Assembly: GCA_032158125.1 (NCBI GenBank)
Contig: JASKOT010000001.1
Coordinates: 1,178,001-1,242,000, forward strand
DNA: 64,000 nucleotides
Direction of reading: 5' to 3'
Source: Papiliotrema nemorosa
Taxonomy: Eukaryota > Basidiomycota > Tremellomycetes > Tremellales > Rhynchogastremaceae
Each line of letters begins with the position of its first letter. The stretch's first letter is position 1. A program made the translations under genes and the position numbers. The notes beneath the pieces are model-generated. The model ran no database searches and was not told where the DNA came from. It saw only the letters and a list, made by a program, of their open reading frames with translations. Positions 1-64,000 of this stretch are shown here, one piece after another.

Positions 1-972
1 GTTCGGTCCGAGACGTATCGCCATACTTGGGTGTTGATCGCCCCTGGCCAATATTGGTTCTCTTCAAAGGCGGAGTAGCCAACAGAGCAGAAGATGACGT
101 TGAGCGCGATGTATACAAAGATCTGACCATGGTGAGCTACATTGTTCGGACTTGCGGAGGAGGACTCACGAAGAACGCTTGCAGTCGAGTGGGGATGGAA
201 AAGTATTGATAAGCGGGTTGAGCATGCCGATGACCAAACAGCGCAGGCGTTTCAAAGTGTTTCCTGTATCCCGTCCAGATCTTCGCAGAGATGGAAGTTG
301 AGGGAGCTATCTCTCCGCGGAAAGACTGCCCATGCTCCTCATTCGGGGCTCGATAGGTGATCCAGTTGAACACCCTTCCGACCAGACCGACCAAGACCAT
401 GAGAACCAGCAAAAAGTACAACGAGTATCCGAAAACCTGATGGTAGTATTCCTCCATCGACCAGGTGTCCTGTTCATAAGCACAGAGCATGGTTGGAAGG
501 GTATCAGTCAACTCACCAAGGTCTCGATCCAGACGCCATAACTCGCAGAGTTAGGAATAACAGTCTCATTTACCAAGACTGTCAAATTGGCATTGATAAC
601 GTCGTACTCGGGAACCTCCCCCTCTTCCATCCCTTCTTTGACACTCTCGTAACTTGGCCAGATGACATCCGGACCATATTCCAGCGCATATCCAATATAC
701 TCGTTCCATCCTTTTAACGCCCCTCGGGACATTTTGGGCGATGTGCAATAATGTTCCATGCACGCGACGAGGGATGTCAAAAAGTAGTTGGAATAAGCCA
801 TTTTGGCATAGTATCCAGTAGCGTCCGCTGGAGTGTCGGAGAATGAGAGTGTGGAGAGGGATCCTTCGCAAGAGTAGAAACAGTCTGTACTGGGATGTCG
901 AGTGATTTCAAGTTGTTCCCCCGCCACAAAGGGGAGTAGTAGCAAGGGAAGGATGGTTAGACTAGACCACAT
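1..972 (-). CDS. FRE-type ferric/cupric reductase, N-terminal part (runs off the window)
   Basis: Probable plasma-membrane metalloreductase that reduces Fe3+ or Cu2+ before uptake. I chose the ATG at 970-972 because it opens a clear signal peptide (MWSSLTILPLLLLPFVAG). A roughly 130-residue extracellular segment with paired cysteines and an NLT glycosylation site follows. An intron at about 470-516 then joins it to a transmembrane helix (YSLYFLLVLMVLVGLVG). The next exon contains IPTRLQAFF, the family's conserved 'PTR.Q' entry to the ferric-reductase domain. A second intron (donor near 170, acceptor near 127) leads into another helix with YIALNVIFC. The haem-binding histidines and the FAD/NADPH domains would lie beyond base 1, so activity cannot be judged. 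A GATA-type site sits about 100 bp upstream of the ATG. Confidence 0.82.
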
Positions 973-2212
973 GGTGGGTATAGGTATACCGAAGGTAGAC
1001 TTTGCCTGTAGGAGTATTGAGAAGTGTGGGTGATGAGTGGTCAGCGGGTTAGCGAATCGTCGTTGCCCTTTTATCTGATAATTTTGTGAGAGCTTTCCCA
1101 AACTTTTCAGTCGTGCACTATAGGTCTGGGGATACTCCGTCTTTCTCAGCGGAGCCCGGGTATCGAAGATCCACCATGGGCCCGTCGCAGCGCCTCTCAT
1201 GGAAGACGCAACATATCCCCGGCCGAAGGCATCTACCCAGTGTCCAAGGTAAGACGGATGTGAAGTGGGATTCGGACAGATCATCGTTAGACATCGTTAG
1301 TGCAAATGTGACCCGTGCCTTGACTCCAACATAGGTGTGCGGACCCTCATCAGGAGTAGTATCAGATTAGCGTCCGAAGGAAAGCGTAAGCATATCTCAC
1401 CGTGCTAGACGAGGGTCACAGGATGAAGGATTAGACAACGACGTGAAGAGGTTGAAAAAAGTCGACAGGCAGTTCGGCCGATTCAGACTGATCTACTGCT
1501 CGGTTACGTCTTACCCCTTTTTGACCCCGTATCTTCCTTATTGCAGTCCTGCACCATGGCGAGCCACTGCATGGGAAGACAAGTATGAAAATGTCGGTCG
1601 GACTGACCGCAGATCCAATGAGGAATCGAGTTGCACAGAAGAATCGACTGGTATAGCGTGAAATCGGCCGATTGATGGATCTGCGACCGCCTTCGCGATT
1701 TGGATGATCAGCCACATCTCTCTGTGGGATTCTTGAAATAGCATCTTGAAACCTTGGCATCTGTACGTGAGATCTGTTCTACAACGAGAAGCGAAGAATC
1801 ACCTTGCGATTGGCTCTGGGCCATTTGAAGATTGCCGGGGACTGGATGTCTACCGGCCGAAGAGGTCAGGAATCACCGGCATCAATTACCGGGCGCTCAT
1901 ACCTTTGGATAGTGTGAGGTATCCTCATGAACAGAGAGGATCTGGCGCTGGACCTCGACTTTGCTCAAGACACAGAAAGATCATCTGTACGTGAACAAAT
2001 GAATGATATCCGAAACCTATGCATTTATGAATGAGAATGATGAAACCAGAAAAGATCTAAACGACAGATAGACAGGCTTTTCTTTATGTATGAGAGAATG
2101 TATGAACTACGAGACACAAGCCACTTCACTCCATGCTCTCCAACAGCGCAAGACATCTCCCTCGATTGTCCACGAAACACCCTGCAAACCCTCCTTTGCA
2201 CACTCTGACAGT
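973..2212. other. Intergenic region, promoter of the ferric reductase
   Basis: This 1.24-kb stretch separates the reductase start from the URA2 stop, and both genes are on the minus strand. I find no credible gene: open frames are short, in conflicting frames and without family motifs. It should hold the reductase promoter and the URA2 3' UTR. The notable content is two GATA-type sites, at 1073-1081 and 1361-1369. Confidence 0.6.
1073..1081. promoter_or_regulatory. Candidate iron-responsive GATA site (ATCTGATAA)
   Basis: The sequence ATCTGATAA matches ATCWGATAA exactly. That is the established site of the fungal iron-regulatory GATA factors (Urbs1, SreA, Fep1; the Cryptococcus orthologue is Cir1). 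It lies about 100 bp upstream of the reductase ATG. Read with the preceding base it is a near-palindrome, TTATC-TGATAA. A one-mismatch copy (ATCAGATTA) lies at 1361-1369. Confidence 0.55.
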
Positions 2213-5200
2213 CTAAGCACCCAGGACAAGCGTCAACAAAGCCATTCGGACCTGATTCATCAGTTTCTGCCCCTCAACACCGCGTGATCATACTCACAAA
2301 GAGACCATATCGCATTTGTCGGAAGTACGCCGCCCTCCTCGAGTCAAAGTCGACCTCTGGGTCAATCTCGTTGACTCGAGGCAAGGGGTGCATGACAATA
2401 GCACTCTCCTTGGCCTTGGCAAGGACATCATTGTTGATGATGAACATATCCTTGACAGCTTCGTACTCTGCAATGTTGTCAAATCGCTCCTTCTGCACTC
2501 GAGTGACGTAAAGAACGTCAGAGTCGGCGATGGCCTCTTCGAGGTTGGTGTGTTCCGAGAATTTGACACCGGCTCGAGACACTTCCGCTTTGACGGAATC
2601 GGGCATAGTGAGCGACGGGGGAGAGACGAATCTGAGGGTGACATCGTAGAGCGAGAGGATCTTGACCAAAGAGTGGACCGTTCGGCCGTTCTTCAAGTCA
2701 CCAACTGTTATATTAGCAGACACTCGAGCGATTAGCCCTGGAATACTCACTCAAGGTCACGGTGATACCGTTGACCGAACCCAACTCCTCTCGGATACAG
2801 AAGACATCCAACAAGCTCTGTGTGGGGTGCTCTCCGATTCCATCACCAGCATTGATGATCGGGACAGGACTCGATTTCGCCGCGTTCTTGCTGCTTCCGA
2901 CCGCTGGATGCCTCAACACGACGGCATCAGAGTAGCATCCGACGGTTCGAATGGTATCGGCAAGCGATTCGCCTTTGACGACCGACGAGGTGGACGCGGT
3001 GACTTGGACCACTTCACCTCCACATCGCTTCATGGCAGCCTCAAACGAAGTCGATGTCCTTGTGCTGGGCTCGTAGAAGAGGGTACACAGGACTCGTCCC
3101 TTGAGCGTATCGACCGATCCAGTCTTCTCGACTTGAGCTCGCATCTCCGAGGCCAAGTTGAACAAGACGTGCAGGTCATCTCGAGTAAACTGCTTGACGC
3201 TGAGAATGTGTCGTCGAGAGAAGGCGGCGTGGTGCTGCAGTGAGACGAGCGATCGAATTGGCGATTGTTCTCGAGGAGCCACAGAAAGGGACATCAAGTT
3301 GTCTTGAGCCTGGGCAAACGACTGAGAAGCTTGTCGATCCAATCCAGGCGACATGGGGACCAAAGAGGGTCGATGTTGCAGGGAGAAGGATTGTCGTGAG
3401 GTTCCTTGTCGAGGTCCCGAAATGGTGACATCTCGACCGAGGGGAAGTGTGAAGTTTTGACCATCGAGGAAGACACTGTGACCGTTGATGACCACTCGGT
3501 GGACACCACCAGAGACAATCTTGCCGCCGAGGGGCGACCAGCCATCGGTAGAGAAGGTCGATTGTCGGTTGACCTCGACCTCGACGTAGGTCTGAGATTG
3601 CTGAGACAGACCAAAGATGGATCGAGGGTTCTCGCTGAGTCGGAGCGCAATGTCCTCCAAGGTAAGTTTACCCTGAGCGACCGCAGTGAGCAAAAGAGGC
3701 AACGACTCTTCGACACCCGTCTTGGCCGAGACCGCATGTCCAAGGGCTTGGCCGACCTGGTAAGGCAAGACACCGACAGTGAAAATGTCGATCGTGGCCA
3801 AGTTGTCCCAAAGGGCTTGTTGATCCTCAGCGGTGGGCAAGCACTGAACAGCGTAGTCGGCCTGCGAGAAGAACAAGGCATAGATGGCAACATCGCAAGT
3901 GACAGCCAATCCTTTGCCCTTAGCGAGACCGATCAAGAGGATATCGTCCTTGGTCGAGACACCGGTAATGTGGATGCTTCGGTTGTTCAAGCTGGCGAGC
4001 AACAGGATCGAAGCAAGATCGGTGGCACGGGCGTCGGTGATGATGGGCTTGTCTGCGGGCCATGCAGCAAAGTGTTGAGCGATGCTGGTGACCTTGTTAG
4101 AAGAGCCAAAGAAGTTGTTGAAGGGGATGAACAAGGCCTTGGCTCCCGCAGTGAGAGCATCAGCAAGTCGCGACGCATTATCGGCAGTAGCAGCGACCGA
4201 GAAGAGGTAGTCGCAATTGGCGTGACCCGAAGCGTTGGACTGAGCTCGCTGGAGCGAGATCTCGTCCTCAACGGCAGAGGTGATACCCTGAGGCATCATA
4301 CTGACAACAGTGAAGCCACCTCGAACAGCCGCTTGTGTCGCCTCGGCAAAGTCGGGCGATCCGCTCTCGGCGGCACCAGGCACAAAGCTTTGAAGCGAGA
4401 TGAGACCGGGGAATGAGAAGGTCTCGTGCGAGGTCTTGAAGTCGACGCTGGAAATGTCGAAAGTGGGCTTTCGAATGATAGCCTCAATGAACAACTTGGC
4501 GCACTTGACATTGGTGATCAATGGCACGGCAAAGTCGACAGCCATTCGTCGAGACTTGTAACCTTGCGAGATGTAGCTGGCAGGTCGTCGGAATCGGTTC
4601 TTGGACGGCAAGTTGATGTACAAGTCGATCAAGTTGTTGGCCAAGTGTTGCGACAACGAATATTCAGCCTTTTGCGGGTTCGACTCGTCGTCTGCACCCA
4701 AGTTTTCGACGTACTTGACGGGGATACCGTGTTCTTGGATGAAATCGGCAGTACCGGAGGTAGCGAAGAGGTTGTACCCCATTTTGTGGAGCTTGTGCAC
4801 CGAAGGCAGCATCTCGAGCTTCTCCTTGAATGAACCGATCGACAAGAGAATGTTCTTCTTGGGCGGTCGGATTCCGGTCGAGATGAGAGCCTTGAGGTAG
4901 GCATCGTATCGGTCTTTACCGAAACAAGCGACCTCCCCAGTCGAGGCCATCTCGACACCGAGAATTGGGTCGGCTCCGGAGAGTCGAGAGAAGGAGAACT
5001 GGGGTACCTTGACACCAACATAGTTGGAAGGAAGCTTGCTCTCGGGGTAAGGAGTGACTGGGAATCCGAGCATGACCTTGGTTGCGAGCTCGATGGCATC
5101 GATACCGGTGACCTTGGAGACGAAGGGGAAAGATCGGGCAGCTCGCAAGTTGCACTCGATGACCTTGATCTCGTTGTTCTTGGCGATGAACTGGATGTTG

Positions 5201-8200
5201 TAAGGTCCAGTAACGTTGAGTGCCTGACCAATCTTCTGGGTAGCGACCTCGATCTTTCGAATAGTCTCCGGGTCGAGATCTTGAGGAGGAAGGATGAGGG
5301 TGGCATCACCAGAGTGCACACCGGCATTCTCGACGTGCTCCGAGATGTAGTGCATGACCATCTTTCCATCCCGAGCGACAGCGTCCATCTCAATCTCCTT
5401 GGCCTCCTCAATATACTTGGAAATGACGACGGGATGATCTCGCGAGACATTGGTAGCTTGGGTGAGATAGTTTTCCAGGTCGTCCTGAGATGCAACGACG
5501 TTCATGGCGGCACCCGAAAGGACGTAAGAGGGTCGAACCAACACGGGGTATCCGACCTTGGTACAGAAAGCCTCGGCCTCAGCAAACGAGGTGAGCTCTT
5601 TCCAGAGCGGTTGATCCACACCAATCTTGTCCAACATTCGAGAAAACTTGTATCGGTTCTCGGCAGTGTCAATCATCTCGGGCGAAGTACCGTAAATCTT
5701 GACATTCTGTCGGTGCAAGTCGAGCGCAATGTTGTTGGGGGTTTGACCACCCATGGAAAGGACAACACCAGCTGATCGTTCGAGATCGTAGATATCGAGG
5801 ACAGTCTCGAGGGAGATGTTCTCAAAGTAGAGCTTGTCGGCCTCATCGTAATCGGTCGAAACGGTTTCAGGGTTGTAGTTGATCATGACCGTCTTGAGAC
5901 CGTTCTCTCGCAGAGTACGGATGGCTCGGACAGCACACCAATCGAATTCGACCGAAGATCCGATTCGGTACACACCGGAACCGAGGACCATGACACCATT
6001 GTCTTCGAATGACACGTCGTTCTCGCTGGCATTGTAGGTGGTGTAAAGGTAGTTGGTGAACGCAGGGAACTCGGCAGCGACGGTATCAATCTGCTTGACG
6101 AAGGGGGTGATGCCAGCTTCGACTCGAAGTCGTCGCACAGCGAGCTCATTCGAGTTGAGCATCTTGGCGATTTGTCGATCCGAGAAACCGATCTGTTTGG
6201 CATTTCGGATCAACTGCGAGGGAACGCTAGTAGCGGTATATTTCCTGTCTGTGAGCGGAGAACGCATCACGCGGCGCGGCTTAACTCACGAGACAATGTC
6301 TTCAGTCTTTGACAGTCGCTCCAATCGGCTCAAGAACCACTTGTCTATGTTGGACATTTCGTTGATCTTGTCAACCGAGTATCCCCGCTTGAAAGCCCTA
6401 GCGATGGCAAACAATCGCTGGTCGGTAGGGTTGGCGATCTCGTAATCGATATCGTCGATCTTGATGTTCGGGTTGTCCGAGAAACCGGGGAAGGTGTCGT
6501 CGATACATCGGATAGCCTTTTGGATAGTTTCCTCAAAGGTTCGACCGATAGCCATAACTTCTCCGACCGACTTCATCGAACTGCTCAAAGCGGTGCTGAC
6601 TCGGTTGAACTTCTTAAGATCCCATCGAGGGATCTTGACGACACAGTAGTCGAGCGACGGCTCGAAACAGGCCGAAGTGAGCTTGGTCACCGAGTTTCGA
6701 ATCTCGTTCAAGGGGATGTTGAGACCAAGCTTGGCAGCGATAAAGGCCAAGGGGTACCCAGTGGCCTTGGAAGCGAGAGCGGACGATCGAGAGAGACGAG
6801 CGTTGACCTCGATGATGCAGTACTCTTTGGAGAATGGGTTGAGAGCATACTGGATGTTACACTCTCCAATGACACCGAGATGACGGATGACATTGACAGC
6901 AGTCGTTCGGAGCATGTTGTAGTCGGCATCCGAGAGGGTCTGCGAAGGGGCAACGACGATGGAGTCTCCGGTATGAATACCGAGAGGATCAAAGTTCTAC
7001 TCATCAGTCAAAGCCGAGCAGGATTTTGGACAACTCACCTCCATGTTACAGACCGTGATACAGTTGTTTCGGCAATCTCGAACAACCTCGTACTCGATCT
7101 CCTTCCATCCCTTCATACTCTTCTCAACCAAAACCTGGGGAGAAATGGCGAAAGCCTTGCTACAGAGGTCGCTGAGTTGCTCCTCGTTTTTGGCGAAACC
7201 GGATCCCAGACCACCGAGAGCAAAGGCAGCTCGGACAATGACAGGGAACCCAATCTTGGTGGCAGCTTGCAAGGCCTCCTCAAAGTTGGTGGCCGTAGCA
7301 GATTCGGCGCACTTTTCGCCAATCTCCTCCATGGCTCGAGCGAACATTTCTCGATCTTCGGTGGTGATGATGGTTTCGATGGGAGTACCGAGAACCTTGA
7401 CGCCGAGCTTGGCAAACTCATCCTTGAGCTTGATACCGACACTCAAGGCGGTCTGACCACCGAAAGTACAGTAGATACCGTCAGGTTTCTCGTGCTTGAT
7501 GATCTTGAGCACAAAGTCTGGAGTGACGGGCAGGAAGTAGACCTTGTCGGCCAGACCCTTGGACGTTTGGATGGTGGCAATGTTTGGATTGACCAGGATG
7601 GTATAGATACCTTCCTCCTTGAGAGCCTTGATAGCCTGAGATCCAGAATAGTCGAATTCTCCGGCTTGACCAATAGAAAGACCACCGGATCCGAGAACAA
7701 GAACCTTTTTGGCATTCTCTCGAGGTCGAGCAGCAATGTTGGCAGAGAGCTCTCCGCCCGGAATGTCGATGGAGATGAGTCGACCTTCTCGAGCAGAGTC
7801 GATCATGCTTTGAATGAAGACATCGAACAAGAACTCGGTGTCTCTAGGTCCGGGTGCGGACTCTGGGTGGAATTGGACCGAGAAGTAAGGCTTGCCGTTC
7901 TTGCCGGTCCAGATACCCTCGTTACTGTTGTCATTGGCGTTGGTGAACAAGGGCTCCCAACCATTCTTGAGGGTGGAGACGTCGACCTCGTAACCATGGT
8001 TTTGCGAGGTGATGTAACATCGACCGGAAGTGGCACAAGTGCAGGGCAAGTTCATACCACGGTTTCCGTACTTCATTTTTCGGGTCGAAGCGCCCGAGGC
8101 AAGGGCGAGCAGCTGGTGACCGAGACAGATACCAAAGACCGGAGTCTTGCCGATTTCCAGAGCTTTGCTGAGGTTGGCGATGGTTTCTTTGACCATGGAT

Positions 8201-9494
8201 GGGTCACCTGGACCGTTGGAAACAAAGAGACCGTCGTAAGGCTCGGTCTCGGCGTTGAAGTCGTAGTTCTAACCGTCAAAAAGTTTGAAGAGAGTATGAC
8301 GAGCCAGCACTCACCCAGGGGACGACCTTGACTTCAACACCTCGCTCTCGGAAACATCGGATCTGGTTCCACTTCATACCGACATCCACGGCGATGACCC
8401 GCAGAGTCTTCCCCGTCCTAGGGTTGACCTTTTTCTCAACACCTGTCGAGGCAGTGTAGATGGTCGGTTGCTTGGTAGAGACCTTGGCGACCAGGTTTTC
8501 TGCGTTCGGGTCGCTAAAGGGCACTGTGTCATAGTCCTCTCTCCAGTTGGCAATGGTGCCATCGTGCGACTGGGTTCGGACGAGCGAAGCTCCCGAAAGA
8601 CCGTTGATCAATCGAGAGACCCCTCCGAGGACTCCGGGAGTCGCGTCCCTTCCTCTCTCACCCTCGGTCTCGCCAGCATTCTGTCGAGCGAGAACTCGAC
8701 CAAGCAACGAACCTCCCTCTCGAATCTTCTTGGTGAGCATTCGAGTGTCCACACCCCAAATGGCAGGGATTCCTTGTTCCTTCAACCATTGACCCAAACT
8801 AGAGTTGGCGAGGTGGTGCGAGAAGGAGGGATGGTAGCTGGCGACGACAAGCGCAGCGACGTGAATGTGCGACGACTCGAATTCAAGCGGGAGCGAGTCG
8901 AGCAAGTGGGTGGGAGGAGGCACATTGGAAGCGTCCTCCGAGGTGAAAACCTTGCTAGTCGACACATCTGGTCTCTCGGGTACACCGTAGTTGCCCACGA
9001 GTGGGTAAGTGAGGATCAAAATTTGCGACGAGTAGGAAGGATCCGTCAAGGATTCTGGGTATCCGACCATTCCTAAAAGGCAAGATCAGCCAGAGTGACT
9101 ATATAATCGACTCGAGCCAATACACACCAGTTTGGAAGACACATTCTCCAGAAACCGACTTGTTGGCTCCGAAAGAGTGACCAGAGAGAGCGAGTCCATC
9201 AGCCAGCTCGAGGACCATGTCGCCTTGGCCCATGCTGTCGTCCCAATCGGCAGCGGCAGCTCCGGCAGCATCGATGCCCTTGAGAGTTGCCGGGGGGTAG
9301 AGAGATCCCGGAATCCTCATGGGCACGGCGTTGCTAGTAGCCGTTCGAGCCACGATGGGTCGAGGAGAGGAAGGAGGGGTAGACTCGTGGACTACCACCG
9401 AGTGAGCCGCAGGAGCGAGCGAAGAGGCTTGCTCTGCAGCGGGAATGGTAGCCGACGGGACTGCACCCTCGAAAGCAGGCTGCAAGGAGGGCAT
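2213..9494 (-). CDS. URA2: URA2: glutamine amidotransferase / carbamoyl-phosphate synthase / DHOase-like / aspartate transcarbamoylase fusion
   Basis: Cytosolic multifunctional enzyme for the first two steps of pyrimidine synthesis: glutamine + bicarbonate + ATP to carbamoyl phosphate, then carbamoyl-aspartate. Exons are 9494-9128, 9072-8315, 8268-7039, 6996-6290, 6244-2751, 2704-2298 and 2251-2213, totalling 7002 nt (2333 aa, in phase). The order is a GATase with the nucleophile motif GICLGHQ near residue 424 and FHPESAPGP; CPSase half 1 from about 540 ([20 protein letters not shown]); CPSase half 2 ([19 protein letters not shown]); a DHOase-like domain from about 1560; and ATCase from about 2020 ([14 protein letters not shown]). 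The DHOase-like part ([13 protein letters not shown]) lacks the metal-binding H-x-H, as in other fungal URA2 proteins, so dihydroorotase should be encoded elsewhere. The last exon is only 39 nt and gives the conserved end [15 protein letters not shown] inhibition is known for the family but cannot be seen here. Confidence 0.96.
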
Positions 9495-10100
9495 GGTGAC
9501 GGTGGAAGATTTTCACAATCTGAGAGGGAAGGTGAACGTGGGTTTATCAGAGGCTAGCCTGTGGAGCCGGGATCAGATTTCACCTGCTCTTTTTTTGGAA
9601 GGGGGAGAGGAAGGGGAGCTTGGGTTGAGTCGCTCTTTGCGTGTAGAGGTAGAGCGACTGTCCAAGAGTGGGTTGGGATGGTGGGGTTGGGGTGTGTACT
9701 ATATAGACACTTTTTGCATAACGGAAGAGAGAAAGAGAAGAAAAGAAAAATGATGCTCTGGCCAGAAAATCTGGTGAGTAGCGGATCTCCCATCGACGCC
9801 AAAACCTCCACCGCCACACTCGATCACACCTAAAAAAAATGGATATATAAAACGCGTAATACGCGACTCGATTTTATCCCAAATCAGCCCCGTGGGAACG
9901 CGTCGATGAATCCTATGAGTGGACTTGGGGGAGACTTGTGCATAGCAAGTAATATTGGAACCATTTTACCACTAAAAATACCAGAGCGAAGAGTATGGCG
10001 AGACTTCTTGAGCAGACTAAAATAACGGATCATAAAGTCCATTTGCAAGGAAGCGAGTCAAGACAAATGGCGTGTGGGGGATCGATAACGGTCCACCCAT
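9495..10100. other. URA2 promoter/5' region and 3' end of the next gene
   Basis: No gene is visible. This minus-strand upstream region of URA2 contains TATATA at 9700-9705, about 200 bp from the ATG, and a second AT-rich element around 9841-9852 (GATATATAAAAC on the plus strand). Low-complexity GA/CT tracts at 9580-9640 and 9720-9750 give short spurious open frames on both strands. Confidence 0.5.
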
Positions 10101-11158
10101 CTAAAGCAGAGCGGCGATGACACCAGCAACTCCGAGGAGACCACCGAAAGCGGGAGCAGCAACACCGTTGGCAGAGCCAGAAGAGGCAGCAGCGGAAGCA
10201 GCAGTAGATCCAGAGGCAGCAGAAGCAGCCGAGGCTCCCCCAGCACTGGAAGCACCAGAGGTCCTGGAAGCGGCACCGGAAGTAGCGCTTCGAGCAGAAG
10301 ATTCGGCAGCGGCAGAGGTAGCACCGGCGGCACCCGATGTACCAGCGGCAGCAAGACCACCGCTCGCGTTGGTGTCTCCAGTAGCAGCCAATCCACCGCC
10401 AGTGGCAGTCAAGGTAGGCGCAACATAGTTGGCTGAGGATTTCAGTGAAATGTACTGCAGATCAGATTGACACTCACCCGTGTTGGCAGCTGGCAGGGGG
10501 CTAGTGGTGAAAGACTGGGCGGCACCAGTGTAGTTCTGGTTGGCGCAGGACTCCTTGAGAGCGTTGAAATCGGAGATTTGGGTAGCTCCGGTGTTTCCGT
10601 TGGCGGTGTTGCAAGAGGCGCAGTTGTAGATGTTGGCCAAGTAATCGGCGCTGCCTGGTGATGTCAGATGATGACCACGGACATGGCAGATGATCACTCA
10701 CATTGACAAGCGACATCGGAAGAGGCGCAGGTGTCAAAGGCACACTCAAAAGTACACTTTTTGAGTGCGTCGGGACAGGCGGTCTCGGTCGAAGTCAGCA
10801 GACTTGCAAGGGCGGCAGCGTTGTTGCTGTTCAAGCATGAGGCGCAGGTAGAGGCGTCTGATGGGTAGTCGTTGCAGAAACAAGCGTAGATCTTGCTTCC
10901 ATCGTTGGGGTACTGAGTCTGTCCCTTAGTCTGGTACTGGATCACAGTCGATCACGGGACTCACCGAGCAAAGGTAGGCACTTTCAACGGTCTGGGCACA
11001 ATCGCTTGAACAGGCCGAAGGGATCTAGCTCATCAGCCGCGTACTTCTGATCGAACGACGGTGTCGCTCACGTAGATCCAGTTGGGAGCAGCTTGGGCCG
11101 ACACAAGGGCGGCCCCAGCAAGGGCCGAGGCGACAAAGAGGAGTGATTTGGGAGCCAT
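10101..11158 (-). CDS. Secreted cysteine-rich, Ala/Ser-rich protein, probably GPI-anchored
   Basis: I do not recognise the family. The ATG at 11156-11158 opens a signal peptide (MAPKSLLFVASALAGAALVSA). Four short introns follow: donors near 11070, just after the LCS codons at about 10963, near 10692 (inside CQC) and near 10479. The mature part is rich in paired cysteines (SACSSDC, ACFCND, CASCLN, KCTFECAFDTC, YNCASC), as in extracellular disulfide-bonded proteins. A long Ala/Ser/Gly-rich linker comes next, and the chain ends in a small-residue stretch plus a hydrophobic tail (FGGLLGVAGVIAALL). That is the classic layout of a GPI-attachment signal. A TATATATA element about 90 bp upstream suggests strong or conditional expression. 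A cell-wall or surface role is inference. Confidence 0.8.
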
Positions 11159-12010
11159 GATGAAAATGAGTGTGGAGACGTGAAACGAGGAACGGTGGGG
11201 CAAGAGTAAGGGCAGAAAGGAGATGCGAGATTGGATGGGAAACTTCGTATATATAGGCAGCAGCGGTCAATGGGTGTATACTACTATACTCGGACGCGTT
11301 AGCAGCAAGATACCGTCGTTACCGGGGAGGGGGTCGGGGGGGGATGAACCCGGGGAAGTCTGTGCTGTTTTGGTTTGAATTGATTAAAACGGAATTGCCG
11401 GCATGGTCCCGCGTGCCTGAAACGTTCATGTTCGCGTTTCCCTTGATGAGCACGGGCGAGTGGTGGTAAGGGCTCTGACGTTACGCCACTACACTCGAGG
11501 CCCCCTTTTATCACTATTACGTTACCCGAACAAGGCTCCGGCTGCGAGTGGGGGAGGAGAGGGAGATGGACGTTACGGCCAAGACTCGATGATAGTTGCG
11601 CTACGGCTCGGCATCTTGCTCGATCATAACGGGGACCAGCGCAACACTAGGTCAATTTCTAGTCTGCTCGCGACTATGGGCTGCAGAGATGCAAAAGGCA
11701 ACTTTTGAGACCATGGCATGATCGGAAGGATCGTATTTGGATACACGCTCTGACCTCGTCTGGGATTCTATTTCGCGTACAAAGGGAAAAGAATGGTCTG
11801 CCATGGATACAAAAGTGCCACATTGGGTAAATTCCGACTAATCCCGCTGCCTCCCTCTGGGTGGAAAATGCTTTTTAAACCCCTCAATCCTGATAAACCC
11901 AATGGCGGCAAAAACAAGAAAACACATCCCCCCCCTTCACCGTTGACCAGTGTGAGATTGGATTACGTAAGCATCCACCACCTCGTTCCCGGTGGAGGTG
12001 GTCCACCTAG
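11159..12010. other. Divergent intergenic region between the Cys-rich gene and MOT1
   Basis: About 850 bp between two divergently transcribed genes. Apart from the TATA box at 11248-11255, I see only C/G homopolymer-like runs (11326-11345 and around 11930) and no supported gene. Confidence 0.5.
11248..11255 (-). promoter_or_regulatory. TATA box of the Cys-rich surface protein gene
   Basis: TATATATA lies 90 bp upstream of the ATG at 11158. The spacing is similar to that of the TATA elements in front of genes in the 18-23 kb island. Confidence 0.5.
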
Positions 12011-15000
12011 ATGTCCTTCCGGTCAGTGCATGCAGGCTCCTGTTACGAAAAGAGGATACTGATGCATGGCAGACAGGACAAACTCATTCTACTGCTAGAT
12101 ACCGGTACATCCCAACAAGTCAGGAGGACCGCGGCGAAACAACTCGCTCAACTCACACTCAAACAATTCCATGCGTCTCTCACCCCGACGCCCGAGTCCA
12201 ATGGCGAAGATGTAAAGCCCGAGAACCCGGACGACGAGTCCAAGCTCACCCTCTCATCCACCACTTTCGAAGAAGATGCATGGAATGCAGTTCTCGAGAC
12301 CATCTCGAAAATTCTTCCCCTGCTTCGGTCAAAATCATCCGAGACTCGACATGCAGCCGCCAACGCTTTGGGTCTTTTGGCAGAATGCCTTCCAGCCTAT
12401 ACCCTCCCAGTAAGAGATCCATCGTCAAGTACTACACAACCGATCGATATCGCTGCGTTGCTAAGGACCGGTGATGTTCTTCTCGCTTCAGCTGGCAGGG
12501 AATACATTGCGAAACCCGTTGCCGCGGCGGACAAGGCGAAGAGGAGAAAGGCCATGATGGGCAGCTTGGGATTGGGCGACGCTGTAGGATGGGGAGAAGA
12601 TGTTGATCAAGTCATTGGAGAAGAGGATGAGGCAATGGATCTTGATGCTGCGAAAAAGTCTCCAGCTTCTGGAGCAGGTTCTACGCCTGCTCCCGCAGAA
12701 ATCCCAGCAGATATCTTCGAGGGTCTGAGTGCGAGGCAGATCACCATGTTGAAGCGAAAAAAGGGCAACATCATGGAAGAAGCCAACAAGTCAGTCTTCT
12801 CCCGTATTTTGGTGACACTGACCCTTCAGGCTTCGGAAACTGAATCAGGCCGGATCGTCGTCTATACCGCCATCTCGCAATCCAACGCCACAGTCCTCAC
12901 CAAAGAAAGACCCGTATGACCTGCCTGCAAGCATAAATGGACAAGCGGTCGTCATTGATCCAGGTGCCAAGGCTCGTGCTGCGGACGCGAACGGTGGCGC
13001 GATCGAGCCGATAATGGACGCAGACGGCAACGCTGTTACCTCCAAACCCCCTTCTCTGACACTCACTGATGGAGCTTCACCATGGATGATCACTCTCGAT
13101 GCAATAGAAACTGGATTGGATGATCCCGCGTGGCAGACAAGACATGGATCCGCTACCTCCATGATGGAGATCATACGGTATACCGGATCCGCTCTACCAA
13201 ATGCCTACCTTGTCGATCTATCTCGATCTCTGATACAACTCCTACTGTTTGACCGTTTCGGGGATTTCGTCGGCGACACGGTCATGGCGCCTGTGCGAGA
13301 GACAGCAGCTCAAGCTCTTGGAGTCTTGTTGAAATTCCTGGATTCGCCTGCGATCGCAGAGGTACATTCAAGCCTCGTGTTAATGGTCAAACAGCCCTGG
13401 GCCAAGAGGGGCAAAGAGGCTGCGAGCTTGCCAAAGGGTGAGAGATTCTCTTGGGAAGTCAGACATGCGGGGCTTCTGGGCTTGAAATACGAAGTCGCTG
13501 TTCGAAAGGATCTACTAGTGGAGGTCAAGCCAGACCCAGGCGCGGATGTCAAACCAGACACGGCGCTTGACGGATCCACACGTGCAACGCTATTGACCGA
13601 TGTCCTCGACACCGCGATTTTGGCGTGAGTCTAGCGGTTAGAAACAAAGACAGGTTCTGACTGTCAGCATCCGTGACACAGACGATGATGTTCGAACAGT
13701 GGCAGCTACCACGCTTCTTCCCATCGCGGATACGCTGGCTTCTAGTCTATCCAAGGAAAATTTAGCATCTTTGCTCACCACCTTGTGGGACTGCTTGTTA
13801 GATGACACGGACGAGCTGGGGAGCAGTACAGCGGCTATCATGGATCTACTGGGTGTGTATACTCCTTACGTTAACTGAACTGATGTCCAGGTGAAATGGT
13901 CAACCATCAAGAGGTCATTGAAGAGATGTCGAAAGATCGTAAAGATGAAGATCCGTATGTGCTCTATCCTTTCCCGAGAGCCTCACTCACCATGTCAGGA
14001 CATCGCGCCTGAAGCGTATCTCCCGGATGTACCCCTACCTCCGTCATGTCATCCCTAGTGTCCGGCTGGCTGTAGTGAAAGCGCTGCATACCTTTGTCAC
14101 GGTTCCCAATCTCCCTCGCGATGATTGGATGTTCAGTCAATTCTTCGCCTTTCTCTTCCAGAACCTCGTCTTGGAGCAACGAGCTGAAGTTCGGGCCATC
14201 ACCGCTGCCGCTTTCGCCAAGGGCGTGCAAGAGGTGGAAAGCGTTTCTGGCGAACTTGGCACCGTGGTCGGCGGCGCTCTAGAAGAATGGTACGAGATTA
14301 TCATGACCCCGATCGGGACAAAGCTGGATGAAAACCTCTTCGTCAAAGGCGGGAAGGCTCGATCGGGATACAACGTGGACAAGCCGATGATGGCTGGCGA
14401 TCTGTCCCTCATATCGTCAGAGAACATGATGGAGACAAGGATAGCAGGGGCGAAAGCTCTGGCAATTCTTCGAAAGTATGAGATCGAGGAGGTTAGTCAC
14501 CTTTCTTCCATGTTGAGCAATACTTAAGCGCAGAACTTTGATGTTGAACTTATTCAGCGATACCTTAAATCGTCTTCGGCCCATCAAATCTTCCTCGCAT
14601 CGGTCGTTGTACAAGAATGGGCCAAAGACGTTGATGCGCAGTCACAAGGCGAGCCTACATCTCTGGGCAACTCGAGCGAAATGGGACAAGCCATTGTGCA
14701 AACTCTGATAGAGCTTGCAGAATCACCGCCAAAGTCGACCTATCGGGAGATGACCACTCTTCTTCGTCAAATTCAGGCCGAATGTCAAAATCTGTTATCT
14801 GCTTTTGCAACCGAAGGGAGAATATCAAAGGACAAGATCCCGTCCATTCCATCTCATGTGGACGCAACCGGCAAATCATCCACCTCTTTCTCGCTTGACA
14901 CAGCTCAACAGGTCATCGGACCGCATTTCGATGCCCTCTCAAGGTCACTGTCAAAGCAGATGTCGGCAAAGGCTTTGCCAGGTCTGACGAGCCGCCAACG

Positions 15001-18000
15001 TAAAGTCATGGCATCGATAGGATACTTCATGGTCATGAAGGAGCGATACGATGTGCAAGTCTCTACCGCAGTCTGCGGAGCGCTCATCGCGATGCGTGTC
15101 ATGCCATCAAAGTTTGGTCCGGTAGTGAAAAGCGTCATGGACGGAGTCAAGGTGAGCTGCGTAGGCAACCAATCAGTCCGATAAAGCTAATGACGCAGAA
15201 AGAAGAGAGCGAAATCTTGCAAATCCGCGCATCGGAAAGCGTCGCCGCCTTTGTAGACTTTTGCAACTCGCCTTTGTTTACGGGCAAGAGCAACCCAAGC
15301 GACAAAATTGTGAAGAACCTCTTTACATTTTTGTGCCAGGACATCAGCTTGACGCCTGTGTTTGCTCTTGGACCGGAATCGACGCAAGGGATCTTGTCGC
15401 TCAAAGACGAACGACAGCCAGTGCCGAAGAAAACGGCGGCCGGTGTGAAGGAGATGCCTGAAGAGACAGAGGAGCAGATTGCATCGAGAATCACCCGAAG
15501 GGGCGCCTTGCAGTCGTTCACAGCTCTCGCCGAGAGATTCAGAGGCGATCTCTTTAACCGCGTACCCGTCTTCTGGCATGGACTAAGTGCACCCTTCTCA
15601 CAGCTCGAATCTGGCGGTACGTTCCCAGCGGATGCTGTTGTGCCAAGAATTAAACATTTAGTCATTTCTATCGAAGAGATGGATCTTAGACTCAGCAACG
15701 ATATCCTAGCCGGACAGAGCCTCATCGATTCTCTCACCGCCCTCCGCTTCATTGCGCCTATGCTCGACCCATCACTACAAGCTAGGTTATCTACCCTATT
15801 TCCTTCGATCATCGGTTGTCTTTCGAGCTCTTTTAGCGTCGTACGAATCACTGCTGCAAAATGTCTAGCAGCTCTATGCGACATCATGACCGAAGATGGA
15901 ATGCGACAGGTCGTCGATAGCGTCGTGCCGCTCGTAGGAGATGCCAGAAGAACTTATTCTCGACAGGGTGCTGTAGAAGCGATCCATCGTGCGTTCCTCA
16001 CGGCCCCAAGTTGCACTGTTCGCTGACAGCCAGACATCATTAAAGTACTCGATATCAAGGCTCTCCCTTATGTCCTTTTCTTGATTGTGCCTATCCTCGG
16101 GCGGATGAGTGATCCGGATGAAGCGACGAGGTTGCTATCAACCAGCACATTCGCCTCACTGGTAAAAATGGTCCCCCTCGAGGTGAGCGCGATTAATGCA
16201 AGCGACATGAGCGTATGATTAACTCGTTCAGGCTGGTATACCTGATCCGCCCGGGTTTTCTGCAGAATTGTTGGCCAAACGAGACGAAGAGCGCAAGTTT
16301 CTCATGCAGCTTTTGGACGGTAGCAAGGCGGAACAATACGTCATACCTATCGACATCAAAGCGGATCTGCGGCAATACCAACGGGACGGAGTCAGTTGGT
16401 TGGCGTTCTTGGCCAAGTATCAGCTTCACGGTATTCTCTGTGACGGTGTGTTCTCAAGCAACCAATATTGTCGATTATACTGATTCATTAGACATGGGCT
16501 TGGGCAAGTCGTTGCAGTCGATCTGCATTGTCGGAAGCAAGCATTACGAGCGAGCTTCAAAGCATAAACAGACGGGATCCGTCGACTCGGCCCATCTACC
16601 TTCCTTGATCGTTTGCCCCCCGACCCTTATTGGGCATTGGTATTACGAAATCCTCAAATTCACCGAATACCTGCGCCCTATGCAGTATACCGGGTCGAGC
16701 TTTGAAAGAGCGGCACTTCGACCTAGACTCCGCTCGCCCGACGTTGATGTAGTGATCACTTCGTATGAAGCCGTACGGGCAGATATCGCCGAACTAGGCA
16801 AGATTGACTGGCTTTACTGTGTGCTGGACGAAGGTCACATCATCAAGAACGCCAAGACGAAACTATCCGCCGCAGTGAAGCAGATTAAGGCTCAACATAG
16901 ACTGTTGTTATCGGGAACTCCGATCCAGAACAATGTGCTAGAGCTGTGGAGTCTGTTCGACTTCTTGATGCCTGGATTTCTGGGCAGCGAGCGGGTATTC
17001 AATGATAAATTCTCCAAACCTATTTTGGCTGATCGAGATGGGAAAGCGACACCCAAAGAGAGGGATGCTGGTGAGCTGACTGAAACCCGCACTTCTGGGT
17101 TTGGAGCTAACCGTTCAGCTGCTGCTGCATTAGAATCGCTCCACAAGCAGGTGTTGCCTTTCTTACTCCGACGACTCAAAGAGGATGTCTTGCATGATCT
17201 GCCGCCCAAGATCATTCAGGACTATTACTGCGAGCTATCAACTGTCCAGAAAGCGCTATACGACGAATTTTCCAAGTCACGAGCGGCGGAAGAAGCTGGA
17301 GAGGCAGTCACGACGGAGGCTCAGCCTGGACAAGGACACGTCTTCCAGAGTTTACAGTATCTGCGGAAATTGTGCAATCACCCTGCTCTGGTGCTCGACG
17401 GGCCGGAAGGTCAAGCGAGATGGAACCAGGTGGCCAGGAAGGTCGGGGAGAGCTTACCGCCCATGCGCGATATCAGCCATGCTCCAAAGCTCGAAGCCCT
17501 ACAGTAAGTACTCGATCGTCTGCCAAGCAGTCACTGACCTACAGACAACTCTTGACTGACTGCGGTATCGGTCTTCCACCTTCCGACAAGTCTGGCGCAA
17601 CCGATGATACACCACAACATCGAGTTCTCATCTTCTGTCAGCTCCGGCCTATGTTGGACCTTATCGAGAGCGATCTTTTCAGAAGACACATGCCAAGTGT
17701 GCGATACATGCGGATGGACGGTTCGACCGATCCTCGGAAACGTCATGCAGTCGTGCAGACTTTTAATGCCGATGCGAACATCGACGTGTTGTTGTTGACG
17801 ACCTCTGTGGGTGGACTGGGTTTGAATTTGACGGGAGCCGATACGGTCATCTTTGTGGACCATGATTGGAACCCAATGAAGGATCTTCAAGCGATGGATC
17901 GTGCCCATCGTTTGGGTCAGAAGAAGGTGGTCAATGTGTACCGTTTGATCACCAGAGGCACACTTGAGGAGAAGATTATGGGGTGAGTTGTCCGTGTTCG

Positions 18001-18321
18001 CATGTGTGGGCTATCAGCTGACAAGTCAGTCTGCAACGGTTCAAGATGAACATTGCCAGTTCGGTTGTAACTCAACAAAACGCAGGGTTAGGTTCGATGA
18101 ACACCGGAGAGGTTCTGGATCTATTCAAAATCTCCTCAGAGCCCGAAGGTATCAAACCTGCCAAGGCGAGCACCGGTCCAATGTCAGCAAGCAAGGTTCT
18201 CGAAGGGTGAGCTAGTTATCTCTTTTGTGGCGAAAACGAGCTGATGATCAGGTTGGAAGATCTGCCGCCCGAGGACGAATATGCGGAATTATCATTGTCA
18301 AATTTCATGAGTAAGGTGTGA
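12011..18321 (+). CDS. MOT1: MOT1/BTAF1: TBP-removing Snf2-family ATPase
   Basis: Nuclear ATPase that uses ATP to strip TATA-binding protein from DNA. I reconstruct 15 exons totalling 5661 nt (1886 aa, in phase), close to the 1867 aa of yeast Mot1. Introns are 12022-12072, 12790-12829, 13625-13667, 13853-13890, 13955-13998, 14492-14557, 15152-15198, 15989-16033, 16183-16231, 16446-16491, 17071-17118, 17504-17544, 17983-18029 and 18207-18251. The N-terminal two thirds are HEAT-like helices that bind TBP. The C-terminal third is a Snf2 helicase: DDMGLGKSLQS (Walker A), the diagnostic Mot1-type box LDEGHIIKN, SGTPIQN, and the final DRAHRLGQKK. The first intron is 51 nt, so reading through it stays in frame and would add 17 residues. 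I prefer splicing because MSFRQDKLILLLDTGT aligns well with the BTAF1 N-terminus. Confidence 0.95.
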
Positions 18322-18449
18322 CCAAGCAGTTTATATCATGTCGATTCATGTTTATGTCTGAACGATTGTTCCCATCTCCATGCATAAGCGATACCGCAGA
18401 CTTCAGATCATCACATATCATAAAAAAGCAGACCAAACTCAGTACGAGC

Positions 18450-19016
18450 TTACCGCACGGTCACCTCTGAGCTCCATGTTGGAGCTGTCATGAGGGATGG
18501 AAATCCCCGCTTCTCCATCTGACGCAAAACCGCAGAAAGAGCAGTAATCACTTGAGAAGTCTGAGACTGTCTCCCTGTATCTCCATACTTCTCTACATTC
18601 ACTGACCATTCTGTCGATTCACCTTCTTCGTGTCCCGGAGGAACATACGTCCCCCATTTCCCTGCCCAGAGACTTTCTCCCAGACAGTGCATTGCGTGCC
18701 GTTTGATAGATCCAGCAGGAAGAGTATCTCTCCAAGACTCGATCAAATCATGAGGACATCCCAGAGACACCATACCATATTTGACAGTATGTCCTCGACT
18801 CAGAGTCATCAGCTCGGAGCGGGTGGCACACTTTGACATGGCGGGGAGGTACTCGAAGAAAAATCGCTCAGCAACTTCCTGATCTGTCCCGAGATCTTTG
18901 CGCATGGTGGCGGGGTCGACAAAAGTCGTCTTAAGGTGTTTGCTCAAAGAGGCAGGGGAGAATTGGGTGGGGACGACTGTAAACTTAGTCATGTCAGTCG
19001 CTTGCTTGTCGTCCAT
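18450..19016 (-). CDS. Family A small protein 1 (unrecognised)
   Basis: Single-exon gene of 188 codons, or 180 if the second ATG (MTKFTVV) is the start, which aligns better with its paralogue. There is no signal peptide, membrane helix or known motif. It is a full-length paralogue of the gene at 22711-23259. Shared blocks are PT(Q/K)F(S/T)P(A/S)SLS near the start, a G..Q..AE.FF..(Y/F)LPA(M/I)S.C block, an HD.(I/M).SW....(A/P)GS..RHA.H.L block, and a C-terminal helix (TALSAVLRQMEK against HASMCGLLRGLE). The stop faces that of MOT1 convergently, with 128 bp between them. Function is unknown. Conservation of every block over a diverged background suggests selection on a real protein. Confidence 0.7.
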   Translation of the reverse strand: MDDKQATDMTKFTVVPTQFSPASLSKHLKTTFVDPATMRKDLGTDQEVAERFFFEYLPAMSKCATRSELMTLSRGHTVKYGMVSLGCPHDLIESWRDTLPAGSIKRHAMHCLGESLWAGKWGTYVPPGHEEGESTEWSVNVEKYGDTGRQSQTSQVITALSAVLRQMEKRGFPSLMTAPTWSSEVTVR

Positions 19017-19788
19017 GTTGTTGACGATGAGAGAGTTAGACGTTGTACTGTACCGGCGGAGGCTGCAGGGGATATGTTGAGTGTATGGATAATGAACCTA
19101 TGACGCCTGAGTGAACACAGGCAGTAATTGCTTATGTCGCTGAGGGAGCAAGTTTGGAAAGGAAGGGTGAGCTCTTCGAAAGGAGGCGAGACGTTGAAAC
19201 ATGTCCGATGCAACGGGAGATAAGTCGGTCTCGGCTGTGCGTCAGTCAATTGGCGGCTTTGATAGAGACACTTCTTCAGCTGATCGTGTATGGCTTCGCC
19301 TGGACCCGGCGTCCGTCCACCGGTCCAGATCTCTCGTTCTACGCCTTGAGCCGATTTGATCATTCGGCAGTCGCCACGTCGACATGGTAAAACAGCTTTA
19401 TCCAGCCGTCACTCTCGCAAGCCTTGATTCTTTGGTGCTCAAGTGGAGAATACCCACTCCTGGAGCAACACTATATAATACAGTGTGAATGCCAGTCTGG
19501 GTTGTGGTTTATTCAGCAGTCTTTCTGCTATCCAGACGTGTTCATGACGGGGTAGTCCTTTCCTGTAGGTGTACAGACAAGCAGAGCACATCATCTTCGG
19601 ATAGGCCTGGTCAATGTCTTGTTGATCACACCATCGATTCACTATAAGGAATTTTTATTTGCGAACTGGGAGGCCAAAGCGAGTCTCATCTTTTAAACAC
19701 CTTCGAATACCTGGCCCAGACCTCCATTGGCTGACAACGAGCACAATGCATACTAGCCTCCTTCAACCAGCTTCCAGGGTACGGCTAA
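19017..19788. other. Intergenic region upstream of family A gene 1
   Basis: No supported gene; two minus-strand open frames of 60-125 codons lack any recognisable feature. An AT-rich TATA-like element (CTATATAATACAG, plus strand) lies at about 19470-19482, roughly 450 bp upstream of the family A ATG. Confidence 0.45.
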
Positions 19789-20312
19789 TTACCAAGCTGT
19801 CTCTGCCTCGGGAACGCCCCATCCTCGTTTGTGAAAGTTTCGCAGAAAGTCCTCCTTGCCTTCCGCGGTCAAAGTCGCAAGGGACGCATCCGATGGAACA
19901 ATTGGCTCTCTGATGGTGTAGACTGTGCCATCTTCCAAGGTGACCTGTGATTGAGGGTGGGACTCGACGTACTGCATCAGTTGACAGGCAATGCCGAGGC
20001 TGTTGGCCTCCTCGGAGCATCGGGGTGCAAGTCCTTGCCACAAATTGAGATCAGCAGATGAGACGGGCGCGGGTGGAGATCGACTTTGAAGGGAATACAT
20101 ACGCGAGACCCAACCATCCATGTTGTCCGGGGATGCATCTGACAGTGACACTGCCATCCTGTTGAACGCTCGCAAGACTTTATCATTGGCAACTGGCGGC
20201 ACGCACGTGGTGAGGCTGCCATTCTGGAAAGCCCACTTGAGGGCGGCGACGCTCTGGTCTGAAGGTTGAGAAGGTTGGGTGGTGTTGTGTTGGTGGTGGT
20301 AGTCGCTGGCAT
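19789..20312 (-). pseudogene. Family B small protein 2, apparently frameshifted near its start
   Basis: The body (19789 to about 20275) is a paralogue of the gene at 21419-21913. They share ALKWA near the start, a central LGI..QL..(Y/L)V.S block, and L.DGT.Y.I..P towards the end. The coding frame of that body has no ATG upstream. The only ATG between the TATA box (20429-20436) and the body is at 20310-20312, and it is out of frame by one missing base. From that ATG the reading MPATTTTNTT runs through an ACC/ACA repeat tract and then needs one extra nucleotide to enter QPSQPSDQSVAALKWAFQ. No GT donor lies in the gap, so a simple intron cannot rescue it. It could be a recent pseudogene, a slippage-type frameshift in the repeat, or a sequencing error. 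The protein ends GWGVPEAETAW. Confidence 0.55.
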
Positions 20313-21418
20313 GGTAGCTTGTGGTAGTTTGAGAGGTCAGGGGTATCTCTGGTTAGAGTGGTTAGTGATAAAGTACTCGTGTGGATGGGAGTATGAATGT
20401 AATGGCAGTCCGAACTTTTTCAAAAGGGTTTATATACGAGTAGCCCAGAGTACAGCAGTGACGGTCCGGGTTCTCCCGAGAATTCTGGAGTCATCTTTTG
20501 TTCGAAGTCCTGAGCTATTGCCTGGCGGTGGGAAAAGACACATCAAACGCGTCAAGTCTGAAGTGAACCTTTCTTGTGGCCATCTTCCAGGGTTGTCGAT
20601 CAGTGCCTTTTGCTTCGCAAGGCTCACACGATCCCACAGCGCCCCGGAGACCAGGACGATTTCCCAAACAGAGCAGGTTATATGGCGGCAACGCTTGACA
20701 CCGAGCCCTATCCTTTCAGCTTGTCGTCCCTCATGGGAGCGTGATCGGCGGGAAGCTCTCACGGACGACCAGTATGGACCAGCCCAATACCTTTCTTCTG
20801 TCTCCCGTGCAAACTGGCAACTGAAATGTATCAAATTGCTACCAACCATTCACATAGCCGTCCCCTGGCTTTACAGTATGCCCGTCTGCTAGACATGTGC
20901 GGCAAACGTCGCCTTCACCAGTCTGGCCACTATGTGACATTACGTACACTTACCCAATTCTTACGCTACTCAAGGATGGGGAATGCCTTCAGAACAGTCG
21001 AAAGAAAGAATCGACCTCGATATTGTAGACCGGACCCGCCTAAGCTTTTCTGAACTCGACCAAGACCCGTACCTCGGGAGCTGACGCGGCGAATGATGGT
21101 CAGGGGACTGAGCGAGGTATTGAAATATTGACTATACAGTATGAGTTGACGCATTGAGAGCCATGCACTGTTCAAAGAATGGATATTGCTGTCACGCTTC
21201 ACTACTTCAGCAAGGCCACTTGACGTTGCCGGCACTGTAGGTCTCTGACTGTTGTGTGCAAGGATTTTCCTTCAAGCCATTGAATGATACAGCATTCAAA
21301 GTATATGTATGTAATCTTCCATCGTCAGGAAACTCCTCGCCACCCGTCACAATCACCTTGCATGTTATGTATAGAAGAAGGTCCCTAGTCCCATCGTCGG
21401 GTTCGCTTACTTCATCTC
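20313..21418. other. Intergenic region between the two family B copies
   Basis: About 1.1 kb. It holds the promoter of the broken B copy and the 3' flank of the intact one. A 139-codon minus-strand frame (20430-20849) overlaps the TATA box, shows no family similarity and is probably chance. I see no repeat linking the two B copies outside their coding parts. Confidence 0.4.
20429..20436 (-). promoter_or_regulatory. TATA box of family B gene 2
   Basis: TATATAAA on the minus strand, 117 bp upstream of the ATG at 20312. No other ATG lies between them, which is part of the case that the 20312 ATG was the original start. Confidence 0.5.
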
Positions 21419-21913
21419 TTATCTGGAGAGTGTGCTTGCCAAGGCGGCTTCCATGCCGACCATCATCTTCTTCAGCTGCGCCAATTGAGTCATGATTTCA
21501 GAAGGGGAGCAAGTCGGAGCCTCGATGGGATATCTAGTACCATCGGGTAAGTTGGCCGTGATGGGTTCAGAAGAGCCTCGCCCGGCTCTCGAGTCCACAA
21601 GCTTATACAGCTGACGGAAAATACCAAGATCGCTGTAAAGTCGGGAAGTCGGCTCTTCGGCGGCTTGCCAGGAACTGATATCATCGGCCCTAATTAAACT
21701 TGACCCCCTTCTCTCAGCATCGAGCACCAGCTGCACGCAGTCGTCGATGGTGCCTGAGGCGGTGAGAGTGCTGTACACTCCCATGGCAATTCCTCGGAAA
21801 GACTTCCATTCAGTAATTGGAGCTTTATAGTATGTGATAAGCTCCGCATCATCGAGCGCCCATTTCAGTGCTTTCACAGTGAGCTCGGGTTGCGTCGCGC
21901 CAGAGGATGACAT
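21419..21913 (-). CDS. Family B small protein 1 (unrecognised)
   Basis: Single exon of 164 codons from the ATG at 21911-21913 (MSSSGATQPELTVKALKWA). It is predicted soluble, without a signal peptide or membrane helix, and ends in a likely amphipathic helix (IMTQLAQLKKMMVGMEAAL). It is a paralogue of the frameshifted copy at 19789-20312 and serves as the reference for the intact N-terminus. A TATA box lies 107 bp upstream. No known domain is recognised. Its neighbours are the other family B copy downstream and family A gene 2 upstream, all on the same strand but each with its own long spacer, so they are not co-transcribed in any obvious way. Confidence 0.68.
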   Translation of the reverse strand: MSSSGATQPELTVKALKWALDDAELITYYKAPITEWKSFRGIAMGVYSTLTASGTIDDCVQLVLDAERRGSSLIRADDISSWQAAEEPTSRLYSDLGIFRQLYKLVDSRAGRGSSEPITANLPDGTRYPIEAPTCSPSEIMTQLAQLKKMMVGMEAALASTLSR

Positions 21914-22710
21914 GATGTGAAGTCAGAAAAGTGTGGTACCGGGAGCTTCAGATAACGTTGAAGTACGGGCAGATTTGGTGTCTGTGTGCGAATGTTGAGC
22001 AGAAGCGGACTGAGCAGGCTTTATAGACTGCCAAACGAGGAGGAATTATGCGCGCCTCTCGAAGATCCTTTCAGTCGTGAAATCCCTTGATCGAAATGTT
22101 CCTGCTCGCATCCGGATTGTGGGAAGAGTTCTCTGTGGTGCGACTAGTCGACTTCATTGAGAACCTTTCATCTCAACCCCTTCGTGTCGATCACGGAAGC
22201 GCGTAGATTCCACCATTCCCACCACTAGTGAATACAACCTTTCAATCTTTGATGGTCGATATATCACATATTCGTGTAGTGCCTAACTTGCGAAAAGGCA
22301 AGGGAAACTTCTCAAAACTAACCTTTCATCAGGCTATCCTCGGCTTATATATGTCGTTCTCATGAGCTTCCCTCTCACAGGTTCCTGGGCCAGAATCGCG
22401 GTCTATTTGCCTCAAACGATGTCAAGTAGCTGGATAAAAGCAAGATGAGAGTCACTCTGGCGCGAGTATGCGAAGGCCAATCAAGGATTTGCGGCGGAGT
22501 GTTCTCAAATTGGTTCTCTTCAAAGGCCTGCTGATCCTCCGGGTCACTGAGTCTGCATGCATCTGAGCGCTGCCATTATCATGTAGGCAACTCCTCGCCA
22601 CCCAGATCGGACCACTATGAATGCAAACACCTTTCCTTCTTCCGTCTGCTATAATCCGGTTGATACCCATAGTGAATCTCCTATCTGACATCTGACAGAT
22701 CCTCGACTAT
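21914..22710. other. Intergenic region between family B gene 1 and family A gene 2
   Basis: About 800 bp with no supported gene. It contains the TATA elements of the downstream B gene and a dyad-like ATGCAT run at about 22555. No sequence repeat shared with the other spacers was evident by eye. Confidence 0.4.
22020..22025 (-). promoter_or_regulatory. TATA box of family B gene 1
   Basis: TATAAA on the minus strand, 107 bp upstream of the ATG at 21913. A further TATA-like string (TTATATATG) lies at about 22345-22353. Confidence 0.45.
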
Positions 22711-23259
22711 CTACATACCATCTGGATCCACGCCCTCGAGGCTCGAAGAGGTTCGAGTCTGTCTCGAGTACTCGAGTCCGCGAAGCAACCCACACATTGA
22801 AGCGTGGAGTATGGAGTCATCAGGCTTCCATATCGTCCCTTGTATATTTTTCGGCTCAAGCTGCCAGTGAGATTCCCCAGACTCCCCGCTGTGTGGATGA
22901 TCTGGGTCAGTCATGATGCCACCTCCTGTGGCCCCTTTGGAAACTTGAGTGAGGGCGTGACAGGCATGTCGAATCTCTGAGCCCGGGGAACAAGACAATT
23001 TCCAGCTCATCAGGGTATCATGGTTGAACGAGGCGTTTACAAGCCCGTCTTCTTGTTTCGGCGGATGGGCGAGGTCTCTGACCTCCTTGTGACCTCTACA
23101 GGCTGAGATTGCTGGTAAGAAGTCATTGAAGAAGCTTTCAGCTTGGGTTTGTTCCACTCCGAAGCGCGATCTCAGGTCCTGGGCAGAAGAGAAAACCCGT
23201 CGACAATAAGCACTGAGAGATGATGGAGTGAATTTGGTTGGCAGCTTGACTGGCGGCAT
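22711..23259 (-). CDS. Family A small protein 2 (unrecognised)
   Basis: Single exon of 182 codons starting MPPVKLPTKFTPSSLSAY. It is a full-length paralogue of the gene at 18450-19016, with conserved blocks spread along both proteins: GVEQTQAESFFNDFLPAI corresponds to GTDQEVAERFFFEYLPAM, and SEIRHACHAL to SIKRHAMHCL. It is predicted soluble, with a helical N-terminal half and a Gly/His/Ser-rich middle (about residues 105-130). No domain is recognised. A TATATATAT element lies 95 bp upstream. The pair brackets the two family B copies, giving an A-B-B-A order on one strand. Confidence 0.7.
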   Translation of the reverse strand: MPPVKLPTKFTPSSLSAYCRRVFSSAQDLRSRFGVEQTQAESFFNDFLPAISACRGHKEVRDLAHPPKQEDGLVNASFNHDTLMSWKLSCSPGSEIRHACHALTQVSKGATGGGIMTDPDHPHSGESGESHWQLEPKNIQGTIWKPDDSILHASMCGLLRGLEYSRQTRTSSSLEGVDPDGM

Positions 23260-23353
23260 GTTGGATCAGATTGTTGAAGGGGGAGTGTTCAATGGCTGTA
23301 TCGAATGATACGGTCTGTAATAGTTGAGCGAATAGTCTCGCAGTGTAATCCTG

Positions 23354-23362
23354 TATATATAT
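23354..23362 (-). promoter_or_regulatory. TATA box of family A gene 2
   Basis: TATATATAT lies 95 bp upstream of the ATG at 23259. It matches in type and spacing the elements before the two family B copies. Confidence 0.5.
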
Positions 23363-23704
23363 GTATCGGCAGTTGCTCTGGCACCGTGGGAATGACCGAA
23401 GCTTTCCGCCTCGGCGTCAGAAATCTTGAAGTCTGCCTTTTGTTGCCAATTGGGCCTAGCCATAACGTTCGAAGCGTAGAGTGTCTTCGCTTCGCAACAC
23501 TGATACACGAATGTGGCTTACGCCTTACTCGGCACAATCTTCCGCCCAAACGATCCTTTATGACCGGCATCGTCGCAGCGAGAGATGTGAGCAATCTTTG
23601 GGCGTTGTAAGCGATCAGTCTTGATCAAGCACTGCATCATTCCGCATAAGCGAAGCGAATATCATACGTGACGTGACGTCGAAAGAGTAGGGCTGTCAAT
23701 TGCC

Positions 23705-26520
23705 TTACGCCTTCTCCAAGCCTAGGTCTCTCGCAATCATCTTCCGGGCAATGGGATGCTGGAGGAGGTCAGTACCGTCGCCTATAATTCACGAGACTGG
23801 CTCCGAACGAAAACTCACATAGAAGGTTTCGTGCTCCAAGAAAGTCTTCTTTGCTAATTCAGGCGCTTGCTTGTGAAGCAATCGGAAGACTGGTCGACAG
23901 TACTTCATTCTTCCCTTATTGGTGACCCAAGCTAACGAATCAGTCTTCATCTTTCTCGGCGTATGGGACCAAACGTACCAGCCGCCTCCTTGGCGTACTC
24001 CGGACCTGACTTCAAGGCGATCTGGTAGAAACGCAGCTTGATCTCGGCATTGTCCGATTTGTCGATCGCGTACAACTTGTCGAGGGCTGCGACATGATCG
24101 ACCGGGAGGGCATCGAATGATTCGACCTTCTCCAGGAAAACGACTGGGGATCAGCTTTCTCCCGCTGGACGAGTATCATCATGGGCACGCACCTTTCTGG
24201 GTCGAGGAAAAGTCGGCGACATCCTGCGAAGAGAAGCCTTCTCCTGCTTTCTGATCTCGGCTCTTGTTCCATTTATCGGCGAGTTGGTTACACTGTCGCG
24301 TGAGCGCCGTTTGAACGCACTGACAAAGAGCGAGGCTTACAGGCTTGGCCAAAGAGTCATCGTACTCCATATCAACGCAGAGATCTTGTCCACTTCCGTG
24401 AAGCCACTGAAACATCAGTCGACAGGTCTCAGATGCCACATCCGACCCACTTCATCCCAATCAACCTTGCCGAGCGCTCTGACGTATTCTTGACCATTAG
24501 ACTGGTTTTCGAAGAAGTGGAAGAGGTGAGTTCTCCATTGTTCCGTAGTAATACTCTTTCCATTGAATGTCTTGACGTAATCCTTCATGTATGGCAAGAA
24601 GTGGTCGAGGCCTCCAACCGTTCGTTCAAGGTGGAGAAGGAAGTTTGATCCCTTATCGTTAGCGCCAGTCGCACATCTCAGTTCCAGCTCACCTTCTCGT
24701 ACGGGACCTGATTGTAGGCTTCATCGGCTGGTATCGTCAGCTAAATCATGGAAATCCTTGGGTCCCAACTTACGGTCCTATCTATCAGCGTCTAGACTGT
24801 CGCATGCGAGACATGTGCTCACCTCGTTATCCTCATAGTCCACGACTAGCCGCTGGAATCTCGGCTTGTCTTTTTGCAGAACAAGATCCAATTTGAGACC
24901 TCGGCGGCCTATGATCAGACGATTTCATTCATGATCCAGCCTTTCTCACCAATGTTATACGACCTGGGCAGTCAGCGATCATCACCAAATAGGTGGGCTC
25001 ACAATTGTCTAGCAGCCTCTCCATGCAGTTCTCGCATGAGCTAATTCAATGTCAGTATCCTATCATATCGTACCGAGGGCAAGACTTACCAATCGCTCGA
25101 GGTATGTGGTCCATCCCTGCGCATCAGTACGGTGGATGCGTGTAGCACATATGACGCACCTCGTTGAGCCAGAAGTGAGACCATGATGCACAGCCGATAC
25201 CGTTGCCAAACCAAGACTTGATGTCAGCTTCACACTTTGATCTCACGCGAGGGGGTACTTACGTGACTGATCTCGTGTGCTGCGACGTCCACTTCACTTC
25301 GGTCACCAGCGACCAGAGTGGGGGTGACGAATGTCAGACAACTGTTCTCCATACCTGGGATGATGAGCCACACAACAAAAAATGGAGATAATAGACTCAC
25401 CACCGTAAGGGAAGGATTCGGGGAGGACGAGTAGATCGTAGACTCCGAACTCGTATGGTGAAGTGAGTTCTTCGGCCTTCGCAACAAAGCTGACAGTCAA
25501 CGAGAAGATCGCCATCGGATCTCCAGGTCTCACTTGGCGGTGTCTTCGCTGAACTCCCAGAACACGGCGTCCATCATGAGAGGCTACACCGTCAGCAAAT
25601 GACTTCCTTGACGGAAGATAACGTACCTCGGTCCAAACACCGCTTCGCCATTTCCTGCCCGGGAGCTGCTCGAAAGCTCGGTAGATCAACTCTCCAGAAG
25701 CGATAGCAACGAGGTAAGAGGGGATAGCGACAGGCTGCGGTCAGCCACGCGTGCTCCGAGGATGAGATAGCTGACATACCTGGTCGTACACGTATTCTAC
25801 TTCCTTTCCGAATTCCAACTGCTGTTCTGGAGGAGGCGATTGTCGCAGTCCCGACATCAAGACGGGGAGGGTGGACTTGACTTTGGCAGAGTAGGTCGAC
25901 TTGATAGCAGGCGTGTCTTGGGACGGGAACATGGATCGAGCGTGAATCTATCGCAAATTAGATACGATACGATCCTTAGGAGTGAGACAGCTTACAGCTT
26001 GCGATTGAGAGTAGAGGTAAGGGTATTTTCCAGACTTAGTCTGGACGGGTTCGAGCCATCCTACGGCGGTGCAGTCTTTAGTGGTGGAGTAGGTAATCTT
26101 GACATCGAAGGTCTGGTAGGTCAGCGTCGAATCTTGGGTTTTGTGCGGATATTTAGAATGAATGATACTCGAAGAACAGATGGAAGCTTCACTCACCGAC
26201 CCTGACGAGACTCGCTCTGGAAGACTGAAAGACAGAGCTGACCCGATCGTACCGATTCTCTCCCCGACATCAAACTTGACCTCCTTTCCCTGCACCTTGA
26301 CCTTTTGGATATCGAGGTAGCTGGTATCAAGCACAACCTTCTCCGCATCTCCCTTGGCGACAAAGCTCAAGACGGCATGTCCATGGAAGATCCGCCCGGT
26401 CCAGTCGATCGTCCATTCGAGGTGAGTGTGCTTGACGATCACCTGGGTGTAATTTGACTGAGTTGCCTTGTCCGCGTCTTGAGGAGAGGAGAAGGTAGCT
26501 GGTAGCTGAAGCGTTGTCAT
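23705..26520 (-). CDS. Leukotriene A4 hydrolase-type M1 aminopeptidase
   Basis: Zinc metallo-aminopeptidase of the LTA4H / yeast Lap2 group, probably cytosolic, removing N-terminal residues from peptides; the family can also show epoxide hydrolase activity. The ATG at 26518-26520 ([10 protein letters not shown]) is the first in frame, and the frame upstream contains no ATG. It is a multi-exon gene, interrupted more than ten times by short introns. Visible motifs in order are a beta-sandwich N-domain ([18 protein letters not shown]), FPYGG followed across an intron by [14 protein letters not shown] (substrate-binding GxMEN), the zinc motif VAAHEISH, then SWFGNG and FWLNEG with the third zinc ligand, and TTYLERL. 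The C-terminal helical domain ends [17 protein letters not shown]. Its start lies 288 bp from that of the divergent dehydrogenase gene. Confidence 0.92.
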
Positions 26521-26808
26521 TTTCTTCTCTGTGTTGCTCTGTGCAGATGGTAGAGATGCAAAATGTCTAGAGGGATTGGAATGGGACCCATGTGGTGTCG
26601 TCAAGGGAGGGTCGAGGTGTCGGTTGTCGGAATGCGGGGTAATCCATCGGGAAATGCGGGGTAATCCACCTTTGAAGCTATATTTAGCCGAGAGATTAAC
26701 CGAAAATACCGGATCTCGACTCAGCAACCTCACGAGACGAGTGCAGAGTGAACCGCTCAACTCTCATCTGCATCGCGTATGAGGGCAAGCTCGATCATTC
26801 GAGGCACA

Positions 26809-28010
26809 ATGACCAAGCTCGACACTCTCCTAGTGACTAAAGCCAACAGCGAGGCTGCTCTGGCCAAAATGCGATCATCTTTCAAAACAGTGCACTACTA
26901 CCCCGACAACGCTCCCATCCCACCGGAAGTTCTGCAGTCGTCGGAGATGCTATACACGGGAGGGGGTAGATTCTCAAGCTCTATCAAAAGCTTGGAGGAT
27001 ATGCCCGGCTTGAAGCATATTCAAATGGCCAGTGCGGGTGCAGGGGGGATTCTGCTTTCGGATATCTTCAAGCAGCATCTTGACAGAGGAGGAAGGGAGA
27101 TCACCCTGGCGGGGGCCAGCGGGACACATGTCTTGAGTATACCGAACTATGTTGTGGGAACGACAATCATTCTATTCCACCAACTCCAAGTCCAGCTTCT
27201 GGCTGCGAGGGTGAGTGAATCCTTGCGGGGTTGAGATGTATCTGACCTGATACTGCAGAACGAGGCCAAATGGAAGTCTGGGGAAGAATTGGATATCTCA
27301 GGACGAGGAATCTACGCTCGAAAGACGTTTGGTCGTACCGCCGGGATGTTGGGGTACGGTGCGCTAGGTAGAGAGACTGCTCGACTGCTCAAAGCGCACG
27401 GTATGAGGATCATCGCTGCCAACACGAGCGGAAAGAAGACGACCGATGAGGGGTACATCATACCTGGTACAGGTGATAAGGAAGGTGAGCACCGCTTACA
27501 AGTCGGGGTGCTCATCTCAGGTTCTATACCCGAGGAATTCTTCTCGACGAAAGATCCGAAATCCTTGGACGCCTTTTTGAAACAAACAGACGTTCTGGTC
27601 TGCTCACTCCCTGGTACCCCTCGGACGCAGTACCTACTCGATGCACAGAAGCTCGGTAAGTCATTCGGGACTTTCATACCGACAGAGACTGATTTGACAC
27701 AGCACTGATGAAGCCAAACGGATTGTTCATCAACGTAGGCCGGGGCAGTCTCATTCGATCAGAAGACATCATCACTGCCCTAGACGCACCGAATGGTCTC
27801 TTTGGCGCCGCATTGGACGTGACGGATCCTGAACCTCTTCCCGATGGACATCCATTATTCACTCATCCGAAATGTATCGTCACGCCGCATTTGTCAGGTG
27901 ATACAGAGGGAGAATTCGACATTGCTACGGATATAGCTTTGGAAAATGCCGAGCGGATTAGAAAGGGTGAGAAGCCTTACAACTTGATAGATCCTGCAAA
28001 GGGGTACTAG
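26809..28010 (+). CDS. D-isomer-specific 2-hydroxyacid dehydrogenase
   Basis: NAD(P)-dependent oxidoreductase that interconverts 2-keto acids and D-2-hydroxy acids; the exact substrate cannot be told from sequence. The start is taken at MTKLDTLLVTKAN, and an in-frame ATG ten codons earlier (26779) is possible. Introns lie at 27211-27258, about 27485-27520 (36 nt, in frame, therefore optional) and about 27656-27702. The Rossmann motif is GMLGYGALGRETARLL. The catalytic triad is visible as Arg in NVGRGSLI, Glu in TDPEPLPDG and His in VTPHLSGD. The protein ends PYNLIDPAKGY. It shares a probable bidirectional promoter with the aminopeptidase gene. Confidence 0.9.
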
Positions 28011-28127
28011 TCGTCGAGGCCTCGTGGACGAAATTACTGCAGTCTGATGCATGATACAAAGACATTTGTCTCTGCTACATTCTTCATTCTAGCAGAATGT
28101 GACAGGCTGCCGCCGGCCGAAAGTAAT

Positions 28128-29089
28128 CTACATGAATTGCATTTTGCTTGGTCTGCAGGTCAGCTTCGTAGAGCAATGATTGAACACTCACCTAACGCGT
28201 AAGGTCAGCCCGATCCAGATGAGCGGTAGACCAATCCAGTACGCTAGTGTTCTCAAGAAGAGTCTATGCCCTTGAGACCAAGTCGACCAGGTGCCTCCTA
28301 GGTGCGCAGTAATCAGTGCCAAAGTGACCAAAAGATACCCCGACACCCTACAGTCAATCCTTGCTCCCGCTGATACGACAGCTTGCAATCTTGCACATCC
28401 CGTCTCTCGCGCTACACACCCTTTTTCTTCCCGCTGAGCAGATAGGAAGCGACCCATGACTCACCTATGATACTTGTAGACCTTCTTCGCCTTGACTTCC
28501 CCTCCAAATGCCTTTCCTCCAAACCACACACTTAGACCACCTACCAAACCCTGTACAACGACCCAGCCAAGCGTCACCAGGCCAAAAAAGCTATGCCAAG
28601 TTGTGAAATGTTTTGCGGCGTGAACATGCTTGTTCATCCACATGGCTGCGACGCCCACGCTCATCCCTAAGGACCCCAATCCCATCACATTTTGGTGTAT
28701 CCCGAATCTCGTTTTGCGGGAGGCAGAAGACGGAGGGGGCGGTTGCAGAGGGGTGATTCCAGTAAGAAAGAGTAGGATGGAGAGTGACATGAGAGGTGGA
28801 TGGGGGGTGAACCATCCTGCGGAGAAACCATTACGAAGGACAATGTACCATGTCACGGGGAGGAAGAGCGCAGAGCCGATCTGTCAATCAGCATAAGCGG
28901 AGGATCGGGGGATGGGGAGAAGGTTGGAGGACTCACAATAATGCTGGTGAGGGACAGCTTGTCCAGTCGACTGGGAGAAATGTCCAGAGTGGAGAGGGGC
29001 GACTTGTGTTTGGGTTCGGTTCGACCGGTCGAACCCAATAATGCCTCGTTTTCAGGATTAGGCGTCGACCGTCTAGAAGTAGTCGACAT
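28128..29089 (-). CDS. Cytochrome b561 domain membrane protein
   Basis: Multi-pass membrane protein of the eukaryotic cytochrome b561 / ferric-reductase-like group, moving electrons across a membrane with two haem b groups. It starts MSTTSRRSTPNPENEALL with a cytosolic tail, and several hydrophobic helices follow after the first intron. Likely haem-ligand histidines are visible in FGIHQNVMG, AKHFTTWHSFFGL and KVYKYHR. The core ends SGYLLVTLALITAHLGGT, then LAYWIGLPLIWIGLTLRVR. A stop follows directly if the last donor is ignored. With the canonical intron (GTGAGT ... GCTGACCTGCAG) a short last exon gives RPSKMQFM, ending at 28128. No fused dehydrogenase or DOMON domain is seen. Confidence 0.85.
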
Positions 29090-29384
29090 GGTAGACCTAT
29101 TCCTTGCGATTTGTGTATTCTCCAGCAGATGGTCTGGAATCCTTTCTGAGCTGAGATGCTTAGAGGACAAACACTGTGAAACGGAAGAGAGCCCTCTCAG
29201 CTGTCGATCGGTGTCCAACTGAAATCGAGAGATTTGGCAACATGAGGGTGGGATCCATCGGACAAGACCGATGCCCGAGCACATGGCGACATGCTTCCCA
29301 TACGATTTATTCATGCTGATTCATTCAAACTCTTCTCTTTTGTGCTGGTGCGATCAAGACAGCTGCTGGACTAGGCTCCTCCTC

Positions 29385-32300
29385 TCAAAGGAGGTCGACT
29401 CCATCTCCGGCGGGGTTGGAGACAGCCCGAACTCTCCCGCTCATTCCAAAGAAGTCTCCTTCATAAGCCACCCAATCGCTGCGTTGATCCACGTCCGATC
29501 CATCATGGACGCCCAGCAGTTCGACAAGGTTAGAACTTGCCAGAGCGATCGCTTCTTCCTTGGTGAAACCTCCGTTGGCGTAGGCCCAGGCAGCTTCATA
29601 TCGGACATTCCTCGCTTCCCACGCCTCAGGATGTCCCAGTCCGACTTTCTGCCTGGGTCAGCTCGAGTCAAAGCATGCAAGGGAGGAGGTACTCACAACT
29701 CCTCTGAAGGCGAGATATGCCGGGAGGGTCTGTTCGGACAATGGGGGACCGGGCATAATCCGTCGATTATCCCAATCTGCAGGGAAAGATCTGGCCGGAG
29801 TGACAATCACTCCAATGTCCTCTTTGGCCAAATCATCGGCGACCTGAATATTAGTGATCGCCCTCATTTCCGTTCCAGGTGAAACTCACGAGCCAAGATT
29901 CAGTGCCACCAAGAATGGTGATTCTAGCTCCAGGAGCAACCTCTCGCTTAAGTCGGACGATCGAAGCAATCACGTCCGCCTTGTTGACCTCGACGACCAA
30001 CCTCCTCTCACCCCTCTTGACCGCCTTGATCTCCTTGACGATCTCGGATGTCTCCTCGGCCTCCGAGGATGATTGAAGCAAGTGTCTCAGGACCGCAAGT
30101 TTGGTCGAGATGGACTGCTTAGAGTTGTCCAGAGCGATGTGCAACGCCGCGGCGGGGTTGATGATTGCGCCTTGGGAGAGGGAAGTCAGGGCAGATGTAG
30201 AGAATGCGTAGGATAGACCAGAGAAGAGACCGCCTGACAGGGGCGAGGCGACTGCGGCTGTGACTCCGGATCGGTATGCCCAGCTGTAATCAGCCTCAGT
30301 GATGCTTTCGGCACACATCGACTCACAGCTCATCTTTTCCGTCGAAAGAAGCACCGTCGACTCCATGGACAAGCAGACCTTCCAAGAGCTCTGATCCATC
30401 GCTTAATGGGTCGTATGCGCTCTATCGATCAGTGAGGCCGAGTGTTGCGTCAGGACTTGTGACTTACCCCATCAGAGGTAGACTTTTCCTGGTCAATCTC
30501 CTTGAGACCCAAGAAAGATCCAACGCTGATCAAGCCCGGGGTCACACTGCCACCTTTCAAGTCCACAATCTCAAATTCGATCCCTTGTTCCGTCGCGCAT
30601 TCACCCACGCAGACAATTTCTCCGTTCTGGACTACGACTCTTCCTTCGCCATTGCTTAGCGATCCGACCCGTTCGGGGGCAAAGTACTCTGCGACATTGG
30701 TGAAGATGACATTCTTGGAAGTCTTCTTCGATCGAAGCTCCGGGTTACCTCGAGTCAAAACTGCCTCTTTGGCCTCTTCGTCCCATTTCCCACTCCTTGT
30801 TACATTTTGCGCTTCGAGGGGTTTCTCAATCGTATGAGGGTGCAAGATCTGCGGAATCCCATCGATATAGGTCTGTTTAGGAGTAGCACCCAGAGTCAAA
30901 GGGAAGCTGTCCCAGACGACAATATCGGCATCGTAGCCTACTCTGACGTATCCGACTCGATGGTCCAGTCCGATGGCTTTGGCAGGGATGGTAGTCACGC
31001 TGCTCAACGCTTTGGAATAGTTGAGACCGTAGTGATGTCCCTGCGCAGCTTCGTATACCAGATATCTCGAGTTGAGGACTGGATGGTCCGATTTGAACGC
31101 AACATCAATACCGTTCTCCGTCAAGACCTTGGCAGCGAACTCGGAACCTCTATACGACTCCTTTTTGTACCTCGCGTTCGTCGCGAAAATAGTAACAGTG
31201 GGCGGTTCGTCTCCGTAAACCGATTTCAAGAGATCCGGGACGAGATATGCCTCGTGGGCGTGGTGGAATGCCGAGACGTGGAACTTGAACTCGTTGGAGA
31301 TCCGCACGAGGTCGGTGAGATCTACCGTTTCGTAACAATGAATGTTGACTTTGACTTGACCACGAATCACATCGGCCAGAGCTTCCCATTCGAGAGAAGT
31401 AGGGAATGGTTCTTTTTGGGATTTGGGATCTTCGCACCATCTTTCTTGTTTAGCTTTGAGCTCGGATCCTTCCGTGTAAGCTCGTCGGAAATCGTAGGCC
31501 GTGTCGAGTCGGGTTTGGCTGTAGACTCTCGAAGGGTTCTCTCCACAGGCATGCTTGATATGCCTCCATGCGTGGGTCCGGTGCCAAGAGCCATTTCGGA
31601 TCTCGAAAGCGGGCTCGACAAGCATACTCTGGGGAGTATTCTCTGCCGTCCATCGGGGTTTGAAAGGGTATGCAGTTCCACCGATGGCGTCTGATGATGA
31701 GTGAGCCTCCTTCCGACAAGCCGTGAGAGATGACTCACTCGCTGAACCAGGCAAGACCAACATGGTAGTGATTCCACCTGCAATGGACCCGTTGAAAGCC
31801 TCGTCGTGCGTATCAAACCCATCAAGAGATCTCAACCAAGGTTGGACACTACCTTTGAGCGAGTTTGTATCGTCGCTTCCTCTGAGGTGAGGGGAAGAAT
31901 CCACCCCAAGATGAGAGTGCATATCGACGATTCCTGCGTATCAGCCGGTGTTCTTATCATCAAGCGTTATCTGTTGAGCAGGTCCTTCACTTCCGGTGTC
32001 CAAGGGGAAAGCACGGCGAAGGAGAGAATGACCACTTACCAGGTGTGACCCAAGCTCCGTTCAATTGCACCTCCTCGACATCTCCAACCACATCATCCCA
32101 GTCCTCTCCTTTACCAATCTTCCTCACTACCCCACCTTGCAAGAGCACATCCACCCCGCTCAATATCTCCTCTCCACCCTTCTCACCCGTCCACACCGTC
32201 CCATTCTTCAGCCATACCCCTCTAGTCCCTTTGACAAATCTGTCACTCTCTCTTCTGCTCGCATCTGATTTCTTGAAATGGGGCGGAGGGCGGGAGATGA

Positions 32301-32586
32301 TTTTACATTGTTCGATACCTTCTTTGACGTATCCCGGAACAGGAGTAGGTTTCGGGTACGGAAATCCGAATGCGAGGTCCAAGTCGTATCCCAATGAACG
32401 GTGGAGTGCGAGGAAAGTGAGGATACCGAAGAAGACCAAGCCCGATTGAGATAGGGTGATCTTACATGCCGGGAGGGATTGACGGGGTTTCTTTATCTTC
32501 TCGTCGTCCTCGTACGTTTGCTCATTGTGCGCGGGTAAGAGAGGCTCAACAGACCCGTTGGCCGTCTTGCGAGGCTGCAGTCCCAT
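29385..32586 (-). CDS. Membrane-anchored amidohydrolase (metal-dependent hydrolase, TIM-barrel)
   Basis: Amidohydrolase-superfamily enzyme with an N-terminal signal anchor. The first in-frame ATG (32584-32586) gives MGLQPRKTANG. Dibasic and acidic residues are followed by one hydrophobic helix (SGLVFFGILTFLALHRSL, about residues 43-60), so the catalytic domain probably faces the lumen or exterior (type II topology). Metal ligands of the active barrel are all visible: H-x-H in VDMHSHLGVD, His in VNIHCYETVD, His in SAFHHAHE, and Asp in AFKSDHPVLN. The composite beta-domain surrounds the barrel (VTPG ... DADIVVWDSFPLTLGA). A second half with a less conserved barrel-like region runs to the end (GRVRAVSNPAGDGVDLL). 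Introns interrupt it in at least six places. The substrate is unknown; relatives include imidazolonepropionase-like enzymes and CE9 annotations. Confidence 0.85.
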
Positions 32587-32878
32587 CGTGCTGGAATCAG
32601 AGATGGGAGTGAAGGTCAAACACGAAGATGGCCTATATGGCAATGGTCAGTGACACCTTCGGGCATGTCCGAGGATCCCGAGAAGTCAGTCACCACATGG
32701 GCCATCCATCCACCCTGGCACTCTAATGGTGAGCTTGAGCGAGCCTCGACGTACAAGAATAGCATGGAATAATTGTCAGAAAAGATATATACACATGGTC
32801 ATTTATCATAGTCTTCCCTCTCCATACCCTGTCATCGGCATCGGCGGCCCCAGCGGAAGACGACTCCTGTCCATCCCT

Positions 32879-35800
32879 TTACACCTCCTCATCTCCCTCC
32901 ATACTGCTATCACTCCGATTGGCATCTCTCGCACTCAAGACCGACCTCGTACTCGGTGTGCTGATTCCCTTGACTGTTCCCTGGGTTCCTATCACCTTGG
33001 CCAATAAGATTTCTGCGCCCTTTATCGGCGTGCTGACATCTTTACGTTCCCCATGAGCGGGTCTCGAACTAGCTGATAGCTCTACCAAATCTGCCGAGGG
33101 GTTTTGGACCGAATGAGGCTTGTTGTGTCTTCCAGCATGGCGAGGTTGCTGTTGACCTAGATTACTGGTGATGCCGTCCAGATCGTCATCCGAATCGGAA
33201 TCTGTCATCGACGGCGGGCCACGGGTGGTGGCTTTCGAGATGAAATTAGACGAAGCGGGAGAGGAAAGATTGGTTTGAACGATGTACTCTAGCCGTTGAG
33301 CCGATTTGAGGAAAGGTGAGGGCAGGTCGCCTGGTGAACCGACATCGATCAATTGAGTGGGGTATACGGGTGCAGCATGAAGTCCCTTCTGCCCGTCGCC
33401 GGTTGCAATGACATGGGGAATCGGTTGAACATCATACTCTGGTGACGCGGGAGGGATCTCCGTGGTCAAGACTGGGGATAAAGCTCGGGGGAGCGACACT
33501 GATATCGGAGACGATTTCAAGCTCGAACCTCGAGTCGCGGCTACCGGCGACACCAAGATGGATGTGGGTATGTCCATCGGCCGAGATACAGTCGTCGTGT
33601 CTCGCGCGAACGATCCAGCCGGGTATCCTGTCCCAAGAGTGTCCGTCGTCTCCTTATCCTCCTGATAGTCCTCTTCGCCTCCGTCACACTCGACCTGTTC
33701 AACCTCTTCGACTTCCTCCTCTTCTTCCTCTTGATCGCAAACATCATCTTCGTCGTGATGTCGTGCCGCTTCGTCCATCAGACTCGTCTCGTCATCTAGC
33801 ACCATCTCGTTCAGACCTGTGCCCGAGGCTGAAGCCTGTACACCAGTAACATCGGCGCGAGGGGCTATGACTGTGACTTCCTTCTCATACGCTTCGAGTA
33901 AAATTCGTAGATCATCGTCGGATTTCTGGGTCGCGTGTATAGGACTTTTCGGTAATGGGATATCTTTCGGTGGTAACTTTGCCTTCTCGCCTGGGCTGAG
34001 GGGTAACGGAACACTCTCCGGCTTGACTCTAGCGACTCTATTCGCCAATGTCGCGGATACCTTCAACGGTGGTCTCCCCGTCGAAACCGTACCTTTACCC
34101 ATGATAGACCCTTGAGTGTTGCCCTTGGTAGGTTTGAACGAAGGCAGCGGTGCTTTTCGGCGTATCCTGTCAGCTCGGACAGGCGGTATGGTGACTGATG
34201 CGTGAGTCTTGACAGTGCGAGACGTGGTGGCGCCGATCGTCGCACCGGTGGTAGAAGCGGTGGCCGGGGGTGGGTTCGAGGATTTTGCGGCTCTTGGGAC
34301 TGGCGCTTTCGGTACGGGAGGCTTGACTGGGATAGTCGAGGCTGTTTTGGAAGACTGGGTCGAGCTGGACGCTGCCGAAACGGATCGAGCGACAATTGCT
34401 GGCGCTGTCGAGCCCTTGCCCAATCCAACTCTCGGCGGGATTGGAGCCTTGTCAGAGGGTCTGATGGCCACTGTAGCGCCAGTTTGCACTTGCCCGTCTG
34501 CCCTACTCCCCGCAGTGACCTGTTCGAAGGCTTGCTCGCCATCTGACGGGGGAGGAGCAGCCTTGACTGGAAGAGCAGCTTTGGCGACGATAGGTTTCGA
34601 AGCAGCTCGAGCAGCTGTAGTACTTGGCTTGAAGGTCTTCCTCTCAATCGCGGCTGGTGCACGTGCCTTCGCTGGCGGGGGCGGGACGGCAGGTTTTCGG
34701 GGTACTGCTGCTTTCTTCGTTTGAACAGGCTTCGCATCGACACTTTTGGCTTTTGATCCGGTTGATTGAGCGAGAAGGCGATGTCGTCTTGGCGGTTCTT
34801 TAGAATACACCGCGGGTGGAGCGACAACGGTCGCTTCAGTCACAGTCTCTGCTTCTGTGGAATCGGGAAGAGAGACCGCAGCCATGGCCGGAGAAGGAGG
34901 AAGTGGAATATGCAACGCGGAATCCCGACGTTCCGTTTGACTCTCGGTGTGAATCTGGGTGCTTTCATCGTTCCCGATGTCTTCTTCAACCGGGGATACA
35001 CTTTCGACTTCTTCCACGGTTCTATCGTCTCGTTTCTCTTGGAGATCGTTGGATGAGTCGAGAAGCGGCTCTGATAGACCTGGCACATCTTCTGCTGCAG
35101 ATAACGCCGAGATCTCCACCGTAGCCAACGCACTCGCTAGCTCTTCGATCTTGGTATTGGTCGAACCAACGTGCGGGTCACCCAGAGCCCTTTCGTCACT
35201 CATCGACTCGTTGACGCTGACAAATTGCTCCTCCTCGTGATCCAATCGTGCCTCGTCGTCGGGAGTGGGACCCTCCACGGTCGGTAGCTCTCCTGCTGGT
35301 ACTCGCTCCTCAGTCTCGTCTCCGACCAGAACCTCACCCCCATTCGCTTCGACCCTCGGCACCGTCCTCAAGTCCTCATTCTCTTCTACCTGTTTCGAGC
35401 TCGTAGATCTTAACAGAACGGGCATCATAGGTGAGTCGACCGCTTCCGTCTTTTGCTTGAGCACCGAGGGTGAAATATGAGCAAAGTAACTCCCATGTGG
35501 ACTCTTCGTCAAGACCGGTACCGGGGATGCCGGGAGGGGTATAGTTCGTATCTCTTCTTCCAACTCGCTGACCCGTTTCTTGACCATCTTCCGATCTTTG
35601 AGTATCGTTGCAATTTCAGTCTGAGAAGGTGTCGCAGGTATCGGTGCCTTGTCAGGTTGAGGGGTCGGAGCAGTGACCACCCGACGTTGGATTGGGCGGA
35701 CGGCAGGACCAAGACGACTGACAGGGGGCTGTTGTGGGATTCGAACCGGTCCGCGTAGAACCGAGGGATAAGCAGTGGAAGAGGACGAGGGAGCGGTGAA

Positions 35801-37204
35801 AACGTGATCATCCGATTCGGAAGAGGATGGAGGGATGGGACGCAGTGCTCTCGAAGGTGGTGGAAATCGTCTCGGGGCAGTGTTGTCTGATACTTCACTA
35901 CTCAAAGAGACTGCAGAATACGATGTAGGGATGGGCGGACGAGATGGTTTGGACCATGTGTCGGGTCGTTCTGGCGAGCCTAGTCGATGCGTACTTGTAT
36001 TGTGGCTGGGCTGCACAGGTCGAGATGGCATACCTAGACCTTCTGTTCGGAAGGCTGTACTAATTGATCGGGACAGCGTTGGCAAATCATGCTTCTCCTT
36101 TGATGGGCTGGTAGGTGCAGAGACCGTGGGGATCCTCTTCGAAGACTCGCCATGCTTTTCCAGGTGCGACGAATGAGAAGACGCCGACGCACCTCGAGAA
36201 TGAGCGGTTTTTGGCGGATGGGCTGTACTGGAGGAGGCGGTGTTGTGCGACGGTTGAGCTGGCCGAGAGACCATTGCGGGCGGACCCATCGATCGAGCAA
36301 CAGTCTTTCCTTTCGCTGTGCCTGCAGCCGGAGCAGCAATGTCCAGTCTACGCCTGGTGGTAGGGGTCAGCGGTGCCGCAAACCTGCCCGTCAGCCTGTC
36401 CGTTCGATCTGCCTAGGTCCGCTCACTCTTCGACCCGTTCAGGCCAGTACTCCGAGAACAATGCCCACAGGGCCTTTCCAATCTGTCTCACACTGGCATC
36501 CTTATCCCCAGCAGTCTTCCTGATCACTTCTTCCAGCGCTAAGATTCCCTTTTCTCCCCATACACCCGTGTCCCAAACTTCCAACGCGGTCTGGATCACA
36601 CTCGCACATCCCCTTCTGCACGTCACGGCGTCATCCGTCAATCCCTTCTTGAGCTCCAACACGACTGATGCAAGATGACAGTGAGATATGATGGTCGAGA
36701 GACACTTGTCCACTCGTTTCTGAACGACCTTGTTGGGTCGCCCGAGGAGCCGGATCAGGGGGTCCAGGTAGACTGTGACGAGAGGGGCGAATGATCCTCC
36801 TAATCGCGGTGCGATGGTTTGGACAAAGTCGATGGCGGTGGCTGAGAGTTTCCCTCTATCGGACATCATCTATATTATCAACCCGAAGCTTCCTAGATGG
36901 TATTGATATTTGGGTCAACTCACGCAAGCTGCGATACGGAGTCCCAATCCTTGTCGTCCGATACCCTCGACGAACGGGCCTACGTGCTTGTATGCCCCAC
37001 CACGAGTCAGACCTGCAAGTCTGATCAGGGCCGCTTCGTGCTTCTCCCATGTCTCTTCTTTTTCAGGCAGTTCTAGGATCGGGGTCAAGTTTTCTAGTTC
37101 CGCATGTAGATGTTGAGGGGTGGGACACTGTTCATCAGCGTATTCTGCCGAAGTTCAACGCGAAGACGGACGGGAATCTTGGCATCTTTGTCGATGGGAG
37201 GCAT
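32879..37204 (-). CDS. CLASP family microtubule-stabilising protein (Stu1/Cls1-like)
   Basis: Binds microtubule plus ends and tubulin and promotes rescue at the spindle and cortex. The reconstructed exons are 37204-37172, 37127-36924, 36869-36427 and 36353-32879, totalling 4155 nt (1384 aa, in phase). The N-terminal TOG/CLASP-N domain is clear: HLHAELENLTPILELPE, TRGGAYKHVGPFVEGIG, VVQKRVDKCLSTIISHC and SVRQIGKALWALFSEYWP. The remaining roughly 1150 residues are encoded by one exon and are Ser/Pro/Ala-rich, basic and disordered, as in CLASP microtubule-binding linkers. An acidic run (QEEEEEEVEEVEQVE) lies in the last third. The first intron uses a GTCCGT donor, so the first 11 residues (MPPIDKDAKIP) are the least certain part. 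It is divergent from DBR1, with 253 bp between the start codons. Confidence 0.85.
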
Positions 37205-37457
37205 TCCTGCTGCCCACCTGTTGTTGAGCTTCCGTTCAGAATAGATGGAACGGTATAAAGCTGGTATAAACAGACGAGGGGTTGAATGATGATCGTAAAA
37301 GCATTCGCGTCGAGGATTGTTGACAACACGCCGTGGGGGGAGATGTCTGGTGTCACGTGACATGACCATCCTCTCGTTCTGGCTCTATCAACATGGTCGC
37401 TATATGCACATTGCACAGAGATTCTCAGCGTCGGACAGACCAGAGTGTTTCGGCAGG

Positions 37458-39225
37458 ATGCGGATAGCAGTACAAGGATGCTCCCATGGCTGTCTCACAC
37501 AGATATACGACTCGATAGAGCGATACGAATCTGTCCAGTCGACCAAAATCGATCTCCTCCTCCTCTGCGGTGACTTTCAGGCTCTTCGATCATCCCATGA
37601 CTTCGCTTCCTTGGCCGTTCCACCGAAATATCATCAACTCGGGACATTCCATGAGTACTACTCTGGGAAAAGGATCGCGCCGGTATTGACGTTGGTCATT
37701 GGCGGTAATCATGAAGCGAGCAATTACATGTGGGAGTTGTATCATGGTGGATGGTTGGCTCCGAATATCTATTACCTGGGAGCTGCGGGGTGTGTGAGAG
37801 TAAATGGGTTGAGAATATTGGGAGCAAGCGGGATATACAAGAGTCACGACTATAATAAGGGTATGTCGACACTCTGACTGTTCAAGGCGAAGATGCTCAT
37901 AGAGAAGGCCATTTCGAGACGGTCCCGTATAACGGTGGGACATTGAGATCGGTATATCACATCCGAAAGTACGACATAGAACGACTGAAACTGGTCCGTC
38001 CAGTACTTCAAGCATGTTGGGTACTGATCAAAGCTCTCGCCAGAAAAGGGTAGCATAGCGTTATCCCACGATTGGCCGACTACGATACCCCGTTATGGAG
38101 ATACTAAGGGGTTACTACGGCGCAAACCTTTCTTCAAAGAGGAGGTAGAAGCCGATAAGTTGGGCTCGCCGCCTTTGTTGAACTTGTTGCAAACTGTCAA
38201 GCCGGATTATTGGTTCTCGGCACATCTGCATGTCAAGTTTGCAGCTGTTTTCGAACATCATTCCGGGGGATCAATACCGTCAGAATCAAACCTGGCAACG
38301 GCCTCAGCTGGAGCATTGGGGACTGATTCGGTTACGACGGTCGCGAACCCGGATGAGATTGATATATCGGACGACTTTGACGATGAGCCTGTGCTACGCA
38401 CTGCGAAGAAGACTACTACGACGAATCCAGACGAGATTACGATTGAGGACGGCTTTGACGATATCCCAGATGAGACGACGAGTAATGAACAGATTGTATA
38501 CAAAGGAAATAGTGGGGTAGTGGAGGATCTGCAGGTGGACGAGAGTGCGGATCTGGTGGAACAAGCAAGGAAGGAAGGGGAGGTCGAAGCTACGAAAGGT
38601 GTCATCGGGACCTTCGACTCGACATCGCCAGCGACAGCTCCAGACGTGGCATCCAGCGAAGATAGTAATGGTGTGACAAAGTTTTTGGCTCTCGACAAAT
38701 GTGGACCGGGGAAAGACTTTATCCAGGTGAGCTGCATTGAGCGGACCGGAGGGATGAGTTGACAAATCAGTATCTCGAGGTACCGACTCCCGAGTTTGTC
38801 TCCCCTGAGACAGGTGCTCGCCTGACTTTTGACCGTGAATGGCTCGCCATCACCCGAGCATTGCATCCTTACCTCTCCCTCGAGATTGCGTCCAGACCTC
38901 TTCCTCCGCCGGAACAAGTCAAGTCGCTGGTCGAAGCCGAATTGACTAGGATACATCAAGAAGGACTGCTCGTGCCGAAAGAAGGACTGCCAGAGGGCCA
39001 TGTGGAGCTGATCTGGGACCGCGGCGAGATCGAGGTCAGCAGGGTGCAAAAATTTTGGCCGACTGCTCCCGCAGAGGGTCAACCAGGTGGATCAGCCAGT
39101 AAGTCCCTTTGGCGCTGTTTCGGACAAGAAAGCTAAGTACAGGCGCGTGGTATACCAACCCGCAGACTGAAGCGCTATGTGGGATGTTGGGCATTCCGAA
39201 TCGTATCAATCCTGCGCCACCGTGA
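37458..39225 (+). CDS. DBR1: DBR1: RNA lariat debranching enzyme
   Basis: Nuclear metallophosphoesterase that cuts the 2'-5' bond of intron lariats. Exons are 37458-37860, 37908-37997, 38044-38726, 38771-39098 and 39143-39225, totalling 1587 nt (528 aa, in phase). Motifs are [42 protein letters not shown]...[26 protein letters not shown] and the family signature [15 protein letters not shown]. The end is [19 protein letters not shown], as in other family members. The catalytic CSHG, GD, GNH and HLH residues are all present. Between the catalytic domain and the signature is an acidic insert with a repeated NPDEI..(S/E)D.FDD unit. The second intron needs a GTCCAG donor to keep phase. Given the gene's dense introns, the enzyme should have many substrates in this organism. 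Confidence 0.95.
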
Positions 39226-40533
39226 TATGGCTAGGGTGAAAACCTGGAGGCGTCGTCAAAGCTGCTCACCTGTCATCTGCCAAGTCCAAGTTGCGTTCAC
39301 ACATCTCCCATGCACCAGCATCACAGTACATCATGCGATGCTCCCCTGTATCACAAAGCGTCGTCATACACCATGCATTCCACCTATTGCCGCAACCTTG
39401 TGAGTATCGGTTGCGCTCAAACCCGAAGACCGAGATGCATGTGTCCCATTTTTTCCGGGTCGGTTGGACCCTAGATCAGTGCAGTGGCACTCTATGACCC
39501 TGGATTGTATGCAAGGGAGGGATCTGCAGGGTGTGAAGGAGGAGGAAGCAGGAGTGTCCTCAGGAAGCAGGTGTGGAGGTAGGGAGATTCAGGCTCGCCT
39601 CGCTGGTGTGACGTTACCAGTAGCCCACTGGGTCTCTTTTTTTTTTTCACCACGCTCCCGTCCTACTTCTTATCGAGAGCATGTCATTGGTCGGACAAAT
39701 ACTCGCTGCAACTTGGCTCGGTAACAGCGAGGAGCGAGGGTTGGATGTTGCATCTTCGTGCCCACACCCGTTTCATCCATGTTTGTTGTATGCACCATGA
39801 AGCCTGCCAGGTGTGGTGTGCATCAAAGCAAGGGGTTCCGAGAACTCTCTGGCATCTATGCAAGAAACACGAGAATTGCCGGCGGTCCCATCTTCGCGCA
39901 ATCACATATTTACGCATGTCGTGGCGGATGGGGATGAGATCCCATGTACCGTCTGTGCACCAGTAGATGGCCTGCTCAGCGATAAACATCTCCCGAGGTG
40001 CTCTGGAACCGAGCCTGGAAGATCGAGTGATTCATCTGTCCCATGCATGATTTATTGTGTCATGTCCCTGTACATCATCCCATACCGTATGATAGGCCCC
40101 TGTGCGGTAATGCATCAGCCACTATTGGGCTCTCTTTTATGCATTGGGCGGGACGTCTCTCCCAAAAGGCCGAGTATGCCCGCAGAGGGGAGAGAGGGGG
40201 GGTCAGGCCAATGAGATCGCCACCAATTTAGCCCTCTCTCGTCGTAATTCCCCCCCCCAATTCCTATCTATCACCTCACTTCTTGTTCCCACACGTTATA
40301 CACCATCCCAGCTGCAGATCATCTGCGCATCTCGGGTACAAGCACATCACTCGCAGATACATAGCAGCTCAGCTCATTCTCGCCCATAAGGAACCCATTC
40401 GACTCGAAGGCGAGAACAACGGAGGGGTCGGGACCGGTTTGAAAACAAACCACCTCACATCAACAACCCCCCCGTGAACACCTCTTGATCCCATCATCGC
40501 CGCCCATCTATACACGCCCTCTGCTCGCCTCTC
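39226..40533. other. Long intergenic region upstream of the SR-protein kinase gene
   Basis: 1.3 kb without a supported gene. It holds a polypyrimidine run (about 39631-39650), the DBR1 3' flank, and five copies of the palindrome ATGCAT (39373, 39435, 40043, 40110, 40139). The 5'-UTR-like stretch at 40240-40530 is C-rich and CACA-rich. It is probably the extended promoter and 5' UTR of the kinase gene. Confidence 0.5.
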
Positions 40534-43235
<2,702 letters not shown>

Positions 43236-43887
43236 TCGATCAACACCGAGGTCACACTTCTCATTGTCAGCGGGCAGCAGCGAGATGACCACTACCGGTA
43301 CTACGTCTCGCCATGCTCGCCCATACGTCCTCCCGATTGAATCTTCGACCACGTCGTCAACTTCGCATCTCCCGATCTCCAGTTGTATTCTGGTTTTTGA
43401 TCCCCCATCTTCGTCTTACGCCGCCTCGGGTTTCAGATCGACCTACGAGACTATGTCTTTACTTCACGTGCTCACCCTCCATGTTTTTGGTTATCTTACC
43501 GCCTCTATATTGCATTGTGAATAATCCCAGTTACGTATCAAATCCCCCTCAATCAAGTCGACCGGTCTACCTCCAATGATGAATCCCTCTGAGGATACCT
43601 TGCCCCCTCTTTATACTATAACATCATCTCGTTGTGATTTCGGTTTAGAATATGATGATGCACCGAAAGACTATATTTCTCACAGTGCATTCCCGAGCTT
43701 GACCGCCTGTAGATCAATCGAAGGATGGATATGGGTCGAGGCGTTTCCGCCACTCGCGCGCTGCCGGTTTAGATCAACGTCATCCCCCGCTTGCAACTCA
43801 CCTCTGCACCGCTCAACCCCTTACATTCCACTTCGACACTGCGCTGACTCTTGCTCCCGGCTTAGCTCAGAGTCTTCAGAGGACACC

Positions 43888-45652
43888 ATGCCCTCTCATA
43901 CGCTCCTCACAGCGGATGACAAGGCCAAGGTGAAAAAGGCCATCCCGACTTCGAGTTCAACCAACAAGATTGTCACTGCTGCCGTCGCGCGGGTATATCA
44001 AGCCAAAGAAAACACCTCATCGTGAGTGATACTCAGACATGACATCCTTCAAGCCCATGCGAGGCTCTCATGCGTAGAGATAGGTGATGACGCTGATCGT
44101 AGATGGCAATATGCCGGGGCGGAGGGTGCGTTGGTCTTTTGTGCCGATAAATCCAAAGGCGGTCTATGGTTTCGAATAGTAGATCTGGGTGTGAGTCTCC
44201 TCATGAGTCTGGCATTCCGCTGGATCGACCTTGTCATCAAACGGGCCCGCTATGGATGATGTGATTGTTTACTGATCGTGTAGTCTTATCGAGGGGTCGT
44301 ATGGGAACATGAACTTCCGAATGAGATAGAGTACAATCAAGAAAAACCATTCTTCCACACTTGGCAAGGAGACGTGAGGTCCTCTCCATACATATGATCC
44401 ATCACCGTTAGAGAGAGAGAGGCTGGTGCTGATGGTCAGAACTGCTCGGTAGCATTTGTCTTTGCTTCAGAAGGAGAAGCCAACGATTTCTACAAAAAGG
44501 TAGCCAATCGATCAAAATATGCCAGTACGTTTTGTGCCACGAGTGACTTGATGGATTTGGAACTGATCATCTAGCCAAAGTCAAAGAAGACAAGAAAGAT
44601 AAAGGGACCCCAACCAAGAAAAAGGAGAAGAAGAGTTTCGGCAAGATCGCCAAATCTCTCATTTCTGGTCCTGTAAGTCGAACCCCTTGTCACCTCCCAC
44701 TCTACCCTTCACCTACAGAGGGCAAGCTGACATGCTAGTCTGCGGGCTCGTTCAAACATGTCGCTCATATGGGTTACGATTCCGAAAAGGGTTTCACCTC
44801 GTCTGGTGTAGATCCTTCTTGGCAAGCTCTCTTGGAGCAATTGACAGCCAAGGGATTCAGCGAGGCGGACATCAAGAACAATGAGCAATTCATCAAGGAC
44901 TTTGTGCAGCAGTCCGGCGGTATAGACAATGTCGGTCATCGTCCATCATTCGCCGAATCTCCACTGATGTATAGGCTTTCAACCCTCCAGCAGCAAATCG
45001 CCCTCCACCACCTGCTCCCACTTCTCGACGGAAACCAGCTCCAGCACCCCCTGCATCCCGTGCCAATCGAGCGTCTTCAACATCTGCGCCCAATGTACCT
45101 CCTCCCCCACCTCCCCCTCCTGGTCGACCGACATCTATGGCTACATCCTCCATCCCCCCTCCTCCACCTCCACCCATGGCTCCCCCCAGATCAGGCAATG
45201 TACCTCCCCCACCACCACCTGCACCACCTCGACCGACATCTTCCGTCCCTCCTCCTCCCCCGCCGCCCCCATCTGGCTCGTCTCGAGGTGGCCCACCGCC
45301 CCCTCCCCCTCCACCCGGTGGGGGACGAGCACCTCCACCTCCACCTGCACCACCCTCTGCCGCTCCGCCACTGCCCAAACCAGATGGCGGTCGATCTGCA
45401 CTCCTCGCTTCGATCCAAGGACAAAGCGTGGCAAAACTACGTAAAGTTGATCCGAACGAGCAGAGGGTATCGCCCTTGGCTGGAGGAGCTGCAGGAGGCG
45501 CAGTGGTTGGCGCGGGAGCGGCTGCTGCTGTGGCTAGTACAACCGAGGATAATCCAGATCTGGCTTCCAGTCTAGCAGCTGCATTGGCCAAGAGAAAGGG
45601 AGATATTGGTGATTCAGACGAAGAGGAGGATAGTGATGATGAGTGGGACTAG
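43888..45652 (+). CDS. WASP/Las17-type activator of the Arp2/3 complex
   Basis: Nucleates branched actin at endocytic sites downstream of Rho GTPases. Domains in order, across seven or so exons, are a WH1/EVH1 domain (TADDKAKVKKAIP, YQAKENT, RWQYAGAEGALVF, YRGVVWEHELPNE, FHTWQGD, NCSVAFVFASEGEA), a basic Lys-rich stretch (KVKEDKKDKG), and a CRIB-like motif (ISGP...SFKHVAHMGYD) joined to a GTPase-binding segment. A long polyproline profilin/SH3-binding region follows. Next come a single WH2 (GRSALLASIQGQSVAKLRKV), an Ala/Gly spacer, and an acidic tail ending DEEEDSDDEWD with the Arp2/3-contacting Trp. The start is at MPSHTLLTADDK. Saccharomyces Las17 lacks the CRIB, so regulation here is more like animal WASP. 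Confidence 0.93.
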
Positions 45653-45840
45653 AGGTGAAATGCGCTGGGAACACGAGAACGAGTCTGTTGTATCGATCTT
45701 TGTCTGCTCTGATGTCAGGTATACAATGACTCCGGCCAGTCATGGTTGTGAGTGATGAAGTCTGAATGCTAATAGCATCTCATGCTACTTACGCCTATGA
45801 AGAAACCAAAAACCTATATTGACCGGCAGATGGACCTGGA

Positions 45841-46936
45841 CTATAACACACGCAAAACCAGCCAGGATAGCAAAATGCCTATGCTCATCTTGCTCGTGGG
45901 TGAATGGGAAGAGCTTGCAGAGCTATGCTTGATGCTGGAAAACGCTGATACACTGAGTCATCATCAGTCATCATGGTCGACCGACAGAGGCTATGTATAC
46001 TCACACTGTGAACGAGGGTACAGGTACATTTGGTGCTCCATCCGTCTTTATCGCAAGCAAATCGTGTCCCATTATCGTTCCGACGTGGACACTATCCGAC
46101 GATGCAGTCGAAGCCGAAGAGGTGGAGCGGGAGCGGGAGGTCGTGGTCGTGGTCGTGGTCGAACTGGAGGGAGAGTTGGATGAACTGGTAAGAGTCGTCG
46201 CTGGGGTTTCCTGCGAGATGGAATTGGCGAAGATCTGAGGAGAGGGATTGACTGGTTCACCGACAATCATCATGTAATCAATATCAAAATCTAATCTCAG
46301 CTCACCTCTCACTACTCATGTTGCGCAAGGGAGAAAGCCTACTTACATCTATACGGATCGCCAGCGGTTTCTTTGGCTGTTCGGGCGTATGCCGATTCGT
46401 TGCCCAGTACAAGGGTATGTTGGCCATATGTCAAACCAGAAATATTGTAGAGCGAGACTTGGAATTGGTCAGGGTACGCATACCCGTTGGTATAGGTTTT
46501 CGGGGCGTTATCCAACGAGGCGAAATAATACCAATGACTGTAGTTGTATCAGTCGAAGGTTCACCGGTGTGAGGATCAAGGAAGGGATGGATGTCACGCT
46601 GAATCAAGGGGAGTTGGAGATGACGACCCACTTTGAGCGGTATGCGCCATACACGTTGATTCCCGTTCCGACCCAGGTGATGATGGCCGTAGCGGTAGGG
46701 TCGATGGTATGATGCCACGTTTTATTCTGATACGAATCCTGCTGTGTATCCCCAATCACCGCTCCATCTATCCATCAGCTCACCCTGAAAAAGACTTTGC
46801 ACATCATCCCTCTTCGATACCCTACTGTGATGGGGGAGCAGGCTAAAGACAACTCACAAGAAGCGACGGCGCCTGTCCATTGACCTTGATACTTGATCAG
46901 TGGACTCGTATCGTCCAGATATACAGCGTCACTCAT
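45841..46936 (-). CDS. Tandem surface protein 1 (beta-sandwich, Ser/Thr-rich stalk, hydrophobic tail)
   Basis: First-listed of three neighbouring paralogues. It starts MSDAVYLDDTSPLIKYQGQW, directly at the domain with no signal peptide. Shared blocks include ATAIITWVGTGINVYG and HWYYFASLDNAPKTY, followed by LTYGQHTLVLGNE and FDIDYMMIVGEP. A Ser/Thr-rich stalk (about residues 195-250) includes a run of seven threonines. A last exon after an intron (donor GTGAGT near 46001, acceptor GACTCAG) ends in a hydrophobic tail (MSIGILLSWLVLRVL). The pattern matches a large basidiomycete family of jelly-roll, lectin-like surface proteins. Carbohydrate binding is inferred, not shown. Paralogues lie at 47374-48533 and 48957-49931. 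Confidence 0.72.
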
Positions 46937-47373
46937 GGCAGTTGCAAGGTGAGACCGGCTCTATACTAATGGACATGCCAAATAAGGGCTGTACTTTTCA
47001 TGAGACACATTGTGTCTCAAGTCATCTAGACTTCGAACAGAGGTCCAGTGGCGCACCCATCCAGTACACAATGGAGCGACCGTCGATCTTTCGGGTCCTA
47101 TGGAAGAAACGTGAGAATTCTTCCCAAGGGTATCTGAAAGGATGTCCAGGAGGCACTCTTGAACATGGTTGGACATCACTGCACCTGTCATCCCTTCCTT
47201 TGAGTGTCGTATCTCGGTGGTAAAAATCGGTCGATCTTGCAGTGCGCAGCGGTGACTGGCGTTTGGCGGTACAATTCAGACTGCACGTTTAACAGCTGAA
47301 GCGACAGGGGCATATCACCGGCTAGATAGTCACCACTCAAAATCACACTACGGCGCATAATTTTTCCAATAAC

Positions 47374-48533
47374 TCAGACCAGCTGGATGCATAGGGTGGT
47401 TATAGCCAACACAAGATAGGGGTACAATTTCAGTCGCCACTCTGCACCTCTTATCCGCCTATCTCCCGAATTACTCTTACTTGGCGACAGGACGATTCTA
47501 GCTCATCAGACGCTCTGAAAACAAATACAGGGAAGTGCGAATGCTTACCCATCTATAGGGGTTGCCTTTTCTTTCGGAGCGCCCGACGTCACCAAGCTAG
47601 CCGCATTGTACCGGATTTTAGGTGGCAATGCAGCATTCGTCACCTCGGTATATGTCTGGGTGGTAGAGGACAACGAGGTGATGGAGGCGGTCATGCCACT
47701 TTGTGAGGTCGCAGTAGGGGATGTGGATGAGGCCAATGACGACGATGGGGAAGATGAGGATGGAAGCGAAGTCGTCGATGTGGAGGGCGACGAGGACGAT
47801 GACTCTGCGACAGGCGGTGGAATGGGGTACGAGCCAGCTGGCCAGGCCGTCCCGTCAATGATGATACTGTCCAAGTCGGTGTCTATTATGAGCTCGGTAT
47901 TGCCAAAAACCCTCATACATCGGGGAGGCGCGAGGCAATATCCATCCCCCGCTGAAGGAGATAAGAGGGTGTACTCACATTTCCCTACAATGACCGTGTA
48001 CGCTTCATCTGGGACGTAGTCCGGCTCGTTCATCAGAACGAGAGTATGATTCTTGTATTCCAGCCCTGTCATGTTGAACTTTGATTGTCCAAAGATATCG
48101 GGGGAATGGTAGCCGTTGAAGTATCGTTTGGCTTGACCGTCTAGTGAGATGGAGTACCATCCATGGCTGCGTCAGACGTCAGCTTCTTTCCTCATCGACA
48201 GCATGAACGGACGGATCAGGAGTGGTATCGCTATTTGAGATGTTTCGAGTTTGAATGTACAGTACTCACTTTCCCAGATTCGACCCCATGACATTTACAC
48301 TTGTACCCTGCCATAGCAATGTGCAGGACGTATTGCCATACGGAGTGAAATGTCTCGTTCCATTGTGATAATCTTTCTGATGCTCTTCCCAGCCCGTCCA
48401 ATTGTCCACTAGGCGTCAGGCCCAGTTCTTTCTCTCCATTTATCGCATTAGGCATATGAAGACGAGAGAACTTACCTCCCCAATTCCCTTGCCACGAGAT
48501 GAAAGGGCTAGTATCGTCCAACGTAACTGACAT
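47374..48533 (-). CDS. Tandem surface protein 2 (beta-sandwich, Ser-rich stalk, hydrophobic tail)
   Basis: Second paralogue. It starts MSVTLDDTSPFISWQGNWG with no signal peptide. The first exons are 48533-48476, 48408-48270 and 48166-47979. Domain blocks are NWTGWEEHQKDY, CTLLWQGTSVNVMG, GWYSISLDGQAKRYFNGY, YKNHTLVLMNEPDY and LDSIIIDGTAWPAG, then a Ser/Thr/Pro stalk with long serine runs. A last intron after the PIDG codons (GTAAGC ... GATGAGCTAG) leads to an exon ending in a hydrophobic stretch (YPYLVLAITTLCIQLV), stop at 47374-47376. This copy has several NxT/NxS sequons, consistent with glycosylation if the domain is exported. Family assignment follows the same reasoning as for its neighbours; the ligand is unknown. 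Confidence 0.72.
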
Positions 48534-48956
48534 GGTGTGTACGTCGACTACAAACAGACGACGACGACTTTAAGCGACGGACGTTGACGTAAGAGACGTG
48601 AGAGTAGTAACGGTTCAGTAAAACCAGTGTCTAGAACCACTTCATTCATCAATCTCATCGCGAAAGGTTATAGGTATTCCTCAAAAAGGAGCGCAATGGC
48701 ACAGTCCTTTGGCACGGATCGACATCAGGGGTCGGGGGTTGACTGCGCGGTTGAGGTAGGTGACTTGCGCTCCTTTGTGTGCCGGTGGAAAATCCTGTAT
48801 GGAGATGCTGTGCCAAAAAATCAAGGCTGCACCGATCGACGTGGAAAGGTGTCCACGCCGTCGATCGAGATCGTCTCGACTACAATGCCACTTTCCACGC
48901 GTGCAGGAATGTCGAGCGGGTGGATCGGAACGAGGCTGGGAGGAGGTAGAAGCGGC

Positions 48957-49931
48957 TCAAGTCCGTATGTATGCATGATACACTGCCCAAAGCGAGACTA
49001 GCAGGGGACACGTCAGTGTCCAAGCGTCACAGGTGGTGTGCTCTGCCGAACCAATCATCGGATCAGGGGCGGTACTATCATCAGCTCTTGTCCACCTTAC
49101 CGGTGTCCACAAAGCGAGCTGACGTACCGCGGGCCGTCCGTTGGAGCAGGATTGCCGAAACTTTGCATCACACCTGACTCTACCTCACTACCTGTGAAAG
49201 TGGTCCTGGAGGACACCTGGAAAGGCTGTATAGGATTAGATTGGACTTCGACCAATGCGCTAGTTGGGAACACGTCGGGCGGGGCAGTCTGGGTGAGGGT
49301 TGTCGAGGTTGATTCGGGCAGTATAGCAGTCCCAATAATCTCGATGAAGTCGATATCGACATCTAATTATTAGGTCGGCCGCCCAAAAGCTCGAGGTGCG
49401 TGAGAATTGACTTACACATGATGAACTTCTGATCGGCAGTATCTTTGGTTTGATATCTCGGCTCATTGACCAACGTGACTGTATGTACCCCATCTGCCAG
49501 ATCCTGGACTGCGAAAAGGGGAGTTTGGAACAGTCCAGGATTGGCGTACGTCCCCTGGGTATAATTCTTGGGTCCCGAATCCAGCGATACAGAGTAATAC
49601 CAATGACTATCATATCAGCGCGGGCGTTCGGTCACAAGGTCATTCTGTCATATGGTCATGAGGTGACTGACTTGGGACGAAACGCCCCGAAGAGGGTGAT
49701 ACCGGTCCCTTTCCATGTGACCATGGCTGAAGCTCCATCTTGCTTTGTGAAATGCCACGAAGAGTTGCTATACCTCGTTTCTTCAGCATCGGCATCTGGT
49801 CCATAGTCTTCTCGTCAGCTTGTCCTTGTGCCTCGGACGCCTGAAGTGTGCGAGCTCACTACTCTCCGCCGTGGCTCCTGTCCAATCTCCGATGTACTGT
49901 ATGTACGGACTAGCGTCTTCTCGTCTCTGCA
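48957..49931 (-). CDS. Tandem surface protein 3 (beta-sandwich, hydrophobic tail)
   Basis: Third paralogue. The ATG at 49929-49931 gives MQRREDASPYIQYIGDWTG, aligned with the starts of the other two copies. A longer reading with a hydrophobic leader exists upstream but begins at a GTG, so I reject it. Blocks are YSNSSWHFTKQDGAS, VTWKGTGITLFG, HWYYSVSLDSGPKNY, DGVHTVTLVNEPRY and VDIDFIEIIGTAI. The Ser/Thr stalk is shorter than in copies 1 and 2. The frame stops at 49097 (YVSSLCGHR). A likely 53-nt intron (GTACGT ... TGATGATAG) instead leads to a tail with CPLLVSLWAVYHAY, stop at 48957-48959. One internal intron uses a GTCAGT donor. Confidence 0.68.
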
Positions 49932-50387
49932 TTGGGAATGTCCGGGCTCTATGTTGCAAACTTGCCAGAGAGAAGACCGTCAGTATCCAGATTACGATCG
50001 AGTATGATGGACGCGCCACTCGCAGCTATAAACTATCCGTGGTCATCTCTCCCCTCCTTCCCTTTCATGTGGAGATGTGTCGATCCAGGGGCAGATGTAC
50101 CGGAAGAAGTGCCTTTGGGATCTGGCCATCGTTTTCCTTCCTTTGCTCACCGTCAACTCCGATCCTCCCGATTCCGCTATGGGTAGTGTACCTGTCGATG
50201 TGGCTAGATCACTTTCTTGGGTTAGAAGGTAGTCAGTAGGTCGTCATAGTGATGAAAATGATACATCATTGTCGATGCTAGTAATGACCCGACAAGGCTT
50301 TGACAAATCTCTGATATCACGATGCGAGGTGTCGCTTGTGGCTGTACCTGTCCACTTTGATCTCCCTTCGAGACCGCGTCTCTTCCC

Positions 50388-51609
50388 TTATGCCGTAGCA
50401 TCCGACTTTGCCTCTGTCTTCCTCGTTCTCGGACTAGCTGTCCTTCCACCTCCATTCTCTAGGACAAGGTTCTTGACCCTATCCGCTAGCGATCCAATAT
50501 CGTTTGCGCCCCCTTGTCTTATCCTCACTTCTTTCCTGACTCTAGGCTCGGGTTTAGGCGGTGGAGCAGCCGGGATAGGTCTCTCTTTAGCGACGCGTTT
50601 CTGATTTCTAGGTCCATTTCGGGCCTGATTGGATCGAGCTGAAGCTTCGTTCCTCGCCCGGATCTTGGCTTCCGCCTCGGGAGTAGTAGCGTATGTAGAC
50701 TCGTCGGCGGGGACTACTGATGATGAGGCGGTGGGGGCAGGTGCTTTAGATACTGCAGGTCTGTTGGATCTCCATGTTGTCGCCGAATCTGAACGGGTGG
50801 TAGGAGGTGGAGGTTTGGGTTTGTCTGCTTCGAGAGGAGGTGGAAAGGCTAAGCCTATAGGTCCACTCCTGCCCCCTTGTATTGGATGCGGCTTCTGAGT
50901 CGGTTTGGCTGAAGGCTTCTCTTGAGGTGTTGGATCCGTCGAAGTCTCCTCTGTCCGCGTAGCAGTATTTGATGCTATGGACGGCTCATCTGCCGGTGCC
51001 GCAACTCCCTCATCCTGCTTCTTGGATGCAGAAGACCCACCTCCAATGGAGTCAATCTTCCTGGAGCTCTCCCCCAAAGGCGGGAATGCATCCTCCCCCT
51101 TCTCCAGCCGATGTCCCATATCAGCCTTTGCAAAAGCCTCTCTCAATCCTTCCTCTTCGTCCCCCGAAGACTCCTCATCCCAGGCTTTCGTACTCTCCAC
51201 AACCTTTTTCTTCTCTCTCCTCTTCTCATTCTTCAGCTGGGCTTTAGATTTGGCCTGAACGGGCTGCGCGAATGGATTATCAGGTTTTGAAGTGGTTGCG
51301 GGGGGAGGGGGACGGTTCGATCCTGGTATAGCGGATTTACGAGATTCGTGCGCTGCTTGACGGGTCGAACGGAAGACTCCTACATCTTCTTGAGGGGTGA
51401 AACCAGGTCGGATTTTCAGCTCTTTTCGCTGGCTAAGAGAATCAGCATGGACTGTCTACGAATGAGTCTCGTTGCAGGAGCAACGCCGGGAGTAACACCA
51501 CTTACGTGCCGTCTCGACGACGAGATGTGGGGACGACCCGCTCGAGAGTCCTCGGGTCTAGAATGATCCCGGCAGCTGTTTTGTCCGGGTTCAAAGGGGG
51601 CAGTGACAT
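50388..51609 (-). CDS. PYM homologue (Partner of Y14-Mago, exon-junction-complex disassembly factor)
   Basis: Cytoplasmic factor that binds the Mago-Y14 heterodimer and helps remove exon junction complexes from translated mRNA. The diagnostic N-terminal Mago-binding motif spans exon 1 and the start of exon 2: GIILDPRTLERVVPTSRRDG, then RKELKIRPGFTPQEDVGVFR. This matches the family pattern (G..(I/V)....R.DG..RK...(V/I)..G(Y/F).PQE(D/E)V). The start is the ATG at 51607-51609 (MSLPPLNPDKTAAG). The rest is a charged, disordered region with Pro/Ala stretches and a basic segment (KNEKRREKKKVVEST), ending in a conserved-looking helix (DIGSLADRVKNLVLENGG). The presence of PYM fits a gene-dense, intron-rich genome with working exon junction complexes. 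Confidence 0.88.
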
Positions 51610-51849
51610 GTTGAAAGAAGGACAAGACAATATTCAATGTGTCGGTCGTGCAGTGGTAACGATGTCGATAGATGCAGCCGTGGTCCAAGGCGACGGTCAA
51701 GATGTAAAACGTCGGTAAAGACGGTTCTCCAAAACAAACTCCACATCGACTGTTCTTTACGCCCGGTAAGGGAGAGTCACTCAATGGACAATGCATGCAG
51801 CTTCATTCTCATGCTAAACTGAGCATTCCTATGCAATCTATACCCCACT

Positions 51850-53198
51850 TCACAGCTGCTCGCTAAAAACGCGTTGCAGCAATGTCTGTCGCAAGACGTC
51901 CTTTCCTGGCGTGCCGACAATAACCAGCGGTAGGTTTTTAGCAGTCTCGATATCTTCTCCCATTCTCCCCTTGGTCTCATCTTTGGCAGGCAGCAAGCTG
52001 GGTACAGCAGCTCCCGCACCTTTTTGCAACCTCTCCGAAGTCGTTCTTGTCTCTCCTTCATCTCCTGTTCCCCTCCTATCCACCACGCACATTCCCCTAG
52101 TGTACTCTCCCACTCGTTCGATTTTGAAATCCCTAGGTTTGAGTTCCCAGCCAGCGGCCAATGTCGGAGTTGAGCCACTGGGAGTGGAGGCAATGGCAGC
52201 AGCTTGTGAAATGGCATACCATACAGCCACCGGATCGTGCATCTCCATAGCGTCCGGTAAACCAAAACTCGCCTGTAGTCCCCTGACGCGGACCAACATG
52301 GCCGAGATGAAGGATCTCAGAGGAGAAGGAGCAGAGTCTGTCGAGGGGACGGGTAGAGTCCCATCGGCTAGAGGGACATAGTCGGGGTGGATCAAGTCGG
52401 AAAATGGGATTTGATGAGGAGTGGTGATATCCAATGGAGCCATGATCAGCTGGAACTTGCCGGCCCTGCAGCCATCGACAATCTGTTGAGCTGCGTAGGG
52501 GTCGGCGAAACAGTTGAATTCGGCTGTGGGAGAGGTGTTTCCTGGGTGCTCGAGCGTTCCACCCATCCAGACGACCGATTGAACCCGTTGGAACGTCTCG
52601 GGATCGGCTCGGAAAGCATGGGCCAGGTTTGTCACTTTGGTATAAGCAATGAACAGTAGCTCTGCAACCTGCAAAACTCACGTGGACCGAGAGCAACGAT
52701 AGATACAGTGTGTTCAGGTTCCGACCGAAGGAGTTCCAGGATGGCAACATGAGATTCCTTGGAGCTGATCTCGAGGTGCTTGTGCAGTTCATCCTGATCC
52801 AGTCGAGGAGGAGTGAAATGTGGATGCGTTTCGGTGATATTGGACAATCCATCCAGTCCGTGCTGTCGTCAGACCATGATAGGGCTTAGCCGGCTCACAA
52901 AGTACGCCGCAACAGCCTTCTTTCCACCTATCGGCCCGTCCTCTCCCAATGTGAGGACAGTCTTGTCTTGCTGAGACAGCCTCTTGTATCTCTTCGCGGC
53001 TTCAGGGATAGCCACCAATTCCAGAGCTAGGGAATGATATATCTTTAGCAGGTTGGAATGGGCTACCGGAGCGTGCGTGTTTCCAAAGACGATGGAGATC
53101 AACGCGACGTCGACTTCGGGCGAGGCGAGACCCATCAAGATGGCAAGCACATCGTCCACTCCCGGGTCTGTATCGATGACAATCTTTTGAGGCGCCAT
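51850..53198 (-). CDS. Inosine-uridine preferring nucleoside hydrolase family protein
   Basis: Hydrolyses ribonucleosides to base and ribose for salvage (URH1-like). The ATG at 53196-53198 gives MAPQKIVIDTDPGVDDVLAI with the calcium-binding DTDPGVDD motif. Then come HGLDGLSNI, VSIVALGPLTNLAHAF (across an intron), VVWMGGTLEHPGN, AEFNCFADPYAAQQIV and the catalytic-site EMHDPVAVWYAIS. At about 410 residues it is longer than bacterial enzymes (about 310 aa). The excess is an insert after DYVPLADGTLP and a C-terminal extension (MCVVDRRGTGDEGE ... RVFSEQL). Substrate preference cannot be called. It is divergent from ELP5, with 190 bp between the starts. Confidence 0.9.
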
Positions 53199-53388
53199 GG
53201 TGTGTTGGGAAATGCAATGATAACGGGGGTTATCAATGATAGAGACAGGGGGGGTTGGGTTGCTTCCTCCACCTCGAGGTCGCTTCGGATTATCCACCAT
53301 GTGCAAACCCCATTGTGACCCTCATTCCTTGGCATTGATTGACCTTATCACGACCGCAACGCAGACCACAGCCGGTGTGCTCACAAAT

Positions 53389-54530
53389 ATGGCTGATTAT
53401 ACTGCTCTAAACGCTGTCCTGGACAACGCCCAAGTACCGCATCAACCTTTGGTGGTGATTGTCGATTCGGCAGTTTTTTCCGGACTTCCAGTGTTCAAGG
53501 AATCGCTCAGAAGAGCTCTGAACAGGCAAGTCCAAGATGTACACCAAGTTTGAGAAAACAAAGAGCTTATCATACAGAGGAGGAGATGTCATTTTGGTCA
53601 CCGCTCTGCATGATGCAGAAAGTATTCGAGGGTTGGGAGCTCAGGTCGTTCCGTTAGGAGTGCCAGGTTTCGACTATGCAGAAGACGACAGTATCGAGGA
53701 CAAAATCTTGTCGGCCTGTATGCCTTTCCGTCCATTCCCCAGTGATTGACAGCTAAAACCCGCAGACAAGTCCGGCAGCCAGGTCTATATCGATGCTATC
53801 GATACCATCGCCGAGGATCACAGCCCAGCCCTAGCTTTACGCATCATTCGCTCTCTATTGCGCTTGATCAAAACATCCAAAGGTATGTCTCCCGCACTGC
53901 CGCTTATTGCGCAAGTGCTGATATTCAGCACCTTCCAGGTTGACTGTTCTCCTCCCTCACACGTCATCCTTCCTTCCTTCACTCTTTCCGCCAACGCTCT
54001 CACCCGCCCTCACTCTTCTTCACGTATACAACCCCGCTGTCCTCTCCCATCTTTCTCGCTCGTACCTCATACCTATCGAACCCTCCGCCAACTTCATGGT
54101 GACTCTAGACCGAGCTCGAGATCGTCAACTCCCCGAGAAACTGGCATATGGGGGTCTGGACGGCGTAGAATGTTTAGGCGACTGGTCGAGCTCAGGCGGA
54201 ATTGTCAGCATACTAGTCAGGAAAGCCACCGGAGGAGTGAAGGGCATTTCGCGATCATTGGCTTCTCTATCGGGTTCCTACGGGATATTGTCAATTGGAC
54301 CTGTATCCGATCTTTTGACCGTCAACCCGATAGACGCACCTGGTTTCTCGGACAAGGCGAACGATGTCAAACCGGCTACAACACACGTGGACCTCAACTT
54401 GCCGTTCAACCTGTCATTGACGGACGAACAAAAGAGGAGGAGAGGGGAAGTCCCCTTGCCTTATGCTCACGAGGGTGAAGGAGTGGGTATCGAGTATGGC
54501 GAGGAGGAGGATGACGATGATGAGGATTAG
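53389..54530 (+). CDS. ELP5: ELP5/IKI1: Elongator complex subunit 5
   Basis: RecA-like subunit of the Elp4-5-6 hexamer of Elongator, needed for wobble-uridine modification of tRNA. Exons are 53389-53525, 53578-53717, 53766-53882 and 53929-54530, totalling 996 nt (331 aa, in phase). Visible features are LVVIVDSAVFSGLPVFKESL, RGGDVILVTALHDAESI, YIDAIDTIAEDHSPALAL and LTVLLPHTSSFLPSLFPP. The family C-terminus is LPFNLSLTDEQKRRRGEVPL followed by PYAHEGEG and an acidic tail. No Walker motif is seen, as expected for Elp5. The first intron is GC-AG (GCAAGT donor at 53526). Reading through it hits a stop, so it must be removed. Confidence 0.92.
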
Positions 54531-54756
54531 GGGAGGCACCCGGAGGCGTTGAACACCAGGCGCACAAAAGTGCTCAACACGTCATATCATTCCGGTGCGA
54601 GACTCAGCAAACCGACTGTTAGGTCTCGCAGCTATCACGAGACGGTCCTATAGGTCACTGCTCGAGCGCCATGGCTGAGTGGAGTCAGTGCATACTCGCC
54701 GTGCCGTGCGGTGACTAGGAGTAGATGACTAGAAGTATGCAGTAACAATCATCGCC

Positions 54757-56343
54757 TCACCAGGCAGGCTCGTCCGAGCCCAGTGGCTTTGGCATGTGTA
54801 CAAAGCCCGACTGACAACCGTCTATCACCCCTGCATGCTTCACAGCCTTCATCCACCCAAGTCCAGTCTCTCTCTCTTCGATAAAACGCTCGACATCGTC
54901 TAGCGAGAATGGTTCTTCCTCAAACCCGTGTTCCGCCCGACCGAGAGATTTGAGCCTATCCATACAGCCCTGCAAAGAGACATGAACGTCCCAAGCTCCG
55001 CCTTCCTTCGTTCTACGAGCGGCAGCAGCCATGATCCCCGCCGCCAGAAAGTAACCCGCGGCATGGTCCAAAGCCTGACATGGTAAAGGTCTAGCGATCT
55101 CATCTTGACCCGCTGCCTGAGCTTCGGATATGTTGAGCCCCGTTGCAGTCTGTACGAGCGAGTCAAATCCCCTCTTATGAGACCAAGGACCGTCACCCCA
55201 CGCTGACAAGCTACCATGAGCTTGCCATTCTCTTTGCCGAGCGGCTCACCTCGCATAGATCAATCCTGGGTTCAGCTCTCTCAGTTGTTCTTCGCCAAAT
55301 CCCCTCCTGGTGAGTGATCCAGGTCTGTAGGATTGAATAAAAACATCCGCATCCTTCATTAGCGCCTTCAGCGACTCGTTATCTGCAGGCACGTCCAGAT
55401 CCAGCTGGACTGTCCGCTTCCCCCTTGATACGTCCCTGTCAGAAGAAGGGAGGTCAGGTAAATTAGGACTGGTCACCCAGATGACGTCTGCTCCATGACA
55501 AGCCAGAGTTCTCCCGGCTACGGGAGCAGCCAAAACTCGAGATAGCTCGACCACCCGCAAACCGGTCAATGGTTTCTGTCGGATCTCGTCCATCGTCGCA
55601 CTTGACAAAGAGGAGGAGAAGAGAGGTGAAGAAGAGAGTCGCTTCGTGAGGCGTATAGGATGTTCTATCCGCTTGGCCTAGATAATCAACGCGAGACATC
55701 GAATCGAGGAGAGTTCTCGGTCGATACTCACCTGTTCCAGCCTATTCCACTCCTCTTCAGACCTTAAGACGTATCCCGCAAACCCTGCCTTTTCGGCTAG
55801 ATCCTCCACGTCGCCTTTCTTCCATCCTTTCAATATACCCTCAAGGCTATCTCGAGATGGCTCACAGTCAAAAGTTTGGATGATGAGCTGTCGATGATTG
55901 CTGAACCCATCGTGTAACCTCACATATCCATCTGAGCACTCGTACAGCCCACTCAGAGGACCCCAGAGTGGTCCTGGAGGTTCTCCATCTACCCATGTGT
56001 ACTTTTCCAAGGAAAACTCGATGGCTGCATGTAGCGGATCGACGGAGATTGACCGGATGTGATCACCTGTACGGAGCGATTGTAGGTGGGCCGCAGCGAG
56101 AGTGGAGAGGGCTATAGATGCTTGAGCTAGCTCTGGACAAAGGCGTCAGTCATCATCGGAGCCAAAGATCAGCGCAATAGCGATCTCACCGTTGATTGCA
56201 TAGCTAGAGCGCACATGGCGGTGAGTGATGGGCTCGAGGGATACGCCGTCGAGGGATGCAAGTGGAAGACCGAGATGCGCCCATGTGCGGTGTACCCAAT
56301 CGAGCGGAAGGTCTATCGTACCGACCATGTCAGTATGAATCAT
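54757..56343 (-). CDS. CoA-transferase family III (CaiB/BaiF-like)
   Basis: Transfers CoA between acyl groups or racemises 2-methylacyl-CoA; the substrate is not predictable. I take the ATG at 56341-56343 (MIHTDMVGTIDLPLDWVHR), and MVGTID five codons later is also possible. The N-terminal half (DWVHRTWAHLGLPL, GPLWGPLSGLYECSDGYVRL, DGFSNHRQLIIQTF) resembles the second domain of the fold. The C-terminal half carries the canonical entry LTGLRVVELSRVLAAPVAGR, CHGADVIWVTSP, DVFIQSYRPGSLTRRGFGEE, LNPGLIYA and the ALDHAAGYFLAAG block. This swapped two-half layout is known from other fungal members. Introns lie near 56110-56185, 55625-55730 and 55210-55255. It ends KPLGSDEPAW. Confidence 0.85.
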
Positions 56344-56611
56344 TCGTCGTTCTTCGGTCTCAAGTGTGGGCTCTAGAGAGCTGGATGAGTTTACATATAG
56401 TGAGAGTGACAGCAGAAACAACCGGGTTCAATGTGCGAATTAGCCGAAGACGGCATTCCGTCCCATAGTACGAGTACCGCAATCCTCTGCTGTCTGCGTA
56501 CTTTATCTGCATGCATTGTCCATTCATATGTAACTGCTGACTACCGTACAAGCCACAAATACAGAAACGCCTATTACTCATATTACCCGAAAATGTCCAT
56601 CTGTTCTCATA

Positions 56612-58262
56612 TCATCCACGGTGGACTCGGTGGTAATGCCCATCCGCGTCGGCGTCTCCCATGGCGACCTGTAGATAAGGCCCAGGGTTAGCCGTGTGTG
56701 GCATCGAAAAGTAATCTTCCCTCTTTCTCAGCGATTCCAAGCCCGGTGACACGTCCATGTACCCCGCAGAATACGGCGTCACATTGGTCGAAGTCACCCA
56801 CCCGGGGACAACCACCGGGGTCGAGGTAAACAAGCGATCCAATGAGTTTGGCCGGACTAGTTTCTTTTCCGTCTCTCCGAAGGGATCTGAAAACCTCCGT
56901 TTACGACCATTAGACCCGTTGTCCTGGATTTTGGGCTCTTCAGGCGCTCGAGAGCGGTACTGGAATGAAGGGAAACGACGCTTGAACTCTTCTCGATAGT
57001 CATCTGCCAGGTCCAGCCAATATTGTTTTTCCGTTTCGGGCATGAACCAAGTCCACTCTCTCGCCAAAATCCTCGAGTTTTCACCATTGACGTTTCGAGG
57101 GTTTGATTTTGCAATCATGGGTCTTCGGATCGACATGTAGATCATGAAAGCTAAAGTGGCGAACAAAAAGAGAAAAAAAGTGGATCAGCGGGTGTTTATA
57201 CACGGGCAGTTCTCGACAAAGCTCACCATTCATGGGTCTTTTCGGGGTATCAGTGGGAGTTTTCAGGTTCTTGGTTGTCATGCGGAGCAATTCCTCGACT
57301 ACGTCGCTATCGGCACCTTGATATCTCAAACTCTTCCAGTCGATCGTCCGTCGTTGTCGCTCAATCATGTGAGCCGGGGGCCTCTCTTTTGTATCTCTTC
57401 TGAGCAAATACGCGGCTTCTTCTTGTTGCTGCTGCACTGTCATCGAAGATTGCGCTTGGACAGTGGAAGGTAGGGATAAGGCAGGGGGGTCAACATGTGA
57501 TCCACCGATGACTGTGGTCCCTGGCGGTGAAGACGAAAAAAGGGTAGACGAAGATGCTCCGGAAGTAGATCTTGAGGGTAGAGAAATCTGGGAGAAAGGG
57601 GTTTGAGGGGAGAGATGGTTGAGACTTGGGGCGAAAAGGGGTGAATGGGGTGGAAAGTACATGCTCGAGGTGGGGTAACTTGAAGTGGCGTGATTATCCG
57701 CTGGTGGTGAGGTCGAGATGACCACGTAATGGGGACTCTGCGACGACTCGAGTCGTCGCCTGTTCATGTCAATGTAACGATCTGATCCGAGTGGCATGAT
57801 TACTCACAGAGAGGGTGGAGAAAGCGTGAGGGCTGGTGAAGCGGGCACGTGCGAAGGACCGGGCATGGAGAGACCGAGTCCGCTGGTGGTAGCGAGGTTC
57901 CGGTATTCGACGGTGATGGGTGCATTCGGTGGCATCTCGGTGGCTGCACCGGGCCATCCTGTCAGTAATGGGGGAGGGACAGGCCGAGCGGTGTGAATGG
58001 GTTGTATGTCCTGATGAGACGAGTCTGTGGGACCAACATGGGAGAGGTAAGAACTCGGCTCTTGATGTCGATCTACCTGCCGCCACGAAGGATACAAAGG
58101 CGCGGAGTGAAGAGCTATAGAGGTCCCAGAGACCATTGTAGCGCCGGTGCTGGAGGTCGAGGCAAAATCCGAACGCGACGATGGGCCCTCGTGGGGAGTG
58201 GTCGGGTAATAGTGGAGATCGTACGGCGTGAGGGGAGGGCAGGACATGGTTTGCACAGACAT
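56612..58262 (-). CDS. HMG-box transcription factor (Ste11/Prf1/Mat2-like type)
   Basis: Sequence-specific DNA-binding regulator. The start is the ATG at 58260-58262 (MSVQTMSCPPLTPYD). Introns have donors at about 57812 and, inside the HMG box, about 57226 (PKRPMN joined to AFMIYMSIRRP). The HMG box is clear: TPKRPMNAFMIYM, ENSRILAREWTW, MPETEKQYWLDLADDYREEF and KRRFPSFQYRSR. It sits in the second half of the protein, after about 360 residues of Ser/Pro/Thr-rich sequence. A putative basic nuclear signal follows (NGRKRRF). The MATA_HMG/Ste11 style of box fits fungal pheromone-response or nutrient regulators, but I cannot assign orthology to Mat2 or Prf1. The 3-kb empty region upstream is typical of a highly regulated gene. 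Confidence 0.85.
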
Positions 58263-61200
58263 CCAGGCCACTTTGAATGCGATTTCGGCTCCAGGTAGGG
58301 AGGTGTATCGTCTGACGAAATATCGGGCTCGAAGAGAGTGTGTTGTAAGTGGGATGATGTCGAGAAGTGTTGACGCGGTGAGGGCGAACTAAGTCGGATG
58401 GGAACGGAAGAATGGAATGTCGCGTTGAGTTGGTTCAAGAATGAATGTATGGGCGAAGAGGGATACTATACGTCCAATATATGCCCGTTGAGTGAGATGA
58501 GTTACAAAACCTAGTCTTGTTCCGGTGCGGCCGTTGTGATACACTAAAAAGGGGGAGGACCGCGAGGGAGACAGACACTGGACCGGCTACAAAGGCAAAA
58601 CGCACGATATATCTATATTCACTGGGCAGCTTGGACAAAGTCCTCTGACGACTGTCGATCACAAGGTTCTTAAGCGGTTGGAACAACGTCTCGGGGCGGC
58701 TGATTTGTGGCTGATTAACTGGACCGCCGTGGAAGATCGACAAAGCACGACTCTTGTCAGAGGTTTCGTGGCGTCAATAATTGGACGCCTCCCTCTGTCG
58801 AGACCTTCTGCACCTGGTACGCGACCTGAGGGACAATCACACCCAGTTGCTGGAGTTTCTGGGACCCGAATAGAAGAACCGACCAGTCGATGTGTAACGT
58901 TTCTCGACAAACGACGGATGTGTTATAAAAGTTCCAGGTCGTCGCCTCTCCGCTCGAGAGGTTGATCGTTTCCAGACATAAATTAAAGCTTGTTTCCCGG
59001 ATGAATAGTTTAAAACGGGGATGACGACGACACTCCGGTTGATTTGCGAGGCCTTCGTCGAGGGTGATGGTGATGAATCTGTGCTGAAAGAAGTGGAATG
59101 TAGAAGGGTATATAGCTTGGACAGCGATGCATGACACCTGCATCGTAGCTATATACCGATATCTGTCAGAGCAAAAGAGACTCGGGGTTCGTAAAAGGGG
59201 TCAGCGGCTCTATCTTGCGATGATCAGGATACCCGGGGACAAACGAAACACGCCGAGGCGTACCTATTCACAACAGGGCATCCTGCAGGACCCTCTGCTA
59301 TCGTTCAAAACCCTAGTCTACGGGCCGTAGCAAAGGTCTCAGAACATGCTTGACCCCCTTGCAAAGCGCTCAAAATAAGATGAAACACAAGCTGGAACTT
59401 AAATTATGGAAAATAGATCCTGCAGGGATCCACGGGCTCAATGCGACCGTCTGCATGATCGATGGCGTCATGTATCGTGGGATCGCAGGTTTGTGCATGA
59501 TTTAGGGGTGCTGTATCTCGACCTCCTGGTGGCCGGGGTGTGAGGCCATCTCGCCTGACATGGTTTAAAAAATGTGGCTGAGCACCAGGAGGCGTGGTTC
59601 ATTTGTGCCTGATTATCGTTTCCCATTGCGCCCCAGGGCTTTCGCACTCGGAGCTCGTTCTGCTCATCCGCGACCACTTTACTCGGGGCTATTCGTCTGG
59701 CGAACCTCGAGTCTAGGTCCTGATTCTTCCCTGGCTCTTTTCCCAAATACACGTGAGGGGCGTGGGGGGAATGAAGAGCGAATTTCAAAAAGCAGTAGGG
59801 CCTGGCGCCCTCTTGATCGTTTATCCTTGCCCGTTCATCGCCAAGCCCATCACCTGGGAACGCAGCCTCCCTGTCCAACTTGGATCCGGCCGATGCCTCC
59901 GTGAACGCAGAATAGCATCCGTCCAGCCACACACCATGTGCGCTGGAAGCTTTCCGCGATGAGGATCACAGTCTTCCGTCGGTGGTCACCGCTCGTATAG
60001 GTAGGTGCACAAATCAGCACAAGCCTATATAATTTATGCCTTGATTTCCGTGGCGTTGGGATAGATGCTTGAGATCGAGCCTCCCAAAACCTCGGTCTCG
60101 GTGACTCACCTTTTCATTAGATCTCCACGCAATACATCCTAACAGATCTCAAAAAGCAGAGCCTTGCTCGGTCACACGGCTACGCGGGCAATGGTCTATG
60201 CAGCTCTCACTAAATCGTGAATCTAAATACGTCGCAAATGCTCCGAGATGGAGCCGACAACGCGATGATATGTTCATTTTGGGGCACACGGACAGGAAGT
60301 ATAGAAGATCGAGGCGCTTTTGTGATCCTGGACTAGAAGGGTCTTTTGCAATCGGGGGACACCAGTCAGAAAAAATGGGTTCCCGTCCGGAATAAGTAGC
60401 TTTTGAGGTGAAGGCGGCGAAGGGCCATCGCGAGGCGCAACCTCGATAGCTCTGAATATCATCTCCCTTGTGACCTGTCGAACGTCTTCAAGCAGCAGTC
60501 GCATTGACTGCCACGACAATTCCATGCTCTCGCCGTCTGTATCGCGCTCCGATACGTTTCTCTTTCTAAGCACATTGGGAATGTGCCAGCCTCGGCCCTC
60601 TCGGCTCAAGAATATTAATGGTGGCTTTCAGTCTCGCTAAGAGGACGGTCTCCGAGCTGATGCTTACTACGTGACTCGATCATCCGATGACCGGGCAGAT
60701 GCTCTCCGCAGGAAGACATACACCTGCCGGCAGCTGGCAGTGAACTAGTGATTTAAACTTTGTGAATCAACAGATTGATCCACGCGGCGCTCGTCAGCTA
60801 ACGTAGAGTGCCGTTCGAGAGATTTATGACGGGGCCCGCCTAGTGCCTCCTGATGTATATGCTGGTGAATCGATTGAGAAGCCAATATCCCGCAATACTC
60901 CGTCGCGGTGATCAACCAAAGGTTTAAAGGTGTCCTGTATGGATCAGTGCTCGAGACATATGGTGACGGCGGAGTGTCGCCTTCTGTAGGATCTCCGGAT
61001 GCTATAGCCAGCTATGCGGTCCCATTCGGTATAAGTCAATCGGCGACTGAACGGCGCACAGGAGGGTCGATATCAATTAGCCAGCACGCTCCTCCCAATC
61101 CAGTCCCAGACCTTCCCTTGTTGGGTATTTTGGAACTTCAATGAGTTGACGATCGAACGGGTATCATCTGATCTCGAATCTGGTATCACGTGTCATCAAC

Positions 61201-61284
61201 AGGTATACTCTTGTGTCAATGCCCCTTGACCGCATTTGCACACTTCAGCCTGGTTCTCGCCTCGGCACCGGTTGTACCCAGGCA
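58263..61284. other. 3-kb gene-free region upstream of the HMG-box gene
   Basis: I see no credible gene. The longest frames (128 codons at 58757-59143 and 154 codons at 59468-59932, both minus) lack ancestry signals and have coding-unlike composition. An in-frame open stretch extends just upstream of the HMG ATG. Small features are ACAAAGGCA at about 58590 and a 10-bp inverted repeat (59522-59531 with 59583-59592). The region lies between the HMG start and the DAD1 stop, so it is mainly HMG promoter and 5' UTR. Confidence 0.5.
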
Positions 61285-61726
61285 TCACCTCTGATTGACC
61301 GATGCTCCAAAGTTTGCCCCGCCTGTACCTGGTACACCCACATCCGCCGATGTAGCAATCTCAGTCTGGTAATCAGCCCAGACTCTACGCAACAGTGGTG
61401 CAGAGTCTAAGGGACCATCACGTCCAAGGGATAGGGGGCGTGAACATACCTGTTGATGTCGTATCAACTCGTTGAATTTGCCCCACAATGAAGCTACAGT
61501 GGAGAATTCCTTGCCGACTCCGTACACCTCTTCCAACTTTCTATTCAGTACATTTGTATGTCCCAACACCTCCTCAAAGCTCTACTCATCAGCCTCGCAG
61601 ATGCCATCAAACGATGGATAGACGGACCGAAGATATTTCTTCGATCAGCCTTTCGCGTTCTCGGTCGAAGAATGATTCTCTTGGAGACGGATCGAATGAT
61701 GCCATGGATGGTCTGGCGAGTGACAT
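61285..61726 (-). CDS. DAD1: DAD1: DASH/Dam1 complex subunit
   Basis: Subunit of the fungal DASH ring that couples kinetochores to microtubules. Three exons, 61726-61628, 61581-61450 and 61365-61285, total 312 nt (103 aa, in phase), within the usual range for Dad1. Exon 1 gives MSLARPSMASFDPSPRESFF then DRERERLIEEISS. Exon 2 gives SFEEVLGHTNVLNRKLEE and VYGVGKEFSTVASLWGKF, the Dad1 signature (NVLNR.LE.V..VG.EF..V..LW..F). The last exon gives a Gly-rich end (GVPGTGGANFGASVNQR). The first intron has a GTCCGT donor. The gene is easily missed because it is short and split. Confidence 0.88.
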
Positions 61727-62003
61727 CTCGACTGCAGCTCTTCCGAGCTTACCACGGATAGGGTAGTGAGTGGTTTGTGTGTTGGCAGTATCAGAAGAGC
61801 CGGTTGATTGGAATTCATGTTATGTTGTGTCGCGTCGAAGCGCGTTGTACGATAAGAAAAAGTCGTGACGTCACGAGATATCCCATCTCTTTCAATCGGG
61901 TGCGCTGGAGTCGAGAAGATTCTTGCTATGCATGGTATCAAAAGGTCATGCACGATATGAAATGGCACCTTTGCAGATGTATGAAGCTGTGAGCATGGAC
62001 TGC

Positions 62004-63409
62004 TCAGCACCAATGCCAGATTTGCCGATCGATCAACTCGGCTGGTTCCTGCTCGGGTCCATACCAGGCCACACCCAACAAATGCCCATTCATCTCCTTC
62101 CTCGATCCGACCTTCACATTCCTTTCCGGGACCTCTTTCCACGCTCTGACCAGTTGATCATCCTCTTTCAGACCCCAGATCCAGCCTTGCTTCCTACCTG
62201 CCTCTTTTGCCGCATGATCGAGCATACCCAGCAGACTTGGCAGATGTTCCGGTCGAAGGTTGGTGATGTGCGTGACGAGCAGTCTTCCCCCTACGTGCTC
62301 GTTATATGCAGTGAAGAGGACAATCGTGTCTGTCCCATCCTCGTTGTGCATCTTGACACCGAGCGGAGGGGGTGATAAAGGTCGAACGGAGCCTAACCAT
62401 GGTCCACGGGTGGCTAACCAGGTGAGAACTCCCGGACTCGAAGGATCGCACTGCCAAAATGACTTGTGCGCTTCCGCCCCTACTTTCTCCAATTGACCCC
62501 TGACTCTTTCCGTGATTTCCGACCGGACAGCCGGGAGCTGCTCTTCGGTAATCCAATCCCATGATGTCGCATCTGAGCTTGAAGAGATAGCAGCGCTCGA
62601 ATCGGAAGGCAAGATATCCCAGACGAGCTCCGTATTCTCCTCCAAGCGGACTTTCCATCCAGGTCTCGAAAGACCTATCGTACATTTCTCGTAGAATTTG
62701 TATCCGACATCACTGAACAGAATCGACGCGATCCCATTGCCCAGATTCCGTCGTTTCATCTCTGTCGGATCACTGAGAACAGGCGGTAGGGCTCCCCATT
62801 GAGCAGGGAAAGGAGGGAGATGGATCGGTTCAGCCAAGACGTAATGTAGCAGTCTGAGGAGATGAGTAGCGAGCCCTTGACCTGGTGAGTCAGAGGGGCA
62901 AAAGATGTCAATGCGATTGGGGAGAGGGACTCACGGAGGTGGTTGGGCGAAGTCACCACGGACGCGATAGCGTACATCCAGGCATCTTCCACCTTGGTCT
63001 GCCCTTGACGTCGAATCAGGGCATTTCGTTGATACCTTTTGATCAGCCCCGCACGACACACAGTAACCATTCATACACCTCGCAACCAGCGTAAACCTCC
63101 CCGAGCAAATCATCCCGTCTGACCAGTACCCTACTATGAGCGTTTCCCAATCTCGAGGTTTGGTGACAAACCAAACTTCATGTCGACCATCCTTGCCCCA
63201 ATCGCAGTCGTTGTGTTCTTTCAGCGTCCCACCCAAGAATTGCTAAACATCAACTTAAACTCCCATCTGATGCGATGATAGTCATTGCTCACCTCAAAAG
63301 GCTTGTCATGATGCCAATGGATGAAGGCGATCTTTGCATGCTGTTCGAGTTGTCCCTGGGTGGCAGGAACGATGGTGTACTCGCTGAGGTCGGTCGCTCC
63401 GACAGCCAT
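62004..63409 (-). CDS. LYC1-type lysine N-acetyltransferase (GNAT family)
   Basis: Related to Yarrowia Lyc1, which transfers acetyl from acetyl-CoA to the N6 of lysine in the first step of a lysine-degradation route. The start is the ATG at 63407-63409 (MAVGATDLSEYTIVPATQ). Blocks are EVWFVTKPRDWETLIV, LLGEVYAGCEVYE, AWMYAIASVVTSPNHLRGQG across an intron (the acetyl-CoA-binding loop R.G.GLA) and ATHLLRLLHYVLAEP. A second domain runs from the IASILFSDVGYKFYEKCTI block to WHWC at the end. That two-lobed length (about 410 residues) fits the LYC1 family better than simple GNATs. Introns lie near 63245-63290, 63055-63090 and 62880-62935. Confidence 0.82.
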
Positions 63410-63665
63410 GCTGCATCAAAAGGAACGGAGCTGATAAAGCTGCCCAGATTTGTATCAGATGTCAAGTGAACAGTAACGGTGTATCTGATGCATGTCGTGT
63501 CACACTGCCCGAGTCATCATGAGGATGAGTCGGATGAACAACACTGTCCATCGAAGAACCGGATCCGACATTCTCGGCATACACAAAGTACGAGAGAGGT
63601 GTGGAAGCATCACTCAGTCACGTCCTTTCCTCGTACTGTGCACCGACCGATCAGCCTCAAAGTCC
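63410..63665. other. Short intergenic region between LYC1 and acetoacetyl-CoA synthetase
   Basis: 256 bp between the LYC1 start and the stop of the next minus-strand gene. It must contain the LYC1 promoter; no clear element stands out. Confidence 0.5.
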
Positions 63666-64000
63666 CTAGGCCATCCCTTCTTCCCTCCGCAATGCTTCAC
63701 CAAGCTTTACATACTCCTCGAGACATTCAGGATTCCTCAATGTGGCGGGATTGATGGCGCTAATCGGAGCGCCATTGATCACTTTTCTGATCGGTACTGA
63801 TCGTCAGCTCCCCTGACTCAATGGGATGGCGTGGAATCACCTTCGACCCGTTTACCGGTCAGAGTGACCGGTACATCGGACACTCTCAGTACCTTCGCTG
63901 GGACATGTCTAGCACTTCTGGCGAGCCTAATGGCCGTTTTGACCCGTTTGATCAACGTTTCGTCCAGCTCGACCTCCTCGCGAAGCTTGATGAACAAGAT
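63666..64000 (-). CDS. Acetoacetyl-CoA synthetase, C-terminal fragment (continues beyond the window)
   Basis: ATP-dependent enzyme activating acetoacetate to acetoacetyl-CoA in the cytosol. Only the end is present. The ANL-superfamily C-terminal domain shows FIKLREEVELDETLIKRVK and ARSARHVPAKVLRVSDVP, then VTLTGKRVE with the conserved catalytic lysine. A 3' intron (donor GTGATT near 63835, acceptor GACGATCAG) joins to VPIRKVINGAPISAINPATL and RNPECLEEYVKL, the family's typical ending. The stop is at 63666-63668. The N-terminal adenylation domain lies beyond base 64000. Confidence 0.88.

Follow-up and report, generated by a model that had tools for sequence, protein, structure and literature searches.

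Which genes make up the small intronless island beside MOT1 in Papiliotrema nemorosa, and do they belong to one protein family or to two? The window, that is, the whole 64,000-nucleotide stretch of DNA analysed, carries this island on its minus strand in the transcription order A2-B2-B1-A1, and the original prediction read it as four single-exon genes. Three of them were complete intronless frames from ATG to stop: A2 (22711..23259, 182 aa), B2 (21419..21913, 164 aa) and A1 (18450..19016, 188 aa). B1 (minus strand, 19789..20352) did not hold up as a complete gene; it is an open frame of 187 codons from stop to stop, homologous to B2. On one side, the assignment of the neighbour to MOT1 was confirmed by its SNF2 domain, Helicase_C and DUF3535, with the best PDB chains being 7zb5/7z8s, which we take to be Mot1 structures. 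The aminopeptidase label given to the other neighbour was not confirmed, as the 2 frames tested matched 0 Pfam families. Six other frames of 84-208 aa lie in or overlap the spacers. Their codon-usage scores (-0.245 to -0.073) fell within the range of a background built from these spacer sequences (mean -0.154, sd 0.042, largest -0.076), and they were therefore not taken as genes.

Whole-genome searches were then used to examine paralogy and copy number. A1 and A2 found each other reciprocally at E 1.4e-16 and 1.1e-16, with 55 of 175 aligned residues identical (31%), and the proposed paralogy of the outer pair was thus borne out. For the inner pair it held as well: B2 and B1 matched reciprocally at E 2.0e-4 and 1.6e-4, with 43 of 153 residues identical. 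The same searches identified a third B gene that had been overlooked in the set of four. This gene, B3, lies on the plus strand at 1359771-1360259 of contig C1, adjoining TUP1 and 160 kb from the island, and showed 30% identity to B2 (E 5.6e-12). By sequence comparison, A1/A2 and B2/B3 are clear paralogues, and B1 is related to B2 at E 2e-4. At this search sensitivity the 19.2 Mb genome contains five such intronless genes, two of type A and three of type B, and a sensitive HMM search of 276.9 kb found no further single-exon copies. A B3-like match on contig C38 (E 0.047, one internal stop) was judged to be chance; it was not returned by the B consensus query.

The paralogue pairs also carry the signature of coding sequence. 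Identity at codon positions 1/2/3 was 0.40/0.54/0.27 for A2/A1 and 0.48/0.53/0.31 for B2/B1; in A1/A2 and B2/B3 the third positions were near random while 50-54% of the second positions were identical. This coding-type pattern appeared in four paralogue pairs, indicating purifying selection on the encoded proteins. In addition, the gene's own frame had the best codon-usage score among the six frames in all five genes, by a very small margin in A2. That small margin, together with the lack of a usable start in B1, is what could be said for the frames being chance open frames rather than genes. However, chance frames would hardly match their paralogues at E 1e-16 and 5e-12 or show the codon-position pattern in four pairs, and we consider this explanation extremely unlikely. 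Apart from B1, the frames thus mostly stood up as real genes.

The gene model first drawn for B1, 19789-20312, proved unusable, since its 524 bases are not a multiple of three and its ATG is out of frame. The frame holding ALKWA...DGT.Y.I is open from 20352 to 19789, and the next stop upstream lies at 20355. No in-frame ATG was found upstream of the conserved part before that stop, and the ATG at 20312 starts a different frame of 111 aa. An intron supplying the start codon was sought by eye; a plausible acceptor was seen near 20349, yet the stretch from the TATA box to it contains no ATG. As the conserved part has no in-frame ATG upstream, B1 is probably either a broken, decayed gene or the product of an assembly error.

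We further searched for known families and relatives. The A and B proteins had no match in Pfam, NCBIfam, PHROGs (none above chance) or the PDB, as had been predicted, and structure searches with the predicted models gave no clear match. Protein collections, whose fungal coverage was without a positive control, returned only the proteins themselves; no A or B relative was identified among viral contigs or prokaryote genomes, and no viral structure matched the B model at E <= 0.001. One sub-threshold resemblance was to Pfam FlbD (PF06289), which matched 30 residues of B1 around the hairpin EDGT-x-Y-x-I (E 0.0054, 16.7 bits). At 16.7 and 16.3 bits its scores did not reach the curated cut-off (24.7 bits), neither B2 nor B3 was matched, and the family is named for bacterial flagella, so the resemblance is almost certainly chance. 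VIA-align also returned globin-like helical cores, with scores of a size that the tool's note describes as common among helical models; the hairpin and C-terminal helix of the island proteins fall outside the matched part. Globins are defined by a heme-binding histidine, and B2 has 0 histidines. A literature search with the letters of the 3′ element described below found no paper, and the parts of PMC11185503, PMC8022950 and PMC11302930 available to us describe neither that element nor the A and B proteins.

Taken together, the genome and family searches support a locally duplicated intronless island without a known family. Fungi have taxonomically restricted ('orphan') tandem gene families, which are likewise small, divergent, locally duplicated and without a known domain; unlike those, no named family in the libraries searched has the present sequences, and here there are five members only, all intronless. 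The sequences are thus undescribed, while their kind, tandem orphan genes, is ordinary. The lack of introns, whereas neighbours in the genome appear to have them, and the lack of any fungal relative in those collections would also be expected if the frames had been captured or domesticated from a viral, bacterial or mobile-element source. However, the searches of viral contigs, prokaryote genomes and PHROGs, and the structural search with the B model, argue against such a source, as does the G+C content of the frames (51-56%), which resembles the 52% of the window, and we regard capture as highly improbable.

The products are predicted to be small and soluble, at 17.9-21.0 kDa and pI 4.9-6.6, with no membrane segment, as no 19-residue stretch exceeded 0.89 on the Kyte-Doolittle scale. 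AlphaFold models of low to middling confidence were obtained for A (mean pLDDT 63.3) and B (73.4, the five models ranging from 39.4 to 73.4). The predicted fold has five or six helices in its core, together with a beta-hairpin and a C-terminal helix; the hairpin carries the motif L-x-DGT-x-Y-x-I in B1 and B2. Among A1, A2, B2 and B3, the C-terminal helix was clearly amphipathic only in B3 (3/1000 shuffles), the other values being 84/1000 for A1, 263/1000 for A2 and 158/1000 for B2, which weakens any idea of oligomerisation. Rapid divergence that has saturated the third codon positions, intronless tandem copies and a broken B1 might also mark a conflict locus between housekeeping genes, that is, a killer-type meiotic driver or self/non-self module that encodes small, quickly evolving proteins with partners and has one decayed copy. 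The island is like the known fungal drivers in pattern alone, though; no described family was matched, the products lack a membrane segment, and B3 has no A gene with it in the region searched. A conflict locus is a very unlikely reading.

If A and B were one family, tandem duplication of a single gene would suffice to build the island, and we examined whether the two types are related. The original prediction had them as two families in A-B-B-A order, and profile comparison on its own gave no link between them: hhalign assigned a probability of 0.3%, plain alignment gave z values of 0.5-1.4, and in own-genome searches A queries never returned B genes, nor B queries A genes. The best ungapped A-to-B block, [IVL]-x-[SL]-W-x7-S, which had been spotted by eye prior to the test, ranked first of 7020 twelve-residue windows, and only 5 of 200 column shuffles were as good. 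The order of helices, hairpin and C-terminal helix was identical in both AlphaFold models, with the W predicted in the same helix. A structure-weighted alignment depended on the chosen weight: at weight 2 it was equalled by none of 24 circular permutations and none of 100 within-class shuffles, at weight 1 by 8/24 and 1/100, and at weight 0 by 5/24 and 12/100. The W-x7-S block and the common element order, together with the 3′ element, weaken the picture of two unrelated families, and both types may have branched long ago within a single family that changes fast. The alternative is that two unrelated small-protein families, each duplicated, became interleaved, with the common block and helix order arising by chance and the 3′ element copied later. 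The failed profile comparison, the uncrossed searches and the failure of the structure-weighted test against permutations at weights 0 and 1 speak for it, whereas the W-x7-S block, the common element order and an exact 3′ core at A2 and B2 only speak against it; we hold it to be quite possible, though less likely than a single family.

This 3′ element is a 19-base sequence on the minus strand at 22585..22603 after A2 and, with one difference, at 21327..21345 after B2. Its 18-base core occurs exactly only at A2 and B2 in 19.2 Mb, and one further genomic place matches at two mismatches. The 3′ flanks of A2 and B2 aligned better than 200/200 shuffles, within a set of 20 comparisons. The element folded no better than shuffled sequence.

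On the promoter side, TATA boxes on the minus strand precede A2 (23355..23361, 102 bases before the ATG), B2 (22019..22025, 112 bases) and B1 (20430..20436, 124 bases before the out-of-frame ATG at 20312); A1 and B3 have none within 150 bases. Three of the five genes thus have such a box no more than 150 bases ahead of the ATG, versus 2.7% of random 150-base stretches. The B1 and B2 promoters align TATA on TATA, 1 of 200 shuffles being as good, within the same set of 20 comparisons. In C. neoformans, one study associates TATA-box genes with 14.5% of TSS clusters and finds them more prone to regulation (PMC11302930). GAAAGG occurs on the coding (minus) strand four times upstream of B2 (22067..22327) and three times upstream of B1 (20568..20795), as weak candidates for control sites; TGAAAGG enrichment across all five promoters was weak, 21 of 300 random sets being as extreme.

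Based on the above results, the likeliest reading of the island is a family of small, soluble helical proteins that was duplicated locally, may be restricted to its lineage and has TATA promoters in some of its genes. Our preferred explanation, to which we give a probability of about one half, is that the genes form a tandem array and belong to a single protein-coding family of regulated small interaction factors, which also takes in B3 and a probably decayed B1. One intronless ancestor probably split early into an A branch and a B branch, which would have given rise to the five members, the A2-B2-B1-A1 array plus B3 beside TUP1, with B1 probably a decayed member. Each gene would be switched on under particular conditions by a promoter of its own, TATA boxes being present in at least three, A2 and B2 may be coupled through the 3′ element that they share, and the products would act as protein-interaction factors rather than enzymes. 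A more far-reaching version, in which A and B are branches of one undescribed helical family and obligate partners, their expression matched by the 3′ element, forming a self/non-self or killer-type module beside MOT1, appears very unlikely.

If the preferred explanation is true, the orphan genes of a fungus are enriched by a protein family that has no described relatives and whose paralogues differ enough to be modelled. The 3′ element, which has no exact match beyond those behind A2 and B2, offers a candidate for paired post-transcriptional control, and this small, defined gene set would provide a test case for the origin and decay of tandem orphan families.

Searches of the 19.2 Mb genome with A1, A2, B1, B2, B3 and two consensus sequences as queries identified two A-type and three B-type small-protein genes, plus one chance-like match. 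Since these searches disregard introns and score the best candidates alone, intron-split relatives could escape them. The third B-type gene, B3, encodes 162 aa on the plus strand of contig C1 (1359771-1360259; 4772-5260 of the fetched stretch L007), 160 kb from the four-gene island. A permissive HMM search over 276.9 kb, covering the window and the fetched parts of contig C1 near B3, found no extra copies. Moreover, reciprocal genome-wide matches were obtained between A1 and A2 (E 1.4e-16 and 1.1e-16) and between B1 and B2 (E 2.0e-4 and 1.6e-4), in agreement with the paralogy originally predicted, as well as between B2 and B3 (E 5.6e-12 and 3.3e-12). Identities at first, second and third codon positions were 0.40, 0.54 and 0.27 for A2-A1; 0.44, 0.53 and 0.30 for B2-B3; 0.48, 0.53 and 0.31 for B2-B1; and 0.37, 0.50 and 0.28 for B3-B1. 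Third positions are near random while second positions are not, indicating that the A and B proteins are constrained. A codon-usage score trained on long frames nearby ranked the own frame top of six in all five genes, with a narrow lead for A2 (0.008 versus -0.006). Taken together, the evidence for paralogy and for coding stands firm, and the island consists mostly of real genes.

The island is transcribed from the minus strand in the order A2 (23259-22711), B2 (21913-21419), B1 (frame open 20352-19789) and A1 (19016-18450). A2, B2 and A1 are complete single-exon frames as predicted, but the B1 model (19789-20312) was wrong: it spans 524 bases, and its ATG opens a different frame that closes after 111 codons. 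As the conserved B frame, read from the preceding stop at 20355, offers no ATG ahead of its conserved part, B1 is a probable pseudogene, or else it reflects a misassembly or starts at a non-AUG codon. The database record of the B1 protein, P0004, comes from a contig of 185,767 bases (1,484,123 here) and starts at an internal methionine, as would be expected if that contig carried the break too; the underlying reads are possibly the same. On one flank, the identity of MOT1 was borne out by its domains (SNF2, Helicase_C, DUF3535) together with PDB matches at E 2e-102, whereas the aminopeptidase label of the other flanking gene was unsupported by Pfam in the two frames tested. B3 adjoins a TUP1-like gene with Tup_N and WD40 domains; this gene and MOT1 are both global transcription regulators, probably by coincidence. 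Elsewhere in the window, a 1190-codon minus-strand frame (2713-6285) has by eye the look of a putative CAD/URA2-type protein (carbamoyl-phosphate synthase plus aspartate transcarbamylase).

We then consider whether A and B are separate families, as originally predicted. hhalign gave a probability of 0.3% and plain profile alignment a z of 0.5-1.4, both favoring two families. On the other side, the top ungapped A-to-B block, [IVL]-x-[SL]-W-x7-S, is common to all five proteins and ranked first among 7020 twelve-residue windows, with column shuffles equally good in 5 of 200; it had been spotted by eye ahead of this test. AlphaFold models of A and B, built separately, agree in how helices, hairpin and C-terminal helix follow one another, and the W of the block sits in the corresponding helix of both. 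A structure-weighted alignment at weight 2 was equalled by none of 24 permutations and none of 100 shuffles, while it failed the permutation test at weight 1 (8/24; shuffles 1/100) and weight 0 (5/24; shuffles 12/100). We place the probability of a single family at about 0.6.

In 20 flank comparisons, each against 200 shuffles, no shuffle equalled the alignment of the B2 and A2 3′ flanks and one equalled that of the B1 and B2 promoters; in four further comparisons 4 or 5 did. The 3′ flanks share a 19-base minus-strand element (21327-21345 for B2, 22585-22603 for A2; 18/19 identical) with no special RNA fold. Its 18-base core, GGTGGCGAGGAGTTNCCT, has two exact matches in the 19.2 Mb, both on the coding strand, about 75 bases past the B2 stop and about 110 past the A2 stop; allowing up to two mismatches added a single site, also on this contig, and a reversed-pattern control gave one match. 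Given the near-random third codon positions, such a near-unchanged element is hardly a neutral remnant of the A/B split, and it is either constrained or was copied later. TATA boxes lie 102, 112 and 124 bases upstream of the ATG in A2, B2 and B1, and the nearest ones 252 and 461 bases upstream of B3 and A1. TGAAAGG was the top enriched 7-mer in the B promoters (7/300 random sets equally extreme) and weakly enriched across all five (21/300). Copies of GAAAGG recur on the coding strand ahead of both B1 (20568-20795) and B2 (22067-22327), both minus, and one TGAAAGG adjoins the TATA box of B3. In C. neoformans, TATA-box genes are reported to account for the association of 14.5% of TSS clusters and to be more frequently regulated (PMC11302930).

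The A and B proteins are predicted from models and sequence to be soluble, helical and non-membrane. Each under its own promoter, they would most likely serve as inducible protein-interaction factors, a tentative assignment with the odds against it. The C-terminal helix could join subunits, a weak step because this helix is clearly amphipathic in B3 only.

As predicted, no known family was matched: Pfam and NCBIfam gave nothing at cut-off, PHROGs a best E of 0.075, and the PDB sequence search no match of note. No relatives were found in viral or prokaryote contigs, and a large protein database, its fungal coverage lacking a positive control, returned own-genome proteins alone. The text examined of a Cryptococcus/Kwoniella genome comparison (PMC11185503) makes no mention of such genes. 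Cryptococcus reference annotations are reported to place introns in 99.5% of 6795 coding genes (PMC8022950), so the intronless run would be unusual if this genome resembles Cryptococcus. Altogether, the family is undescribed within the collections searched and ordinary in kind. Because its paralogues are so divergent, it is either old or evolving very fast; if old, carriers would be expected among related species.
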